Shown here: piece after piece, positions 1 to 64,000 of the stretch
Layout of the letters: every line of letters begins with the position of its first letter
Position numbering within the stretch: position 1 is the first letter of the stretch
Assembly: GCF_005503695.1 (NCBI RefSeq)
Contig: NZ_SCMU01000015.1
Coordinates: 1 to 64,000 of the forward strand
Reading direction: 5' to 3'
DNA length: 64,000 nt
Source of the DNA: Sphingopyxis sp. 2PD
GTDB lineage: Bacteria > Pseudomonadota > Alphaproteobacteria > Sphingomonadales > Sphingomonadaceae
Translations under genes and position numbers: made by a program
The notes under the pieces: generated by a model
What the model saw: only the letters and a program-made list of their open reading frames with translations
Told to the model about the DNA's origin: nothing
Database searches by the model: none

Positions 1-10
1 GCCGCCACTT

Positions 11-1360
11 ATGGCACCGCCCGCGCCCTCCTATATCGATGCCGGAGAGGTTTCGGAGGTCGTCGTCACCGGTTCGCGCGTAGCGTCGCCCGCGCTCGAT
101 TCGCCGAGCCCGGTGACGAGCATCGGCGCCGAAGAAATGAGCGCCGAACGATCGGCCGCTCCGCCGGTGCCGGGTTCGCTGGGCGACGCGCGGATCGCCC
201 TGCCGCATCCGCCGCGCCCCTATCCACGGCCGCAGCCGCAGGCGGGCATATTGACCGCGGGCGAGCATGACGATCTGCTCAACCCCGAACTCTACGCCGC
301 CTATGTCGGCCGCAGCGGCGATCTGGGGCAAGAGGTGCAGAGCCTGCCGCGCGTCGACACGACGCGCGTGGTGACGGTGAAGGTCAACGACCGGAGCGGC
401 CAGCCCATCCCCTTTGCCGATGTCATCGTGACGTGCAGCGACGGCAACAGCATCACCATGGCGACACAGGCCGACGGCAGCGCGGTGTTCTTTCCGGGCC
501 TCGACCGGCTGAGCGAGCGGATCACCGTGACCGCGCGCAAGGCGGGGCGCACCATCGCCGACGCGCGTCCGGTGCTCGTCGCCAACGCGGCGGGAGGCCA
601 GCTCGTCGGACTGACCGCCAACCAAGCGGCGGCCAAGGTGACCAAGCTCGACCTGATGCTGGTCGTCGACACGACGGGAAGCATGGGCGACGAGATCAAT
701 TATCTTCAGTCCGAACTGCGATCGATCATCAGTGCGGTCACCGCCAAGCATCGCGATCTGGATATTCGCATCGGTTTTGTCTTCTACCGCGACCTGGGCG
801 ACGAATATGTCACCCGCACGGTCGTTTTCGACCGCGACGTCGGGCGGGTGCAGGGCGCGCTGGCACGGCAGAATGCAAACGGTGGCGGCGATTATCCCGA
901 AGCGATGGATCAGGCACTGATCCGCGCCGTCGGGCAGGAGTGGCGCGCCGACGCGGTCAAGTCGCTGCTGCTCGTCGCCGATGCGCCGCCGCACGACCAA
1001 TTGTTCGGGCGGACGTGGCAGGCGGCGGAAGCCGCGCGCGCCAAGCGCATCCACATCACGCCGGTTGCCGCATCGGGCGTTGCCGACAAGGCCGAATATG
1101 CAATGCGCGCGATGGCCGCGGCGACGCAATCGCGATACCTGTTCCTGACCGACGATAGTGGCGTCGGCAATCCGCACGCGCCGCCGGCGATCGACTGCTA
1201 TCTGGTGACCAGGCTCGACGCGCTGGTGCGCCGCGTGATCGACAGCCAGATCAGCGGCCGCCGGATCGAGCCCGAGGATCAGGAGATCATCCGCAGCGTC
1301 GGCAAATATGACGCGGGCAAATGTATCCTGCCCGCCGATTTCAAGTGGCAGAACGGGTGA
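11..1360 (+). CDS. von Willebrand factor A domain protein with TonB-receptor-like N-terminal motif
   Basis: A 449-residue protein with a vWA domain in its C-terminal half. The metal-site motif DTTGSMGDE starts at D220, a variant of the usual DxSxS. An Ig/carboxypeptidase-regulatory-like stretch (about residues 120-190) precedes it. The N-terminus has EVVVTGSRV followed by SPSPVTSIGAEEM, which resembles the start of a TonB-dependent receptor plug, yet no barrel follows. The reading frame is open to the left edge of the window, so the true start and any signal peptide may lie upstream. vWA proteins usually bind protein partners through a divalent metal. The partner and role here are unknown. 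The domain call is firm; function is not. Confidence 0.75.
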   Translation: MAPPAPSYIDAGEVSEVVVTGSRVASPALDSPSPVTSIGAEEMSAERSAAPPVPGSLGDARIALPHPPRPYPRPQPQAGILTAGEHDDLLNPELYAAYVGRSGDLGQEVQSLPRVDTTRVVTVKVNDRSGQPIPFADVIVTCSDGNSITMATQADGSAVFFPGLDRLSERITVTARKAGRTIADARPVLVANAAGGQLVGLTANQAAAKVTKLDLMLVVDTTGSMGDEINYLQSELRSIISAVTAKHRDLDIRIGFVFYRDLGDEYVTRTVVFDRDVGRVQGALARQNANGGGDYPEAMDQALIRAVGQEWRADAVKSLLLVADAPPHDQLFGRTWQAAEAARAKRIHITPVAASGVADKAEYAMRAMAAATQSRYLFLTDDSGVGNPHAPPAIDCYLVTRLDALVRRVIDSQISGRRIEPEDQEIIRSVGKYDAGKCILPADFKWQNG

Positions 1361-1387
1361 CGGCGTGACGTCACAAGCTTGACATAC

Positions 1388-1412
1388 CCCCCGCATCTGG
1401 CCGATGCGGGGG
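1388..1412 (+). terminator. GC-rich hairpin after the vWA gene
   Basis: A perfect 10-bp stem (CCCCCGCATC / GATGCGGGGG) with a 5-nt loop lies 27 nt after the vWA stop. There is no T-run after it, so it is only terminator-like. It could also be a processing or stability hairpin. Confidence 0.4.
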
Positions 1413-1490
1413 CCGTGGGTTGCTTCGATAACTCCCTTTTCCGGTCGGGTGGGTCGACCGGCGGGGTGGGGAGTCGGAGGGGGAATACCC

Positions 1491-2483
1491 ATGAGGAAGT
1501 TATTGGCGGGCATCGCCATGGCCGTACTGCTCGCGCAGCCCATCACCACTGCCGCAAAAGAAAAGGAACCGGTCAAGATTTCCGGCCCGTCGAACGCCAA
1601 GGGCGTGACGACGGTCGCGATCGGTGCATTCAACGTCGGCTTCATCTTTGAATCGATCGACCGCACCGCGGCTTCGGGCGGATTAATGGGGGCGTTCGGG
1701 GGGACGACCAAGGCGAAGAGCGAATTGGTCGGGGTTACGCCGGAAATGATGCAGGCAATCACCGACGCTGCCTATGCCGATTTCGTGTCGCAGCTGACCG
1801 CGGGCGGCTATTCGGTCCAGACGGCTGGCGATCTGTTTGCTCATCCGGCGCTCGCAAAGACCAAATCGCAGGCGGCGCCGCTCGACATCAACCTGGCGCT
1901 GGAAAAGGGAAGCAAGGGCAAGGCGACCTATTTCAAACCGTCGGCGTTGCCGTCGCTGCTGATGATCCCCGGTGATTTCATGGGCAGCGGCATGAGCAGC
2001 ATGGGGATCAACATGGCGGCGGGGCAGACCGGTATGGCGCTGAACAATTATGCGCGCGAAAGCGGCGTCGGCGTGATCGACGTCGTCTATCTGATCGATT
2101 TTTCGCAGCAGAAGCGACCGGGCGCCTTCAGCTTCGGCGGGCTGCAGGTGAACAGCGCCTTGTCGGTCAGCGCCGATTATTCGCGCATGACGCTGATCAC
2201 CCCTGCGGGAAAGCAGGCGGTCATCACGGTGAAAGCGCCCGTCGCTGTCGAGGGCGAGTTCGTCGAAAAGAATGACGCGACGAGTGGCACCGACAAGGCG
2301 CTGCAGTCGGGAGCGAATGTCGCTGGTGGCCTTGCCGCCGTCGCGGGCTTTGGCGGGCTGCGCTTCGGCAAGACGCGCAAGTTCGAATTCACTGCCAAAC
2401 CGGGGAATTACGAGGAGGGGGCAGCGAAGGCGGCAAGCCTTGCCAGCCAGATGCTGATCGGTCGGCTCAGCGCGCTGCGTTGA
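1491..2483 (+). CDS. exported protein of unknown function
   Basis: A 330-residue protein starting at ATG 1491, chosen because a purine-rich GGAGGGGGAA sits just upstream and the next residues form a classic signal peptide (MRKLLAGIAMAVLLAQP, cleavage near AAAK). An in-frame start 29 codons earlier would bury this signal. The mature protein is rich in Gly, Ala and small residues, with a glycine/methionine stretch near residues 165-185 and a repeated VKAPVAVEGEF-like beta segment late in the chain. No catalytic motif is visible. It is probably periplasmic or outer-membrane associated. I do not recognise the family. Confidence 0.7.
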   Translation: MRKLLAGIAMAVLLAQPITTAAKEKEPVKISGPSNAKGVTTVAIGAFNVGFIFESIDRTAASGGLMGAFGGTTKAKSELVGVTPEMMQAITDAAYADFVSQLTAGGYSVQTAGDLFAHPALAKTKSQAAPLDINLALEKGSKGKATYFKPSALPSLLMIPGDFMGSGMSSMGINMAAGQTGMALNNYARESGVGVIDVVYLIDFSQQKRPGAFSFGGLQVNSALSVSADYSRMTLITPAGKQAVITVKAPVAVEGEFVEKNDATSGTDKALQSGANVAGGLAAVAGFGGLRFGKTRKFEFTAKPGNYEEGAAKAASLASQMLIGRLSALR

Positions 2484-2581
2484 CCCCGCGGCGGGCGCTT
2501 CTTAAATCCGCTTGACGGAGGGCCGGAGCGCCCGCCACCCTCGCGCGTGTACGTGAGAGTAATCGGGGAACGAATTTTTCC

Positions 2582-5137
2582 ATGCAATTGGTAATTGTGG
2601 AATCGCCCGCCAAGGCGAAGACGATCGAGAAATATCTGGGGCGCGATTTCAAGGTGCTGGCCAGCTATGGCCATGTGCGCGACCTGCCGCCCAAGGACGG
2701 ATCGGTCGATCCCGACGACGGCTTTGCGATGCAGTGGCAACTTTATCCCGACAAGACCAAGCGGATGAAGGAAATTCAGGACGCGGCAAAGGGCGCCGAC
2801 CGCCTGATCCTCGCGACCGACCCTGACCGCGAGGGCGAGGCGATCAGCTGGCATGTTCAGGAATTGCTGCGCAGCAAAAAGGCGCTGCCTCAGGCGGTCG
2901 ATCGCGTGACGTTCAACGCGATCACCAAGCAGGCGGTGACCGACGCGATGGCGCATCCGCGCGAGCTCGATACCGACCTTATCGACGCCTATCGCGCGCG
3001 CCGCGCGCTCGACTATCTCGTTGGCTTCACCCTGTCGCCGGTGCTGTGGCGCAAGCTGCCCGGCGCCAAGTCGGCGGGGCGCGTGCAATCGGTCGCGCTG
3101 CGGCTGGTGGTCGAGCGCGAGCGCGAGATCGAGGCCTTTGTTGCGCAGCAATATTGGTCGGTCACCGGCCTGTTCGAAATGGGCGGCACGCCGTTCAAGG
3201 CGCGGCTGTCGCGGTGGAAGGGCGACAAGATCGAGCGGCTTTCGATTACCAGCGAGGCCGATGCCCGCGCCGCCGAAGCCGATGTGAAGGCGGGGCATTT
3301 CACGGTCGATACGGTCGAGACCAAACCGCTCACCCGCAACCCACCGCCGCCTTTCACGACATCGACCCTGCAACAGGAAGCGGCGCGCAAGCTCGGTTTT
3401 TCGGCCAGCCATACGATGCGGATCGCGCAGGCGCTCTACGAGGATGGCGCGATCACCTATATGCGGACCGACGGCGTCCAGATGGACGGCAGCGCGATCA
3501 GCGCCGCGCGCAAGGCCATCGCGACGCGCTATGACGGCGGCTATGTCCCCGACCAACCGCGCCAGTACCAGACCAAGGCGAAGAATGCGCAGGAAGCGCA
3601 TGAGGCGATCCGGCCCACCGACTTTTCGAAGGACAAGGCCGGCAGCGGCGACCATGCACGGCTCTATGAGCTGATCTGGAAACGCGCGATGGCGAGCCAG
3701 ATGGCGTCGGCGCGGCTCGAACGCACGAGCGTCGACCTCTCCGACGGCACCGGCAAGACGGTGATGCGCGCGACCGGCCAGGTCGTGAAATTCCCCGGCT
3801 TCCTTGCGCTCTATGACGAAAGCCGCGACGATGCCGGGGACGATGACGACGCGCGCCTGCTGCCCGCGATGGCGAAGGGCGATGCGCCCGCGAAAACCGG
3901 GGTCGAGGTCGAGAGCCACGAGACGCAGCCGCCGCCGCGCTATTCCGAGGCGAGCCTGGTCAAGAAGATGGAGGAGCTCGGCATCGGGCGCCCGTCGACC
4001 TACGCCTCGATCCTGCAGGTGCTGAAGGACCGCGCCTATGTGACGGTCGAGAAGAACCGCTTCATCCCCGAGGAGAGCGGGCGGCTGCTGACGGCATTCC
4101 TCGAACGCTTCTTCGAACGCTATGTCGGCTATGATTTCACCGCGGGGCTCGAGGAAGAGCTCGACGATGTTTCGGGTGGCCGCGCGCAGTGGCAGGCAGT
4201 GCTCGAGCGCTTCTGGCGCGATTTCAAGCCGCGCACCGGCGAGGTGATGGAGCAGAAACCGTCGGAGATCACCGCGGCGCTCGACGAATTCCTCGGCCCC
4301 TATCTCTTCCCCGACAAGGGCGATGGCAGCGACCCGCGGCTCTGCCCCAATTGCGGCACGGGCAAGCTGGCGCTGCGCGGCGGCAAGTTCGGGCCGTTCA
4401 TCGCGTGCAGCAACTATCCCGACTGCAAATTCACCCGCAAATTCGCACAACCGGGCGGCAGCGATGCGGGCGATACCGGCCCCGAGACGCTCGGCACCGA
4501 TCCCGACAGCGGGCTGGAAGTGACGAAGCGCAGCGGGCGTTTCGGCCCTTATATCCAGCTCGGCGACGGCAAGGAGGCGAAGCGTTCGTCGATCCCGAAG
4601 GACATCCCCGGCGAGGATTTCGATCTCGATTATGCGCTGCGGCTTTTGAGCCTGCCGCGCGAGGTCGGAGTGCATCCCGAAAGCGGCAAGCCGATCATGG
4701 CCGGGCTGGGACGCTATGGCCCCTATCTGCTCCACGACGGCAAATATGCCAAACTGACCGGCACCGCCGAAATCTTTGACATCGGGATGAATGCTGCGGT
4801 CGTCCGGATCGCCGAAGCCGCCGCGGGCGGCGGGCGCGGACGGACCAAGGCCGAACCGCTAAATACCTTCGGCCCGCATCCGACCAGCGGTGGCGAGATG
4901 AAGCTGATGGAAGGGCGCTTCGGTCCTTATGTGACCGACGGCACGACCAATGCGACGCTGCCCAAGACCGCCGACCCGGCAACGCTGACGCTCGAAGAGG
5001 CGATCGCGCTCATTGATGCACGCGCCGCGAAGGGACCGGCGAAGGGCAAGAAAAAGGCCGCGCCAAAGAAGAAGGCGGCAGCAAAAAAGCCAGCGGCCAA
5101 AAAGGCACCCGCCAAGAAGAAGTCGGCTAAGGAATAG
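2582..5137 (+). CDS. topA: DNA topoisomerase I
   Basis: Type IA topoisomerase, 851 residues, which relaxes negative supercoils through a covalent 5'-phosphotyrosine intermediate. The Toprim domain is at the N-terminus (VESPAKAKT near residue 8; ATDPDREGE near residue 80). The catalytic Tyr is Y293 in ITYMRTDG. A four-cysteine zinc finger (CPNC ... CSNYPDC) lies near residues 588-615, followed by two or three further topo C-terminal repeats of the RFGPY type. The last 30 residues are an Ala-Lys tail, common in alphaproteobacterial TopA. It starts at ATG 2582 and ends just before a strong hairpin at 5152-5179. Confidence 0.97.
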   Translation: MQLVIVESPAKAKTIEKYLGRDFKVLASYGHVRDLPPKDGSVDPDDGFAMQWQLYPDKTKRMKEIQDAAKGADRLILATDPDREGEAISWHVQELLRSKKALPQAVDRVTFNAITKQAVTDAMAHPRELDTDLIDAYRARRALDYLVGFTLSPVLWRKLPGAKSAGRVQSVALRLVVEREREIEAFVAQQYWSVTGLFEMGGTPFKARLSRWKGDKIERLSITSEADARAAEADVKAGHFTVDTVETKPLTRNPPPPFTTSTLQQEAARKLGFSASHTMRIAQALYEDGAITYMRTDGVQMDGSAISAARKAIATRYDGGYVPDQPRQYQTKAKNAQEAHEAIRPTDFSKDKAGSGDHARLYELIWKRAMASQMASARLERTSVDLSDGTGKTVMRATGQVVKFPGFLALYDESRDDAGDDDDARLLPAMAKGDAPAKTGVEVESHETQPPPRYSEASLVKKMEELGIGRPSTYASILQVLKDRAYVTVEKNRFIPEESGRLLTAFLERFFERYVGYDFTAGLEEELDDVSGGRAQWQAVLERFWRDFKPRTGEVMEQKPSEITAALDEFLGPYLFPDKGDGSDPRLCPNCGTGKLALRGGKFGPFIACSNYPDCKFTRKFAQPGGSDAGDTGPETLGTDPDSGLEVTKRSGRFGPYIQLGDGKEAKRSSIPKDIPGEDFDLDYALRLLSLPREVGVHPESGKPIMAGLGRYGPYLLHDGKYAKLTGTAEIFDIGMNAAVVRIAEAAAGGGRGRTKAEPLNTFGPHPTSGGEMKLMEGRFGPYVTDGTTNATLPKTADPATLTLEEAIALIDARAAKGPAKGKKKAAPKKKAAAKKPAAKKAPAKKKSAKE

Positions 5138-5151
5138 CCTTGATACAAAAA

Positions 5152-5179
5152 CGTCATCCCGGCCTTCGCCGGGATGACG
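5152..5179. repeat. palindromic repeat / hairpin after topA
   Basis: A perfect 12-bp stem (CGTCATCCCGGC / GCCGGGATGACG) with a CTTC loop, followed by an AT-rich stretch ATTATATT. The sequence matches the type of short palindromic element common between genes in sphingomonads and may double as the topA terminator. Confidence 0.7.
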
Positions 5180-5223
5180 ATTATATTCTGCTATGTTAGG
5201 CTGGCGCATCGGGAGGTGTTTCG

Positions 5224-6345
5224 ATGCGCCATTTGCTTGCCGCCTTATCCGCCCTTTTCGCTTTGCTCGCCGTGCCTGCCATCGCGCAGCAGCCCGGCAC
5301 GCTCATCGCTGCCGAGCCGATGCCCGGCACACCGCCCGGCACCCAAGCGTGGCGCGTGCAATATTGGACCACGAACGGTAGCGGCCAGCGCCTGGCGGTC
5401 ACCGGCGTCGTCGCGGCGCCGATGGAGGCGCTCCCACCGCGCCCGCGCCGCGTCATTGCGTGGACCCACGGCGCGTGGGGTGTGGCCGAAAGATGCGCGC
5501 CGTCGCTCAGCCCCAATTTCTTCGCCGCGACCGCCGGGATCGACGCCGTCCGCAGCGGTTATGTCGTCGTTGCGCCCGACTATATCGGGCTCGCTAGCCC
5601 GACGATGCACCCGTTTCTCGTCGGCCCCGACACTGCCCAATCGGTGCTCGATGGGGTGCGGGCGGCGCGCGCGATTCCGGGTGCCGCGGCGGGCAGCGAT
5701 TTCGCCGTGTGGGGCGAATCGCAGGGTGGTCATGCTGCGCTGTGGACGGCAATCGCGGCGCGCGCCTATGCGCCCGACCTGAACCTCGTCGCGACCGCCG
5801 CCGCCGCGCCGCCCACCGACCTTGCCGCCAATCTGCGCGAAGCGGGCGACAAGAATGCGCGCGCGCTGCTGCTGTCGTTCGCGCTGCATAGCTGGTCGAC
5901 GCTATATGGCTTTTCGATGGATGGCATCGCCAACCGGGCGAACCAGGGGATCATCAACCGACTGGCGCAGAATAATTGCGTCAGCCTCAACGCGAAGCCA
6001 AAGCTCGGCACGATCCTTGGCATCCTCACCGTCGCCCGCGCGACAAGGAACAAGGACATCGCGCGGATCGAACCCTTCGGCAGCTTCGCCCGCGCCAACA
6101 GCGTCGACGCCGCGCGCGTCCCCGGACCGCTACTGATCGCGCAGAGCAGCAAGGACACGATCGTCGCGCCGTCAGTGACGCGCAAATTCGCCAAGGCGGT
6201 TTGTCGGCGCGGGACCGGCATCCGCTGGATCGAAATGACCGGCGATCATGGCAGCAGCGCCAAAGACAGCGCGCAGGAAACGATCGGCTGGATCACCTCG
6301 CGGTTTGACGGCAATCCAGCGCCGAACGATTGTCGGCGGATATAG
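5224..6345 (+). CDS. secreted lipase/esterase (alpha/beta hydrolase, secretory lipase type)
   Basis: A 373-residue protein with an N-terminal signal peptide (MRHLLAALSALFALLAVPAIAQ, cleaved after AIA/AQ). The nucleophile elbow is GESQGG near residue 163. A likely acid is in SSKDT (near residue 309), and the His is in TGDHGS near residue 341, giving a complete Ser-Asp-His order. Overall layout fits the LIP/secretory lipase family, which acts on acyl esters outside the cytoplasm. A good ribosome site (GGGAGGTG) lies 8 nt before ATG 5224. The gene converges on the membrane-protein gene that ends at 6351. The true substrate is unknown. Confidence 0.8.
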   Translation: MRHLLAALSALFALLAVPAIAQQPGTLIAAEPMPGTPPGTQAWRVQYWTTNGSGQRLAVTGVVAAPMEALPPRPRRVIAWTHGAWGVAERCAPSLSPNFFAATAGIDAVRSGYVVVAPDYIGLASPTMHPFLVGPDTAQSVLDGVRAARAIPGAAAGSDFAVWGESQGGHAALWTAIAARAYAPDLNLVATAAAAPPTDLAANLREAGDKNARALLLSFALHSWSTLYGFSMDGIANRANQGIINRLAQNNCVSLNAKPKLGTILGILTVARATRNKDIARIEPFGSFARANSVDAARVPGPLLIAQSSKDTIVAPSVTRKFAKAVCRRGTGIRWIEMTGDHGSSAKDSAQETIGWITSRFDGNPAPNDCRRI

Positions 6346-6350
6346 TCTGG

Positions 6351-6791
6351 CTATTCGAACGTTCGAGGATCGACGGCGTCTTTTCCGAACCAGGCGCGGG
6401 CGTCGGGGCGGAACAAGAACAGGATTGAAAGCGCCGTCAGCGCGGTGCTGACAAGCGAAATCGCGAGTGCCAGTCCCGTCGGCGACGTGGGATCGTTGAG
6501 CGACGTAAGCGTCGAAACCGCCCCAAATCCCATGACCACTACGTAGATCCATTTGGCGATATTGTTCGCCTTTCTGGCGACAAAATACCAGAGCAGGACG
6601 GATAGCGCGAAACCAATACCCAGCGCTACGCCGACAAAGATGACGGCCGACTCGACCATGGGCGCGACGGTCGGATCGCTTTTGAGCCCGTCGATCATCC
6701 CTGACCAATGAAGCGCCAAACTTCCAACGCCGAGCAGCATGGATGCCCAGAAACAGCGTTCGAAATTTATGATGGATGCCGGACGCGTCAC
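6351..6791 (-). CDS. small four-helix membrane protein
   Basis: A 146-residue protein with about four hydrophobic segments (near residues 14-32, 44-68, 79-98 and 108-128). No recognised domain. It begins 10 nt after the era stop on the same strand and so may be the last gene of the lepB-rnc-era transcript. The polar tail carries a conserved-looking FRPDARAWFGKD segment. Function unknown. Confidence 0.65.
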   Translation of the reverse strand: MTRPASIINFERCFWASMLLGVGSLALHWSGMIDGLKSDPTVAPMVESAVIFVGVALGIGFALSVLLWYFVARKANNIAKWIYVVVMGFGAVSTLTSLNDPTSPTGLALAISLVSTALTALSILFLFRPDARAWFGKDAVDPRTFE

Positions 6792-6801
6792 TGTCTGCCT
6801 C

Positions 6802-7695
6802 TCAATCGACCCAATCCAACCCCATGTCGCGGTACACGCCGCGATCCTCGTCCCAGTTCGCCTTGACCTTCACATGCAGGAACAGGTGGACCTTGCGGCC
6901 TAACAGCTCGGAGAGCTCGGCACGCGCCTTGCTGCCGATTTCCTTGATTCGTTCGCCCTTGTGGCCAAGGATGATCGCGCGCTGATTGTCGCGCGCAACG
7001 AGGATTTGCTGGTGGATTTCGGCGCTGCCGTCGGGGCGCGTCGTAAATTTCTCGGTCTCTACGGTCGACTGGTATGGCAGTTCTTCGTGGAGCTGGCGAT
7101 AGAGCTGTTCGCGCGTGATTTCGGCCGCCAGCATGCGTTCGGGGGCGTCGCTGACCTCGTCTTCGGGAAAGTGCCACGGTCCCTCGGGCATCAGCGCCGC
7201 AAGATGCGCCTTCAGTTCGGGAACCCCGTCACCGCTGCTGGCCGAGATGAAGAAGGTTTCGTCGAAGGCGACGCGGCTGTTCAGCTCGGTCGCGATCGTC
7301 AGCAATTTGTCCTTCCGCGTCAGATCGACCTTGTTCAGCACCAGATATTTCTTCTCCGGCCGGTTCGCGATGCCCTCCAGGACGCGCTCGACGCGGCCCG
7401 TCAGCTTGGCAGCGGCATCGACCATCACAAGGATCGCTTCGGCCTGCTCGAGGCTGCCCCACGCCGCGGCGACCATCGCGCGGTCGAGGCGGCGGGTGGG
7501 GGCAAAGATGCCCGGGGTGTCGATGAGCACGATCTGCGTGTCGCCTTCCATCGCGACGCCCATCAGCCGCGTGCGCGTCGTCTGCGCCTTGGGACTGACG
7601 ATCGCCACCTTCTGGCCGACGAGCGCGTTGACGATCGTCGATTTGCCCGCATTCGGCGCGCCGACGACGGCGACAAATCCGCAGCGGTGGGTCAT
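6802..7695 (-). CDS. era: GTPase Era
   Basis: A 297-residue ribosome-assembly GTPase that binds the 3' end of 16S rRNA during 30S maturation. The G1 motif GAPNAGKS is at residues 12-19, G3 DTPG near residue 59, and G4 NKVD near residue 121. The C-terminal KH domain contains the [11 protein letters not shown] loop. The length is normal. Its start overlaps the rnc stop by 4 nt (ATGA type), and the order lepB-rnc-era is the classic operon, so co-transcription and translational coupling are expected. Confidence 0.97.
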
Positions 7696-8372
7696 TTTTC
7701 CTGTCCTTCGAGTTCGGCAAGCAAGAGTGCCGCGGCGGCCTTTTCCGCCGCCTGTTTGCTGGCGCCTTCGGCCTCGGCGCGCGCGAGCTTGCCGATGCTG
7801 ACCGCGACACGAAAGCGGGGGGCGTGGTCCGGCCCTTCGCGCGCGACGATTTCATATTCGGGCGGGCGCCGCCGCCGGGCGAGCGCCCATTCCTGCAGCG
7901 CCGCCTTGGGATGCTTTGGCGCCGCCGCCTGCCCGTCGATCATCTCGCCCCAATGGGCGATGACAAAGGCCCGCGCGGTATCGATGCCCTTGTCGAGATA
8001 AAGCGCGCCGATCAGCGCCTCGATCGCATCGGCGGCGATATTGTCGCTGTAGCGGCCGCCGTCGTTACGGGCCTGCGCGCCAAAACGGATCAACGCGGTG
8101 AGGTTCAGCCGCTGCGCGATCGCGGCGCAGGTTGCACCCGACGCCAGCACATGCAGCCGCGACGACATTTCGCCCTCGCTAGCGTTTGGAAAGCGCGTGT
8201 AAAGTTCGGACGCGATGACCAGCCCGAGCACGCGGTCGCCCAGAAATTCGAGCCGCTGGTAATCGGCGCGCCCGGTGCTGCCGTGCGTCAGCGCCAGTTC
8301 GTAGAGCGCCAGATCGTCCGGGGTACTACCGAGGATTTCGGCCAGCGCCCCGCCATTCAGCGGGTCGTTCAA
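7692..8372 (-). CDS. rnc: ribonuclease III
   Basis: A 226-residue double-strand-specific endoribonuclease used in rRNA and mRNA processing. The signature [10 protein letters not shown] (near residue 42) and the downstream acidic segment around [15 protein letters not shown] are present; Arg replaces the more usual Ser in the signature. A C-terminal double-stranded RNA-binding domain follows (PKAALQEWA to the Ala-rich last helix). The gene overlaps lepB upstream and era downstream by 4 nt each, typical of the lepB-rnc-era operon. Confidence 0.96.
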
Positions 8373-9253
8373 AAACCGTCCCCAATGCGGTCCCAGCGCG
8401 CGGCGGTGAACCAGCTGATCGGGTTAATCCAGCTCGCCGATCCGTCGGTCGAGAACATGCCGACCAGCGCCTTGCCGACCAGATTCTCCTCTGGCACCAG
8501 CCCGATACCCTGGTTTTCCATCGCCGGAAAACGGCTGTCGGCGCTGCGATCGCGGTTGTCGCCCATCATGAACAAATGACCTTCGGGGACAATGACCAGC
8601 GGCGTATTGTCTTCGGCGATCGGCGCGATGTCGAGGATCGCATAGCTTTTGCCGCTCGGCAGCGTTTCGCGAAACTGCTTGTAGCGGCACTGGCGCTGGC
8701 CGTTGGCCCCGACTTCCTCGAATTCCATCGAATAACAGGGCAGCGTGCCCATCGCGCGCGACGCCTCGATCATGTTGGCCGTCACCGGAATCACAAAATC
8801 GGGCATGGCTTCGCGCTTCAGCGGCTTGCCGTTGAGCCAGACAATGCCGCCTTTTACCTGCACGCTGTCGCCGGGCAGGCCGATGACACGCTTGATATAA
8901 TCATTCTGGGCGGTCGGCGGCGCCTTGAACACCGCCACGTCGCCGCGTTCGGGAGTGCGGGCAAATACCCGTCCAGGGATCAGCGGCACGCTGAACGGCA
9001 GGCTGTATTCCGAATAGCCATAGGCCATTTTGTTGACGAGCAGATAATCGCCGATCAGCAGCCGAGGCTGCATCGATTCCGAAGGAATATTGAAGGGCGA
9101 CAGGAAAAAGCTGCGGAAAATCAGCACCGCAATCGCGAGCAGGGCCAGGAAGCGAACGGTATCGACCGCTTCCTCCTTGGCCGACACCGGCGCCGGGGCG
9201 GGCGCGGGCTCGGTCGGGGGCGTTACATCGGCGGTAAAGCTGGCATTGGTCAT
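8369..9253 (-). CDS. lepB: signal peptidase I
   Basis: Membrane serine protease, 294 residues, that removes signal peptides from exported proteins. One transmembrane helix (about residues 35-55) precedes the catalytic Ser in PSESM. The general-base Lys lies in [12 protein letters not shown], and the [11 protein letters not shown] box lies near the C-terminus. I start it at ATG 9253 (MTNASF). The frame stays open a further 73 codons upstream, but that stretch is the translated palindromic repeat at 9356-9435 and not protein-like. First gene of lepB-rnc-era; overlaps rnc by 4 nt. Confidence 0.93.
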
Positions 9254-9355
9254 GTCGCGGCATTTGGCGGTGAATAGGTCTGCGTGCAAGCAAATATCGG
9301 CGGATCGTACTGGCGCGCGCGCGGCGGCGGACCTATGGAACGAGCCATTATTTTC

Positions 9356-9435
9356 CCGTTCGCATCGAGCGAAGTCGAGATGCCCATCGGCCTTGGGCGC
9401 CCTCGGCGTGTCTCGACTTCGCTCGACACGAACGG
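9356..9435. repeat. paired inverted repeat, family A copy 1
   Basis: Two inverted arms of about 27 nt (TTCGCATCGAGCGAAGTCGAG and its complement-like partner) flank a short unique centre. It lies between the divergent lepB and pgi genes. The same element recurs at 12439, 25718, 47251 and 55714. It creates false coding extensions with the peptide VERSRD. Confidence 0.85.
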
Positions 9436-9454
9436 ATGAGGGAGGATGTGGACG

Positions 9455-10960
9455 ATGATAACCGCCGATCAAGCCTGGCAGGCACTTGCCGACTGGCAGC
9501 CGCAGAAACTGACCGGCCTGGTCGCCGCCGATCCCGCCGCCCGCCTAGACGCGATGGTCCGCAGCGTTGCCGACATCCGGTTCGATTTCGCCAAGACGCA
9601 TCTCGACGATGCTGCGGTCGCGATCCTGTCTGACCTCGCCGCGGCGCAGGATTTCGGCGGGCGGCGCAAGACGCTGTTTTCGGGCGGCATCGCGAACCCC
9701 ACCGAAAACCGCGCCGCCGAACATAGCGCCGAACGCGGCGACGGCGCGCCCGAATCCGTCCATCGCGCGCAGGCGCTGCACCAGCGGATGCGAATGATGA
9801 TCGACGCGATCGAGGCGGGCGCATTCGGCGAGATCCGTCACTTGCTCCACATCGGCATCGGCGGGTCGGCGCTCGGCCCGGACCTGCTCGTCGATGCGCT
9901 GGGGCGCCACAGCGACCGTTATGATGTCGCGGTGGTGTCGAACGTCGACGGCGCGGCGCTCGAAGAAGCCTTCGCCAAATTCAGCCCCGAACATACGCTG
10001 GTCGCGGTTGCGTCCAAGACCTTCACGACCACCGAAACCTTGCTCAACGCCAATTCGGCGCTGCAATGGCTCGATGAAGCCGGGGTTGCCGACCCGCTCG
10101 GCCGTTTCATCGCGCTGACCGCGATGCCCGATCGCGCGATCGAATGGGGGATCGACGAAACGCGCATCCTGCCGTTCAGCGAGACGGTCGGCGGGCGCTA
10201 TTCCTTGTGGTCGTCGATCGGCTTCCCCGCGGCGCTCGCACTCGGCTGGGATGCGTTCGAGGATCTGCTTGAGGGCGCGGCCGAGATGGACCGTCATTTC
10301 CGGCTGGCCGATGGCGCCGACAATGTCTGCCTGCTCGCCGCCTTCGTCGATCAGCTTTATGCCAACCGGCTGGGGTGCCAGACGCGCGCGGTGTTCGCCT
10401 ATGACGAACGGTTGCGCCTGCTGCCTAGCTATCTGCAACAGCTGGAGATGGAATCCAACGGCAAGTCGGTGACGCTGGCGGGTGATGCGCTGGGTCGGCA
10501 CAGCGCGCCGATCACCTGGGGCGGGGTCGGCACCGATGCGCAGCATGCGGTGTTCCAGCTCCTCCATCAGGGAACGAACCTCGTCCCGGTCGAACTCGTC
10601 GTCGCGCGCGAGCCCGATCATCTGCTCGACGAGGCGCATCACGAAACGCTCGTCGCCAATTGCATCGCGCAGGGCGCCGCGCTGATGACGGGGCGGGCCA
10701 GCGCCGATGGCGCGCGCCACTATCCCGGCGACCGGCCCTCGACGACGATCCTGCTCGATCAACTGACCCCGCACGCGCTCGGCGCGCTGATCGCCTTTTA
10801 CGAGCATCGCGTGTTCGCCAATGCGGTGCTGCTGGGGATCAACCCGTTCGACCAGTTCGGGGTCGAGCTCGGCAAGGAGATGGCGAAGGGGCTGGCCGAG
10901 GGGACCGTCGAATTCGACCCCGCGACACAGGCGCTGATGGCCGCCGCGCTGGGCGAATGA
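9455..10960 (+). CDS. pgi: glucose-6-phosphate isomerase
   Basis: Interconverts glucose-6-phosphate and fructose-6-phosphate in the cytoplasm. Of normal family length (501 residues). The phosphate-binding signature GIGGSALGP lies near residue 138, the SKTFTTTETL loop near residue 185, and the conserved ESNGKS region near residue 335. The C-terminal NPFDQFGVELGKE block completes the fold. I chose ATG 9455 over ATG 9446 because GGAGG (9441-9445) sits 9 nt upstream of 9455 but abuts 9446. Monocistronic by its context; it diverges from lepB. Confidence 0.95.
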   Translation: MITADQAWQALADWQPQKLTGLVAADPAARLDAMVRSVADIRFDFAKTHLDDAAVAILSDLAAAQDFGGRRKTLFSGGIANPTENRAAEHSAERGDGAPESVHRAQALHQRMRMMIDAIEAGAFGEIRHLLHIGIGGSALGPDLLVDALGRHSDRYDVAVVSNVDGAALEEAFAKFSPEHTLVAVASKTFTTTETLLNANSALQWLDEAGVADPLGRFIALTAMPDRAIEWGIDETRILPFSETVGGRYSLWSSIGFPAALALGWDAFEDLLEGAAEMDRHFRLADGADNVCLLAAFVDQLYANRLGCQTRAVFAYDERLRLLPSYLQQLEMESNGKSVTLAGDALGRHSAPITWGGVGTDAQHAVFQLLHQGTNLVPVELVVAREPDHLLDEAHHETLVANCIAQGAALMTGRASADGARHYPGDRPSTTILLDQLTPHALGALIAFYEHRVFANAVLLGINPFDQFGVELGKEMAKGLAEGTVEFDPATQALMAAALGE

Positions 10961-11070
10961 GGTCGCGCCACTATCTGTAATGGCAAAAATCGATTGGCAT
11001 ATGCGGCGCGCGTAACCACATAGGCGCGCGCTGCCAACGTCAGCCAAGCCAATTTTCGGGGATCTCCTTC

Positions 11071-12417
11071 ATGAGCAATTTCGACTTCGACCTGTTTGTC
11101 ATCGGCGCCGGGTCGGGCGGGGTTCGCGCCTCGCGTGTCGCCGCCTCGCATGGCGCGCGCGTCGCGGTGGCCGAAGAACATCGGGTAGGGGGCACGTGTG
11201 TGATCCGTGGCTGCGTGCCGAAAAAGCTGCTCGTTTATGGCGCCCATTTTGCCGAAGATCTGAAGGATGCGCGCCACTTCGGCTGGGACGTTCCCGACTG
11301 CAAGTTCGATTGGGACCGGCTGCGCGACAATGTGTTGAACGAGGTGACTCGGCTTGAGGGGCTGTACGGCCAGACGCTCGACAATCATAAGGTCACCCTG
11401 TTCAAATCGCGCGCAACGATCGTCGGGCCGCAGAAAGTCCGCCTGAGCGACGGGCAGGAAATCAGCGCCGAACGCATCCTGATCGCGACCGGCGGCTGGC
11501 CGTTCGTTCCCGAATTTCCGGGCAGCGAACATGCGATCACCTCGAACGAGGTCTTTCATCTGGACCGCTTGCCCATGCGGGTGGTGATTGCGGGTGGTGG
11601 CTATATCGCCAATGAATTTGCCGGCATCTTCAACGAATTCGGCAGCAAGGTGACGATCGTCAACCGCGGCGACACGATCCTGCGCGGCTATGACGAGCAG
11701 ATCCGCGACCGCCTGCTGCAAATCTCGATGACCAAGGGCATCGAATTCAAGTTCAACGCCCCGTTCGAATCGATCGAGAAGAAGGCCGACGGTTCGCTGA
11801 CGGTCCACCTCGGCAATAGCGATCCGATCGACGCCGACATCGTGCTGTTTGCGGCAGGGCGCGTGCCCAACACCAAGGGGCTGGGGCTAGAGGAGGCCGG
11901 CGTCGAACTCGACCAGGCCGGCGCGATCAAGGTCGATGAAACGAACCAGTCGTCGGTACCCAGCATCTATGCGGTCGGCGACGTCACCAACCGCATCCAG
12001 CTGACCCCGGTCGCGATCCGCGAGGGGCAGGCCTTTGCCGACAGCGTGTTCGGCGGCAAGCCGACGGTCGTCGATTACGCCAATGTCCCGAGCGCGGTGT
12101 TCAGCCACCCGCCGATCGGCGCGGTGGGGATGACCGAGGCCGAGGCGCGCAACAAGCTCGGCACGGTTCGCGTGTATACCAGCGATTTCCGCGCGATGAA
12201 GAATGTGCTGGCGGGGCGCAACGAGCGCGCGCTGTACAAGATGGTGGTGAATGAGGCGACCGACCAGGTTGTCGGGCTGCACATGATCGGCCCGGACGCG
12301 CCGGAGATTTTGCAGGCGGCGGCGGTCGCGGTGAAGGCAGGGCTGACCAAGGCCGATTTCGACGCGACGGTGGCTTTGCATCCGAGCATGGCGGAAGAGT
12401 TGGTTTTGCTGAAATAG
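11071..12417 (+). CDS. gor: glutathione-disulfide reductase
   Basis: FAD- and NADPH-dependent enzyme that keeps glutathione reduced in the cytoplasm, 448 residues. The N-terminal FAD site is GAGSGG. The redox-active disulfide is C43 and C48 in CVIRGC, the form seen in plant and alphaproteobacterial glutathione reductases. The NADPH site GGGYIANEFAG follows near residue 175. The C-terminal catalytic motif is HPSMAEE. It starts at ATG 11071 after a GGGGATCTCC leader. It converges on the ScfR-type regulator gene; repeat family A lies between them. Confidence 0.95.
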   Translation: MSNFDFDLFVIGAGSGGVRASRVAASHGARVAVAEEHRVGGTCVIRGCVPKKLLVYGAHFAEDLKDARHFGWDVPDCKFDWDRLRDNVLNEVTRLEGLYGQTLDNHKVTLFKSRATIVGPQKVRLSDGQEISAERILIATGGWPFVPEFPGSEHAITSNEVFHLDRLPMRVVIAGGGYIANEFAGIFNEFGSKVTIVNRGDTILRGYDEQIRDRLLQISMTKGIEFKFNAPFESIEKKADGSLTVHLGNSDPIDADIVLFAAGRVPNTKGLGLEEAGVELDQAGAIKVDETNQSSVPSIYAVGDVTNRIQLTPVAIREGQAFADSVFGGKPTVVDYANVPSAVFSHPPIGAVGMTEAEARNKLGTVRVYTSDFRAMKNVLAGRNERALYKMVVNEATDQVVGLHMIGPDAPEILQAAAVAVKAGLTKADFDATVALHPSMAEELVLLK

Positions 12418-12438
12418 TCCGTCGCAGACCAATGCCTC

Positions 12439-12517
12439 CCGTTCGTGTCGAGCGAAGTCGAGACACGTTAAGTCTGCCGCTAACTCAGCGTGTCTCGACT
12501 TCGCTCGACACGAACGG
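12439..12517. repeat. paired inverted repeat, family A copy 2
   Basis: Arms CCGTTCGTGTCGAGCGAAG and complement around a short centre. Located between the convergent gor and regulator genes, where it could end transcription from both sides. Confidence 0.85.
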
Positions 12518-12540
12518 ACTTTAGGTTGGTATTCCCGAAA

Positions 12541-13950
12541 TCACCCAATCCGATACGGCACAACATCGCGCCGGTCCGGATCGACCAAAATCGGCCGATC
12601 GCTCGGCGGAAAGGCGCGCTGGTCGCAATCGTCACGCGGGCAGATGCGGCATGACAGGCCGATGCGTGATGCCGCTTGTGGGGCGCCGACATCCACCCCG
12701 TCGGCATAGACGAAGTCCCCGGCATATTGCGCCTCGCACCCGAGCGCGACGGCGTAGCGGCGTGGCGATCGCGCATAGCTACCCGACGGTTTGACCAACC
12801 CCTTCGCCATCGACACATAGCGCAACCCGTCGGGGGTCTCGGCCAGCTGGAACAGGATGCGGTCGGGGATCGCTGCGGCCTCATGAACGATCCACAAAGG
12901 GCAGGCGCCGCCGAAGCGCGCGAATTGCAGCCGCGTCGCCGAGTGCCGCTTGGTGATATTGCCCGCCATGTCGACGCGGCAGAAGAACATCGGAATGCCG
13001 CGCGCGCCGGGGCGCTGGAGGGTCGAGAGGCGGTGGCATGCCTGTTCGAAGCTCACCCCATATTCCAGCCGCAACCTGTCGATGTCGTGGCGCACGGCGC
13101 GCGCGCTGGCGCGGAACGGGGCGTAGGGCATCAGCACCGCGCCTGCGGCATAGTTGGCAAGGCCGACGTGAAGCAGCTGCCGTGCCGCTGCGGTCCGAAG
13201 TGGGGACGCCTCCACCACCGCCGCGATCTCGCGCGCCAGCGCCAGTGCGGCGAGCTGATGCGCGAGCTGGAAGCGGCGGCTCTCGGCGGGCTGCGACGGG
13301 TCGATGACGAGGTGGCGCATCGTCGCGTCGAAATCGCGCAGGCTTTGCGTCTGCGTATAGACGATCGAAATGCCGAGCGCGTCGCGCAGCCGCCGCTCGA
13401 TCGTCTCGATCGCGGGCGAGGGCTCTTTGCCGCGCAATTGCCCTGCCAGCGCCTCGGCGGCGCGGTCGATGCTATCGACGTAATTGCCCGCATCGTGGAA
13501 CCAGTCGCGCACCTCTTCCCACGGCAGGCGGCTGCCCTCGGCGGTCCCGCCGGTCAGCGCCTCGTCGATGATCTGCAGGCGTTGGCCGGCGCGGCGATAG
13601 GCGGCGTGGAGCGCGACGAACTGGTCGGTAAGCTGCGGCTGTTGCAGCGCGGCGCGTTCGAGCTGTTCGGGAGGGAGCGGCGCGGCGGCGAACAGGGGGT
13701 CGGCCGCGGCCTCGCGCAGCGCCCCGGCGCGGCGGTCGCCGGCATCGGCGGCGACTTCTTCCCATTCGAGCGGGAACAGTTTTTGCAGCCGGTCGAGGAG
13801 GGCGGGGGTCAGCGGGCGGTCGTCATGCTCGATCTGGCTGAGGTAGGAGGCCGAGATGCCGAGCTTTGCCGCGAAGTCCGACTGGCGGAGGTTGCGGGCT
13901 TCCCGAAGTTGGCGAAGTTGCCGCCCAGCGTAGAGTCGGTTCGGAACCAT
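12541..13950 (-). CDS. short-chain fatty acyl-CoA regulator family protein (XRE-DUF955-DUF2083), likely regulator of propionate genes
   Basis: A 469-residue regulator. An XRE helix-turn-helix lies at residues 5-60 (RQSDFAAKLGISASYLSQIE), then an ImmA/IrrE-like region and a C-terminal ligand-type domain with a Cys cluster (CRICPRDDC). This layout matches the ScfR group, whose member PccR in Rhodobacter sphaeroides controls propionyl-CoA carboxylase genes in response to acyl-CoA (recalled knowledge). It is divergent from pccB with TTTGCAA repeats between, which supports the same role here. I start it at ATG 13950; the frame is open far upstream but that part is antisense to pccB. Confidence 0.88.
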   Translation of the reverse strand: MVPNRLYAGRQLRQLREARNLRQSDFAAKLGISASYLSQIEHDDRPLTPALLDRLQKLFPLEWEEVAADAGDRRAGALREAAADPLFAAAPLPPEQLERAALQQPQLTDQFVALHAAYRRAGQRLQIIDEALTGGTAEGSRLPWEEVRDWFHDAGNYVDSIDRAAEALAGQLRGKEPSPAIETIERRLRDALGISIVYTQTQSLRDFDATMRHLVIDPSQPAESRRFQLAHQLAALALAREIAAVVEASPLRTAAARQLLHVGLANYAAGAVLMPYAPFRASARAVRHDIDRLRLEYGVSFEQACHRLSTLQRPGARGIPMFFCRVDMAGNITKRHSATRLQFARFGGACPLWIVHEAAAIPDRILFQLAETPDGLRYVSMAKGLVKPSGSYARSPRRYAVALGCEAQYAGDFVYADGVDVGAPQAASRIGLSCRICPRDDCDQRAFPPSDRPILVDPDRRDVVPYRIG

Positions 13951-13964
13951 CGGCGGGACCTTAA

Positions 13965-13995
13965 TTTGCAAATATTGACTTTGCAACTTTGCAAA
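13965..13995. promoter_or_regulatory. TTTGCAAA operator cluster between regulator and pccB
   Basis: TTTGCAAA at 13965-13972, TTTGCAAC at 13980-13987 and TTTGCAAA at 13988-13995, with a fourth weak ATTTGCG at 14001. The palindromic 8-mer matches the half-site I recall for PccR (TTTGCAAA, spacer, TTTGCAAA). Positioned in the shared promoter region, it can serve both genes. Spacing here differs from the recalled 4-nt spacer. Confidence 0.7.
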
Positions 13996-14058
13996 TTCGC
14001 ATTTGCGCGGCGCGCTGTAAGCGGGCAAGCGACAGTTTAACCTGTTTGGGAGAGCCGG

Positions 14059-15591
14059 ATGTCCGCCAATATCGCCGAAATGGAACGCCGCCGCGCCGCC
14101 GCCGCGCTGGGCGGCGGGCAGAAGCGCATCGACGCGCAGCACAGCAAGGGCAAGCTGACGGCGCGCGAGCGGCTCGACGTGCTGCTCGACGAGGGATCGT
14201 TCGAAGAGCTCGACACCTATGTCGAGCATGACTGCGTCGATTTCGGGATGCAGGATCAGAAGATCCCCGGCGACGGCGTTGTCACCGGATCGGGGACGAT
14301 CAACGGCCGTCTGGTCTATGTGTTCAGCCAGGATTTCACCGTCTTTGGCGGTTCGCTGTCGAAACGCCATGCCGAAAAAATCTGCAAGGTGATGGACAAG
14401 GCGATGCTGGTCGGCGCGCCGGTGATCGGCCTGAACGACAGCGGCGGCGCGCGCATCCAGGAGGGCGTCGCGTCGCTTGGCGGCTATGCCGATGTGTTCC
14501 AGAAGAATGTGCTGGCGTCGGGCGTGGTGCCGCAGATCAGCCTGATCATGGGTCCGTGCGCCGGCGGGGCGGTTTACAGCCCCGCGATGACCGACTTCAT
14601 CTTCATGGTGAAAGACAGCTCGTATATGTTCGTCACCGGCCCCGATGTGGTCAAGACGGTGACGAACGAGGTGGTGACGCAAGAAGAACTCGGCGGCGCG
14701 ATCACGCACACGACCAAGAGCTCGGTCGCCGATCTGGCGTTCGAGAACGACATCGAGGCGCTGCTCGCGGCGCGCGATTTCTTTGACTATCTGCCCGAAA
14801 ACAACCGTGCCGGGGTTCCCGTACGCCCGACGAGCGACCCGTTCGACCGCGCGGAGATGAGCCTCGACACGCTGATCCCGCCCAATGCGAACCAGCCGTA
14901 TGACATGCACGAGCTGATCCGCAAAACAGTCGACGAGGGCGACTTCTTCGAGGTGCAGCCGGCGCATGCGGGCAACATCATCTGCGGCTTCGGGCGCATC
15001 GAGGGGCGGACGATCGGCATTGTCGCGAATCAGCCGTTGGTGCTCGCGGGTGTGCTCGACATCAATTCGTCGAAGAAGGCGGCGCGCTTCGTGCGTTTTT
15101 GCGACGCATTCGAAATCCCGATCATCACCTTCGTCGACGTCCCCGGCTTCCTGCCCGGCACGGCGCAGGAATTTAACGGCATCATCAAGCATGGCGCGAA
15201 GCTGCTGTTCGCTTATGCCGAGGCGACGGTGCCCAAGATCACGGTGATCACGCGCAAGGCCTATGGCGGCGCCTATGACGTGATGGCGTCAAAGCATCTG
15301 CGCGGCGACCTAAACTATGCTTGGCCGACCGCCGAGATCGCGGTGATGGGCGCAAAGGGCGCGGTCGAGATCATCTTCCGCAGCGACATCGGTGACCCGG
15401 AGAAGATCGCACAGCGGACGAAGGAATATGAGGACCGTTTTGCCAATCCGTTTGTTGCGGCGCAGCGGGGCTATATCGACGAGGTCATCTACCCGCACTC
15501 GACGCGGCGGCGGATTGCGCTGGGGTTACGGAAGCTTCGGAACAAGGGCCTCGAGAACCCGTGGAAGAAGCATGATAATATTCCGCTATGA
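14059..15591 (+). CDS. pccB: propionyl-CoA carboxylase beta chain
   Basis: Carboxyltransferase subunit, 510 residues, that moves CO2 from biotin to propionyl-CoA to form methylmalonyl-CoA. Glycine-rich oxyanion segments are visible: [11 protein letters not shown] and [12 protein letters not shown] in the N-half, and [11 protein letters not shown] with the [12 protein letters not shown] block in the C-half. The partner biotin carboxylase/carrier subunit is pccA at 20221. It is the first gene of the propionate operon, preceded by the TTTGCAA operators. It overlaps the next gene by 4 nt (ATGA). Confidence 0.96.
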
Positions 15592-15944
15592 GCAGGGAAA
15601 CGCGAGAGCGCCGGTTGAAGGCAGAGGAGAACTGGCCCGACCTTCGACAGTTCCTTGAAAGCTATGTGCACGAAGATTGGGACCGTTTCGATGCGAGCCC
15701 GGAGGCGGCGATTTATCGGGCGATCGGCGATCACCCCGTCGAAATGCGGCAGACAATCGTGCGACAATGGTGGGACTGGAACAACGTCGAGTCTTCGCAA
15801 TATGATCCTCGACCGGCGATAAACGATGGGCTGGGTGTCAACATTCATTTCGAGAGTCCCGAGGCCGGGCGTCACTTTATGAATATGGTCTACGACAAGC
15901 TCATCGTGTCGATCCGTAAGGAAGTGGAGCATTGGAAGCCATGA
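15588..15944 (+). CDS. CdiI-like immunity-family small protein
   Basis: A 118-residue soluble protein. The segment [16 protein letters not shown] near residues 20-35 resembles the start of contact-dependent inhibition immunity proteins (CdiI_2 type), which typically have a FLxxYxHxDWD motif. Its ATG overlaps the pccB stop, so it is translated with the operon, yet it has no evident link to propionate metabolism. No toxin gene lies nearby. The gene is real by its coupling and codon pattern; the family call is from motif memory only. Confidence 0.6.
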
Positions 15945-15963
15945 AACCAGGCCGTCCCAACCG

Positions 15964-16100
15964 AATCCTCCCCGGAACGGGGAGGGGGACCATGCGAAGC
16001 ATGGTGGAGGGGGCTGTCGATTTTGAGCTGCGTCGCGTCAGGATGCCACCCCCCTCCGTCAGCGCTGCGCGCTGCCACCTCCCCGCGAGCGGGGAGGATT
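15964..16100. repeat. paired palindromic repeats, CCTCCCC type, without a gene
   Basis: AATCCTCCCC at the left end is matched by GGGGAGGATT at the right end. Each arm contains its own hairpin (CCTCCCCGGAACGGGGAGG on the left, CCTCCCCGCGAGCGGGGAGG on the right). About 80 nt of other sequence separates them. The layout resembles the arms flanking the DUF559 gene at 42.7 kb. The element sits between pccB/CdiI-like and the epimerase. Confidence 0.75.
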
Positions 16101-16112
16101 GAAGGACGTATT

Positions 16113-16553
16113 ATGAAACTTGGAAGATTGAACCATATCGGCGTTGCGACGCCGTCGATCGCCGACAGCATCGTCTTTTACCGCGACGTCATGGGCGCGA
16201 CGAAGATCCACGCGCCGTTCGACCTCCCCGAGCAGGGGGTGAAGGTGTGTTTTGTCGACACGCCCGGTGCCGACGGCGCGCTGAACGGGACGCAGATCGA
16301 GCTGGTCGAGCCGCTGCCTGGCAACACTTCCATCGCGGGGTTTCTGGAGAAGAACCCGGCGGGCGGGCAGCATCATGTTTGTTACGAGGTGCCGGATATT
16401 CATGCGGCGAAGGCGGCGTTCGAGGCGCTTGGCAAACGGGTGCTGGGGAGCCCAAGGATCGGGGCGCATGGGACGCTGATTTTCTTCCTGCACCCCAAGG
16501 ATATGGGCGGGGTGCTGACCGAGATTATGGAGACGCCGAAGGGGGCGCATTAA
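16113..16553 (+). CDS. mce: methylmalonyl-CoA epimerase
   Basis: A 146-residue VOC-fold metalloenzyme that converts (S)- to (R)-methylmalonyl-CoA between the carboxylase and mutase steps. The N-terminal NHIGVATPS supplies the first metal His. A second is in GQHHVCYEV. A conserved Glu lies in LTEIMETP at the end. I start it at ATG 16113, with GAAGGA upstream; a longer frame exists but is encoded by the repeat at 15964-16100. Its place between pccB and the mutase gene is decisive for the assignment. Confidence 0.92.
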   Translation: MKLGRLNHIGVATPSIADSIVFYRDVMGATKIHAPFDLPEQGVKVCFVDTPGADGALNGTQIELVEPLPGNTSIAGFLEKNPAGGQHHVCYEVPDIHAAKAAFEALGKRVLGSPRIGAHGTLIFFLHPKDMGGVLTEIMETPKGAH

Positions 16554-16556
16554 TTG

Positions 16557-16730
16557 CTCCTCCCCCCTTGCGGGGGAGGAAAGTGGAGGTTGGGGACTTG
16601 TCCCCTACCGGAACTTGGAGAGGGGTTGGTTGGCGAGCCTGCGGCCCGCGACCCCTCTCCCAGCTACGACTAGGCGGCAAAGCCGCCAAGTCTTCGCATC
16701 CCTCTCCCGCAAGGTGAGAGGGGGTTTGGG
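16557..16730. repeat. cluster of palindromic repeats, CTCTCCC/CCTCCCC type, without a gene
   Basis: It begins with a hairpin CCTCCCCCCTTGCGGGGGAGG-like unit and ends with an inverted CCCTCTCCCGCAAGGTGAGAGGG unit. Between them are about 120 nt with further GGGGTTGG/ACCCCTCTCCC complementarity. These are the same core hairpins as at 42750 and 43179, here with no gene between them. Confidence 0.7.
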
Positions 16731-16744
16731 ATTAGAGACTGCAT

Positions 16745-18888
<2,144 letters not shown>

Positions 18889-18892
<4 letters not shown>

Positions 18893-19983
18893 ATTTGAAC
18901 ATTGACCGTTCCCCGGCGAAAGCCGGGGTCCAGAGCGATATGGCACCGGCGGTTCTGGACCGCCCTGGGCCCCGGCTTTCGCCGGGGTGCGACGATGAAG
19001 TTCGTCGCAACTGGACCCGCGAAGAAATCGCCGCACTGTTCGACCTGCCGTTCGACGAACTGATGTGGGAGGCGCAGGGCGTCCACCGTCGCCACCATGC
19101 GCGCGGCGAGATCCAGCTTTGCACCCTGCTCAGCATCAAGACCGGGGGCTGCGTCGAGGATTGCGGCTATTGCTCGCAGTCGAAGCACGCCGACAGCGGC
19201 CTGAAGGCCACCAAGCTGATGGACGTGCGCGCCGTCCTGCAGGCGGCGGCGCAGGCGAAGGATGCGGGATCGCAGCGTTTCTGCATGGGCGCCGCGTGGC
19301 GCAACCCCAAGGACCGCGACATGCCCGCGATCGTCGAGATGATCGAGGGCGTGCGCCAGATGGGCATGGAAACCTGCATGACGCTGGGGATGCTCAGCAA
19401 GGAACAGGCGCAGACGCTGGCGGTTGCGGGGCTCGATTATTACAACCATAATATCGACACTTCGCCGGAAAATTACGGCAATGTCATCACAACGCGCACC
19501 TTTCAGGAGCGGCTCGACACGCTGGAAGAGGTGCGCAGCGCCGGGATCAACGTCTGCTCGGGCGGGATCGTCGGCATGGGCGAGACGCGCGCCGACCGCG
19601 TCGGCTTCATCCACGCGCTCGCGACCCTTCCCGAACATCCGGGCAGCGTGCCGATCAACGCGCTGGTGCCGGTGAAAGGGACCGTGCTGGGCGACATGCT
19701 GGCGGACACCCCGCTGGCGAAGATCGACGACATCGAATTTGTCCGCACCGTCGCCGTCGCGCGCATCACCATGCCGCTCAGCATGGTGCGGTTGAGCGCG
19801 GGGCGCGAGAGCATGTCGGAGGCGACGCAGGCGCTCTGCTTCATGGCGGGCGCGAACAGCATCTTCACCGGCGACAAGTTGCTGACGACGGGCAACCGCG
19901 GCGACAATGCCGATGCGGCGCTGTTCGCGAAGCTGGGGATCGTGCCGATGATCAGCGAAGAGCCGATGCGAGCCGTATCGTGA
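18889..19983 (+). CDS. bioB: biotin synthase with a repeat-encoded N-terminus
   Basis: Radical-SAM enzyme that inserts sulfur into dethiobiotin. The 4Fe-4S motif is C88, C92, C95 (CVEDCGYC); the [10 protein letters not shown] block and a C-terminal [14 protein letters not shown] segment are present. In E. coli the first Cys is residue 53, so this protein has about 35 extra residues. They are encoded by the palindrome at 18911-18988. Candidate starts are GTG 18889 (overlapping the mutase stop) and ATG 18940 inside the repeat; no later usable start lies before the conserved domain. Being inside the propionate operon, it may supply biotin to PccA. Confidence 0.93.
18911..18988. repeat. palindromic repeat inside bioB coding sequence
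   Basis: CCCCGGCGAAAGCCGGGGTC at the left and the inverted CCCCGGCTTTCGCCGGGG at the right enclose about 40 nt. It encodes residues 8-33 of BioB in frame without a stop. Confidence 0.85.
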
Positions 19984-20216
19984 AAATAAGTCTCAATACG
20001 AAGACGGTTTTACTGAGTTTGCTGTTTGTTGGGTGGCTCAGTTTGACGTTGAGTGATCGTGCCATCCTGACCGGAAGAAAATCGATGTCATATGGAAATG
20101 GCCAATCTGTTCGTTGTCTATACTGGACGGGAGTAGGCCGACATGAAGTTGAACGATCTGGGCGTATTGGAACCATCAGCTGCCCGTGGTTGGTTAGCGA
20201 ATTAGAGAAACGGTAA
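19980..20216 (+). CDS. small single-pass membrane or exported protein, unknown
   Basis: A 78-residue protein starting at GTG 19980, overlapping the bioB stop by 4 nt. One hydrophobic segment ([16 protein letters not shown]) follows a short basic N-terminus; the rest is polar with two Cys. Base composition is clearly more AT-rich than the flanking genes, hinting at recent arrival. It ends 4 nt before pccA. It may not be functional, but the operon-like coupling argues for translation. No family recognised. Confidence 0.45.
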
Positions 20217-20220
20217 GCCG

Positions 20221-22227
20221 ATGTTCAAAAAAATCCTGATCGCCAATCGCGGCGAAATTGCCTGCCGCGTTATCAAGACCGCGCGGCGCATGGGCATCGC
20301 GACCGTCGCCGTCTATTCGGACGCCGACGCGCGCGCGCCCTTCGTGGCGATGGCCGATGAGGCGGTGCATATCGGGCCGTCGCCTGCATCCGAATCCTAT
20401 CTGATCGCGGACAAGATCATCGCGGCTTGCAAGGCGACGGGCGCCGAGGCGGTGCATCCGGGCTATGGCTTCCTTTCGGAGCGCACCAGCTTTGCCGAGG
20501 CGCTCGCCAAGGAAAATATCGCCTTCATCGGCCCGCCGGTGAACGCGATTGCCGCGATGGGCGACAAGATCGAGTCGAAGAAGCTCGCGAAGGAAGCGGG
20601 GGTCAACGTCGTCCCGGGCTTCGTCGGCGAGATCGACGATACCGAACATGCGGTGCGCATCTCGAACGAGATCGGCTATCCGGTGATGATGAAGGCGTCG
20701 GCGGGCGGCGGCGGCAAGGGGATGCGCCTTGCCTATGACGAAAAGGACGTCCGCGAGGGGTTCGAGGCGACCAAGCGCGAAGGGCTGAGCAGCTTTGGCG
20801 ACGACCGGGTGTTCATCGAGAAGTTCATCTTGAATCCGCGCCACATCGAAATCCAGATCCTGGGCGACCAGCACGGCAACATCCTCTATCTCAACGAACG
20901 CGAATGTTCGATCCAGCGGCGGCACCAGAAGGTGGTCGAGGAAGCACCGTCGCCGTTCGTGACCGAGAAGATGCGGAAAGCGATGGGCGAGCAGTGCGTC
21001 GCGCTGGCGCGCGCGGTCGGCTATTATAGCGCCGGTACGGTCGAACTGATCGTGTCGGGCGCCGACCCGACCGGGGAGAGCTTCTATTTCCTTGAAATGA
21101 ACACGCGCCTGCAGGTCGAGCATCCGGTGACCGAGGCGATCACCGGCATCGACCTGGTCGAACAGATGATCCGCGTCGCGGCTGGCGAGAAGCTGGAGAT
21201 GACGCAGGACGACATCAAGATCGATGGCTGGGCGATCGAGAACCGCGTCTATGCCGAGGACCCCTATCGCGGTTTCCTGCCCTCGACCGGGCGACTTGTG
21301 CGCTATCGTACCCCGGTGACGGCGTGGAAGGGCGACGAGCGCGGCGTCGACGGCGTGCGCGTCGACGCTGGCGTGGAAGAGGGCGGCGAGGTGTCGATCT
21401 TCTACGACCCGATGATCGCCAAGCTGGTGACATGGGGCAAGACGCGCGACGAGGCAGCGGACCTGCAGATCGCGGCGCTCGACCGGTTCGAGATCGAGGG
21501 GCTCGGCCACAATATCGATTTCGTCTCGGCGATCATGCAGCATCCGCGCTTCCGCTCGGGCGAGCTGACGACGGGGTTCATCGCCGAGGAATATCCCGAA
21601 GGCTTCCATGGCGCCGCGACCGAGGATCATATCGTCCGCGCGCTCGCCGCGATCGCAGGCTTCATGGCGTCGGCCGAGGCCGACCGCGCACGCCGGACCG
21701 ACGGCCAGCTCGGCGAGCGGCTCGACCCGCCCGCCAAATGGCAGGTCACTGTGGGCGGCGTGGAGCACAAGGTGAAGCTGGGCCACAAACATATCAAGGT
21801 CGATGGCGACAAGGTCGACATCGCGCTGGAATATACGCCCGGCGACCGGCTGGTGGTGGCGGAGATCGACGACAGCGAGCTGGCGGTGAAGGTCGCCAAG
21901 ACGCGCACCGGCTGGCGCATGACGACGCGCGGGCATATCCATGACGTGCGCGTGCTGCCCTGGCATGTCGCGCCGCTCGCGAGCCATATGATCGAGAAGA
22001 TCCCGCCCGATCTTTCGAAATTCCTGATCTGCCCCATGCCGGGCCTGCTCGTCGCGCTGCATGTCGGCGAAGGCGACGCCGTCGAGGCGGGCCAGCCGCT
22101 CGCGACGGTCGAAGCGATGAAGATGGAGAATATCCTGCGCGCCGAAAAATCGGGGGTCGTGAAAAGCGTCAACGCGGCGCAGGGCGACAGCCTGGCGGTC
22201 GATGCGGTGATTTTGGAGATGGAGTGA
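20221..22227 (+). CDS. pccA: propionyl-CoA carboxylase alpha chain (biotin carboxylase and carrier)
   Basis: A 668-residue protein. The biotin carboxylase domain (residues 1-450) has the N-terminal ANRGEIA motif, an ATP-grasp glycine loop KASAGGGGKGMR, and EMNTRLQVEHPVTE. A central BT-type linker follows, then a C-terminal biotinyl domain with EAMKMEN, whose Lys carries biotin. Together with PccB it carboxylates propionyl-CoA. It closes the operon that starts at pccB. ATG 20221 is 4 nt after the small ORF. Confidence 0.96.
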   Translation: MFKKILIANRGEIACRVIKTARRMGIATVAVYSDADARAPFVAMADEAVHIGPSPASESYLIADKIIAACKATGAEAVHPGYGFLSERTSFAEALAKENIAFIGPPVNAIAAMGDKIESKKLAKEAGVNVVPGFVGEIDDTEHAVRISNEIGYPVMMKASAGGGGKGMRLAYDEKDVREGFEATKREGLSSFGDDRVFIEKFILNPRHIEIQILGDQHGNILYLNERECSIQRRHQKVVEEAPSPFVTEKMRKAMGEQCVALARAVGYYSAGTVELIVSGADPTGESFYFLEMNTRLQVEHPVTEAITGIDLVEQMIRVAAGEKLEMTQDDIKIDGWAIENRVYAEDPYRGFLPSTGRLVRYRTPVTAWKGDERGVDGVRVDAGVEEGGEVSIFYDPMIAKLVTWGKTRDEAADLQIAALDRFEIEGLGHNIDFVSAIMQHPRFRSGELTTGFIAEEYPEGFHGAATEDHIVRALAAIAGFMASAEADRARRTDGQLGERLDPPAKWQVTVGGVEHKVKLGHKHIKVDGDKVDIALEYTPGDRLVVAEIDDSELAVKVAKTRTGWRMTTRGHIHDVRVLPWHVAPLASHMIEKIPPDLSKFLICPMPGLLVALHVGEGDAVEAGQPLATVEAMKMENILRAEKSGVVKSVNAAQGDSLAVDAVILEME

Positions 22228-22256
22228 TTCTGACTGTGCTCCTGCAAAAGCACGAG

Positions 22257-22317
22257 CCCATCTCCGGTCCGTGCTATCTGGCACCGATCGGAGATGGGTC
22301 CCTGCCTTCGCAGGGAC
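22257..22317. repeat. double hairpin repeat after pccA
   Basis: First stem CCCATCTCCG (22257-22266) pairs with CGGAGATGGG (22289-22298). Immediately after, GTCCCTG (22298-22304) pairs with CAGGGAC (22311-22317) around a CTTCG-like loop. It could terminate the propionate operon, although no T-run follows. Confidence 0.65.
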
Positions 22318-22340
22318 ACGGCTGGACCGGAGTTTGAGGG

Positions 22341-22712
22341 ATGCACGTCAATCACGACACCGATGCGGGTGCCGCGTCCGAAATCACCTTCGACGACTTC
22401 CTCCGCATCGATATCCGCATCGGCACGATCGTCGCGGCCGAGCCCTTTCCCGAAGCGCGCAAACCCGCGTTCAAGCTGACAATCGATTTCGGTCCGGCGA
22501 TCGGGGTGAAGAAAAGCAACGCCCAGATCGTCGATCGCTATGCGCTGGACGATCTGGTCGGTCGGCAGGTCGCCGCGGTGGTCAACTTCCCGCCGCGCCA
22601 GATCGGCAAATTCATGTCCGAAGTGCTGACATTGGGGTTCGCCGATGAAAATGGCGCGGTGATCCTGTTCGCGCCCGACGTGCCGGTCCCCAACGGCTCG
22701 CGGCTGTTCTGA
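22341..22712 (+). CDS. csaA: CsaA-type tRNA-binding domain protein
   Basis: A 123-residue OB-fold protein. TFDDFLRIDIRIGTIVAAE begins the tRNA-binding domain; the chain ends with the typical VPNGSRLF. Homologous CsaA proteins bind tRNA and have been linked to protein export or chaperone roles, but the physiological role is unsettled. About 12 extra residues precede the domain. It stands alone after the repeat that follows pccA. Confidence 0.9.
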   Translation: MHVNHDTDAGAASEITFDDFLRIDIRIGTIVAAEPFPEARKPAFKLTIDFGPAIGVKKSNAQIVDRYALDDLVGRQVAAVVNFPPRQIGKFMSEVLTLGFADENGAVILFAPDVPVPNGSRLF

Positions 22713-22807
22713 TCCCCGCGGCGCACTAGCTCATTTCGATCGCAGCGTTCCGTCGGCGGCGCGATTAGGTGGCGTCGGCAAAGCAACAATCAACGGGAGA
22801 GGGGCCG

Positions 22808-23812
22808 ATGGTCCGGCGTGCAGCTATGGTCGTGGCGGCGATGGGTATGGCGTTGGCGACCGCGGCAACCAGTAGCGCGAATGAGGTCGGGAAGCGCAGC
22901 TATGGCGTGATCGAGACGCGCGACGTTGTTTATGGCCGCGCGCCGGTCGGCGTATCGGCCGACGGCGCCAAGGCGCGCGATCTGCTGCTCGACGTCTATC
23001 GCCCGGTTGCCGCCGACGGCAAGCCGCTGACGGGCCGCCCCGCGGTCGTCATGGCGTTCGGCGGCGCCTTTCATCGCGGCGACAAGGGCGATTTCAACTT
23101 CACCGTCGAGGGCGCGCAGGACAGCTCAATGGCGTATTATTGCCGCAGTTTTGCGCGCGCGGGCTACGCCTGTTTCTCGATCGAATATCGCTTCGTGCAG
23201 GAGCAGCCGGGGCTCGTCCGCCCACTCGATGAAAAGCGCATCGTGCCGCGCGCGGTCAACCTGTCGCCCGAAAAGCTCGAGCGGATCGCCGAAGTGCGCC
23301 ACCAGATGAAGCTGCCGCCGTTCGACGAGACGACGCTGACGCACTATTGGTATGCGACCTTTGCCGCCGCCGACGACATGGCGATGGCGGTCGGTTTTGC
23401 CCGTGCGCGGGCGGAGGAATTCGGGGTCGACGGCGACCGGCTCGCGATCGGCGGCTTTTCGGCGGGGGCGATCACTGCGCTCAACACCGCTTATGGTCTG
23501 GGTGTTCGCGCAAAAGCCGTGGTGTCGTTGTCGGGCGGGATCAGCGGCTATATTCCTTATGAGACGGCGAAGAACGGCATGCCGCCCGCGCTCTTGATCC
23601 TCGGTCAGAATGATTATGTGGGGGTGCTCAATGGCACGCGCCATACCGCCGCGGCGCTCGGCAACAAGGGCATCGCGAGCGAAACCGTATGGGTGCCAGG
23701 TTTCGGGCACTTCTATCCGATGGGGGCAGTGGGGCTGGGCGACAAGGTCAGCCGCGCGCCCGTCGCGGCGCGGATCGTCGCCTTTCTCGACGCCAATCTG
23801 AATAACGAATAG
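22808..23812 (+). CDS. exported alpha/beta hydrolase (esterase-like)
   Basis: A 334-residue protein from ATG 22808, chosen because GGGAGAGGGG lies 4-12 nt upstream and a signal peptide follows (VRRAAMVVAAMGMALATAATSSA). An alternative ATG at 22769 lacks a ribosome site. The oxyanion region AFGGAFHRGD (near residue 77), nucleophile GFSAGA (near residue 216) and C-terminal His in GFGHFYP fit the carboxylesterase/BD-FAE type. Substrate unknown; probably periplasmic. Confidence 0.8.
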   Translation: MVRRAAMVVAAMGMALATAATSSANEVGKRSYGVIETRDVVYGRAPVGVSADGAKARDLLLDVYRPVAADGKPLTGRPAVVMAFGGAFHRGDKGDFNFTVEGAQDSSMAYYCRSFARAGYACFSIEYRFVQEQPGLVRPLDEKRIVPRAVNLSPEKLERIAEVRHQMKLPPFDETTLTHYWYATFAAADDMAMAVGFARARAEEFGVDGDRLAIGGFSAGAITALNTAYGLGVRAKAVVSLSGGISGYIPYETAKNGMPPALLILGQNDYVGVLNGTRHTAAALGNKGIASETVWVPGFGHFYPMGAVGLGDKVSRAPVAARIVAFLDANLNNE

Positions 23813-23888
23813 CGCGCGGTGCGCGATTGCTCGTGCCAAGTCGCCGGTGACCGGCTAGGTTGCACCGGCATTCGGGGGAGACACGATC

Positions 23889-24296
23889 ATGACATTACCG
23901 GTTACCGCCTTCGTCGGCGCGATCTGCGCGCTGCTGCTGCTGTTCACCGCGATGCTGACGGTGCGCCAGCGGCTGCGCCTGAAAGCCGCGTTCGGCGATC
24001 AGGGCGACGCGAAACTGATCGCGGCGAGCCGCAGCCACGGCAACCTTGCCGAACATGCGCCGATCGTCGTCATCCTGCTGGGCCTGCTAGAGACAGCGCG
24101 CGCCAATCATATGGCGCTGATGATCATCGGCGCGCTGTTCCTGATCGGCCGCGTCGCGCATATCGCCGGGCTGCATGCGCCGGTCGAACCCGGCAAGCCG
24201 CCGGTCACCCGGCAGATCGGAGTCGCTGCGACATGGATCACGCTGCTGGCGCTCGGTGGGTGGACGTTGTGGATGCTGGTGACGGTCAATCTTTAA
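23889..24296 (+). CDS. MAPEG family membrane protein
   Basis: A 135-residue integral membrane protein with four hydrophobic segments. The conserved polar loop SRSHGNLAEHAP, followed by an RVAHIAG motif, is typical of bacterial MAPEG proteins, some of which bind glutathione. A glutathione-linked role is inferred only. The gene starts at ATG 23889 and lies downstream of the esterase-like gene on the same strand. Confidence 0.85.
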   Translation: MTLPVTAFVGAICALLLLFTAMLTVRQRLRLKAAFGDQGDAKLIAASRSHGNLAEHAPIVVILLGLLETARANHMALMIIGALFLIGRVAHIAGLHAPVEPGKPPVTRQIGVAATWITLLALGGWTLWMLVTVNL

Positions 24297-24443
24297 GGTC
24301 GTCGCAGGCAGAAGGCTGTTTTAAGGGGATTCCTTGGTTCCGGACCGCGAACGTCGCACCAGTGCATTGATCACCGCGACATGGGCTCGTTTCCTTGGCA
24401 AGATATGGCGTGAGGCTTGGCGGCCAACAGGGGCAACGTACGA

Positions 24444-24815
24444 ATGATCTTCAGCACGGTTATCATGCTGGCAACCTTGACGGCGGTACCATCGCCTGCA
24501 CCGGCGATGGAATCGCCCGCCGCGGCGCCCCAATTCGTCCGTACGCCAAATGCGAATGACATTCTCTTGGCCTATCCGCGCGAAGCGTTCCGCGACGGGC
24601 TGAACGGAACAGTCGTGCTTGACTGCGCATCTGGGGCCGGTGGTGGCCTGACCGATTGTCGCGTGGTGTCGGAAAGCCCGGCAGGTCATCGGTTCGGGCT
24701 GGCGGCATTGCGTCTGTCGACGCGGTATCGCTTGCAGTCGCCGCCACCCGACACCGCACCACCAACCGCAAAGCGGGTCCGGTTTGGTTTGTCCTTTGCG
24801 ACGAGCGATGACTAG
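24444..24815 (+). CDS. small exported protein with a TonB C-terminal-like domain
   Basis: A 123-residue protein. A short signal peptide (MIFSTVIMLATLTAVPSPAPA) precedes a compact domain with YPREAFRDGLNGTVVLDC, a DCRVVSESPAG turn and a terminal GLAALRLSTRYRL helix. This is the pattern of the TonB C-terminal domain (two Cys typical of alphaproteobacterial members). It lacks the long Pro-rich spacer and a retained transmembrane anchor, so it is unlikely to energise receptors as a full TonB. Start chosen at ATG 24444 in front of the signal. Confidence 0.7.
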   Translation: MIFSTVIMLATLTAVPSPAPAMESPAAAPQFVRTPNANDILLAYPREAFRDGLNGTVVLDCASGAGGGLTDCRVVSESPAGHRFGLAALRLSTRYRLQSPPPDTAPPTAKRVRFGLSFATSDD

Positions 24816-24872
24816 GGTCGGGATAGATTGATGTCATGTGCGGCGGTCCAGCGCCGCGCAGGCCATCGTAAT

Positions 24873-25640
24873 CTAGTCCTCGACCAGCGCCACCGCGCGG
24901 ATCCACCCGGCGCTCGCGCGCTCGATCTTCACCGGGAAGCAGCTGAAGGTGAACCCGGTCGCGGGGATCGCGGCAAGGTTGGTGAGTTTTTCGATCTGGT
25001 AGTACGGCCGGATGCGCCCCGCCTTATGGCCTTCCCAGATGATCGACGGGTCGCGCGTTTCGGCCCAGCGCCGCGCGGTATGGCTGAACGGCGCGTCCCA
25101 GCTCCATGCGTCGGTGCCGACGACCTGCACGCCGCGCTCCGTCAGGTACAGCGTCGCCTCGGCACCCATGCCGCAGCCCTGATCGGTAAAATTGTCGGTG
25201 CCATAGATGGCACCCGACTGCACGAGCACGATGTCGAGCGGCTGGAGATTATGCCCGATCCGCGCGAGTTCGGCCTCGACCTCGGCGCCGCTGACGACAT
25301 GGCCGTGCGGGCGGTCCGAAAAGTCGAGTTTGACTCCGGGACGAAAGAACAGGTCGAGCGGGGCTTCGTCGATCGACGGCGCGGGCGAGGCGCCGTTGTC
25401 GGTGGTCGAGTGATAATGCCAGGGCGCGTCCATATGCGTGCCGTTGTGCGTGCTCAGCGACAGCATCTCGACCGCCCAGCCTTCGCCGTCAGGCAGGTCT
25501 TCGCGGGTCAGCCCGGGAAAGAACATCGCGATCTGCTCCCACGTATTTTCATGGGTCATATAGGTGATGTTGGGGCGCATCACCGGCGGGTCCGAAACGA
25601 CATCGTTGGTGATCGGGATAGACAGGTCAATGAACTGCAT
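24873..25640 (-). CDS. cyclase family protein (kynurenine formamidase-like hydrolase)
   Basis: A 255-residue protein. The metal motif HNGTHMDAPWHY fits the HxGTHxDxPxH signature of the cyclase/formamidase family, whose members hydrolyse amides such as N-formylkynurenine. A later DIVLVQSG strand and GTDAWSWD segment fit the family. No kynurenine genes adjoin it, so the substrate is uncertain. Start ATG 25640 (MQFIDLSIP is the usual N-terminus); a longer frame is encoded by the family A repeat upstream. Confidence 0.88.
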   Translation of the reverse strand: MQFIDLSIPITNDVVSDPPVMRPNITYMTHENTWEQIAMFFPGLTREDLPDGEGWAVEMLSLSTHNGTHMDAPWHYHSTTDNGASPAPSIDEAPLDLFFRPGVKLDFSDRPHGHVVSGAEVEAELARIGHNLQPLDIVLVQSGAIYGTDNFTDQGCGMGAEATLYLTERGVQVVGTDAWSWDAPFSHTARRWAETRDPSIIWEGHKAGRIRPYYQIEKLTNLAAIPATGFTFSCFPVKIERASAGWIRAVALVED

Positions 25641-25717
25641 GATCGCAGTCTGACACGAACGGCGGCTCGCGCCAAGAAGGCTTGCACCACGCCGCGGTGC
25701 AACTAGACGTAGCGTAA

Positions 25718-25796
25718 CCGTTCGTGTCGAGCGAAGTCGAGACACCCCGCTTCGGCGATGCGCGCGAGGCATCTCGACTTCGCTCGATGCGAACGG
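25718..25796. repeat. paired inverted repeat, family A copy 3
   Basis: TTCGTGTCGAGCGAAGTCGA arm and inverted partner around a short centre, between the divergent cyclase and transporter genes. Confidence 0.85.
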
Positions 25797-25836
25797 AAAA
25801 GTGACAAGCCCGACGGGGTGGGGGAGCCAGAAATAT

Positions 25837-27468
25837 ATGACCGAAGCCAGTGCCGCGGGCGCCGTTTACGAACCGACGCAGAAAGAAATCCGCATGGTCA
25901 TCGCCGCCTCGTCGGCAGGCACCGTGTTCGAATGGTATGATTTCTTCATCTACGGCACACTCGCCGCGATCATCGGCAAGGCATTTTTCCCGAGCGACAA
26001 TGCGACGCTGGAAACGCTGCTCGTTTGGGCGGGCTTTGCAGTCGGCTTCGGCTTTCGTCCGCTCGGCGCGGTGCTGTTCGGTTTCCTCGGCGATCGGCTG
26101 GGGCGCAAATATACATTCTTGGTCACCGTGACGCTGATGGGCGTGGCAACCGCGGGTGTCGGCATGATCCCGTCGGCGGCGACGATTGGCATCGCGGCGC
26201 CGATCATCGTCATCCTGCTCCGCGTGTTGCAGGGACTGGCGCTCGGCGGCGAATATGGCGGCGCGGCGGTCTATGTCGCCGAACATTCGCCGCCCGGAAA
26301 GCGTGGGTTCTACACCAGTTTCATCCAGGCCAGCGTCGTCGGCGGATTTGTGCTCAGCCTGGTGGTGGTGCTGGGATGCAAGGCGTTGATGCCGGATGCG
26401 GTCTGGGAAAGCTGGGGCTGGCGGGTGCCGTTCCTGCTGTCGCTGATCCTGCTCGCGATCTCGTTGTGGATGCGCCTGAAACTGTCCGAAAGTCCGGTGT
26501 TCAAGGCGATGAAGGCGCAGGGCGAGCTGGCGAAGAATCCGCTGAAGGAAAGCTTCACCTATCCCGGCAACCCGCGCCGCATCTTCATCGCTCTGTTCGG
26601 GATCGCGGCGGGTCTGACCGTGATCTGGTACACCGCGATGTTTTCGGGCCTGTCGTTCCTGAAAGGGCCGATGAAGGTCGAAGATACCGCCGCCGAGATC
26701 ATCGTCGGCGTCGCGGCGGCGGTCGGCATGGGCTTTTTCATCTGGGCGGGGCATTTGTCGGACCGGATCGGACGCAAGAAGCCGATCGTATGGGGTTATG
26801 GCGCCACGCTGTTGTTGTTGTTCCCGCTGTTCTGGTGGATGGGCAGCGTCGGCAATCCCGCCCTGTCGGCGGCGGCCGAGCGAGCGCCGGTGACCGTGAC
26901 CGGGTCGAAGTGCAGCTTTGATCCCTTTGCGCAGGTCCAGCAAACCGCGTGCGGCAAGACGCTGGGTGAACTCACCAAGCTTGGCGTCTCCTACAGCGTC
27001 GTGGCGACCGGCAGCGGCTTCGACAGCGTCACCATCCGTATCGGCGAGCGCGAGGTGGCCAGCGAGGATCCTGCGCTGCTGAAACCGGCGCTGGAAGCGA
27101 GCGGCTATGATTTCGCCAAGCAGGTACCGGGCTGGGGTGGCATCGCGATCATTTTTCTCGCGCTGCTCGGGCTCAGTGCCTTGTCGGGCTTTACCTATGG
27201 CCCGGTCGCGGCGCTGTTGTCGGAAATGTTCCCGCCGCATGTCCGCTATTCGTCGCTGTCGATTCCCTATCATGTCGGGACCGGCTATTTCGGCGGCTTC
27301 CTGCCGCTGATCGCGAGTTTCATCATCGCCAAGACCGGCAATGCCTATTCGGGGCTGTGGTACACCTGGGTCGTCGTGCTGGTGGCGTTTCTGGTGACCG
27401 CCTTCATGCTGAAGGATCCGGTTGAGGGGCAGTGGGACAAACAGCCATCCGGGACGGCGGAGGCCTGA
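25837..27468 (+). CDS. MHS-type MFS transporter
   Basis: A 543-residue major facilitator of the metabolite:H+ symporter group. FEWYDFFIYG opens helix 1, and GFRPLGAVLFGFLGDRLGRK carries the family loop motif between helices 2 and 3. About 12 helices are predicted. A polar insert of about 90 residues lies between the later helices (from NPALSAAAE to KQVPGW), carrying two Cys. Related MHS proteins move organic acids or osmolytes; the substrate is unknown. I use ATG 25837; an in-frame ATG at 25801 adds only 12 poor residues. Confidence 0.88.
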   Translation: MTEASAAGAVYEPTQKEIRMVIAASSAGTVFEWYDFFIYGTLAAIIGKAFFPSDNATLETLLVWAGFAVGFGFRPLGAVLFGFLGDRLGRKYTFLVTVTLMGVATAGVGMIPSAATIGIAAPIIVILLRVLQGLALGGEYGGAAVYVAEHSPPGKRGFYTSFIQASVVGGFVLSLVVVLGCKALMPDAVWESWGWRVPFLLSLILLAISLWMRLKLSESPVFKAMKAQGELAKNPLKESFTYPGNPRRIFIALFGIAAGLTVIWYTAMFSGLSFLKGPMKVEDTAAEIIVGVAAAVGMGFFIWAGHLSDRIGRKKPIVWGYGATLLLLFPLFWWMGSVGNPALSAAAERAPVTVTGSKCSFDPFAQVQQTACGKTLGELTKLGVSYSVVATGSGFDSVTIRIGEREVASEDPALLKPALEASGYDFAKQVPGWGGIAIIFLALLGLSALSGFTYGPVAALLSEMFPPHVRYSSLSIPYHVGTGYFGGFLPLIASFIIAKTGNAYSGLWYTWVVVLVAFLVTAFMLKDPVEGQWDKQPSGTAEA

Positions 27469-27512
27469 TCGAACCCATTGGCGCAGCCCGCCAACCCGTA
27501 TAGGGCACGCCG

Positions 27513-28562
27513 ATGATCGCCGTGCCTTCGCCCCTCCGCCTGTGTCTCGACCGCGACGCGCTGGTTACCAACTGGCGCTGGCTGGCGGCAGAGAGCGGCG
27601 GCGGCGCCGCGTGCGGCGCGGCGCTCAAGGCCGACGGCTACGGCCTCGGTGCGCGCGCCGTGATGCAGCATCTTGCCGCCGCGGGGTGCCGCGACTTTTT
27701 CGTTGCCACCTGGTCCGAAGCGGCCGCGTTGATGCCGCTGTCCGCGGGCGTGTCGCTGTCGGTCCTGCATGGGGTCGGAGCGAGCGACATGGTCGCCGCG
27801 CGGCTGCTACCGGCGCGTCCGGTGCTGAACAGCGTCGAACAGGTGCGGCGCTGGCGCGACGCCGGTGAAGCGCGACCGTGCGACGTCATGGTCGACACGG
27901 GCATGAACCGGCTGGGGCTGCGGGTCGAGGAAGCGCTGGGCGGTGCGCTCGACGGACTGGTGATCGACACGCTGATGAGCCATCTGGCGTCGGCGGACGA
28001 GGACAGCGCGCAGAATGCGCGGCAGCTCGCCGCGTTCCGGGCGCTGCGCGAGCGGATCCCGGCGCGGCGATACAGCCTCGCGAACAGCGCCGGGATTTGC
28101 TTGGGCGCCGAATATGCGTTCGACCTGACGCGTCCGGGGATCGCGCTTTATGGCGGCATCCCGCGCGGCGAGGCTGCAGGCCATATCGGTCAGGTGGCGT
28201 TTCCAGAAGCGCGCGTGCTGCAAGTGCGTCCGGTCCCCGCGGGCGAGACGGTCGGCTATGGCGCTTCGTGGACGGCAGCGCGCGACAGCCGCATCGCGGT
28301 GGTCAACCTCGGCTATGCCGACGGCTATCTGCGCTGTCACGCGGGCAGCGGGCGCGCGACGTGGCAGGGGCGGGCACTGCCGCTGGTCGGCCGTGTGTCG
28401 ATGGACCTCACCGCGTTCGATGTCAGCGATGCGGCAGGCCTGGGTGAGGGCGAATGGCTGGGCCTCGACTACGACCTGCCCGCCGTGTCGGCGCGGAGCG
28501 GGCTGTCGCAATATGAGTTGCTCACCGGGCTCGGCCGCCGGTTCGAGCGCGTCTGGGGCTAA
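27513..28562 (+). CDS. alr: alanine racemase
   Basis: PLP enzyme, 349 residues, that makes D-alanine for peptidoglycan. The PLP Lys is in ALKADGYGLGA near residue 37. The second catalytic residue, Tyr, is in VGYGASW near residue 250. Both halves of the fold (N-terminal barrel and C-terminal beta domain) are present and of normal length. It follows the MHS transporter by 44 nt. It overlaps the 3' end of the convergent oxygenase gene by 4 nt. Confidence 0.93.
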   Translation: MIAVPSPLRLCLDRDALVTNWRWLAAESGGGAACGAALKADGYGLGARAVMQHLAAAGCRDFFVATWSEAAALMPLSAGVSLSVLHGVGASDMVAARLLPARPVLNSVEQVRRWRDAGEARPCDVMVDTGMNRLGLRVEEALGGALDGLVIDTLMSHLASADEDSAQNARQLAAFRALRERIPARRYSLANSAGICLGAEYAFDLTRPGIALYGGIPRGEAAGHIGQVAFPEARVLQVRPVPAGETVGYGASWTAARDSRIAVVNLGYADGYLRCHAGSGRATWQGRALPLVGRVSMDLTAFDVSDAAGLGEGEWLGLDYDLPAVSARSGLSQYELLTGLGRRFERVWG

Positions 28563-29548
28563 ACCGGACGCATCCCCCACGGGTCGAAGTCGTGGATGCG
28601 TATCCAGCGGGTACTGATCCATTTTTCGCCGCGGGTAACGGGTAGCCCGGCATGGCGGCTGCGCTCGTCGACTTGGCCGTCGGAGAGCGTGTTGGCGAAG
28701 AGGATCATGTCGCCGGTTTGACCGCGAAACTCGACGCCGACCGACGGAAACTGCGTCGCACCGCCGTCATAATCGTCGTTGAGATAGGCGATGGCCGTCA
28801 TCACGCGCTGATTGCTTTCGCCGGGCAGGCAATCATGATGCAGCCGATATTGCTGACCGGGCGCATATCGTAGAACGGTGAGCGGTTCGCCCTGCTCGGC
28901 GCGCGTGCGTGTCGCCGCTGCAATCCGCCGGTCGATCGCGTGGATGACCAGATCCTGCTGGATGGGGCCCAGCACCGTACCCTCGGAGGTCCGGATCGGG
29001 TGCGGAATTTCACGGCCCGTGGTCGAATCAACGACGATCGACGGCACCAGCCTGGGCGCTGAAAGCGCCATGATGTGCGCGCATTCATCGGGCGTGAGCA
29101 GGCCGCGCACGACACCGAGCGTCGGCGACGTCGCCAGCGTTTCGACCGGCGATGTCGAGGCCGGATCGCCCGTCGGGGTCAGCGCCATCGCCGCGAGCAG
29201 TTCGCGCTGGCGCGCCGCGTCGGGATCATGCTTGGCCGCCTTGTCGAGCAGGTTCAGCGCCGCGCCCCAGTCCGCTGGGCCGCCCGCGCCGATAGCGACA
29301 AACACCGCATGGGTCAGCGTCCCGCCGCGATGCCCCGCCGCGCCGGCCTTTTCGAACAGCGCCCGCGCCGCGGCAAAGCTGCGCGGCACCGGGGTGCCAT
29401 ACACGTGCCACAGCGCGAGCTCGTAAAGCGCGTCACCATACCCGCGTTTCGCCGCGTCGATGAGGAGGTCGACCGCCGCCTGCGCGCGCCCGGCATCCAG
29501 CAACGCATTGGCTCGTTCGACGATGTTCGACGACTGCACGCGCTTCAA
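28559..29548 (-). CDS. 2OG-Fe(II) oxygenase (prolyl 4-hydroxylase type) with Sel1-like N-terminus
   Basis: A 329-residue protein. Residues 1-110 form helical Sel1/TPR-like repeats (ANALLDAGRAQAAVDLLIDAA and the following LYELALWHVYGT unit). The C-terminal domain carries the iron motif HHDCLPG (H..D) and a distal His in SRHAGLPVTRGEKW; the Lys/Arg there would bind 2-oxoglutarate. Family members hydroxylate prolyl or other residues. Its start overlaps the AspH-like gene by 4 nt, so the two are coupled and likely act on a shared or related substrate. Confidence 0.85.
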   Translation of the reverse strand: MKRVQSSNIVERANALLDAGRAQAAVDLLIDAAKRGYGDALYELALWHVYGTPVPRSFAAARALFEKAGAAGHRGGTLTHAVFVAIGAGGPADWGAALNLLDKAAKHDPDAARQRELLAAMALTPTGDPASTSPVETLATSPTLGVVRGLLTPDECAHIMALSAPRLVPSIVVDSTTGREIPHPIRTSEGTVLGPIQQDLVIHAIDRRIAAATRTRAEQGEPLTVLRYAPGQQYRLHHDCLPGESNQRVMTAIAYLNDDYDGGATQFPSVGVEFRGQTGDMILFANTLSDGQVDERSRHAGLPVTRGEKWISTRWIRIHDFDPWGMRPV

Positions 29549-30696
29549 TCCAGCGCTGGATTGGCAAAGAAGGTCGCAATTTCCTGACGCTCTCGGTCGC
29601 TAAGTTCGGGGCGCCAGATGTCGAAGATCAGCACGACGCGATCCTCGTGGCTGTTGTTCCATGCCTCATGCTCGATCGTGTCGTCAAAGATCAGCAGCTT
29701 GCCTTCTTCCCACTGCCGCACGTCATTACCGACGCGAAAGGCGCATTGCGGGGGCACGATAAGCGGCAGGTGGCAGATCAGCCGGGCGTTGTGCATCCCG
29801 TTGTGCGGGGCAATCCGCGCGCCGGGGCGGAGCAAAGAGAACATCACCGTCGGCGAGCTCGCGATCCAGGGCAGCGGTACGGCATTCACTGCCTCCCAGG
29901 TCCTGGGGCAGCGGGCGATGACATCGTCCGACAGCGCACCATTTTCGGCAAAGAACAAGGTGCTCCAGTCGCTATTGTCGAGCAATGGATTGGCGTCGGC
30001 GCGCGCCCGATCGACGTGGGACGTCATATAGGGCCGGAATCCGTCGCCCCCCGCCGCGAGCAGCGCCACAAGCTCGTCGCGGATGGCACCGGTCGCAGCC
30101 TCAAGCGCCGAAGCCCAAGCGAACGCGGCAGGGTCGTAAAACTGGATCTGCGGCAGCTCGGGGACGTAATAGCCCGTGGGTTCCTGCACAAAGATGCGCT
30201 TGCGGCCCGCGAGTATGTCGAGCGACTGCTGGAAGCGGGGACTGCGGGCGTCGGGGGGCAGCCCGGCATCGATGAGTTTGGCTTCGCGCTGCTCGACAAT
30301 GCGCGCCTTGAACGTCGCGACCCATGTTTCCGCGCGCTGCACTTCGCTGTGCAGGTCGGGTGGCAGCTCCTGGCGCTGGGCAACAAGAAGGGCGATTTCA
30401 TAGCGTTGCAGCGCATTGCGATCATCGCCAGCATGGGCGCGGCAGTCACCCTTCATGATGTGTCCGCGGACCGCTTGCGGTTCGAGGGCGAGCAATTGAT
30501 CGAGCGCGGCTTCTTCGGCAACGCGATCGCCATCCGACCGGCAGGCGACCGCGAGGAGCAGCCAAATCTGCGCATTGGCGCGGCCGCTCTGCGTGATTGT
30601 TTCGAAGCGCGCGCGGGCGATGGCCGATTGCCCACGCTGGAGTGCATCGACGCCTTCTTTTGCGAGGCGTTCGGCATCGTGATTGCTCAGCTGCAA
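29545..30696 (-). CDS. aspartyl/asparaginyl beta-hydroxylase domain protein with TPR N-terminus
   Basis: A 383-residue protein. The N-terminal 130 residues form TPR-like helices. The C-terminal domain has PHNGMHNARLICHLPL and IEHEAWNNSHEDR, the two His-containing iron segments of the Asp/Asn beta-hydroxylase fold. It starts at TTG 30696, preceded by AAAAGGACAGG 9 nt upstream. That ribosome site lies directly after the terminator of the TonB receptor gene, so expression depends on read-through. It overlaps the next oxygenase by 4 nt. Confidence 0.82.
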   Translation of the reverse strand: MQLSNHDAERLAKEGVDALQRGQSAIARARFETITQSGRANAQIWLLLAVACRSDGDRVAEEAALDQLLALEPQAVRGHIMKGDCRAHAGDDRNALQRYEIALLVAQRQELPPDLHSEVQRAETWVATFKARIVEQREAKLIDAGLPPDARSPRFQQSLDILAGRKRIFVQEPTGYYVPELPQIQFYDPAAFAWASALEAATGAIRDELVALLAAGGDGFRPYMTSHVDRARADANPLLDNSDWSTLFFAENGALSDDVIARCPRTWEAVNAVPLPWIASSPTVMFSLLRPGARIAPHNGMHNARLICHLPLIVPPQCAFRVGNDVRQWEEGKLLIFDDTIEHEAWNNSHEDRVVLIFDIWRPELSDRERQEIATFFANPALD

Positions 30697-30716
30697 AACC
30701 TGTCCTTTTGAGCAAA

Positions 30717-30746
30717 GAAAAGGGGCCGGAACAACGTCCCGACCCC
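30717..30746 (-). terminator. rho-independent terminator after the TonB receptor gene
   Basis: On the minus strand GGGGTCGGGA pairs with TTCCGGCCCC (two GU wobbles, 10 bp) around CGTTG, followed by TTTTC. The next gene's ribosome site starts within a few bases of the T-run. Confidence 0.8.
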
Positions 30747-30770
30747 CAATCTATTTCGATCGCGTCGCGA

Positions 30771-33700
30771 TTAGAAGCGGGCGCGAGCGCCAGCGTAAAC
30801 CGTACGACCACGGAAGCTGTAGATCGCGCTACCCGCACCCGTTGCCGTGGTACCCAGCGGCGGCATCTTGTCGAGGATGTTGTCCATCCCGACGTAGAAG
30901 TTCAGGTTCGGGCCGCCCGCTTCCTTGTTCACGTCCCATTCGAAGCGAAGGTCGTGATAGAAAACGGCCGGATATTTTTCGCGGTCGGCAAAGTCGATGT
31001 TTGCCGGCGGCAGACCGTTCAGCTCGTTCAGATCTTCATAGGTGGTGAGGAGCATCGGGCCGATGTAGCGCAGACGGTAGCCCAGCGTGAACGGACCCTT
31101 TTCGAAGTCGAAGTCCCAACGGAATTCGTCCTTCGGGTCGCCCAGCTCGCCCAGGATCCGGTTTTCGAAGTCCGGATTGACCGAGTCCTGGAAGTTGCTG
31201 ACCGTCAGGTTGTGGGTGTAGATGAGGTTCGTGTTGAACTTCACCGAACCCAGATCGGTGCGATACGACAGGTTGACGTCGATACCTTCGCGAACGCGCT
31301 TGGCGAAGTTCACCGGCGCCACGATCAGCGAGTTGCTGACGATACGGCCCGATGCGTCACCCGCACTGTTCGGCCCGCCGCTCAGGTTACGCGTGAACTG
31401 GCCGCAGAACACGTTGTTCAGATCCGCCGAGTCGTAACAGCTGTTCACGATTTGCTGTGCGGTCAGCGCCACGATGATACCGTTCACCTTGATGTCGTAA
31501 TAGTCGACCGACAGGTTCAGGCCCGGGATGAAGCGCGGCTGAATGACCACACCATAGGTGTAGCTGTCCGATGTTTCCGCGGTCAGGTTCGGGTTCGAAC
31601 CGCTGACGATCGCCAACGACTGGGTGATGTCGGTCAGATTGTTGAGGAACGCACCCAAGGCCGCCGTACAGTTGGCCAGACGAACGCCCGAACCGCGCTG
31701 CGCGGGGTTACAGGGATCGACGAAGTTCGGCGCGAAGTTCGGGACCAGCGGGAATGCGGTTTCCGACACGTTCGGTGCGCGAACGGCGCGGCTGTAGTTG
31801 CCGCGGAAGCGGATGTCTTCGACCGGCGCCCAGTCGAGACCGGCGTTGTACGAATACACCGTGCCGACGTTACCCTGATATTTGGCAACGCGACCCGCAC
31901 CGCTGATCGTCAGTTCGTGCGCAAACGGCACTTCCTTGAGCAGCGGCAGCTGAAGTTCGCCGTACAATTCCTTCACCTTGAACGTATTCGGTTCAAAGCT
32001 CGGGATCGAGACGCCATTGGTGAAGCCGTCGGTCACGAACGCATCCTGCTGATAGAAAGCGTTTTCTTCGCGATACTCGGCACCGATTGCGAAGCGGACC
32101 GGGCCGCCCGGCAGGTTGAAGAAGCCGCTGGTATCACCCGAGACGAAGCCCGACAGCACGAGCTGGTCGAGGCCCGAACGCGCCGTGAAGGTGCGGGCGA
32201 AATAGTTCTTGGCGGCCGTGTTGTCCTGCGATCCGAACGGATTGTAGGGAACGCAGGCAGCAATATCGGCGGCGAGGCGAGCAGCATTGCGCGCCGCGAT
32301 TGCAGTCGAAACAGCGTCGGTCCGCTGGATCGGCAGCGCCGCGGTCGGGTCGAACTGCGAACGGCACTGGATCTGGCCGGTCACCGGGTTGCGGCCCGCG
32401 TCCATCGACAGCATGAAACGCTGGCGATCGAGGAAGCCGTCGGTGGTGATGGCTTCCTTGAACTTGCCATAGTTCGCCGAGATTTCGTAGCTCCAGTCTT
32501 CGTTGAACGTGCCGCGAAGGCCGCCAACCACGCGCCACGTGTCGCGCTGGAACGCTTCGTCACGAAGCCCGACGTCAAGCAGGTTACGCGCCAGAACGAA
32601 GCGGTAGCTGCCGTTGTTGATGTTGGCGATGTCCGTTGCGGTCAGGTTGCCGCCGGCGGGGCAGGTTACCTGAAGGTCGGTGCGGCACCCCGACGCGAGG
32701 ATCGCGTTGGCGAGCGTCGTGCGATCGGCCGGGTTCAGGAACGGGTTGTCGATGCGCGGACGTTCGCGGAAGTCGAACGCCGACTGCACGCCCTGGAAGA
32801 ACGACGGACCGGCGTTGTTGCCGAGTGCGTTCACACGGTTCCACTTGGCTTCAAGGAAGACTTCAGCGGCTTCGCTGAACTCGTAGCGCGACAGCATGTT
32901 GAAGTTGTAGCGTTCGGTGAACGGCAAAACCGACAGGGTCTTGCCTTCGCGACCGGTCTGGCCATTGCCGCCGACGATCCCACCAATGATGCCCGAGCCG
33001 AAGCGCGTGCCGGTCTGCTGAACCAGACGGCCATCGTTGGTGAAGATATAGGTGCAGTTATACGGTGTGCCGTTGCTGTTCGGGCCACCGTTATTCGCTG
33101 CCGTACCGCGGCCGCAGGCTGCGGCAGGCGTATTCTGCTGGTTGACGGGGATCAGGCCGTTGAAGTGGATGCTGGCGCTGCTCAGGCCACGGAAAAAGGT
33201 GCGATCGGGGAAACCGTCGCCACCGTTGACGATACCGGCGCCGGCATCGGCATCGATAACGCCAAAGCCGTTGTTCAAGCGGAATTCCGGAATGTCCGAC
33301 GCAAAAACGCGGTCATTGCGCGCATATTCGGCGTGCAGCGTGATGTTGCCGCGATCTTCGGCAAAATTCTTGCCGACCATGCCCGAGATATACTGGTTCC
33401 CGCCGAAGCCCGAATCGGCCACACCGGCCTGGGCGCGCAGCTGGATGCCTTCATAGTCGCGGCGGAGCACGAAATTGACGACGCCGGCGATGGCGTCCGA
33501 ACCGTAAATCGCCGAGTTACCGCCGGTAACGATGTCGACGCGCTCGATGAGGTCGTTCGGGATGGTGTTGATGTCGGGCGACACGGCGTTGTTGAGGATG
33601 TCGGCCGGGACGTGACGGCGGCCGTTGACCAGAACCAGCGTGCGCTGCGTGCCGAGACCGCGAAGGTCGAGGAGGTTCAGACCGGCGATGCCGATGCCGA

Positions 33701-33992
33701 GGCCCGGGTTCTGCTGGGCGAAGGTGCTGCGCAGCTGGGGAAGATCGTTCAGCGTGTCACCAATATTGGTCTGACCCTGCTGGAAAAAGCTCTCGCCCGT
33801 GATCGACGTGATCGGCACGGTCGATTCAAGGTTCGGACGGCGGATGCGCGACCCGGTGACGACGATGGTGCCTTCATCGGCGGTCGCTGCTTCGTCGGCA
33901 GGCGCGACGGGATCCTGGGCCATCGCCGGCATGGCGCTGAACAAAGCGAGAGTCAGGGCCGAGCCCCGCACTAGCAGGCTAGTCTTCTTCAT
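30771..33992 (-). CDS. TonB-dependent receptor
   Basis: A 1073-residue outer-membrane receptor. It has a signal peptide ending in MPAMAQ, a plug starting with IVVTGSRIRRPNL and PITSITGESF, and a long barrel that ends in an aromatic Phe (YAGARARF). The size is large, as in sphingomonad/Caulobacter receptors for peptides, glycans or other polymers. No FecA-like signalling extension is visible. It is transcribed from the 34-kb gap leftwards. Two coupled 2OG oxygenase genes lie right after its terminator, which suggests a related uptake and modification system. The substrate is unknown. Confidence 0.93.
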   Translation of the reverse strand: MKKTSLLVRGSALTLALFSAMPAMAQDPVAPADEAATADEGTIVVTGSRIRRPNLESTVPITSITGESFFQQGQTNIGDTLNDLPQLRSTFAQQNPGLGIGIAGLNLLDLRGLGTQRTLVLVNGRRHVPADILNNAVSPDINTIPNDLIERVDIVTGGNSAIYGSDAIAGVVNFVLRRDYEGIQLRAQAGVADSGFGGNQYISGMVGKNFAEDRGNITLHAEYARNDRVFASDIPEFRLNNGFGVIDADAGAGIVNGGDGFPDRTFFRGLSSASIHFNGLIPVNQQNTPAAACGRGTAANNGGPNSNGTPYNCTYIFTNDGRLVQQTGTRFGSGIIGGIVGGNGQTGREGKTLSVLPFTERYNFNMLSRYEFSEAAEVFLEAKWNRVNALGNNAGPSFFQGVQSAFDFRERPRIDNPFLNPADRTTLANAILASGCRTDLQVTCPAGGNLTATDIANINNGSYRFVLARNLLDVGLRDEAFQRDTWRVVGGLRGTFNEDWSYEISANYGKFKEAITTDGFLDRQRFMLSMDAGRNPVTGQIQCRSQFDPTAALPIQRTDAVSTAIAARNAARLAADIAACVPYNPFGSQDNTAAKNYFARTFTARSGLDQLVLSGFVSGDTSGFFNLPGGPVRFAIGAEYREENAFYQQDAFVTDGFTNGVSIPSFEPNTFKVKELYGELQLPLLKEVPFAHELTISGAGRVAKYQGNVGTVYSYNAGLDWAPVEDIRFRGNYSRAVRAPNVSETAFPLVPNFAPNFVDPCNPAQRGSGVRLANCTAALGAFLNNLTDITQSLAIVSGSNPNLTAETSDSYTYGVVIQPRFIPGLNLSVDYYDIKVNGIIVALTAQQIVNSCYDSADLNNVFCGQFTRNLSGGPNSAGDASGRIVSNSLIVAPVNFAKRVREGIDVNLSYRTDLGSVKFNTNLIYTHNLTVSNFQDSVNPDFENRILGELGDPKDEFRWDFDFEKGPFTLGYRLRYIGPMLLTTYEDLNELNGLPPANIDFADREKYPAVFYHDLRFEWDVNKEAGGPNLNFYVGMDNILDKMPPLGTTATGAGSAIYSFRGRTVYAGARARF

Positions 33993-34527
33993 AATGTTAT
34001 TCCCCGGTTGCCGTTCAAAAGATGAGAGTGAACGGGTTGCCCTCTAAAAAGACAAAAAATTCGAGCGGCACAAGCTTTTGATGAAATTTTGATGTGATTT
34101 TTGTGGCACCGGTTCAACTCGGTCGAGGGTTGTGCCATTTTCGCAACAGGTCGGCAGACGGGCCTCCGATAGGGCGTTCATGCGGCCAGTCGAAGGTGCG
34201 GTAATGAAGTTCCGTCGAATGGGATTTTTCACGCCGTTTATGCCAAAATTGTAATTTCAGAAGAAACTAAATTACGCAAGGTGCCTTGCGCGCCTTTGGT
34301 GGCGTGGTTGCAAGCGCTCGCGGGGGCTTGGCCGCTTGCCGACGCTGCAATGCACAACCATCACGTACGCGCATGTCGCGGACGCCGAATCGACCGCTGC
34401 CCGCATCGCCGGACCGTAGGTCGCGCATGTTGCGATGCATCATAATTTGGTGCTAATGCACCGATCAAACATTTATCCCGCGCGGCGCAGTCGCCAGGAT
34501 GCGGTACAACAAGGAGCGCGGGTCAAG
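33993..34527. promoter_or_regulatory. 535-bp divergent intergenic region (TonB receptor / phaR)
   Basis: AT-richer than the rest, with no convincing gene: a 62-codon minus-strand frame at 34044-34232 lacks family features. The receptor leader (minus strand) carries GGGGAATAAC before ATG 33992. Short palindromes such as CTGCAATGCA (34344-34353) near phaR recall the GCAG/CTGC-type sites bound by PhaR proteins, but this is weak. No RNA gene or terminator was recognised. Confidence 0.4.
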
Positions 34528-35064
34528 ATGGCGAAGTCCAAGGCGGCGGCGGACGATGGCGTCGTCACGATCAAGAAATATGCCAACCGGCGGCTCTATG
34601 ACACGGAACGCAGCTGTTACATCACGCTCGAAGATCTGGGGACGATGGTCCGCGACGGGCGCGAATTCCGCGTCGTCGATGCCAAGAGCGGCGAGGACAT
34701 TACGCATAATGTGCTAACCCAGATTATCATGGACGAGGAAACGCGCGGCGAAACGCTGTTGCCTGTCAATTTCCTGCGCCACCTGATCGGCATGTATGGC
34801 GACAAGATGCAGTCGATGGTACCGCAATATCTGGAAGCATCGATGACCGCCTTCCGCAAGAACCAGCAGGATGTCCGTGCGGCGTTCGAAGGCGCGCTGG
34901 GTTCGAACCCGCTGGCCGAGCTTACGCGGCGCAACATGGAAATGTTCCAGCAGGCCGCGGGGGCATTTATCCCGGGCGCGGGCGGTGCGAAGGCCAAGGA
35001 CGCCGAAATCGCGGCGCTGAAGGCCGAAGTGGCGGCGCTGAAGGCCGAACTCGCGAAGAAGTGA
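34528..35064 (+). CDS. phaR: polyhydroxyalkanoate synthesis repressor PhaR
   Basis: A 178-residue regulator. The N-terminal PHB_acc_N domain has IKKYANRRLYDTERSCYITLEDL-like signature residues (about 15-40), and the central PHB_acc segment reads LRHLIGMYGDKMQSMVPQYLE. The C-terminus is a coiled Ala-Glu-Lys stretch (KAEVAALKAE). PhaR represses phasin genes and senses stored PHB. No PHA synthase gene is adjacent. ATG 34528 was chosen for the AAGGAG 11 nt upstream; an in-frame start at 34435 is unlikely. Confidence 0.92.
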   Translation: MAKSKAAADDGVVTIKKYANRRLYDTERSCYITLEDLGTMVRDGREFRVVDAKSGEDITHNVLTQIIMDEETRGETLLPVNFLRHLIGMYGDKMQSMVPQYLEASMTAFRKNQQDVRAAFEGALGSNPLAELTRRNMEMFQQAAGAFIPGAGGAKAKDAEIAALKAEVAALKAELAKK

Positions 35065-35111
35065 CAGATGGGTGCCGCGGCGCCCTCAACGACAGAAAAA
35101 TCGGATATTTC

Positions 35112-36638
35112 ATGGTCAAACATGCGCTCAGCGTAACCCGGCAGGCCGACTTTGCGGCCTGGTATCAGGACGTCATTGCCGAAGCCGATCTCGCCGAGGA
35201 ATCGGGCGTGCGCGGCTGTATGGTGATCAAGCCGTGGGGTTATGGCATCTGGGAACGCATCCAGACGGTGATGGACGCGGCGATCAAGGATGCCGGGGTC
35301 CAGAACTGCTATTTCCCCTTGTTCATACCCTTGAGCTTCTTTGAGAAGGAAGCCGATCATGTCGATGGTTTCGCAAAGGAAATGGCGGTCGTTACCCATC
35401 ACCGCCTGATCGGCGACGGCAAGGGGAAGCTGGTCCCCGACCCCGAGGCAAAGCTCGAAGAACCGCTGATCGTTCGCCCCACGTCGGAGACGGTGATCGG
35501 CGCCGCGATGAGCCGTTGGGTACAGAGCTGGCGCGACCTGCCGCTGAAGGTCAATCAATGGGCCAATGTCGTGCGCTGGGAGATGCGCACGCGCATGTTC
35601 CTGCGCACCAGCGAGTTCCTGTGGCAGGAGGGGCATACCGCGCACGCCGACAAGGACGATGCGATGGCGGAAACCTTGCGCGCGCTCGAAATGTACCGTG
35701 CCTTTGCCGAGGATGTGCTGGCGATGCCGGTCGTCGCGGGCGAAAAGCCCGAGAATGAGCGCTTCCCGGGCGCGGTCGCGACCTATTCGATCGAGGCGAT
35801 GATGCAGGACGGCAAGGCCTTGCAGGCGGGCACCTCGCATTACCTCGGTACCGGCTTCGCCGAGGCCGCGGGCATTCGGTATCAGGATAAGGACGGCGGT
35901 CATTCGCTGTGCCACACGACGAGCTGGGGCGTGTCGACGCGCATGATCGGCGGCGTGATCATGACGCACGGTGACGATGATGGCCTGCGCTGTCCGCCGC
36001 GCATCGCGCCGCACCAGATCGTTATCGTGCCGATGCTGCGCGACAATGACGAGGACGCCGCGATCCTCGATTATTGCCGCGACCTCGAGGCGCAGCTGAA
36101 AGCGCTCGACGCGTTCCGCGAACCGGTGCGGGTACTGCTCGATACCGGCGCGAACAAGGCGCAGACCAAACGCTGGGGCTGGGTCAAGAAGGGCGCACCG
36201 ATCATCGTCGAGGTCGGCCCGCGCGACGTTGCGGGCGGCAATGTGGCGATCATCCGCCGCGACCGGCTGTACAAGGATGACGGCAAGCTCAATTCGGCGT
36301 TCATCGCGAAGGGCGATTTCGTCGCCGATGCGGTCGCAACGCTCGCCGACATCCAGACGAGCCTCCACGCCGAGGCGAAACAGCGCCTCGACGCGAATAT
36401 CCGCCGCGACGTCACCGACCTCGCCGCGCATTTTGCGGGCGACGAAAAGTTCGTCGGCTGGGCCGAAGTGCAATGGTCGCGCCCGACCGGCGCGGCGCTC
36501 GACAAGATCGTCGAGCAACTCAAGTCGCTGAAGCTCACGATGCGCAACACGCCGATGGACGCCGCGCCCGCCGACGGTGCCTGCTTCTTCACTGGCGAAC
36601 CGGCGGTCGAGCGGGTGCTGATCGGGCGGACCTACTGA
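35112..36638 (+). CDS. proS: proline--tRNA ligase, archaeal/eukaryotic-type
   Basis: A class II aminoacyl-tRNA synthetase of 508 residues. IKPWGYGIWERIQ and the FPLFIPLSFF motif-1 region, then RPTSETVIG and the TRMFLRTSEFLWQEGHTAHA motif 2, define the core; the C-terminus ends with an extra domain and a terminal Tyr. This is the archaeal/eukaryotic-like (type 3) form with no bacterial editing insert, not the alphaproteobacterial short form. Start at ATG 35112; an earlier frame start at 35061 overlaps the phaR stop but lacks homology-like sequence. Confidence 0.93.
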   Translation: MVKHALSVTRQADFAAWYQDVIAEADLAEESGVRGCMVIKPWGYGIWERIQTVMDAAIKDAGVQNCYFPLFIPLSFFEKEADHVDGFAKEMAVVTHHRLIGDGKGKLVPDPEAKLEEPLIVRPTSETVIGAAMSRWVQSWRDLPLKVNQWANVVRWEMRTRMFLRTSEFLWQEGHTAHADKDDAMAETLRALEMYRAFAEDVLAMPVVAGEKPENERFPGAVATYSIEAMMQDGKALQAGTSHYLGTGFAEAAGIRYQDKDGGHSLCHTTSWGVSTRMIGGVIMTHGDDDGLRCPPRIAPHQIVIVPMLRDNDEDAAILDYCRDLEAQLKALDAFREPVRVLLDTGANKAQTKRWGWVKKGAPIIVEVGPRDVAGGNVAIIRRDRLYKDDGKLNSAFIAKGDFVADAVATLADIQTSLHAEAKQRLDANIRRDVTDLAAHFAGDEKFVGWAEVQWSRPTGAALDKIVEQLKSLKLTMRNTPMDAAPADGACFFTGEPAVERVLIGRTY

Positions 36639-36658
36639 TTTAGGCGTTGCGAGATTTG

Positions 36659-36686
36659 GTTCGCACAAAGACACAAAGACACGAAG
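36659..36686. repeat. left inverted repeat flanking the GxxExxY gene
   Basis: A 28-nt arm made of the direct unit ACACAAAG/ACACGAAG (GTTCGCACAAAGACACA...). Its inverse at 37077-37104 matches at 26 of 28 positions. Confidence 0.85.
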
Positions 36687-36696
36687 GGGGCAGGGC

Positions 36697-37121
36697 ATGG
36701 ATATCGAACAGCTCTGCACTATCGTCGTCGATTGCGGCTTCAAACTTCATCAGGATATTGGCCCCGGCTTACTGGAGTCGGCCTACGAAGCGATGTTGGC
36801 GGCCAAACTGTGTGCATTAGGACTAAAAGTCGATCGGCAGGTACCGATCGACTTGACCTACGACGGCATTGCCATTCCCAACGCCTTTCGGATCGATTTG
36901 CTGGTCGATGATAGGGGCTTGATAGAGCTCAAGTCGAGCGAGACAACCGCCCCGGTTCATGCGAAGCAGGTTATTACTTATTTGAGATTAATGGGTTTGA
37001 CCCACGGATTTGTCATGAACTTCGGTACCCCGACATTTAAGGAAGGCGTCCGGCGCCTGCTGAATGACCCGACGCTCTTCGTGTCTTCGTGTCTTCGTGC
37101 GAACAAACTGCGCGACGTCGG

Positions 37122-37125
<4 letters not shown>
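36697..37125 (+). CDS. GxxExxY family protein (PD-(D/E)XK-like)
   Basis: A 142-residue protein. The family motif is GLLESAY near residue 28. The nuclease-like core is FRIDLLVDDRGLIELKSSE (D..ExK, near residue 68-86), followed by QVITYLRLMG. GxxExxY proteins have this fold but no settled function. The last 13 residues are encoded by the right inverted repeat (37077-37104). The stop overlaps the rnr start (ATGA). Base composition is more AT-rich than the neighbours. It looks like an inserted cassette between proS and rnr. Confidence 0.88.
37077..37104. repeat. right inverted repeat flanking the GxxExxY gene
   Basis: A 28-nt arm, CTTCGTGTCTTCGTGTCTTC followed by GTGCGAAC, that is the inverse of the left arm at 36659-36686 with two mismatches. 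It lies inside the 3' end of the coding sequence. Confidence 0.85.
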
Positions 37126-39443
<2,318 letters not shown>

Positions 39444-39470
39444 CTCTCCCTCCCTGCAAGGGAAGGGAGA

Positions 39471-40268
39471 TCACTTGCCCGCCAATTTCTGCAACAACGC
39501 TGCACTCTCTGCATCCGCCGGAAAAAACGCTTCGATCGCCAGTTCCGACAGGGTGATATCGACCGGCGTTCCGAAAATCGTCACCGTCGACACGAATGAA
39601 ATCCGCCCGGCATCGGTGTCGAGGATCAGCGGGACCGCGATGCTGCTCGCGTGGCTGTCGCGATGTTCGGCGCTGTGGTCGTCGCTCTGCACCGCATAAC
39701 TCGCCAGCTCGTCGCGCAGCGCGATCAATCCGGTATCGGCGCTTGTCGCAATCTGGACGTCGATCCGCTCCAATATATGCGCGCGCCACTCGCCATAGTT
39801 GACGATCTGCGGCGCCAGCCCCTCGGGATGCAGCGCGATGCGCAGCACATTGACCGGCGGGGCCAGCAGCGCGGGCGCGACCTGCGCGGTGAGGATCGCG
39901 ATCGCGCCGTTCGCGGCGACCAGGTTCCAGTGGCGATCGACCGCGAGCGCGGGATAGGGCTCGTGACCCTTCAGCACATGCTCGACGATCGCGCGCACCC
40001 CCGCCATTTCGGGACTGTCGAGCGGACGTTCCTGATAGTCTGGGGCATAGCCCGCGGCGAGGAGGAGCGCGTTGCGGGCGCGGTGCGGGACTTCCAGACG
40101 ATCGGCGATCCGCTGCAACATCTGCGCGCTCGGTTTTGACCGCCCCGTTTCGATAAAGCTCAAATGCCGGGTCGACATCTCGGTGTCGAGCGCCAGGTCC
40201 ATCTGGCTCATCCGGCGGCGGCTGCGCCATTCGCGAAGTTGGGCGCCCAAGGGTGCGGGTTGCATCAT
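39471..40268 (-). CDS. XRE family transcriptional regulator with MmyB-like ligand domain
   Basis: A 265-residue regulator. The helix-turn-helix at residues 5-60 reads RRMSQMDLALDTEMSTRHLSFIE. A C-terminal PAS-like (MmyB-type) domain has VDRHWNLVAANGA and ends LAIEAFFPADAESA. Related proteins bind small ligands and often control a neighbouring oxidoreductase or transporter gene. Here it is divergent from the 130-residue membrane protein. ATG 40268 or the adjacent ATG 40265 may start it; the frame runs further upstream without a good start. Confidence 0.85.
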   Translation of the reverse strand: MMQPAPLGAQLREWRSRRRMSQMDLALDTEMSTRHLSFIETGRSKPSAQMLQRIADRLEVPHRARNALLLAAGYAPDYQERPLDSPEMAGVRAIVEHVLKGHEPYPALAVDRHWNLVAANGAIAILTAQVAPALLAPPVNVLRIALHPEGLAPQIVNYGEWRAHILERIDVQIATSADTGLIALRDELASYAVQSDDHSAEHRDSHASSIAVPLILDTDAGRISFVSTVTIFGTPVDITLSELAIEAFFPADAESAALLQKLAGK

Positions 40269-40313
40269 CGTCTCCTTTGCCGCGAGAGCTATACCCCGGC
40301 TTTCTGCTTTTCC

Positions 40314-40330
40314 ATTACCTTGCGCGTAAT
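40314..40330. promoter_or_regulatory. possible operator ATTAC-N7-GTAAT
   Basis: An inverted repeat (ATTAC / GTAAT, 7-nt spacer) sits between the divergent regulator and membrane-protein genes. It is short, so it is only a candidate site for the adjacent regulator. Confidence 0.35.
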
Positions 40331-40387
40331 CGACTGGCGGCGTTCCGCGCGGCAGACGGAAGGGGTCATCCCGAAAGGAGAACCCCA

Positions 40388-40780
40388 ATGTCGCTTTTCA
40401 ATCTCAAGAACACGCTGATTATCGATGCCATCACCTGCACCGGATTGTTCGTCTTTTGCGTCTTTGCAACTGCGACGGTCGCCACCCTGCTCGGCCTCCC
40501 CTCCGAACTGGTGACCGTCGCAGGCTGGATCGGGTTGCCGTCAGCGTTGCTGATGCTGTTCGTCGCAAGCCAGAAGGCGCCGAACAAGGGGCTCGCCAAC
40601 CTGATCGCGGTCGGCAATCTTGGCTGGGTCATCGCAAGCTTTGTGGTGCTGGCGATGTTCGCGGCCCAGATGACCGCGATCGGCATCGCAGTTGTTTTTG
40701 TGCAGGCGATCGGCGTGCTGTTTTTTGCGATTTACGAAGCGAAGGGCGCGGCGGCATTGCCGCGCACGATTACCGTCTAA
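40388..40780 (+). CDS. four-helix membrane protein, divergent from XRE regulator
   Basis: A 130-residue protein with about four hydrophobic helices (residues 8-30, 40-62, 68-95, 98-118). AAAGGAG 8 nt upstream supports ATG 40388; a longer frame from 40253 has no such site. No recognised function. Position next to the regulator suggests it is that regulator's target. It ends convergently, overlapping the stress-protein gene by 4 nt. Confidence 0.7.
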   Translation: MSLFNLKNTLIIDAITCTGLFVFCVFATATVATLLGLPSELVTVAGWIGLPSALLMLFVASQKAPNKGLANLIAVGNLGWVIASFVVLAMFAAQMTAIGIAVVFVQAIGVLFFAIYEAKGAAALPRTITV

Positions 40781-41232
40781 CTCAATGCATCGAGCCGGGC
40801 GAGGTCGATCCCGCCCGGCACGATCATCACCGGACAGGGCAGCGTTCCGGCGTCCTGCCCGGTGAAGTGCGCCACCAGCGGCCCCGGCGCGCCGCTCGCT
40901 GCCGTGGCCAGCACCAGCGCCGCAATCTCGTCGCTGGCGTTGATTACCTCGCGCACGACATCGGCGGGCTTGCCCGATTTGACCATGATCTGCGGCGTCA
41001 CCCCCGCTTCTTGCACGACCGCATCGGCGGCGGCGGCAACCAGTTCCTCGGCATGTTCGCGCGCCTCGGCCTCGATCGTCGCCTGCACGCTGCCAAAGGC
41101 GACGAAATCCTGCGGCGACACGATCGCCAGCACCGCGACCCCGCCGCCGGTCCGCGCCGCGCGCCGCGCCGCAAAGCGCAGCGCAATACTCGCTTCGGGG
41201 CTGTCGTCGATTACCACCAGATATGTCCGCAT
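40777..41232 (-). CDS. universal stress protein family protein
   Basis: A 151-residue UspA-fold protein. The N-terminal VVIDDSPEASIALRFA strand and the C-terminal PCPVMIVPGG are typical. The ATP-loop glycine motif is degenerate (ATAASGAPGPLVAHFTG) but keeps the GxxG-like spacing. Likely a small cytoplasmic stress-response protein; nucleotide binding is uncertain. It lies head-to-head with pdhC across 159 bp. Confidence 0.85.
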   Translation of the reverse strand: MRTYLVVIDDSPEASIALRFAARRAARTGGGVAVLAIVSPQDFVAFGSVQATIEAEAREHAEELVAAAADAVVQEAGVTPQIMVKSGKPADVVREVINASDEIAALVLATAASGAPGPLVAHFTGQDAGTLPCPVMIVPGGIDLARLDALS

Positions 41233-41391
41233 CGCCCCGACCCCCTATGCTTTTTGTGCGTAGAGAGTGCGTCACATTCGTATGAAACGCAAGTTTGCGC
41301 CAATGGACGTTGACGAACGATGCTCTTATGACGAGGGACGAATCCGTAGCGGCAGGCCCGGCCTGCAAGACTGACAGGGACACGCCTAGAC

Positions 41392-42732
41392 ATGCCAATC
41401 GAACTTAAGATGCCCGCCCTCTCGCCGACGATGGAGGAAGGCACGCTGGCCAAATGGCTGGTCAAGGAAGGTGACAGCGTCAAATCGGGTGACCTGCTGG
41501 CCGAGATCGAGACCGACAAGGCAACGATGGAATTCGAAGCGGTCGACGAGGGTGTGGTCAGCCAGATCCTGGTCGCCGAGGGCACCGATGGGGTGAAGGT
41601 CGGCACCGTGATTGCGGTGATCGCGGGTGACGATGAGGACGCGGGGAGCGCGAAGGCGGCTCCGGCACCTGCTGCTGCGTCTGCCGCGGCTGAGGCGAAG
41701 GCCGAAGCGCCCGCGCCAGCCAAAGACGTCGCCCCAGCGGAAGCTGGGGCCGCTCCCGTCAGCGAACCCACCCCAGCGGTCCCAACTTCCGCTGGGACGA
41801 CGGAAAAAGGCGACCGCATCAAAGCCAGCCCGCTCGCCAAGCGGCTTGCCGCCGAACGCGGCATCGACCTTGCGACGATCACCGGCACCGGCCCGGGCGG
41901 CCGCATCGTCAAGGACGACCTCGACGGCGCTCCGGCAGGTGTCGCTGCGCCCGCAGCCGTCCCCAGCACAGCCGCACCTGCGGCAGCAGCGCCTGCTGCG
42001 ACTTCGGCTCCTGCCACGGCAGGCCCGATCCCCGATTTCGGCATCCCGCACGAGGACACCAAGCTCAGCGGCATGCGCAAGACGATCGCGCGCCGCCTGA
42101 CGCAGTCGATGCAGGAAGCGCCGCACATCTACCTGACCGTCGACATCCGCCTCGACGCGCTGCTCAAGCTGCGCGGCGAGCTCAACGCCAGCCTCGAAAG
42201 CCGCGGCGTCAAGCTCAGCGTCAACGACATGCTGATCAAGGCGCTCGCGGTCGCGCTCGAACGCGTGCCGGCGTGCAACGTCAGCTTCGGCGGCGATGTG
42301 ATGCGCCAGTACAGTCGCGCCGACATTTCGGTCGCGGTCAGCATCCCGGGCGGGCTGATCACCCCGATCATCACCGACGCGGGCGGCAAGTCGATGTCGA
42401 AAATCTCGACCGAAATGGCCGAACTCGCGGCGAAGGCGAAGGAAGGCAAGCTCCAGCCGCATGAATATCAGGGCGGCACCGCCAGCATCTCCAACATGGG
42501 CATGATGGGGATCAAGCAGTTCACCGCGGTGATCAACCCGCCGCAGGCGATGATCATGGCGATCGGCGCGGGCGAGAAGCGGCCTTATGTGGTCGACGAT
42601 GCGCTCGCGATCGCGACCGTCATGTCGGCCACCGGCAGCTTTGACCACCGCGCGATCGACGGCGCCGACGGCGCGCTCTTGATGAAGACCTTCAAGGAAC
42701 TGGTGGAGAACCCGCTGGGGTTGGTGGCGTAA
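41392..42732 (+). CDS. pdhC: pyruvate dehydrogenase E2 (dihydrolipoamide acetyltransferase)
   Basis: A 446-residue subunit that transfers the acetyl group to CoA. One lipoyl domain at the N-terminus carries the Lys in ETDKATMEF. An Ala/Pro-rich linker with a repeat-encoded segment (residues about 113-137) leads to the peripheral subunit-binding domain ([14 protein letters not shown]) and the catalytic domain, with [10 protein letters not shown] near the end. The E1 subunits are not in the window. The partner E3 (lpd) follows at 43254, separated by an inserted DUF559 gene. Confidence 0.94.
41728..41801. repeat. palindromic repeat inside the pdhC linker
   Basis: Two inverted arms: GTCGCCCCAGCGGAAGCTGG at the left and a diverged inverse with TTCCGCTGGGACGAC at the right. 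In frame, it codes for about 25 linker residues. It is the same broad type as the bioB repeat. Confidence 0.75.
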
Positions 42733-42733
42733 G

Positions 42734-43261
42734 ATGCCCGCGAGGGGCCAAAGCCCCTCTCCCCTTGCGGGAGAGGGGTTGGGGAGTGGGGTCCGCGCCG
42801 CGTCTGCGGCGCATAAGACAGTAACCGACATTCTCGCCCGCAAGGCACTTTTGCTCGAACGCGCCCGCGCGATGCGGTCGAGCCCGACCGACGCCGAACG
42901 TCGGCTCTGGTCAATCCTGCGCGCGAAGCGGTTGGCCGACCTGCGATGGCGGCGGCAGGTCATCATCGACGATCTCTACATCGCCGACTTTGTCTGTTTC
43001 GAGCATCGATTGATTGTGGAGGCGGACGGTGGGCAGCATTCAGAAAGCCCCTATGATGCCGACCGCGATTCCTATCTGGCAGCGCAAGGCTTTCGTATTC
43101 TGCGCTTCTGGAACAACGACGTGCTGAACAACTGCGACGGTATTGCCGAAGCAATATTGCACGCCATCGATTCTTCTGGCGCGCAGACGCGCGCCGACCC
43201 CACACCCCAACCCCTCTCCCGCAAGGGGAGAGGGGCTTTTCAAGGAGCCCATAATGGCTGA
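42734..43261 (+). CDS. DUF559 family endonuclease-like protein in a repeat-bounded cassette
   Basis: A 175-residue frame. The core (residues about 48-150) has PTDAERRLWSILRAKRL, WRRQVIIDDLYIADFV and LIVEADGGQH, the DUF559/Vsr-like fold with the D..ExDG..H acidic set. The N- and C-terminal ~25 residues are translated from the inverted repeats 42750-42812 and 43179-43239 (SPSPLAGEGLG; PQPLSRKGRG). The true start may lie inside, for example at the later Met near residue 47. It overlaps lpd by 8 nt. Function of the family is not established. Confidence 0.82.
   Translation: MPARGQSPSPLAGEGLGSGVRAASAAHKTVTDILARKALLLERARAMRSSPTDAERRLWSILRAKRLADLRWRRQVIIDDLYIADFVCFEHRLIVEADGGQHSESPYDADRDSYLAAQGFRILRFWNNDVLNNCDGIAEAILHAIDSSGAQTRADPTPQPLSRKGRGAFQGAHNG
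42750..42812. repeat. left inverted repeat of the DUF559 cassette
   Basis: A 63-nt arm starting AAAGCCCCTCTCCCC. It holds an internal hairpin with CCCCTCTCCC and GGGAGAGGGG. The inverse of the right arm matches the first 35 nt exactly and about 43 of the first 44. Confidence 0.88.
43179..43239. repeat. right inverted repeat of the DUF559 cassette
   Basis: A 61-nt arm ending AGAGGGGCTTT. It is the inverse of the left arm at 42750-42812 and ends a few bases before the lpd ribosome site AAGGAG (43242-43247). Confidence 0.88.
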
Positions 43262-44651
43262 CACCAACTACGACCTCATCGTCCTCGGCTCCGGCCCCGG
43301 CGGCTATGTCGCGGCGATCCGCGCGGCGCAGCTCGGGCTCAAAACTGCGATCGTCGAGCGCGAGAATCTCGGCGGCATCTGCCTCAACTGGGGCTGCATC
43401 CCGACCAAGGCGCTGCTGCGTTCGGCCGAAATCTATCATTATATGCAGCATGCGGGCGATTATGGCCTGATCGCGCAGCAGATCAGCGCCGACATCGACG
43501 CGGTCGTGAAGCGCAGCCGCGGGGTCGCGAAACAGCTCAGCCAGGGCGTGGCGTTCCTGATGAAGAAGCACAAGATCACCGTCCATATGGGCGAGGGCAA
43601 GCTGACGGCTCCGGGCAAATTGGAAGTCAAAGGCGATAAGGGTAGCGAAACCCTGACCGCCAAGAATATCATCGTCGCGACGGGCGCCCGCGCTCGCGAT
43701 CTGCCCTTCGCGCCCGCCGACGGCAAGCGCATCTGGACCTATCGCCACGCGCTCGTCCCGCCCGAAATGCCCAAGAAATTGCTTGTCATCGGATCGGGCG
43801 CGATCGGGATCGAATTTGCAAGCTTCTACAAGGATATGGGCGCCGAAGTCACCGTCGTCGAATTGCTCGACCGGCTCGTCCCCGTCGAAGATGCCGATGT
43901 GTCGGCGTTCCTTGAGAAGCAGCTCAAGAAGCAGGGCATGACGATCTTCACCGGCGCCGGGGTCGAAGAACTGAAGGCGACTGCGAACGGCGTCACCGCC
44001 AAGATCAAGACCAAGGACGGCAAGACCGAGTCCGCCGAATTTAGCCACGCGATCGTCGCGATCGGCATCGTCCCGAACACCGAGAATATCGGGCTGGAAG
44101 CGCTGGGCGTGAAGACGACCAAGGGGCATATCGACACCGACGCGATGTGCCGCACCAACGTGCCCGGCATCTGGGCGATCGGCGACGTCACCGCGCCGCC
44201 ATGGCTTGCGCACAAGGCAATGCACGAATCGGTGATCGCCGTCGAGGCGATTGCGGGCAATCACCCGCACGCGATGGACGTGCGCAACATCCCCGGCTGC
44301 ACCTATTGCCGCCCGCAGATCGCGAGCGTCGGGCTGACCGAAGCGAAGGCGAAGGAGCTGGGTTACGAGGTCAAGGCGGGTACCTTCCCGTTCATCGGCA
44401 ATGGCAAGGCGATTGCGCTGGGCGAGGCGGAAGGGTTCACCAAGACCGTGTTCGACGCGAAGACTGGCGAGCTGCTCGGCGCGCACATGATCGGCGCCGA
44501 GGTCACCGAGCTCATTCAGGGCTATACGATCGGCAAGACCGCCGAACTGGTGGAGGATGACTTCATCGGCACCGTCTTCCCGCATCCGACGCTCAGCGAG
44601 ACGATGCACGAGGGCGTGCTGGCGGCGTTCGGGCGGCCGCTGCATATCTGA
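43254..44651 (+). CDS. lpd: dihydrolipoyl dehydrogenase (E3)
   Basis: Flavoprotein of 465 residues that reoxidises lipoyl groups with NAD+. The FAD site is LGSGPGGYVAA. The redox pair sits in GICLNWGCIPTKAL (CxxxxC). The NAD site is VIGSGAIGIEFASF, and the C-terminal catalytic pair lies in HPTLSETMHE. Start ATG 43254, with AAGGAG 6 nt upstream; the frame extends upstream only through the repeat. Likely the partner of pdhC at 41392. Confidence 0.96.
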   Translation: MADTNYDLIVLGSGPGGYVAAIRAAQLGLKTAIVERENLGGICLNWGCIPTKALLRSAEIYHYMQHAGDYGLIAQQISADIDAVVKRSRGVAKQLSQGVAFLMKKHKITVHMGEGKLTAPGKLEVKGDKGSETLTAKNIIVATGARARDLPFAPADGKRIWTYRHALVPPEMPKKLLVIGSGAIGIEFASFYKDMGAEVTVVELLDRLVPVEDADVSAFLEKQLKKQGMTIFTGAGVEELKATANGVTAKIKTKDGKTESAEFSHAIVAIGIVPNTENIGLEALGVKTTKGHIDTDAMCRTNVPGIWAIGDVTAPPWLAHKAMHESVIAVEAIAGNHPHAMDVRNIPGCTYCRPQIASVGLTEAKAKELGYEVKAGTFPFIGNGKAIALGEAEGFTKTVFDAKTGELLGAHMIGAEVTELIQGYTIGKTAELVEDDFIGTVFPHPTLSETMHEGVLAAFGRPLHI

Positions 44652-44678
44652 TCGCGCGCCGCGATCCGGCGCCGCCGC

Positions 44679-45281
44679 GTGAACCCGTCGATCCTGTATT
44701 TCTCGCGCACGGGTAACCTGCGCAAGGCGCTGCTGTTCGCCGTGTTCGCCGCCGCGGCGTTCGCGCTGGCGTGGATCGAACATGCCGAGCGTATCGCGCC
44801 GCCGCCGACCATCGGGCTGCCGGGCCTGGAATTTCCCGCGCCGGTCCGTCGGGGCGACGGCGTGCTCGGATCGCTGCAAATCCCGTTCCTGTTGCTGCTG
44901 GGCAGCGCCAGCCTGTTCTATGTCGGGCGGTTCGGCGTGCGCGTGGTGCGCGGCGGGGTTGCGGCGCGGATCGAGGGCCATGCGCTGCATCTTCATGCAA
45001 GCTATGGCGCCGCGAAGCCGGTGCCGGTGGGCGATATTGCCCAGATGATTGTCGACCGCGCCGATCGCCTGCCCGGCGAGGGCGGCGGCGGCGCGGCGCG
45101 GATCGGCGCGCGTTTGCGGCACGGACTGTACCTTCGCTACCGCAGCGGAGGCGGCGACCGGGAGGTGCGGTTGTTCGACAATGATGTCGAGGGCGGGGTC
45201 GATCAATTGCGGCGCTTTGCCGGACAGCTGGACGCATGGCGCCGGTCGGGCGCGCGCATGACAAGGGAGACGGGCGGGTGA
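44679..45281 (+). CDS. membrane protein of unknown function
   Basis: A 200-residue protein from GTG 44679. Two hydrophobic segments (residues about 15-33 and 66-82) lead to a soluble C-terminal domain with HALHLHASYG and a long Arg-rich region. I recognise no family. The fold might be PH-like, but nothing decisive is visible. Its end overlaps the PAP2 gene by 4 nt, so these two are probably co-translated. Confidence 0.65.
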   Translation: MNPSILYFSRTGNLRKALLFAVFAAAAFALAWIEHAERIAPPPTIGLPGLEFPAPVRRGDGVLGSLQIPFLLLLGSASLFYVGRFGVRVVRGGVAARIEGHALHLHASYGAAKPVPVGDIAQMIVDRADRLPGEGGGGAARIGARLRHGLYLRYRSGGGDREVRLFDNDVEGGVDQLRRFAGQLDAWRRSGARMTRETGG

Positions 45282-45922
45282 GCATGACGGGGCGGCAGGT
45301 GCCGACGATGGCGGCGCTGATGCTGATGGCGATGATCCTGCTGGGCTTTGCGGTCGGCGCGGGATGGACCGAAGACATCGATCGGGCGGTTTCCGCCGCG
45401 CTCGCGCTGCGCGTCGAGCTGGTCGATCCGGCGCTGGTGACGTTCATGCAGGCGGTGAGCTGGATCGGCGGCGGCATTCCGCGCTGGATCATCGTCATTC
45501 TGTTGTGCGGGCTCGTCTGGCATTGGTGCGGGCCGCGCTGCGCGGTGGCGCTGGGCGGGGCGTCGCTGCTCGCCAACCTGGCGTCGAGCCTGCTCAAGCT
45601 CGGCTTCGGTCGCGCGCGGCCCGATGTGATCGATCACCTCGATCATCAGACGAGCTTTGCCTACCCCAGCGGGCATGCCACGAGCGCGGCGGTGGTCTAT
45701 CTGCTGCTTGCCTGGCTGGCACCGCCGCGTTGGCGCGCCGCGGCCTGGACGCTGGCGATCGCGATGATCCTTCTCAACGCCTTTTCGCGCATCATGCTAG
45801 GCGTCCATTGGGCGAGCGACATCGTCGGCGGGACGTTGCTCGGCACGGCGTTCGCGCTGACGGCGGTGTGGTGGGTCGCGCGTGGCCGCCTGAACGGCAG
45901 CGGCGCACTAAGGGAATCGTAA
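45278..45922 (+). CDS. PAP2-family membrane phosphatase
   Basis: A 214-residue integral membrane phosphatase. The three PAP2 motifs are KLGFGRARPD, YPSGHATSA (catalytic His) and SRIMLGVHWASD. Members dephosphorylate lipid phosphates, such as undecaprenyl diphosphate or phosphatidic acid; which one is unknown. GGGAGA lies 7 nt before GTG 45278, which also overlaps the previous stop (GTGA); ATG 45284 is the alternative. Confidence 0.88.
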   Translation: MSMTGRQVPTMAALMLMAMILLGFAVGAGWTEDIDRAVSAALALRVELVDPALVTFMQAVSWIGGGIPRWIIVILLCGLVWHWCGPRCAVALGGASLLANLASSLLKLGFGRARPDVIDHLDHQTSFAYPSGHATSAAVVYLLLAWLAPPRWRAAAWTLAIAMILLNAFSRIMLGVHWASDIVGGTLLGTAFALTAVWWVARGRLNGSGALRES

Positions 45923-45966
45923 ACTGTCACTGCTATTGCGCTCCGCTGAATAGCGGGAGCTTCGGC

Positions 45967-46266
45967 ATGGACATTTCCCCTTGGATCATTTTGGTCGTGG
46001 TCGGCGGGTTGTTGATCGCGCTGCCGCTGATCATCAAGAATCTGGGTACGGCTGCTGGCGCCCAAAATGGTGCGGATATGGGTTTCGAAGCCAGGCTGAA
46101 ACCGGGCGAGGTTCTGGTCGAACCGGAGTTCGATCCCGATGCCGCCTTTGCCAATTATATGAGCAAGCGCGAGGCCGGGCTGGTCGGCGACGTGTCGGTC
46201 GATGCCGACGACGCCGCGTCCCACGTGTCGACGCACCCCGCCAGCTTTGGACGCAAGGCAATTTAG
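45967..46266 (+). CDS. short single-pass membrane protein
   Basis: A 99-residue protein. One N-terminal helix (IILVVVGGLLIALPLII, residues 7-23) precedes an acidic polar tail with FEARLKPGEV. Start ATG 45967. No ribosome site is strong, but the composition is gene-like. It lies between the PAP2 phosphatase and the aminotransferase. No recognised family. Confidence 0.55.
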   Translation: MDISPWIILVVVGGLLIALPLIIKNLGTAAGAQNGADMGFEARLKPGEVLVEPEFDPDAAFANYMSKREAGLVGDVSVDADDAASHVSTHPASFGRKAI

Positions 46267-46314
46267 CGGCCGCTTCGCTCTCGACAGCCGCGCGCGAGCG
46301 GCTACCAAGGGGGC

Positions 46315-47235
46315 ATGGCCCAAGGCACGCATGACTTCGTCCCCGATCCGCGCAACGACGCGATCCTGATCAACATCAACGGCACGCTGGTGCCACGTGC
46401 ACAGGCCAGCGTGTCGGTGTTCGACAGCGGCTTCATGCTGGGCGACGGCGTGTGGGAAGGAATTCGCGTCCACAAGGGACGCATGGCGTTCCTCGACCAG
46501 CATCTGGACCGCTTGTGGGAAGGGGCCAAGGCGATCGCGATGGACATCGGGATCAGCCGCGACGCGTTGGTGCAGCGGCTCTACGACACGATCGACGGCA
46601 ACAGCATGGACGCCTGTCATATCCGCTTGATGGTCACGCGCGGTATCCGCTCGACTCCGTATCAGGACCCCCGCGTCGTCATCTCGCCCGCGACGATCGT
46701 CATCATCGCCGAGCATAAGGATCCACTCCCCTCGACGGTCGAAAAAGGCCTGTCGCTGTTCACCGTACATGTGCGCCGCGGCGATCCGGCGGTGCAGGAT
46801 CCGAAGCTCAATTCGCACTCGAAACTCAACTGCATCACCGCCTGTATTCAGGCGGCACAGGCGGGCGCCGACGAGGCGTTGATGCTCGATCCGCACGGCT
46901 TTGTCGCGACGTGCAATTCGACGCACTTCTTCATCGTCCGCAAGGGCGAGGTGTGGACGTCGAGCGGCGACTATTGCCTCGCCGGGATCACGCGCAGCAA
47001 TGTCATCCGCCTCTGCCGCGAGAATGATATTCCCGTGTTCGAGAAGAATTTCTCACTGACCGAGGTTCACGGCGCCGACGAGGCCTTTGTGACCGGCACC
47101 TTTGCGGGAGTGGTTCCGGCGCATACGATCGACGGCCGCAAGCTCACCGACGGTCGCGGGCCGATGGTCGAGCGGCTGCAGGGGCTGTACAAGGCGTTGA
47201 TCGAGCGGGATATTGCGGGCGCGCTCGATGGATAG
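46315..47235 (+). CDS. class IV (branched-chain/D-amino acid type) aminotransferase
   Basis: A 306-residue fold-type IV PLP enzyme. SVFDSGFMLGDGVWEGIR is the family's N-terminal block, and the PLP Lys is probably in SHSKLNCITA near residue 167. The C-terminal FVTGTFAGVVP motif is typical. It aligns well with the C-terminal half of plant branched-chain-aminotransferase-like proteins (memory). The paired sulfotransferase-like gene at 47338 corresponds to the N-terminal half of those plant proteins. Substrate unknown. Confidence 0.85.
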   Translation: MAQGTHDFVPDPRNDAILININGTLVPRAQASVSVFDSGFMLGDGVWEGIRVHKGRMAFLDQHLDRLWEGAKAIAMDIGISRDALVQRLYDTIDGNSMDACHIRLMVTRGIRSTPYQDPRVVISPATIVIIAEHKDPLPSTVEKGLSLFTVHVRRGDPAVQDPKLNSHSKLNCITACIQAAQAGADEALMLDPHGFVATCNSTHFFIVRKGEVWTSSGDYCLAGITRSNVIRLCRENDIPVFEKNFSLTEVHGADEAFVTGTFAGVVPAHTIDGRKLTDGRGPMVERLQGLYKALIERDIAGALDG

Positions 47236-47250
47236 GCGGCCCTCCCAATC

Positions 47251-47319
47251 CCGTTCGTGTCGAGCGAAGTCGAGACACGTCTGGCGCCAGCGTGTCTCGA
47301 CTTCGCTCGACACGAACGG
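47251..47319. repeat. paired inverted repeat, family A copy 4
   Basis: CCGTTCGTGTCGAGCGAAG arm, short centre, inverted partner. It sits between the aminotransferase and sulfotransferase-like genes and would yield a false VERSRD-type extension. Confidence 0.85.
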
Positions 47320-47337
47320 AAGAAGGAAAGCGGCGCG

Positions 47338-48096
47338 ATGACGATCCGCATCGCCCCGAGCGGGGAGCCGCTCAAGATCGCAATGTGGTCGGGACCGCGC
47401 AACCTGTCGACCGCGATGATGCGCAGCTTCGGCAGCCGCGCCGACAGCTTCGTCACCGACGAGCCCTTTTACGGCGCCTATCTGAAGGCAACCGGCGACC
47501 CGCAGCCGATGGCCGACGAGGTTATGGCGTCGATGGACTGCGACTGGCACGGCGTGGCGCGGGCGATGAGCGGACGATGTCCGACCGGCGCGCCGATCTG
47601 GTACCAGAAGCATATGGCGCACCACATGGTCGGACCGATCGCGCATCACGACCTGCCGGGCCTGCGCCACGCGTTCCTGATCCGCGACCCGGCGCGCGTC
47701 GTGGCGAGCTATGCCGCCAAGCGCGTCGCGGTGCGTCCCGACCATCTCGGCACCGACAAGCAGGTCGAATTTTTCGACCGCGAGGCCGATCGGCTTGGCC
47801 ATGCCCCGCCGGTGATCGACAGTGCCGACATCCTGCGCGATCCGGCGGCGATGTTGCAAAAATTGTGCGCGGCGCTCGGAATCGGGTGGGATCCGGCGAT
47901 GCTGCGTTGGGAGGCCGGATTGCGCCCGACCGATGGTGTGTGGGGTTCGCATTGGTACGATGCGGTGGCATCGAGCATCGGCTTCGGCGCGCCCGACAAG
48001 CCGCAGCCCGACCTGACTTCGGGGGCGCAAAGCGTCGCCGACGCCTGCCGACCGGACTACGACTATCTGGCGCAGCACAAGATTCCGCTGTCCTAA
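47338..48096 (+). CDS. sulfotransferase-like P-loop protein
   Basis: A 252-residue protein. SGPRNLSTAMMRSFGSR near residue 20 is a sulfotransferase-type 5'-phosphosulfate-binding loop, and RDPARVVASYA is the second PAPS-like motif. DEPFYGAYLKATG and WEAGLRPTDGVW recur in its relatives. Start ATG 47338; the frame upstream is repeat. It follows the class IV aminotransferase and together they match a plant fusion protein. Whether it transfers sulfate is not known. Confidence 0.8.
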   Translation: MTIRIAPSGEPLKIAMWSGPRNLSTAMMRSFGSRADSFVTDEPFYGAYLKATGDPQPMADEVMASMDCDWHGVARAMSGRCPTGAPIWYQKHMAHHMVGPIAHHDLPGLRHAFLIRDPARVVASYAAKRVAVRPDHLGTDKQVEFFDREADRLGHAPPVIDSADILRDPAAMLQKLCAALGIGWDPAMLRWEAGLRPTDGVWGSHWYDAVASSIGFGAPDKPQPDLTSGAQSVADACRPDYDYLAQHKIPLS

Positions 48097-48150
48097 TTTT
48101 ATCGCCTTTGCCATCAGGGTGATGGGCACCAACAACAGGGCGGGTCAAAC

Positions 48151-49476
48151 ATGCAATCGCGAGTGAAGTTCGGCAGTTTTCTGCGGGGAATCGGTTTGGG
48201 CTCGGCGGCGCTTTTTGCTGTCTCGGCGGCAGCGCAGGCGCCGACGGGTCAGGCCGTCATCACCGCGGCGCGCTATGTCGATGTCCTGACCGGCAAGACG
48301 GTCGAATATCCCGCGATCTTTGTCGGACCCGATGGCCGCATCACCAATATTGCCGATGCGCGCACGGTCCGCTGGGGCAGTGACGTCAAGCATATCGATC
48401 TGGGGCAGAAGACGCTGCTGCCCGGGCTGATCGACATGCACGTCCATCTCGACGGTCCCGCCGACATCGGCGGTTATCGCGGGCTGGAGTTTACCGACAG
48501 TTTCTGGGGCATGACTGCGGTCAAAAATGCCCGCGACATGCTCGACGCCGGCTTCACGACGGTACGCAACGTCGGCGCAGGCGACCGCAACGACATCGGG
48601 CTGAAACAGGCCATCGATGCTGGCTACGCCACCGGGCCGCGCATCGTCCCCGCGGGCTATGCGCTCGGTGCGACCGGCGGGCATTGCGACAGCACTTTCC
48701 TGCCGCCCAGCCTGGAGAAAGCGGACGGCAAGGAAGAGGGGATCGGCGATAATCCCGAAGAACTGCGCTATCAGGTTCGCCGCCAACGCAAATATGGCGC
48801 CGAGGTGATCAAGGTCTGCGCGACGGGCGGCGTCTTTTCGCGCAACACCGAACCGGGGCAGTTGCAGGTGCCCGAGAACGAGCTGCGCGCGATTGCCGAC
48901 GAGGCGCATCAATGGGGATTGCGGGTCGCTGCGCACGCGCATGGTGCGGCGGGCATCCGCGCCGCCATCGCTGCGGGGATTGACACGATCGAACATGCGA
49001 GCCTGGTCGACGACGAGGGCATCCGCATGGCGGTGGCCCGCAAGCAGCCGGTGTGGTTCGCAATGGACATCTTCAACACCGAATATACGCAGGCCGAGGG
49101 CGCGAAGAACGGCGTGCTCGAGGACAATCTGCGCAAGGATCGCGAGATCGCGCAGATCCAGCGCGACAATTTCAGGAAAGCGCACCGCGCCGGGGTGCGG
49201 ATGGTGTTCGCGTCGGACGCCGGGGTGATGCCGCACAGCCAGGTCGGCGGGCAGTTCCGCGTCATGGTCGAATATGGGATGACCCCGCTGCAGGCGATCC
49301 AAGCGGCGACGAAGAATGCGGCCGAGGCGCTGGGCCGCGCAAAGGACGTCGGGGCGATTGCGGTGGGGCGTTATGCCGACATCGTCGCAGTCGATGGCGA
49401 TCCGCTGGCCGATGTTCGCCAGCTGGAAAGCGTCGATGCGGTGGTCAAGGGCGGGGTGCTGGTGAAGGCGGAGTAA
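48151..49476 (+). CDS. exported amidohydrolase family protein
   Basis: A 441-residue protein with a signal peptide (GLGSAALFAVSAAAQA). Metal-binding residues of the amidohydrolase barrel are visible: HVHLD after LIDMH near residue 98, the carboxylated-Lys candidate in VIKVCATGG, His in HAHGAAG, IEHASL and a final Asp in FASDAG. It resembles imidazolonepropionase/Xaa-Pro dipeptidase-like enzymes, often exported in sphingomonads. The substrate is unknown. It starts at ATG 48151. Confidence 0.88.
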   Translation: MQSRVKFGSFLRGIGLGSAALFAVSAAAQAPTGQAVITAARYVDVLTGKTVEYPAIFVGPDGRITNIADARTVRWGSDVKHIDLGQKTLLPGLIDMHVHLDGPADIGGYRGLEFTDSFWGMTAVKNARDMLDAGFTTVRNVGAGDRNDIGLKQAIDAGYATGPRIVPAGYALGATGGHCDSTFLPPSLEKADGKEEGIGDNPEELRYQVRRQRKYGAEVIKVCATGGVFSRNTEPGQLQVPENELRAIADEAHQWGLRVAAHAHGAAGIRAAIAAGIDTIEHASLVDDEGIRMAVARKQPVWFAMDIFNTEYTQAEGAKNGVLEDNLRKDREIAQIQRDNFRKAHRAGVRMVFASDAGVMPHSQVGGQFRVMVEYGMTPLQAIQAATKNAAEALGRAKDVGAIAVGRYADIVAVDGDPLADVRQLESVDAVVKGGVLVKAE

Positions 49477-49486
49477 GAGTCTCACC

Positions 49487-49551
49487 GGAGCCCTGAGCCT
49501 GTCGAAGGGCGCCTACCCGAGAAGCGCCCTTCGACAGGCTCAGGGCTACGG
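49487..49551. repeat. inverted repeat, family B copy 1
   Basis: CCCTGAGCCTGTCGAAGGGC and its inverse around a ~10-nt loop, then TTTTTGG. It may terminate the amidohydrolase transcript. A second copy is at 53062. Confidence 0.85.
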
Positions 49552-49564
49552 TTTTTGGGATGGT

Positions 49565-50353
49565 TCAGTATACCACCAGCTTGTCCACGATCGCCTCGCG
49601 CATGTCGGGGGTGAAGTTCAGCACCGCCTCGGCATAGGTCGCGACATCGCCATGATCGCGGCGCACGGTGGCGAGGGCCGCGTCGAGATAGGCGGGGTTC
49701 ACCGACATCAGCGCGCGGATCGCGTCGTCATGGATTTCGGCGCCATAGCGCGCGCGGATATGCGCCGCGCCCTGCGCGATCCGTTCCTCGATCTTGCCCG
49801 CGGTGTTGGTGAGGAGATAGTCGTGCATCAGATCGTCCTCATGGACGCCGAGGAGCCGGTGGACGATCGCGACGGCAAAGCCGGTGCGGTCCTTGCCTGC
49901 GACGCAGTGGACGAGGCTTGGCGCGTCATATTCGGCGAGCGCCGCCAGATAGAGCCGCAGCGTCGCGACCAGCGCGGGGCGATAGGGCATGCCGGCATAG
50001 GTGTCGATCATCCGCGCCCGCGCGGTCTCGACATCGATCGTCCCGCCTGCCGCCTGAAGATGCGGCGCCAACCCTGCAGTCACGCCGCCCGCGAACAAGA
50101 CGCGCGCCGAGAAATTCTCCGACCGGCGGCACGGATGCAATTCGCGCTCGTCGTCGCCGCGCAGGTCGATGATGGTTTCGAGCCCCAGCGCGTCAAGCGC
50201 CGCCAGATCCTCGTCGGTGGCCGCTTCGTGATGCGCCGAGCGCCACAGCATGCCGTCGCGAAGCCGCCCGCCGCCCTCGACCGCATACCCGCCATAATCG
50301 CGGAAATTATGGACGCCGCTCAGGGGCAGGACGCGCTCGGCAATCATGGTCAT
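49565..50353 (-). CDS. tyrosine/dual-specificity protein phosphatase
   Basis: A 262-residue phosphatase of the Tyr-phosphatase-3 type. The P-loop HCVAGKDRTG (CX5R) is near residue 145, with the general-acid region upstream (SGVHNFRDYGGYA at the N-terminus is typical). Substrate may be a phosphoprotein or phosphoinositide-like ligand; unknown. Overlaps the crotonase gene by 4 nt, so the two are co-transcribed although their link is unclear. Confidence 0.88.
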   Translation of the reverse strand: MTMIAERVLPLSGVHNFRDYGGYAVEGGGRLRDGMLWRSAHHEAATDEDLAALDALGLETIIDLRGDDERELHPCRRSENFSARVLFAGGVTAGLAPHLQAAGGTIDVETARARMIDTYAGMPYRPALVATLRLYLAALAEYDAPSLVHCVAGKDRTGFAVAIVHRLLGVHEDDLMHDYLLTNTAGKIEERIAQGAAHIRARYGAEIHDDAIRALMSVNPAYLDAALATVRRDHGDVATYAEAVLNFTPDMREAIVDKLVVY

Positions 50354-51153
50354 TCTCCTGTAAACACCGGTGGGCGCTTTTCGACGAAGGCGTTGATCGC
50401 CTCGCGATTGTCGGCCGTTTCGTGCACGATCGCCTGATAGGCAGCGCTGAGCTCCAAGATGTCGCTCATCCGGCTATGCTGCGCCTCGCGCAGCAACCTT
50501 TTGGTGAGGCGCAGCGCGCGCGGCGGATTGCACACGATCCGTTCGGCAATCGCCACGGCGCGATCGAGCAGTTCCGCGTCGGGGACGACGTCCGTGACCA
50601 GACCATATTCCTTTGCCTGCACGGCGTCAAAGCGGTCGCCGGTCAGGAACAGTTCGGCGGCGCGCGGATAGCCGAGAATCTTTTGCAGCAGCCATGCTCC
50701 GCCGTCGCCGGGAACGATCCCGACCTTGATGAAGCTGCACGCGAACTTTGCGCTTTCCGCCGCAATGCGAATGTCGCAGGTGCAGGCCAGATCGGCGCCC
50801 AGGCCGATGGCATGGCCGTTGACCGCGGCGATCATCGGCACTTCGCAGTCCATGAGCGCGCGGATCACTGCCTGTACGCCCTTGCGATAATTGCTGCGGG
50901 TGGAATCGGGCTGGTCGAGCACGCCGATGCCGGTGCGATCCTGCATGCCCTTCAGATTGCCGCCGGCGCTGAACGCCTTGCCGCTGCCGGTCAGGATGAT
51001 CGCGCTGACGCTGCGGTCCTCGCGAAGATCGCGGAGCGTGTCGATGATGTCCTGGCAGTCTTCATGGGTGCCAATCGCGTTCATGCTTTCGGGCTTGATC
51101 ATCGTCAGGATCGCGATCTTGCCCCGCCGCTCGACACTCAAAAACTCGCCCAT
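50350..51153 (-). CDS. enoyl-CoA hydratase/isomerase (crotonase) family protein
   Basis: A 267-residue crotonase. The oxyanion hole is formed by SAGGNLKGM and GHAIGLGADLA. The first hydratase Glu position is Asp here (GLGADLACTCD). The second Glu position, in the KFACSFIKVGIVPGDGG block, looks like Phe, so simple hydratase activity is not assured; isomerase or other chemistry is possible. Start at ATG 51153. It lies next to the acyl-CoA dehydrogenase pair on the other strand. Confidence 0.9.
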   Translation of the reverse strand: MGEFLSVERRGKIAILTMIKPESMNAIGTHEDCQDIIDTLRDLREDRSVSAIILTGSGKAFSAGGNLKGMQDRTGIGVLDQPDSTRSNYRKGVQAVIRALMDCEVPMIAAVNGHAIGLGADLACTCDIRIAAESAKFACSFIKVGIVPGDGGAWLLQKILGYPRAAELFLTGDRFDAVQAKEYGLVTDVVPDAELLDRAVAIAERIVCNPPRALRLTKRLLREAQHSRMSDILELSAAYQAIVHETADNREAINAFVEKRPPVFTGE

Positions 51154-51203
51154 GTGAAAATCCTTTTGCTGCTCGGGAAAAGCTATTGCATGGCTGTCGG
51201 GAC

Positions 51204-52343
51204 ATGCAAGGCTTTGCGCTCTATCCCTTCGATCCGCCCGGCGACGTTGCGGCACTGCGCGCCGAATTGCGGGCATGGCTCGCGGTGAACCAGCCGCAGG
51301 GCGATGTCGTCGCGCGTGCCAATAGCTGGGCGAGCTTCGATGCTGATTTCAGCCGCGCGCTGGGGACGGCGGGGTACATCGGGATGACCTTGCCGACGCG
51401 ATATGGCGGCGGCGATCGGCATCCGCTGGAACGCTATGTGGTCATTGAGGAATTGCTGGCGGCGGGCGCGCCGGTCGGGGCGCACTGGATCGCGGACCGG
51501 CAGACCGGGCCGCTGATCGTGCGTTATGGCAGCGAGGAACAGCGCCAGCGCTATTTGCCGGGAATTGCGAAGGGTGAACTTTATGCGTGCATCGGGCTGT
51601 CCGAACCGGGGGCAGGGTCCGACTTGGCGGCGGTGCGGACCACGGCGCGCGAAACCGCCGAGGGCTGGCGGATCAATGGTCAGAAAATCTGGACCACCGG
51701 AGCGCATTTCTCGCACATCATGCTGGCGCTCGTCCGCACCGAGGAGGGCAGCGAGCGCAATGCGGGATTGAGCCAGCTGCTGATCGATCTCGACACTCCC
51801 GGCATCACGATCCGCCCGATCATCGACATGGCGGGTAACCACGACTTCAACGAGGTGTTTTTCGACGATGTGCTGGTGTCGCTTGGCGCGCTGGTCGGGA
51901 CGCGGGGGCAAGGGTGGCAACAGGTCACCGCTGAACTGGGTCTCGAACGGTCGGGGCCGGAGCGCTATCTGTCAAGTCACGCGCTGCTCGCCGCGCTGAT
52001 CGATGCGGCGGGCGCCGATCCCGATGCCGCTGTCGCGACGCTGATCGGAGAGCTCACCGCCGAGATGTGGACGCTGCGCCAATTGTCGATGTCGACCGCC
52101 GCGAAGCTGGCGGCGGGTGAGGATCCGATGGTCGAGGCGTCGGTGGTCAAGGAATTGGGCAATGCGTTCGAACAGGACATGCCGCGCCGGGTGCAGGCCA
52201 TCGTCGATTGTCCGTGGGACGATCCGGGCGACCTTGGCCGATTGCTGCGCGCGCTGTTGATCGCATCGCCCAGCTTTTCGCTGCGCGGCGGAACGCGCGA
52301 GGTGATCCGCGGGATCATCGCACGCGGATTGGGCCTCAGATGA
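51204..52343 (+). CDS. acyl-CoA dehydrogenase, larger subunit of a pair
   Basis: A 379-residue flavoprotein of the dehydrogenase family that oxidises acyl-CoA at C2-C3. The N-terminal helical domain, the middle block CIGLSEPGAGSDLAAVRT and KIWTTGAHFSH, and a C-terminal helical domain with GGTREVIRGIIA are present. ATG 51204 was chosen over TTG 51186. It overlaps the next, shorter acyl-CoA dehydrogenase gene by 4 nt, which suggests a heteromeric enzyme as in sterol side-chain oxidation. Confidence 0.9.
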   Translation: MQGFALYPFDPPGDVAALRAELRAWLAVNQPQGDVVARANSWASFDADFSRALGTAGYIGMTLPTRYGGGDRHPLERYVVIEELLAAGAPVGAHWIADRQTGPLIVRYGSEEQRQRYLPGIAKGELYACIGLSEPGAGSDLAAVRTTARETAEGWRINGQKIWTTGAHFSHIMLALVRTEEGSERNAGLSQLLIDLDTPGITIRPIIDMAGNHDFNEVFFDDVLVSLGALVGTRGQGWQQVTAELGLERSGPERYLSSHALLAALIDAAGADPDAAVATLIGELTAEMWTLRQLSMSTAAKLAAGEDPMVEASVVKELGNAFEQDMPRRVQAIVDCPWDDPGDLGRLLRALLIASPSFSLRGGTREVIRGIIARGLGLR

Positions 52344-53035
52344 GCGCGGCGCGCGAGATGCTGTGCGATACCGCGCGGGCGGTGTTTGCAGAGGCCGCCA
52401 CCGCGGGGATGGCGCCGATTGACGAGGCCGGGTTCGGCCTGCTGCTCGTGCCCGAAGCCGATGGCGGTTTCGGCGGTGATTGGGGCGACGTGAATGCGGT
52501 GTTGCAGATCGCGGGGGTGATGGTCCCAGACCTGCCGGTGGCTGGGCTGATCGCGCCGGACGCTGTGCAGCCTGCCGCTACGGTCAGCCTGATGGCGGGA
52601 GCGATGGGACAGGCGCTGGCGCTATCGATCGAGCATGTGAACACGCGGCAGCAATTCGGACGGCCGCTAGGCAAATTCCAGGCGGTGCAGCAATCGCTTG
52701 CGGTGATGGCGTGCGAGGTGCGCGCGGTCGAGGCGGCGGCGGCGGCGCTGGCAGCGCGGCTGGATGCGGTGGGGTTCGATCCTGCCGCGGCGGATTTCGA
52801 GATGGCGGCGGCGAAGTTGCGCGCCAACCGCGCGGTCGGGGTGGTGACCGCAATCGCGCATCAGGTGCATGGCGCGATCGGCTTTACCGCCGAATATGAA
52901 CTGAACCGCGTGACGATCCCGCTGATGCGCTGGCGCAGCGAGCATGGCAATGATGCTTATTGGGCGGCGAAGCTGGGGCGGCAGGTGTCCGGGCTTGGTG
53001 GACAGGGGCTGTGGGAAGCGCTGACCGCGCGGTAA
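52340..53035 (+). CDS. short acyl-CoA dehydrogenase-like subunit
   Basis: A 231-residue protein. It has an N-terminal helical segment (LLVPEADGGFGGDW) and then the C-terminal helical domain (NTRQQFGRPLGKFQAVQ, HQVHGAIGFTAEYELNR), but the middle beta-barrel domain of acyl-CoA dehydrogenases is missing. ATGA overlap with the larger subunit implies a two-subunit enzyme in which this chain completes the FAD/active site. The shortening looks designed rather than a frameshift, since frame and codon use stay uniform. Confidence 0.82.
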   Translation: MSAAREMLCDTARAVFAEAATAGMAPIDEAGFGLLLVPEADGGFGGDWGDVNAVLQIAGVMVPDLPVAGLIAPDAVQPAATVSLMAGAMGQALALSIEHVNTRQQFGRPLGKFQAVQQSLAVMACEVRAVEAAAAALAARLDAVGFDPAAADFEMAAAKLRANRAVGVVTAIAHQVHGAIGFTAEYELNRVTIPLMRWRSEHGNDAYWAAKLGRQVSGLGGQGLWEALTAR

Positions 53036-53061
53036 GCCTGATCTGTACCACGCGGTCATCA

Positions 53062-53128
53062 CCGTAGCCCTGAGCCTGTCGAAGGGCGCTTATCCGAGAA
53101 GCGCCCTTCGACAGGCTCAGGGCTACGG
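53062..53128. repeat. inverted repeat, family B copy 2 (30-bp perfect stem)
   Basis: A perfect 30-bp stem with a 7-nt loop: it opens CCGTAGCCCTGAGCC and closes GGCTCAGGGCTACGG. It lies between convergent genes and can act as a bidirectional terminator. Confidence 0.9.
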
Positions 53129-53149
53129 TTCAGATTGAACGAGCATCCA

Positions 53150-54280
53150 CTACCGAACCGCACCACCATCGCGAAGCGCCGCAATCTTGCTCGCGTCATA
53201 ACCAAGCCCCGCGAGCACCGCATCGCCATCGGCGCCGACCGCCGGAGCCGCGCGCGGGGTGTCGTTGACCGTCGCCGAATAGCGCGGTGCGGGAGCGGGC
53301 TGGACCGCGCCGCCGACCTCGAGAAACGTCTCGCGCGCGACATTGTGCGGATGCTGGGGCGCTTCGGTCAGCGACAGGATCGGCGCAAAGCAGACGTCGG
53401 TCATCTCCATGATCGCGCACCATTCGTTGCGCGTCTTGGTCTTGAACAACGCCGTCAGCTTGTCTTTCAGCACCGGCCATTTCGACGGATCGAGCTGCGC
53501 ATCGAAATCGGGATCGCCGGCAAGGCCGGTCTTTTCGCGCAGCAGTGCATAGAATTGCGGTTCGATAGACCCGATCGAGATGAATTTGCCGTCGGCGCAG
53601 ACATAGCTGTCATAGAAATGCGCCGCGCCGTCGAGCAGGTTGACGCCTGCTTCGTCCTTCAGTCGTCCCATCGCCTTGAAGCCCCAGGTCATGCCCGCGA
53701 GCAGCGCCGAGCCGTCGGTCATCGCGCAGTCAATCACCTGACCCTCGCCGGTCCTCGCCGCATGGACAAGCGCGCTCGCCATGCCGAAGGCGAGCATCAT
53801 CCCGCCGCCGCCGAAATCGCCGACATAATTGACCGGCGGCACCGGCTTTTCGCCCGCGCGCCCGATGCCGTGGAGGACGCCCGAGAGCGCGATATAGTTG
53901 ATGTCGTGGCCCGCGGCCTGGGAGTAGGGGCCGAACTGCCCCCAGCCGGTCATGCGGCCGTAGATCAGTTTGGGATTGTCGGCGAGCAGCACGTCGGGAC
54001 CAAGCCCGAGCCGCTCCATCACGCCGGGACGATATCCCTCGATGATCCCGTCGGCGCTTTTGCAAAGATCGCGCGCAATCGCGACCGCTTCCGGGTTTTT
54101 CATGTCGAGCGCGATCGATGTCCGGTTGCGACTGAGCGGATCGCGCGGGTCCATGAAGCCGCCGGGGCGGTCGATGCGGATCACCTCGGCGCCATGATCG
54201 GCGAGCATCATGCCGCAGAAGGGACCGGGGCCGATCCCGGCAAATTCGATGATGCGGATGCCCTTCAGCGGCCCAGCCAT
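53150..54280 (-). CDS. CaiB/BaiF CoA-transferase family protein, alpha-methylacyl-CoA racemase-like
   Basis: A 376-residue family III CoA-transferase fold. Racemase-type residues are visible: His in AAGHDINYIALSG, Asp in YVGDFGGGGM and Glu in SIEPQFYALL. In the racemase family these positions invert the 2-methyl centre of acyl-CoAs. Its neighbours (thiolase, SDR, acyl-CoA dehydrogenases) fit breakdown of 2-methyl-branched chains. Which chemistry it has cannot be settled from sequence, but the His/Asp/Glu set favours racemase over CoA transfer. Confidence 0.85.
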   Translation of the reverse strand: MAGPLKGIRIIEFAGIGPGPFCGMMLADHGAEVIRIDRPGGFMDPRDPLSRNRTSIALDMKNPEAVAIARDLCKSADGIIEGYRPGVMERLGLGPDVLLADNPKLIYGRMTGWGQFGPYSQAAGHDINYIALSGVLHGIGRAGEKPVPPVNYVGDFGGGGMMLAFGMASALVHAARTGEGQVIDCAMTDGSALLAGMTWGFKAMGRLKDEAGVNLLDGAAHFYDSYVCADGKFISIGSIEPQFYALLREKTGLAGDPDFDAQLDPSKWPVLKDKLTALFKTKTRNEWCAIMEMTDVCFAPILSLTEAPQHPHNVARETFLEVGGAVQPAPAPRYSATVNDTPRAAPAVGADGDAVLAGLGYDASKIAALRDGGAVR

Positions 54281-54307
54281 GTCGTGTCTCCCAGATTTAT
54301 ATCAGCT

Positions 54308-54390
54308 CGTCATTGCGAGGAGCGAAGCGACGCAGCAATCCAGTGCGCGCGTAATCCGCTCTGGATTGCTTCGCTCCATTCGCAATGACA
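54308..54390. repeat. inverted repeat, CATTGCGAGGAGCGAAG type
   Basis: CGTCATTGCGAGGAGCGAAG at the left and its inverse (CTTCGCTCC...CGCAATGAC) at the right surround a short centre with GCAATCCAG/CTGGATTGC arms. Found between the racemase-like and thiolase genes. Confidence 0.82.
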
Positions 54391-54398
54391 AAGGTTGA

Positions 54399-55649
54399 TT
54401 ATATGCGTTCGATGATGATCGCGGGCGCCATGCCGCCCGCGGCGCACATCGTAACCAAGCCGTAGCGACCCCCCGAGCGTTCGAGCTCGTCGAGCGCGGT
54501 GCCGATCAGGATCGAACCGGTAGCGCCAATCGGGTGACCAAGCGCCATCGCTCCGCCGTTGATGTTCACCTTATCGCGGTCGAGATCGAGGTCGCGGATG
54601 AACTTTTCGGCGACGACCGCAAAGGCTTCGTTGATTTCCCAGACGTCAATGTCGTCCTTGCTCAGTCCGGCCTTTTCGAGCACTTTTTTCGCTGCGGGGA
54701 CGGGAGCGTTGAGCATGAGCGTCGGATCGTCGCCGATATTGGCATAAGCGACGACGCGTGCGCGGGGTTTCAGGCCGTGCTTGTCGGCATAGTCTTTGGA
54801 CGCCAGCAGGATCGCGGCGGCGCCATCGACAACGCCCGACGAGTTGCCGGCATGATGGAAGTGTTGGATTTCGACATCGGGATAGCGACGGTTGATCTGC
54901 TTACGGAAGCTGAAGCCGCCGCCCAGGTCAAAATCAGCCAGGCCAGTGAAAGCGGGCTTGAGCGACGCCAGTCCTTCGGCGGTGGTTTCGGGGCGCGGGA
55001 ATTCTTCATGGTCGAGCGCCACGCTGCCGTCGGGGTTGAGCACTGGGACGACCGATTTGGCAAAACGGCCTTCCTTGATTGCGCGATCGGCGCGCTGCTG
55101 GCTGACCAGCGCGAGCGCGTCGAGATCTTCGCGGCTGATCCCTTCGATCGTCGCGATCGCGTCGCCGCAGACGCCCTGATGCGATTGCGGGTGGAGCTCG
55201 TCGAGCGCTTCATGACCCGATCCCATCAGCCGCGGCGGCAGGCCAGCGTTGGCCTGTTCAGCGGCGAAGGCGGTGGTGTAGCTCATCATTTCGGTGCCGC
55301 CCGCGATGACGCAATCTTCCATGCCGCTCATGACGGTGGCGGCGGCCAGATTGACCGAGGTGATGCCGCCGCCGCAGAACCGGTCGAGCGTCGTCCCCGA
55401 CGCCTTGGTGTCATAACCCGCCGACAGCGCCGCCATCCGGCCAAGGTCGCCGCCCTGCTTGCCATTCTGTGACGACGTCGACCAGATGATGTCGTCGACC
55501 GTCGCGGTGTCGAGGTTGTTGCGCTCCTTGATCGCTTTCAGCACCGTGGCGGCGAGATGTTGCGGGTGGAGGTGCGACAGCGCGCCTTTGCCGGGCTTGC
55601 CAACTCCGCGCGGGGTACGGACGGCGTCGATGATATAGGCTTCGGGCAT
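54399..55649 (-). CDS. acetyl-CoA C-acyltransferase (thiolase)
   Basis: A 416-residue thiolase that cleaves 3-oxoacyl-CoA with CoA. The nucleophilic Cys lies in DRFCGGGITSVN, the His in NGGAMALGHPIGATG, and the second Cys in CAAGGMAPA. The N-terminal IIDAVRTPRG is typical. It belongs to the degradative cluster; on a 2-methyl-branched substrate it would release propionyl-CoA. The adjacent SDR gene lies upstream with a family A repeat between. Confidence 0.94.
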   Translation of the reverse strand: MPEAYIIDAVRTPRGVGKPGKGALSHLHPQHLAATVLKAIKERNNLDTATVDDIIWSTSSQNGKQGGDLGRMAALSAGYDTKASGTTLDRFCGGGITSVNLAAATVMSGMEDCVIAGGTEMMSYTTAFAAEQANAGLPPRLMGSGHEALDELHPQSHQGVCGDAIATIEGISREDLDALALVSQQRADRAIKEGRFAKSVVPVLNPDGSVALDHEEFPRPETTAEGLASLKPAFTGLADFDLGGGFSFRKQINRRYPDVEIQHFHHAGNSSGVVDGAAAILLASKDYADKHGLKPRARVVAYANIGDDPTLMLNAPVPAAKKVLEKAGLSKDDIDVWEINEAFAVVAEKFIRDLDLDRDKVNINGGAMALGHPIGATGSILIGTALDELERSGGRYGLVTMCAAGGMAPAIIIERI

Positions 55650-55713
55650 GGAAGTATCCTTTCAGAAGGAAATTATGGGAACATCATGATTTAGGGATTT
55701 GCTGACCTCTACC

Positions 55714-55792
55714 CCGTTCGTGTCGAGCGAAGTCGAGACACGCCGAGTTCGTGCATGGCTTTACCTGTCTCGACTTCGCTCGACACGAACGG
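55714..55792. repeat. paired inverted repeat, family A copy 5
   Basis: CCGTTCGTGTCGAGCGAAG arm and its inverse with a short centre, between the thiolase and SDR genes on the same strand. Confidence 0.85.
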
Positions 55793-55812
55793 AAAGGGGA
55801 CGGTGTCATGTC

Positions 55813-56595
55813 TCAACGGGGGGCCATTCGGATCGCGCCGTCGAGACGGACGGCCTGGCCGTTGAAATAGGTGTTGCGGATCATTTCCATCGCGAGGCTG
55901 GCATATTCCTCGGCCTTGCCGAGCCGCTTGGGGAAGGGGACCGACGCTTCGAGGCTTTCCTTCACCTTGGGGTTCATATTGCCCAGCAAGGGCGTGCCGA
56001 ACACGCCGGGCATGATCGAATTGACGCGGATGCCAAGGTCCATCAGGTCGCGTGCCATCGGCAGCACAAGGCCGTTCACGCCTGCTTTCGCCGAGCCGTA
56101 GATCACCTGCCCGATCTGCGCGTCCTGCGCCGCGACCGAGGCGGTGAAGATGATCGCGCCGCGTTCGCCGTCTTCGAGGTCGGGCAAGGTCGCCATGCCT
56201 TCGGCCGCGATTGAGCCGATGCGATAGCTGGCGGTCAAGATGCCCGCCACGCCATAGGCATAGTCCTCGGTCGGCGTGCGGCGGAAGGTGCGGGTTTCCT
56301 TGTCATAGGCGAGCGTCTTGCCGCGGCGCGAGGTCATTGCGCAGTGGACGCAGATGCGCTCTTGGCCGTGGGCTGCGCGTGCCTTGGCATAGCCGTCCAA
56401 GACCGATTGTTCGTCGGTGATATCGACCTTGCAGAATAACCCGCCGATCGACGCGGCGACCTCTTCGCCGAGCGCTTCGTTGATGTCGAAAATCGCGACC
56501 TTGACCCCTGCCGCCGCCAGCGCTTCGGCGGTGGCGCGGCCAAGTCCCGAAGCGCCGCCGGTAACAACGGCCGATGTGGTGGAATCGAATTTCAT
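55813..56595 (-). CDS. SDR family 3-hydroxyacyl-CoA dehydrogenase-like oxidoreductase
   Basis: A 260-residue short-chain dehydrogenase. The NAD site is TGGASGLGRATAEA, and the catalytic set is Ser (TASVAAQ), Tyr and Lys (YGSAKAG). The sequence resembles the type 2 3-hydroxyacyl-CoA dehydrogenases (HSD17B10 group), which act on 2-methyl-3-hydroxyacyl-CoA. It would provide the third step of beta-oxidation beside the thiolase. ATG 56595 is the expected start; the frame upstream overlaps the next dehydrogenase. Confidence 0.9.
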   Translation of the reverse strand: MKFDSTTSAVVTGGASGLGRATAEALAAAGVKVAIFDINEALGEEVAASIGGLFCKVDITDEQSVLDGYAKARAAHGQERICVHCAMTSRRGKTLAYDKETRTFRRTPTEDYAYGVAGILTASYRIGSIAAEGMATLPDLEDGERGAIIFTASVAAQDAQIGQVIYGSAKAGVNGLVLPMARDLMDLGIRVNSIMPGVFGTPLLGNMNPKVKESLEASVPFPKRLGKAEEYASLAMEMIRNTYFNGQAVRLDGAIRMAPR

Positions 56596-56605
56596 GCGCG
56601 CCTCC

Positions 56606-57811
56606 TCAGGCCGGGATCTGGTTGAACGGGACGCCCTTGTCGGGGCGGTGGTCCTGCGGCAGGCCGAGCACCTTTTCGGCGATCGTGTTGAGCAAGGTTT
56701 CGTCGGACCCGCCGGCGATGCGTCCGGTCGGGGCGTTGATCCAGCTCGACGCCCAATCCTCCTTTTGCGAGGCATGTTCGTCGAACGCGAAACCGCCGGT
56801 GCCTTGTAGGTCGATCGCGAGTTCGGAGAGTTTCTGGCGCGAACGCACCGCGACCAGCTTGTTGAGCGATCCCTCGGCGCCCGGAATCATCCCCGCCTGC
56901 ATCATCAGCCGCGCGCGGACGTTGATCGAATCGAGCCCCGACCGCATCGCATAATTGCGCGCGATCTGCTGCCGGATGCGGCCGTCTTCGATCGCGGGCT
57001 TGCCGTTGAGAGAGGTGTCTTTGGCCAGATCGACAAACAGGTCGAGGTGCGGGCCAAAACCCGCGCTGTCGGTCGCGACATAGCGTTCGATCATCAGCGT
57101 GGTGATCGCGACCGCAAAGCCGCCGCCGACGGGCGACATGCGGTGATCGTCGCTGATCTTCACATCGTCGAAGAACACCTCGTTCACATGGCTGTCGCCG
57201 CCTGCGAGCTTGATCGGCCGCACCGTCACCCCCGGCGCTTTCATGTCGACCCAGAAATAGGTGAGCCCCTTGTGCTTGGGCACGGTCGGGTCGGTGCGAA
57301 CGACGATGACGCCATAGTCGCTGTAATGCGCCCAGCTGGTCCACACTTTCTGGCCGTTGATCTTCCAACCATTGCCGTCGGGTTCGGCGCGGGTGCGCAG
57401 ACCCGCGAGGTCCGAGCCGCCCGAGGGCTCGGAGAACAGCTGGCACCAGATTTCCTCACCCTTCAGCGCCTTCAGCACGCGTTCCTTGACGAATTCCTTG
57501 TCGCTGCCGAACTGCATCACCACCGGCACCGGCATGCCGAGCGAGATGCCGAAGTAGAAGCTGGGGAAACCGTGCTTCATTTCCTCGGCGTCGAAAGTCA
57601 CTTTTTCGAGATGGGTCAGCCCTTGGCCACCATATTCGGTCGGCCAGTTGATCCCGGCATAGCCCGCATCGAACTTAGCCTTTTGATAGCGGCGCCCGAG
57701 CGCGAGGTCGTCGGCTTCCGACAGACCCTTGCGCGCCGCGCGGCCAAAGGTCGGCGCCACCGATTCGAGCCAGGCGGCGGCCTTGGCGCGATAGGTTTCG
57801 AGATCGCTCAT
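56606..57811 (-). CDS. acyl-CoA dehydrogenase
   Basis: A 401-residue acyl-CoA dehydrogenase. The FAD-binding middle block is QLFSEPSGGSDLAGLRT with KINGQKVWTSWA. A C-terminal helical domain with RIAGGSDETLLNTIAEKVLG completes it. Start ATG 57811 (MSDLETYRAK), overlapping the preceding acyl-CoA dehydrogenase stop by 4 nt. The pair forms a second heteromeric candidate (with 57808-58902). The SDR gene follows it after 10 nt. Confidence 0.93.
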   Translation of the reverse strand: MSDLETYRAKAAAWLESVAPTFGRAARKGLSEADDLALGRRYQKAKFDAGYAGINWPTEYGGQGLTHLEKVTFDAEEMKHGFPSFYFGISLGMPVPVVMQFGSDKEFVKERVLKALKGEEIWCQLFSEPSGGSDLAGLRTRAEPDGNGWKINGQKVWTSWAHYSDYGVIVVRTDPTVPKHKGLTYFWVDMKAPGVTVRPIKLAGGDSHVNEVFFDDVKISDDHRMSPVGGGFAVAITTLMIERYVATDSAGFGPHLDLFVDLAKDTSLNGKPAIEDGRIRQQIARNYAMRSGLDSINVRARLMMQAGMIPGAEGSLNKLVAVRSRQKLSELAIDLQGTGGFAFDEHASQKEDWASSWINAPTGRIAGGSDETLLNTIAEKVLGLPQDHRPDKGVPFNQIPA

Positions 57812-58902
57812 GCGGCTTCTCCTGCCAGACGGTCGACCAGCACATCCTCCCAGAACAGGCTGCTGCCCTGTTCGATCGCGAGGCTGCGCGCGCGTCGCAT
57901 ATGGAGGTGCAGGCCGAGCTCCCATGTCACGCCGATGCCGCCGTGGATCTGGATGCAGTCGCGCGCCGCGGTGTCATAGGCTTCGGTCGCCGACAGCCGC
58001 GCGGCGGCTGCGGCGGTGATGAAATCGGGTTGGCCTTCGCGGGCGGCGGCGTGGATGCAATTGGCGCGGGCGAGTTCGACCAGCCCGTAAAGCTCTGCAA
58101 TCCGGTGTTTCACCGACTGGAACGCGCCGATCGGCTGGCCAAAGGCGCGGCGGGTGAGCGCATAGTCGCGTGCGATTTCCATGAGCACCTCGGCGCCGCC
58201 GGTCTGCTCATGCGCCGTCACCACGGCTTGCAGGGCGAGGATGTGGAGCGCGGCGTCGCGCGCCGCATGGCCGACCGCCAAGGTTTCCGCGGGTGTGCCC
58301 GCAAAGTGCAGGTCGGCGAGGCAACGGCTGTTGTCGAAGCTCGCAACCGCCGATCGTTCGACATCCGCAAGCTCGACCAGCGTCAGCGCAGGCATTCCGG
58401 GACCGTTGGCCAGCACGATTGCGATGTCGGCGGCCAGTCCACCCGAAACGGCGCTGGCGACCCCGGCGAGCAAATCGCCGGTGAGCGTCACGTCGGGCTG
58501 AACGGGCAGCGCATCGGGGCCAGCGGCAAAGGCGATCGCGCCGATCGTCTCGCCCGACGCCAGCCCGGGCAGCCACCGGGCCTTTTGCCCATCGGTGCCA
58601 TAGATTTCGATCGCCTTGGCGGCCCCGAAGTTCGAAGTGAGAAAGGGTGCGCCGCTGAGCGACCGGCCCGCCTGATGCGCGATCAGCCCAAGCTCGACCA
58701 ATCCAAGCCCCAGGCCGCCCTGTGCTTCGGGAAGCGCCAGCGCGGTCCAGCCCTGTTCCTTCGCCGTGTCCCAGAAGGAGCGATGATAATCGCCGACCGA
58801 TTCGAGCAGTGGCAGCAAGTCGTCCTTGCTGACGCGCGCTTCGAGTACCCGCCGTGATTCGGTCGCAATCGCCTGTTGGCCTTCGTCATAGAGGATCGTC
58901 AT
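57808..58902 (-). CDS. acyl-CoA dehydrogenase, second subunit
   Basis: A 364-residue acyl-CoA dehydrogenase family protein with an ordered N-terminal domain and a C-terminal helical domain (YALTRRAFGQPIGAFQSVKH, HGGIGVTWELGLHLHMRRA). The middle domain is present but has weak motifs. It overlaps the following dehydrogenase by 4 nt. It is first of the minus-strand operon; the inverted repeat at 58954 lies just upstream. Confidence 0.9.
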   Translation of the reverse strand: MTILYDEGQQAIATESRRVLEARVSKDDLLPLLESVGDYHRSFWDTAKEQGWTALALPEAQGGLGLGLVELGLIAHQAGRSLSGAPFLTSNFGAAKAIEIYGTDGQKARWLPGLASGETIGAIAFAAGPDALPVQPDVTLTGDLLAGVASAVSGGLAADIAIVLANGPGMPALTLVELADVERSAVASFDNSRCLADLHFAGTPAETLAVGHAARDAALHILALQAVVTAHEQTGGAEVLMEIARDYALTRRAFGQPIGAFQSVKHRIAELYGLVELARANCIHAAAREGQPDFITAAAAARLSATEAYDTAARDCIQIHGGIGVTWELGLHLHMRRARSLAIEQGSSLFWEDVLVDRLAGEAA

Positions 58903-58953
58903 GGCCGCATCTGTCCCGCTCCCATATATCTTGTCTTGCCAATGAACCGGACG

Positions 58954-58969
58954 TTGACGTAAACGTCAA
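58954..58969. promoter_or_regulatory. perfect palindrome TTGACGTAAACGTCAA between divergent genes
   Basis: Seven-base arms TTGACGT and ACGTCAA with a 2-nt centre, placed 51 nt before the acyl-CoA dehydrogenase start and 66 nt before the nitronate monooxygenase start. The pattern recalls MerR-type acyl-CoA regulator sites (LiuR-like), as I remember them. No regulator gene lies nearby. Confidence 0.6.
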
Positions 58970-59035
58970 GTCAATTCCGGCGCCGCGACGACGTAGCGTC
59001 AAATTGCTGCGACCGATCATGGAGAGGGACGAACG

Positions 59036-60016
59036 ATGGCTTTCAAGACACGCATTACCGACATGCTGGGGATCGAACATCCGATCGTGCAGGGCGGTAT
59101 GCAGAGCGTCGGCTATGCCGAACTGGCAAGCGCGGTTTCGAATGCTGGTGGGCTGGGCATCATCACGGCGCTCACCCAGCCGAGCCCTGAGGCGCTGCGC
59201 GACGAAATCGAGCGTTGCCGCGCGATGACCGACAAACCGTTCGGCGTGAACATGACCGTCTTCCCGACGATCAACGCCCCCGATTACAAGGCCTATGCGC
59301 AGGCGATCATTGATGGCGGGGTCAAGATCGTTGAGACCGCGGGAACGCAGGCGGTACGCGAGATATGGGAGATGCTGAAACCCCACGGGGTCGCCATCCT
59401 CCACAAATGCACCGCGGTGCGCCATGCGCTGTCGGCCGAGCGCGCCGGATGCGACATCATCTCGATCGACGGGTTCGAATGCGCGGGGCATCCTGGCGAG
59501 GACGATATTCCGGGGCTGATCCTGATCCCCGCCGCTGCCGACAAGGTAAAGATCCCGATGCTGGCGTCAGGCGGCTTCGGCGACGGGCGCGGCCTGGTCG
59601 CGGCGCTGTCGCTGGGCGCCGAGGGGATCAACATGGGGACGCGCTTCTGCGCGACGGTCGAGGCGCCGATCCACGACAATGTTAAGCAAGCCTATATCGA
59701 CAACGACGAGCGCGGCAGCTTCCTGATCTTCCGCAGCCTCAAGAACACCGCGCGCGTCGGCAAGAGCGCGGTGAGCGAAGAGGTGGTGCGCCGTCTCGCC
59801 CAGCCCGATGCGACCTTTGCCGATGTCGCCGAACTGGTGAACGGCAAGGCGGGGCGCGAATTGCTCGAAACCGGCGACCTGTCGAAAGGTGTGTTCTGGG
59901 CCGGGATGGTGCAGGGGCTGATCCACGACATCCCGACCTGTCAGCAACTGATCGACCGCATCATCGCCGACGCCGACGCGATCGTGGACCAGCGACTGGC
60001 AGCGATGCGGCGCTAG
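59036..60016 (+). CDS. nitronate monooxygenase family flavoprotein
   Basis: A 326-residue FMN-binding TIM-barrel protein. MLGIEHPIVQGGM opens the family; IDGFECAGHPGEDD near residue 143 carries the conserved His, and LASGGFGDGRG and GINMGTRFCAT bind the phosphate. The protein oxidises alkyl nitronates or, in related members, acts as an enoyl reductase. Here it is divergent from the dehydrogenase operon and may share its operator, so a role on acyl-CoA or its by-products is inferred. Confidence 0.9.
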   Translation: MAFKTRITDMLGIEHPIVQGGMQSVGYAELASAVSNAGGLGIITALTQPSPEALRDEIERCRAMTDKPFGVNMTVFPTINAPDYKAYAQAIIDGGVKIVETAGTQAVREIWEMLKPHGVAILHKCTAVRHALSAERAGCDIISIDGFECAGHPGEDDIPGLILIPAAADKVKIPMLASGGFGDGRGLVAALSLGAEGINMGTRFCATVEAPIHDNVKQAYIDNDERGSFLIFRSLKNTARVGKSAVSEEVVRRLAQPDATFADVAELVNGKAGRELLETGDLSKGVFWAGMVQGLIHDIPTCQQLIDRIIADADAIVDQRLAAMRR

Positions 60017-60139
60017 GCAACCAATCCTGCGCCGATCCGCTGGCGTGCCGCCAGCGCTTGCGATATGATCTGGTTCTTCGCAATCTGATCATTTCGTTGC
60101 CCACGGCGTTATCGCCCGCCGGTGCGCCAAGGGGGATGC

Positions 60140-61231
60140 TTGAGTCTCATCGAATATAAGGGTTTTGGCGGCGTACCGCTGACCGCTGACGTGCTGGGCG
60201 ACGACAATGACCCGGCGGTGCTGTTGATCCCCGACGTCGGTCGACCGCGCAGCGATTGGCGCGCGGTCGCCGAAGGTCTCGTGCTGTCGGGGCGCCGGGT
60301 GGTCAATCTCGACCTGCGCGCGCCCGGCGGCGTCGACCAGCTCGCCGCCCATGTCGAAGATTTGCGGCTGGTCCTCGCGCAAATGGGGTCGCGTCCGGTG
60401 GTGGTTGCCGCGCGGCATGGCGGCTGGATCGCGACGCGCGCGCTGGCAACCGACGGCATTTTGCTCGCGGGCGGGCTGGTGCTCGTCGATATGCCCGACG
60501 ATGCCGACGCGGTGGCCAGCGGTATCGCGGCGCGGCAGGCGCTGCCGACGCTGGTGGTGCGCGGCGGCTTTGCCGCGGTGCCGGGGGGCGCCGGGGGCGA
60601 CGCCTTCCAAGCCGCGCTGCCGATCGGCGAACGGGCCGATATCGACGATAGCGATCTGGCGCTGGGTACCGACCGGACCGAGGCGCTACTCGGCCAATTG
60701 CTCGAATTTCTCGAACGCCGCCAGCCACGCGAGGCGACCGAGTTTCAGGCGGGATCGGACCCGCGGACGCTGCGCGATGCGATGGGCTGCTTTGCCACCG
60801 GCGTGACGATCGTCACCGCGCTCGATGCGGACGAGGCGCCGGTCGGATTGACCGCGAACAGCTTCACCTCGGTGTCGCTTGACCCGCCGCTCTTGCTCGT
60901 GTGCATCGCCAATTCGGCAGGCACGGCGCCGTCGTTGCGCGAGGCGGGGCATTTCGGGGTCAACGTCCTCCAGATCGGCCAGCAGCCCGCATCGAACCGG
61001 TTTGCTACCCGCGGCGAGGATCGGTTTGCCAATCTGCCGTGGGCGCCGGGGCAGACCGGCGTTCCGCTGCTCGGCAGCTCGCTGGTGTCATTCGAATGCC
61101 AGCGCGAATCGCTGCACGAGGCGGGCGATCATTTCATCCTGGTCGGCCGCGTGGTGCGCGCGCAGTTCGAACCGCACCGCGATCCCTTGCTCTATTTCCG
61201 CGGCAAATACCGCCGCCTGCATTTCGCTTGA
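60140..61231 (+). CDS. fusion of alpha/beta hydrolase-like domain and flavin reductase domain
   Basis: A 363-residue protein. Residues 1-200 follow an alpha/beta hydrolase plan (VLLIPDVGRPRSDWRAV, then a region near residue 95 with AARHGGW), but the nucleophile elbow has no Ser. Residues 215-363 form a flavin reductase domain (FATGVTIVTALDADEAPVGLTANSF, GHFGVNVL). TTG 60140 with AGGGGGA 5 nt upstream is my start; GTG 60122 is the alternative. The fused hydrolase part may have lost catalysis. It lies downstream of the nitronate monooxygenase. Confidence 0.8.
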   Translation: MSLIEYKGFGGVPLTADVLGDDNDPAVLLIPDVGRPRSDWRAVAEGLVLSGRRVVNLDLRAPGGVDQLAAHVEDLRLVLAQMGSRPVVVAARHGGWIATRALATDGILLAGGLVLVDMPDDADAVASGIAARQALPTLVVRGGFAAVPGGAGGDAFQAALPIGERADIDDSDLALGTDRTEALLGQLLEFLERRQPREATEFQAGSDPRTLRDAMGCFATGVTIVTALDADEAPVGLTANSFTSVSLDPPLLLVCIANSAGTAPSLREAGHFGVNVLQIGQQPASNRFATRGEDRFANLPWAPGQTGVPLLGSSLVSFECQRESLHEAGDHFILVGRVVRAQFEPHRDPLLYFRGKYRRLHFA

Positions 61232-61678
61232 GGTTGATGGTCGGACCGGACGGTCGATGGCGGTGCAGGCAGTCCTGAGCGAACCCGTCTCCGGCTATGT
61301 TTCCGTGTTATACCCCGATAAACACGGAAAAACGCGAAAAGAACACGGATCGAGCTCGTACTACGCGGCAATACTGGCGGTTTAGCGAGGTTCTGCTCAC
61401 TTTTCATCGATTTTGAAAACACGGAAAATTGGGGCGTTGAACAGGGAACGGATTCCCGATGATCACTGACACAATTATCGCCGCGCATCAGCATCGTGCC
61501 TCTTGCAACCGGCAAATCCTGTCGGCACTATATAGATGTAAATCGACCTGAACGGTGCGGCGCCATGTCGTCGCAGATGTCGACCCCCAGTCCCGGGGTC
61601 AGGTCCTCGCACTCCGACCGGAGGCAGGACCTAGCTTTGCGCCATCCTCCTCCGCCGGATTTTTGACCGGAGGGACTG
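61232..61678. other. 447-bp gap between chromosomal and phage-like regions
   Basis: No convincing gene. A hairpin with TTTCCGTGTT (near 61299) and AACACGGAAA (near 61323) occurs early; another palindrome is AGGTCCT (61601) / AGGACCT (61626). Around 61537 a short TATATAG tract occurs. No tRNA, integrase or clear attachment repeat is seen. The base composition shifts toward AT in this gap, marking the likely boundary of the inserted module. Confidence 0.4.
61649..61673 (+). promoter_or_regulatory. hairpin that can mask the methyltransferase ribosome site
   Basis: CCTCCG (61649-61654) is complementary to CGGAGG (61668-61673), the ribosome site of the gene at 61679, with a 13-nt loop. A longer near-match is CCTCCGCCGG / GACCGGAGG. 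It could restrict translation. Confidence 0.45.
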
Positions 61679-63130
61679 ATGACGACGAGAGACTTATTCA
61701 ACTCGAACAAACTAAAGAAGCAGCTGCAGGCCAAGACGGGAAAGCGGCGCGCCGAGAACCAAGCAGACACACAGCTCGCGACGGCGCAGTACGGGCTTGC
61801 GCGGAACGATCTGCAGCCCGCGATGCGGACCGTATGGCGGCCGATTGGTTCCTTAGTCCCTGGGCCTAATCGCACTCGGGAGACCACTAGCCAGCTTCTC
61901 GAAAGCACGATGCGTGCAGTCAACAAGTTTGGCATCGTGCTGCCCATTTTGATCGATAAGCATGATGTAATCGTTGCGGGTCACGGCTTGTGGGAGGCCT
62001 CAAAGAAACTTGGCCTTGAAACGATCGAGTGCCGGGTCGTCGAACACCTCAATCAGATTGAGCTCGAGGCGCTCAGCATTGCGCTCAATCGGATCGGCGA
62101 GATCGGAAAATATGATCTGGAGAAACTCCGCGATCGGATGATTGCCATCGAGTCCCACGGCATTGAATTAATTTCGACAGGATTCACGCTCCCAGAAATC
62201 GGCCAGATCAAGGTGAAGCCTCTGGTGCAGGAGGTCGAACAGAATAGCACAGATGGCGTTTCCGGCGCTGCGCCGATCAGCCGGATCGGCGATCTATACT
62301 GCCTTGGCAAGCATAAGCTGCTCTGCGGCGATTCACTCTCTGCCTCGTCATATGAGCTTTTGCTGGAAGGCCAGCTAGCCGGCGCGGTATTCAGCGACCC
62401 GCCGTACAATTGCAGAATCAAAGGTTTCGTGGGCGGCCTCGGAAAGCACGAGCACGAAGACTTCGTGATGTTCGCCGGCCAGGAGAGCACGGAGGAGTTT
62501 CGGCAATTCCTGACAACATACTTAGGGCATTGCCGCACCTTCTGCAGTTCCGGCGCGGTGATATTCGTTTGCATGGACTGGCGGCAGATCGACGTCCTTT
62601 TCGATGCCGGGCGCGTCACCGGCCTCCACCGGATCAACCTGGCTGTGTGGAACAAAGGGTCGGGCGGCATGGGCGGGCTGTATAGATCGGCACACGAACT
62701 TGTCGCGGTCTTCTGCACAGACAAGTCGCCGGTCATCAACAATGTCGCTCTTGGTGTGCATGGCCGTGATCGCACAAATGTGTGGACCTATTCCGGCGCC
62801 AATCGCGCCGGATCCTCTGCTGGCAAGGCGCTCGCCGATCACCCAACGCCGAAGCCTGTGGAACTCGTCGTTGATGCGCTGCTCGATGTCACCCACCCCG
62901 GCGACATCGTCATCGATCCATTTATCGGATCAGGAACAACGATCATTGCGGGCGAGCAATGCAACCGCTCCGTCTGCGGAATCGAGCTCGATCCCAAGTA
63001 TGTCGATCGAACTATCCGGCGTTGGGAAGCGCTGACTGGTGAGGACGCCATCCATGTCGAGAGTGGCCTCACCTTCACTGAACTGACCGCAGAGCGCAGC
63101 GAGACCGAAGGGGGCGACGACGATGAGTAA
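61679..63130 (+). CDS. ParB-like nuclease domain and DNA N4/N6 methyltransferase fusion
   Basis: A 483-residue protein. Residues about 55-145 form a ParB-like domain (LIDKHDVIVAGHGLWEAS). The methyltransferase part has DPPY at residues 240-243 and, after it, FIGSGTT at 415-421, i.e. the beta-class order. The final ELDPKYVDRTIRRWE is typical. Such fusions occur in phages and islands and modify DNA at an unknown site. No cognate restriction enzyme is visible. Codon use differs from the upstream genes. Confidence 0.88.
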   Translation: MTTRDLFNSNKLKKQLQAKTGKRRAENQADTQLATAQYGLARNDLQPAMRTVWRPIGSLVPGPNRTRETTSQLLESTMRAVNKFGIVLPILIDKHDVIVAGHGLWEASKKLGLETIECRVVEHLNQIELEALSIALNRIGEIGKYDLEKLRDRMIAIESHGIELISTGFTLPEIGQIKVKPLVQEVEQNSTDGVSGAAPISRIGDLYCLGKHKLLCGDSLSASSYELLLEGQLAGAVFSDPPYNCRIKGFVGGLGKHEHEDFVMFAGQESTEEFRQFLTTYLGHCRTFCSSGAVIFVCMDWRQIDVLFDAGRVTGLHRINLAVWNKGSGGMGGLYRSAHELVAVFCTDKSPVINNVALGVHGRDRTNVWTYSGANRAGSSAGKALADHPTPKPVELVVDALLDVTHPGDIVIDPFIGSGTTIIAGEQCNRSVCGIELDPKYVDRTIRRWEALTGEDAIHVESGLTFTELTAERSETEGGDDDE

Positions 63131-63539
63131 GAAAGACGATCCGAAGCAGCCTTCCAAATGGGGCAAGGGGAAAACCGATCCCGCCACCTATTGGAAAAAG
63201 GGATGCGCCTCGCCAAACCCCAAGGGCCGACCGAAGGGCTCGAAAAACCAGAAGTCCCTCTACGGCGAGGCCTTCAACACGAAAATCACCGTTATGATCG
63301 ACGGTGAATCTAAAACGATGACCAAGAAAGAGCTGGCATATCACCAGCTCGCGCAAAAGTCGGCCGAAGGGGATCTGAAGGCCTTCGCCATCCAGAAGGA
63401 CCTCGACGAAAAATTCGATCCGCCTGAGGTCGCGCCGCCAACCCTCGATGAAATAGCCGCCGACTTTGCCGCCTTCGATGCATGGCTGGAGCTACGCGAG
63501 AGGTTCAAAGTGTTCAAGAAGGAGGCCGGCGATGAGTGA
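63123..63539 (+). CDS. DUF5681 domain protein
   Basis: A 138-residue basic protein. The conserved NPKGRPKGSKN motif (near residue 33) defines DUF5681, found next to terminases and methyltransferases in phage-like modules. The rest is polar with a helical, charged C-terminus. It overlaps the preceding methyltransferase by 8 nt and the following terminase start by 8 nt, so the three genes are tightly packed. It may be a small terminase-like DNA-binding protein; not proven. Confidence 0.82.
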   Translation: MSKKDDPKQPSKWGKGKTDPATYWKKGCASPNPKGRPKGSKNQKSLYGEAFNTKITVMIDGESKTMTKKELAYHQLAQKSAEGDLKAFAIQKDLDEKFDPPEVAPPTLDEIAADFAAFDAWLELRERFKVFKKEAGDE

Positions 63540-64000
63540 CCCAATCGAGCTTCGCACGATCGTCGATAGCCTGTGTCGCCAGGACTTCCGGGTGTTCGCT
63601 ATCCGAGCTTTTTCTGTCGTCGAACCCAAAATGCTGGACGCGGCGCGTCATATCGACATCATCTGCCGCCTGATCCAGAAAATCTTTGAGGGCATCGTCT
63701 CGCGTGCGCTGGTTTGTATCCCGCCGCGCTATCTCAAGACCTATCTCATATCGATTGCTTACACCGCATGGCTGCTGGGAAAGAACCCGGCAGCGCGCAT
63801 CATCTGTGTATCCTACGGCGCCCAGCTCGCTGAAAAGTTCAGTGCCGATACGCTCCGACTGATGCGATCATCGTGGTACCGCCGGATATTCCCAGGCACG
63901 ATCCTCGACCCAAAGAAGCAGAGTCTTACCGAGATCGGAACCACCACGGGGGGATATCGCTTCGCTACTTCGATCGGTGCGACCCTCACAGGGCGCGGTG
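63532..64000 (+). CDS. phage terminase large subunit (partial, cut by window end)
   Basis: The first 156 codons of a terminase large subunit-like ATPase. The Walker A-like PPRYLKT lies at residues 64-70, followed by the RIICVSYGAQLAEKFS strand and a Walker B-region (not reached). The start ATG 63532 overlaps the DUF5681 stop. The gene continues beyond the window. It would package phage or phage-like DNA; no portal or capsid gene is in view. Confidence 0.85.
   Translation, partial: MSDPIELRTIVDSLCRQDFRVFAIRAFSVVEPKMLDAARHIDIICRLIQKIFEGIVSRALVCIPPRYLKTYLISIAYTAWLLGKNPAARIICVSYGAQLAEKFSADTLRLMRSSWYRRIFPGTILDPKKQSLTEIGTTTGGYRFATSIGATLTGRG

What the first reader, a model, noticed from the sequence alone, without database searches (positions are those of the whole stretch)
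36659..37104. GxxExxY gene bracketed by a second, unrelated pair of inverted repeats
28-nt arms (26/28 matching) made of ACACGAAG-type units flank the gene between proS and rnr. The right arm is translated as the protein's C-terminus, and the stop overlaps the rnr start. The GxxExxY protein is also PD-(D/E)XK-like, so this is an independent case of a nuclease-like protein paired with terminal repeats.
Basis: partly seen in the sequence, partly recalled or inferred. Interest (0 to 1): 0.75.

Follow-up and report, generated by a model that had tools for sequence, protein, structure and literature searches.

The report
Nuclease gene with matching scattered repeats
A small DNA-cutting-enzyme-like gene sits inside a pair of mirrored repeat arrays, and the same arrays, matched in type to that gene, are scattered through the genome as tiny gene-less elements; this pairing recurs across many bacterial phyla and looks like an undescribed system that behaves like the REPIN/RAYT mobile repeats but uses a different enzyme.

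Summary
In detail: the GxxExxY gene (36697-37125) lies between inverted arms of an 8-nt unit, (CACRAAGN)n, 26/28 matching, and the junction is mobile. In relatives the proS-rnr gap is empty (0-9 nt), holds the gene element, or holds a ~175-nt gene-less element with the same kind of arms. The feature is general. In the genus, 60 of 64 GxxExxY genes have both arms; across other phyla about 70 of 81 do. The genome also carries about a dozen short elements with the same arms and unrelated interiors. Arrays occur in 35/37 gene-carrying but 22/262 gene-lacking proteobacterial genomes. Within the genus, arm type (unit plus terminus) follows the protein tree (10 changes, shuffled mean 40), differs between all co-resident gene copies, and predicts which type of short element is abundant in that genome. 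The protein is an intact PD-(D/E)XK nuclease under strong purifying selection. Best reading: a REPIN/RAYT-like system in which a PD-(D/E)XK nuclease, not an HUH transposase, recognises the arrays and drives their spread. Coupling and dispersal are shown by comparison; the enzymatic step is inferred. I found no description of it in the open literature searched.

The parts
36656..36695 (+). left inverted arm: TTCGC terminus plus three CACRAAGN octamers (36664-36686)
36697..37125 (+). GxxExxY / PDDEXK_3 nuclease gene (142 aa); putative catalytic residues E27 (GxxExxY), D67, E77-x-K79, with Q91 also invariant
37068..37107 (-). right inverted arm (units 37077-37099), translated as the protein's C-terminus in this copy
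36636..36658 (.). proS stop codon and left junction, absent or reduced to 0-9 nt in empty relatives
37108..37125 (.). right junction into rnr; GxxExxY stop overlaps rnr ATG (ATGA)

Best explanation
This is the gene-carrying member of a family of small repeat elements. Each element has two inverted arms made of tandem C[AG]C[AG][AG]AGN units plus a short type-specific terminus. Most copies are about 140-175 nt and carry no gene. The GxxExxY protein, a small RecB/Cas4/lambda-exonuclease-like PD-(D/E)XK nuclease, most likely recognises the arrays of its own type, perhaps as hairpins in single-stranded DNA. By cutting there it lets elements of that type be copied or inserted elsewhere, with host replication and repair doing the joining. 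It would thus work like RAYT/REPIN but with a different enzyme. Shown by comparison: the gene-array unit, its generality, type matching in cis and in trans, insertion at formerly empty intergenic sites, one lineage of each type per genome, and purifying selection. Inferred: binding, cutting, hairpin form, and that the protein causes the movement.
For: Arms flank 60/64 GxxExxY genes in the genus, 25/30 across Proteobacteria and about 70/81 loci mostly from other phyla and other sphingomonads (off-gene control windows reached the same score in only 4 loci). Short elements in the same genome have the same arms and unrelated interiors, in the two terminus types of its two genes. Genome level: genus, median 9.5 array hits with the gene against 0 without, p=1.6e-7; phylum, 35/37 against 22/262, Fisher p=3.6e-28. 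Gene arm type predicts the abundant element type, permutation p=2e-4. Arm type needs 10 changes on the core-protein tree against 39.8 shuffled. Left and right arms agree within an element more than across elements. Empty sites exist for the proS-rnr copy, for the second GxxExxY copy and for short elements. Co-resident copies are at most 62% identical and never share arm type; dN/dS 0.02-0.10. This genome has no Y1/RAYT-type transposase. Modelled nuclease fold, pLDDT 88.5.
Against: No target-site duplication of fixed length, no observed excision or insertion event, no biochemistry. Some genomes have many arrays and no PF13366 gene (one has 133), and some gene carriers have none. Linked evolution of gene and arms could partly be hitch-hiking, although the trans matching is not explained that way. 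Foldseek matches to solved structures are weak (best E 2.6e-3).
Confidence: 0.6

Rival explanations
1. Homing-like element: the nuclease cuts DNA lacking the element, or cuts at an existing array or hairpin, and the break is repaired by copying from an element-bearing homologue. The gene then spreads mainly between strains at fixed sites, and the short elements are decayed or recombinant copies.
For: The same proS-rnr slot is occupied independently: the G066 copy is only 67% identical to the window protein while rnr is 90%, and G019/G063 copies are 93% alike while rnr is 80%. Other slots hold different elements in different species. PD-(D/E)XK homing endonucleases are known (own knowledge).
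Against: It does not explain a dozen dispersed short elements with unrelated interiors, or their type match to the resident gene.
Confidence: 0.15
2. The arms act at RNA level (terminators or stabilising hairpins at gene ends) and the protein is an RNA-directed nuclease or regulator of transcripts that carry them; spread is secondary.
For: Elements sit between genes, often just after stop codons; the arms would pair across the whole gene transcript (inference).
Against: The fold resembles DNA nucleases. Type-specific termini and empty sites fit insertion better. No Rfam family reached its gathering score in five sampled loci.
Confidence: 0.12
3. The arrays are moved by some other, unlinked transposase, and GxxExxY is only cargo.
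For: Some array-rich genomes lack PF13366.
Against: Almost every GxxExxY gene has the arms and arm type follows the protein tree. Y1/RAYT-type transposase is absent from this genome and from many array-rich ones such as G016, G063 and G064.
Confidence: 0.08
4. Defence or toxin-like nuclease whose arms are merely regulatory or recombination scars.
For: Nuclease fold; weak matches to Cas4b and RT-associated PDDEXK models (E 0.02-0.04).
Against: No curated defence model matches well; the dispersed, type-matched gene-less elements are unexplained.
Confidence: 0.05

Closest known systems
REPIN / RAYT (TnpA-REP) system
   Same: Single gene of each type per genome, dispersed gene-less inverted-repeat elements in intergenic space, more elements when the gene is present (features as described in PMC8049555 and PMC3116915).
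   Different: PD-(D/E)XK nuclease instead of an HUH/Y1 tyrosine transposase; arms are tandem octamer arrays, not single REP palindromes; the gene itself lies between the arms; the occupying gene does not simply follow the host tree.
Insertion sequences with MITEs
   Same: Terminal inverted repeats, autonomous-like and gene-less members, empty sites.
   Different: No DDE or HUH transposase, no fixed target duplication seen, gene copies do not multiply within a genome.
PD-(D/E)XK homing endonucleases (e.g. I-Ssp6803I, own knowledge)
   Same: Small nuclease of the same superfamily linked to selfish spread.
   Different: Not inside an intron or intein; has repeat arms and dispersed short elements.
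23S rRNA intervening sequences with S23/four-helix-bundle ORF (PMC4990558)
   Same: Small ORF within a short selfish insert; in the Proteobacteria sampled here many of these genes also have inverted tandem-unit arms.
   Different: Unrelated protein without a nuclease fold, different repeat units.

Membership tests
GxxExxY (TIGR04256) / PDDEXK_3 (PF13366) | profile match above curated cut-off | tested here: met
   111 bits against cut-off 35; 110.9 against 22
PD-(D/E)XK nuclease superfamily | conserved acidic/ExK catalytic set on the core fold | tested here: met
   E27, D67, E77, K79 and Q91 invariant in 14 sequences; confident model whose nearest solved folds are Cas4, LHK-Exo and lambda exonuclease, though weak
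REPIN/RAYT | HUH (Y1) tyrosine transposase gene | tested here: not met
   protein matches PF13366 only; no PF01797 gene in this genome
REPIN/RAYT | dispersed gene-less inverted-repeat elements with the gene's own repeats | tested here: met
REPIN/RAYT | one gene copy per type per genome | tested here: met
   co-resident copies at most 62% identical and of different arm type
REPIN/RAYT | observed excision or transposition intermediates | not testable with these tools
   no reads available
Insertion sequence / MITE | DDE, HUH or recombinase transposase | tested here: not met
   the only gene between the arms is PF13366
Insertion sequence / MITE | target-site duplication of fixed length | tested here: inconclusive
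   empty-site comparisons give a 4-nt CTAA overlap at one site and an imperfect 16-18-nt overlap at another
PD-(D/E)XK homing endonuclease | location in intron or intein | tested here: not met
   free-standing intergenic gene
PD-(D/E)XK homing endonuclease | cleavage of the empty allele | not testable with these tools
   needs biochemistry

The most novel reading that the evidence does not exclude
GxxExxY genes with their inverted tandem arrays are a distinct, cross-phylum class of mobile repeat system in which a small PD-(D/E)XK nuclease alone, without any transposase or recombinase, disperses type-matched non-autonomous elements. It may be one of several such classes, alongside DUF559 and four-helix-bundle genes that also sit between inverted arms.
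Probability: 0.45. Interest if true: 0.9.

Novelty: new variant of a known kind. Interest (0 to 1): 0.8.

Why it matters
It gives a testable function, and probably a substrate, to a widespread nuclease family without an assigned one. It also explains a common class of intergenic repeats in many phyla. If the nuclease alone drives spread, it would be another enzymatic route to miniature mobile elements in bacteria besides DDE and HUH transposases, and it opens the question of why bacteria keep one copy of each type under strong selection.

Tried and rejected
Passenger carried by a RAYT-type transposase: rejected for this genome, no Y1_Tnp gene. Known RNA element: no Rfam family reached its gathering score in five sampled loci. 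Known defence system: only sub-threshold matches. Homologue with a solved structure by sequence: none. Phage origin: one relative in 2.9 million viral contigs with the patterns used, weak PHROG match. Literature on GxxExxY, PF13366, TIGR04256 or the repeat sequence: no functional paper in the held open-access library. Multiple alignment across empty and filled sites by MAFFT alone was unreliable, so junctions were mapped by BLAST pieces.

Full report
WHAT IS THERE. The window lies in a 3.58-Mb genome (G000). Between proS and rnr stands a 142-aa GxxExxY gene (36697-37125; TIGR04256, PF13366), bracketed by inverted arms 36656-36695 and 37068-37107. The arms consist of the octamer CACRAAGN, three copies each, preceded by TTCGC at the outer end; 26 of 28 core positions match. 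The gene stop and the rnr start overlap as ATGA.

THE SAME GENOME. A second GxxExxY gene (59% identical) lies elsewhere and is also bracketed by inverted octamer arrays, with a different outer terminus, TATCTCAC. The three-unit pattern has 30 hits in the genome, the reversed control none. Besides the two genes, these hits form about a dozen short inverted pairs, mostly 138-167 nt long, without a gene, in both terminus types. Their arms are nearly invariant and their interiors differ, as expected for non-autonomous elements.

THE JUNCTION. Of 24 genomes in which proS lies within reach of rnr, four have an empty junction (0-9 nt: L071, L083, L089, L093). Five of the 24 (the window's own genome included) hold the gene element, one of them with a truncated gene but both arms (L068). 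Four hold a 172-175-nt gene-less element with CGCGGAGN or CGCGAAGN arms (L078, L079, L085, L092); the rest hold other sequence. Three further genomes outside that set also have the gene there. The occupying proteins do not follow the rnr tree: G066 has 90% rnr but 67% GxxExxY identity to the window, and G019 and G063 have 80% rnr but 93% GxxExxY identity to each other. So the slot has been filled more than once or exchanged between lineages.

OTHER SITES. Against the closest genome (G016) several elements are shared, but the site of the L114 element is empty in G016 and three other genomes. The second GxxExxY site is empty in three genomes, where two convergent genes share overlapping stops CTAA that become separate stops in the filled site. 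The L098 site is empty in G066, holds another palindromic repeat in G000 and G057, and holds a nested pair of elements in G063. One site carries type A in G000 and nested type B in G016, and one element has its interior inverted between the two genomes. No fixed target duplication could be established.

GENERALITY. In the genus, 60 of 64 genes have arms on both sides. In 80 loci from the genome collection plus one viral contig, spanning sphingomonads, Verrucomicrobia, Chloroflexi, Bacteroidota, Planctomycetes, desulfobacteria and geobacteria, cyanobacteria and others, 70 of 81 show inverted arms with a score of at least 18; control windows in the same loci reached this in four. In 30 further proteobacterial loci 25 have arms. 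Units vary (CACGAAG, CGCAAAG, CGCGGAG, CGCAGAG, CGCCAAG, CACAGAT, CACGGAA and others), but the two arms of one element agree.

ASSOCIATION IN TRANS. In 80 genus genomes those with the gene have a median of 9.5 array hits, those without 0 (p=1.6e-7). In 299 proteobacterial genomes arrays occur in 35 of 37 with the gene and in 22 of 262 without (Fisher p=3.6e-28, not corrected for relatedness). Arm type matters. Genomes whose gene has CGCGGAG arms have a median of 15.5 CGCGGAG hits, genomes with only other types 2, genomes without the gene 0. A permutation over genomes gives p=2e-4 for matching gene and element type.

EVOLUTION. Arm type (unit plus terminus) needs 10 changes on a tree of the protein core with the arm-encoded tail removed, 8 being the minimum and 39.8 the shuffled mean. 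Copies within one genome are 45-62% identical and never share an arm type, so each genome keeps at most one gene per type. Selection is purifying (dN/dS 0.02-0.10). The putative catalytic residues E27, D67, E77 and K79, and Q91, are invariant in the 14 aligned proteins. The AlphaFold model (pLDDT 88.5) is nearest, weakly, to Cas4, LHK-Exo, MGME1 and lambda exonuclease.

INTERPRETATION. The pattern, one conserved gene per repeat type, dispersed gene-less inverted-repeat elements, and more elements where the gene is present, is that reported for RAYT and REPIN (PMC8049555, PMC3116915). The enzyme is different, and this genome has no Y1 transposase. I therefore propose that GxxExxY is the factor that recognises and cuts arrays of its own type and so disperses them. 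What is shown is coupling and long-term dispersal; cutting, hairpin form and causation are inference. Homing-like exchange at fixed slots is the strongest rival and may act as well.

NOVELTY AND LIMITS. No paper in the held open-access library treats GxxExxY function or these repeats, and a 2024 review of prokaryotic MITEs does not mention nuclease-linked elements (PMC10969869). Subscription papers, preprints and database notes could not be checked. Array-rich genomes without the gene (for example G217 with 133 hits) remain unexplained. The genome-level association was not tested outside Proteobacteria.

Noticed in passing
   Followed up: partly
L291, L294, L298, L299, L301, L303, L309, L310 and others: Four-helix-bundle genes (PF05635) in other proteobacteria are flanked by inverted tandem arrays of quite different units (TAGGCAG, AGTGAGT, GATGAGG): the same architecture with a non-nuclease protein.
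   Followed up: partly
L097, L100, L124, L222: Nested elements: an inner pair of arrays lies inside an outer pair of another subtype, as if insertion favours existing hairpins or the pair is a composite element.
   Followed up: partly
L118 1019-1181 versus L101 1049-1210: The interior of an orthologous short element is inverted between two close genomes while the flanks are collinear.
   Followed up: no
window 9356, 12439, 25718, 47236, 55714 and 49484, 53061: Two other dispersed palindromic families (CCGTTCGTGTCGAGCGAAGTCGAGACACG and CCCTGAGCCTGTCGAAGGGCGC) with no assigned gene.
   Followed up: no
G217 (133 array hits), G267, G116, G373: Genomes with many arrays but no PF13366 match; gene loss or another partner protein is possible.
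   Followed up: no
L213, L224 (site of the second GxxExxY gene): In G016 and G024 the same intergenic slot holds an ATPase-like gene instead (judged by reading the sequence, not searched).
   Followed up: no
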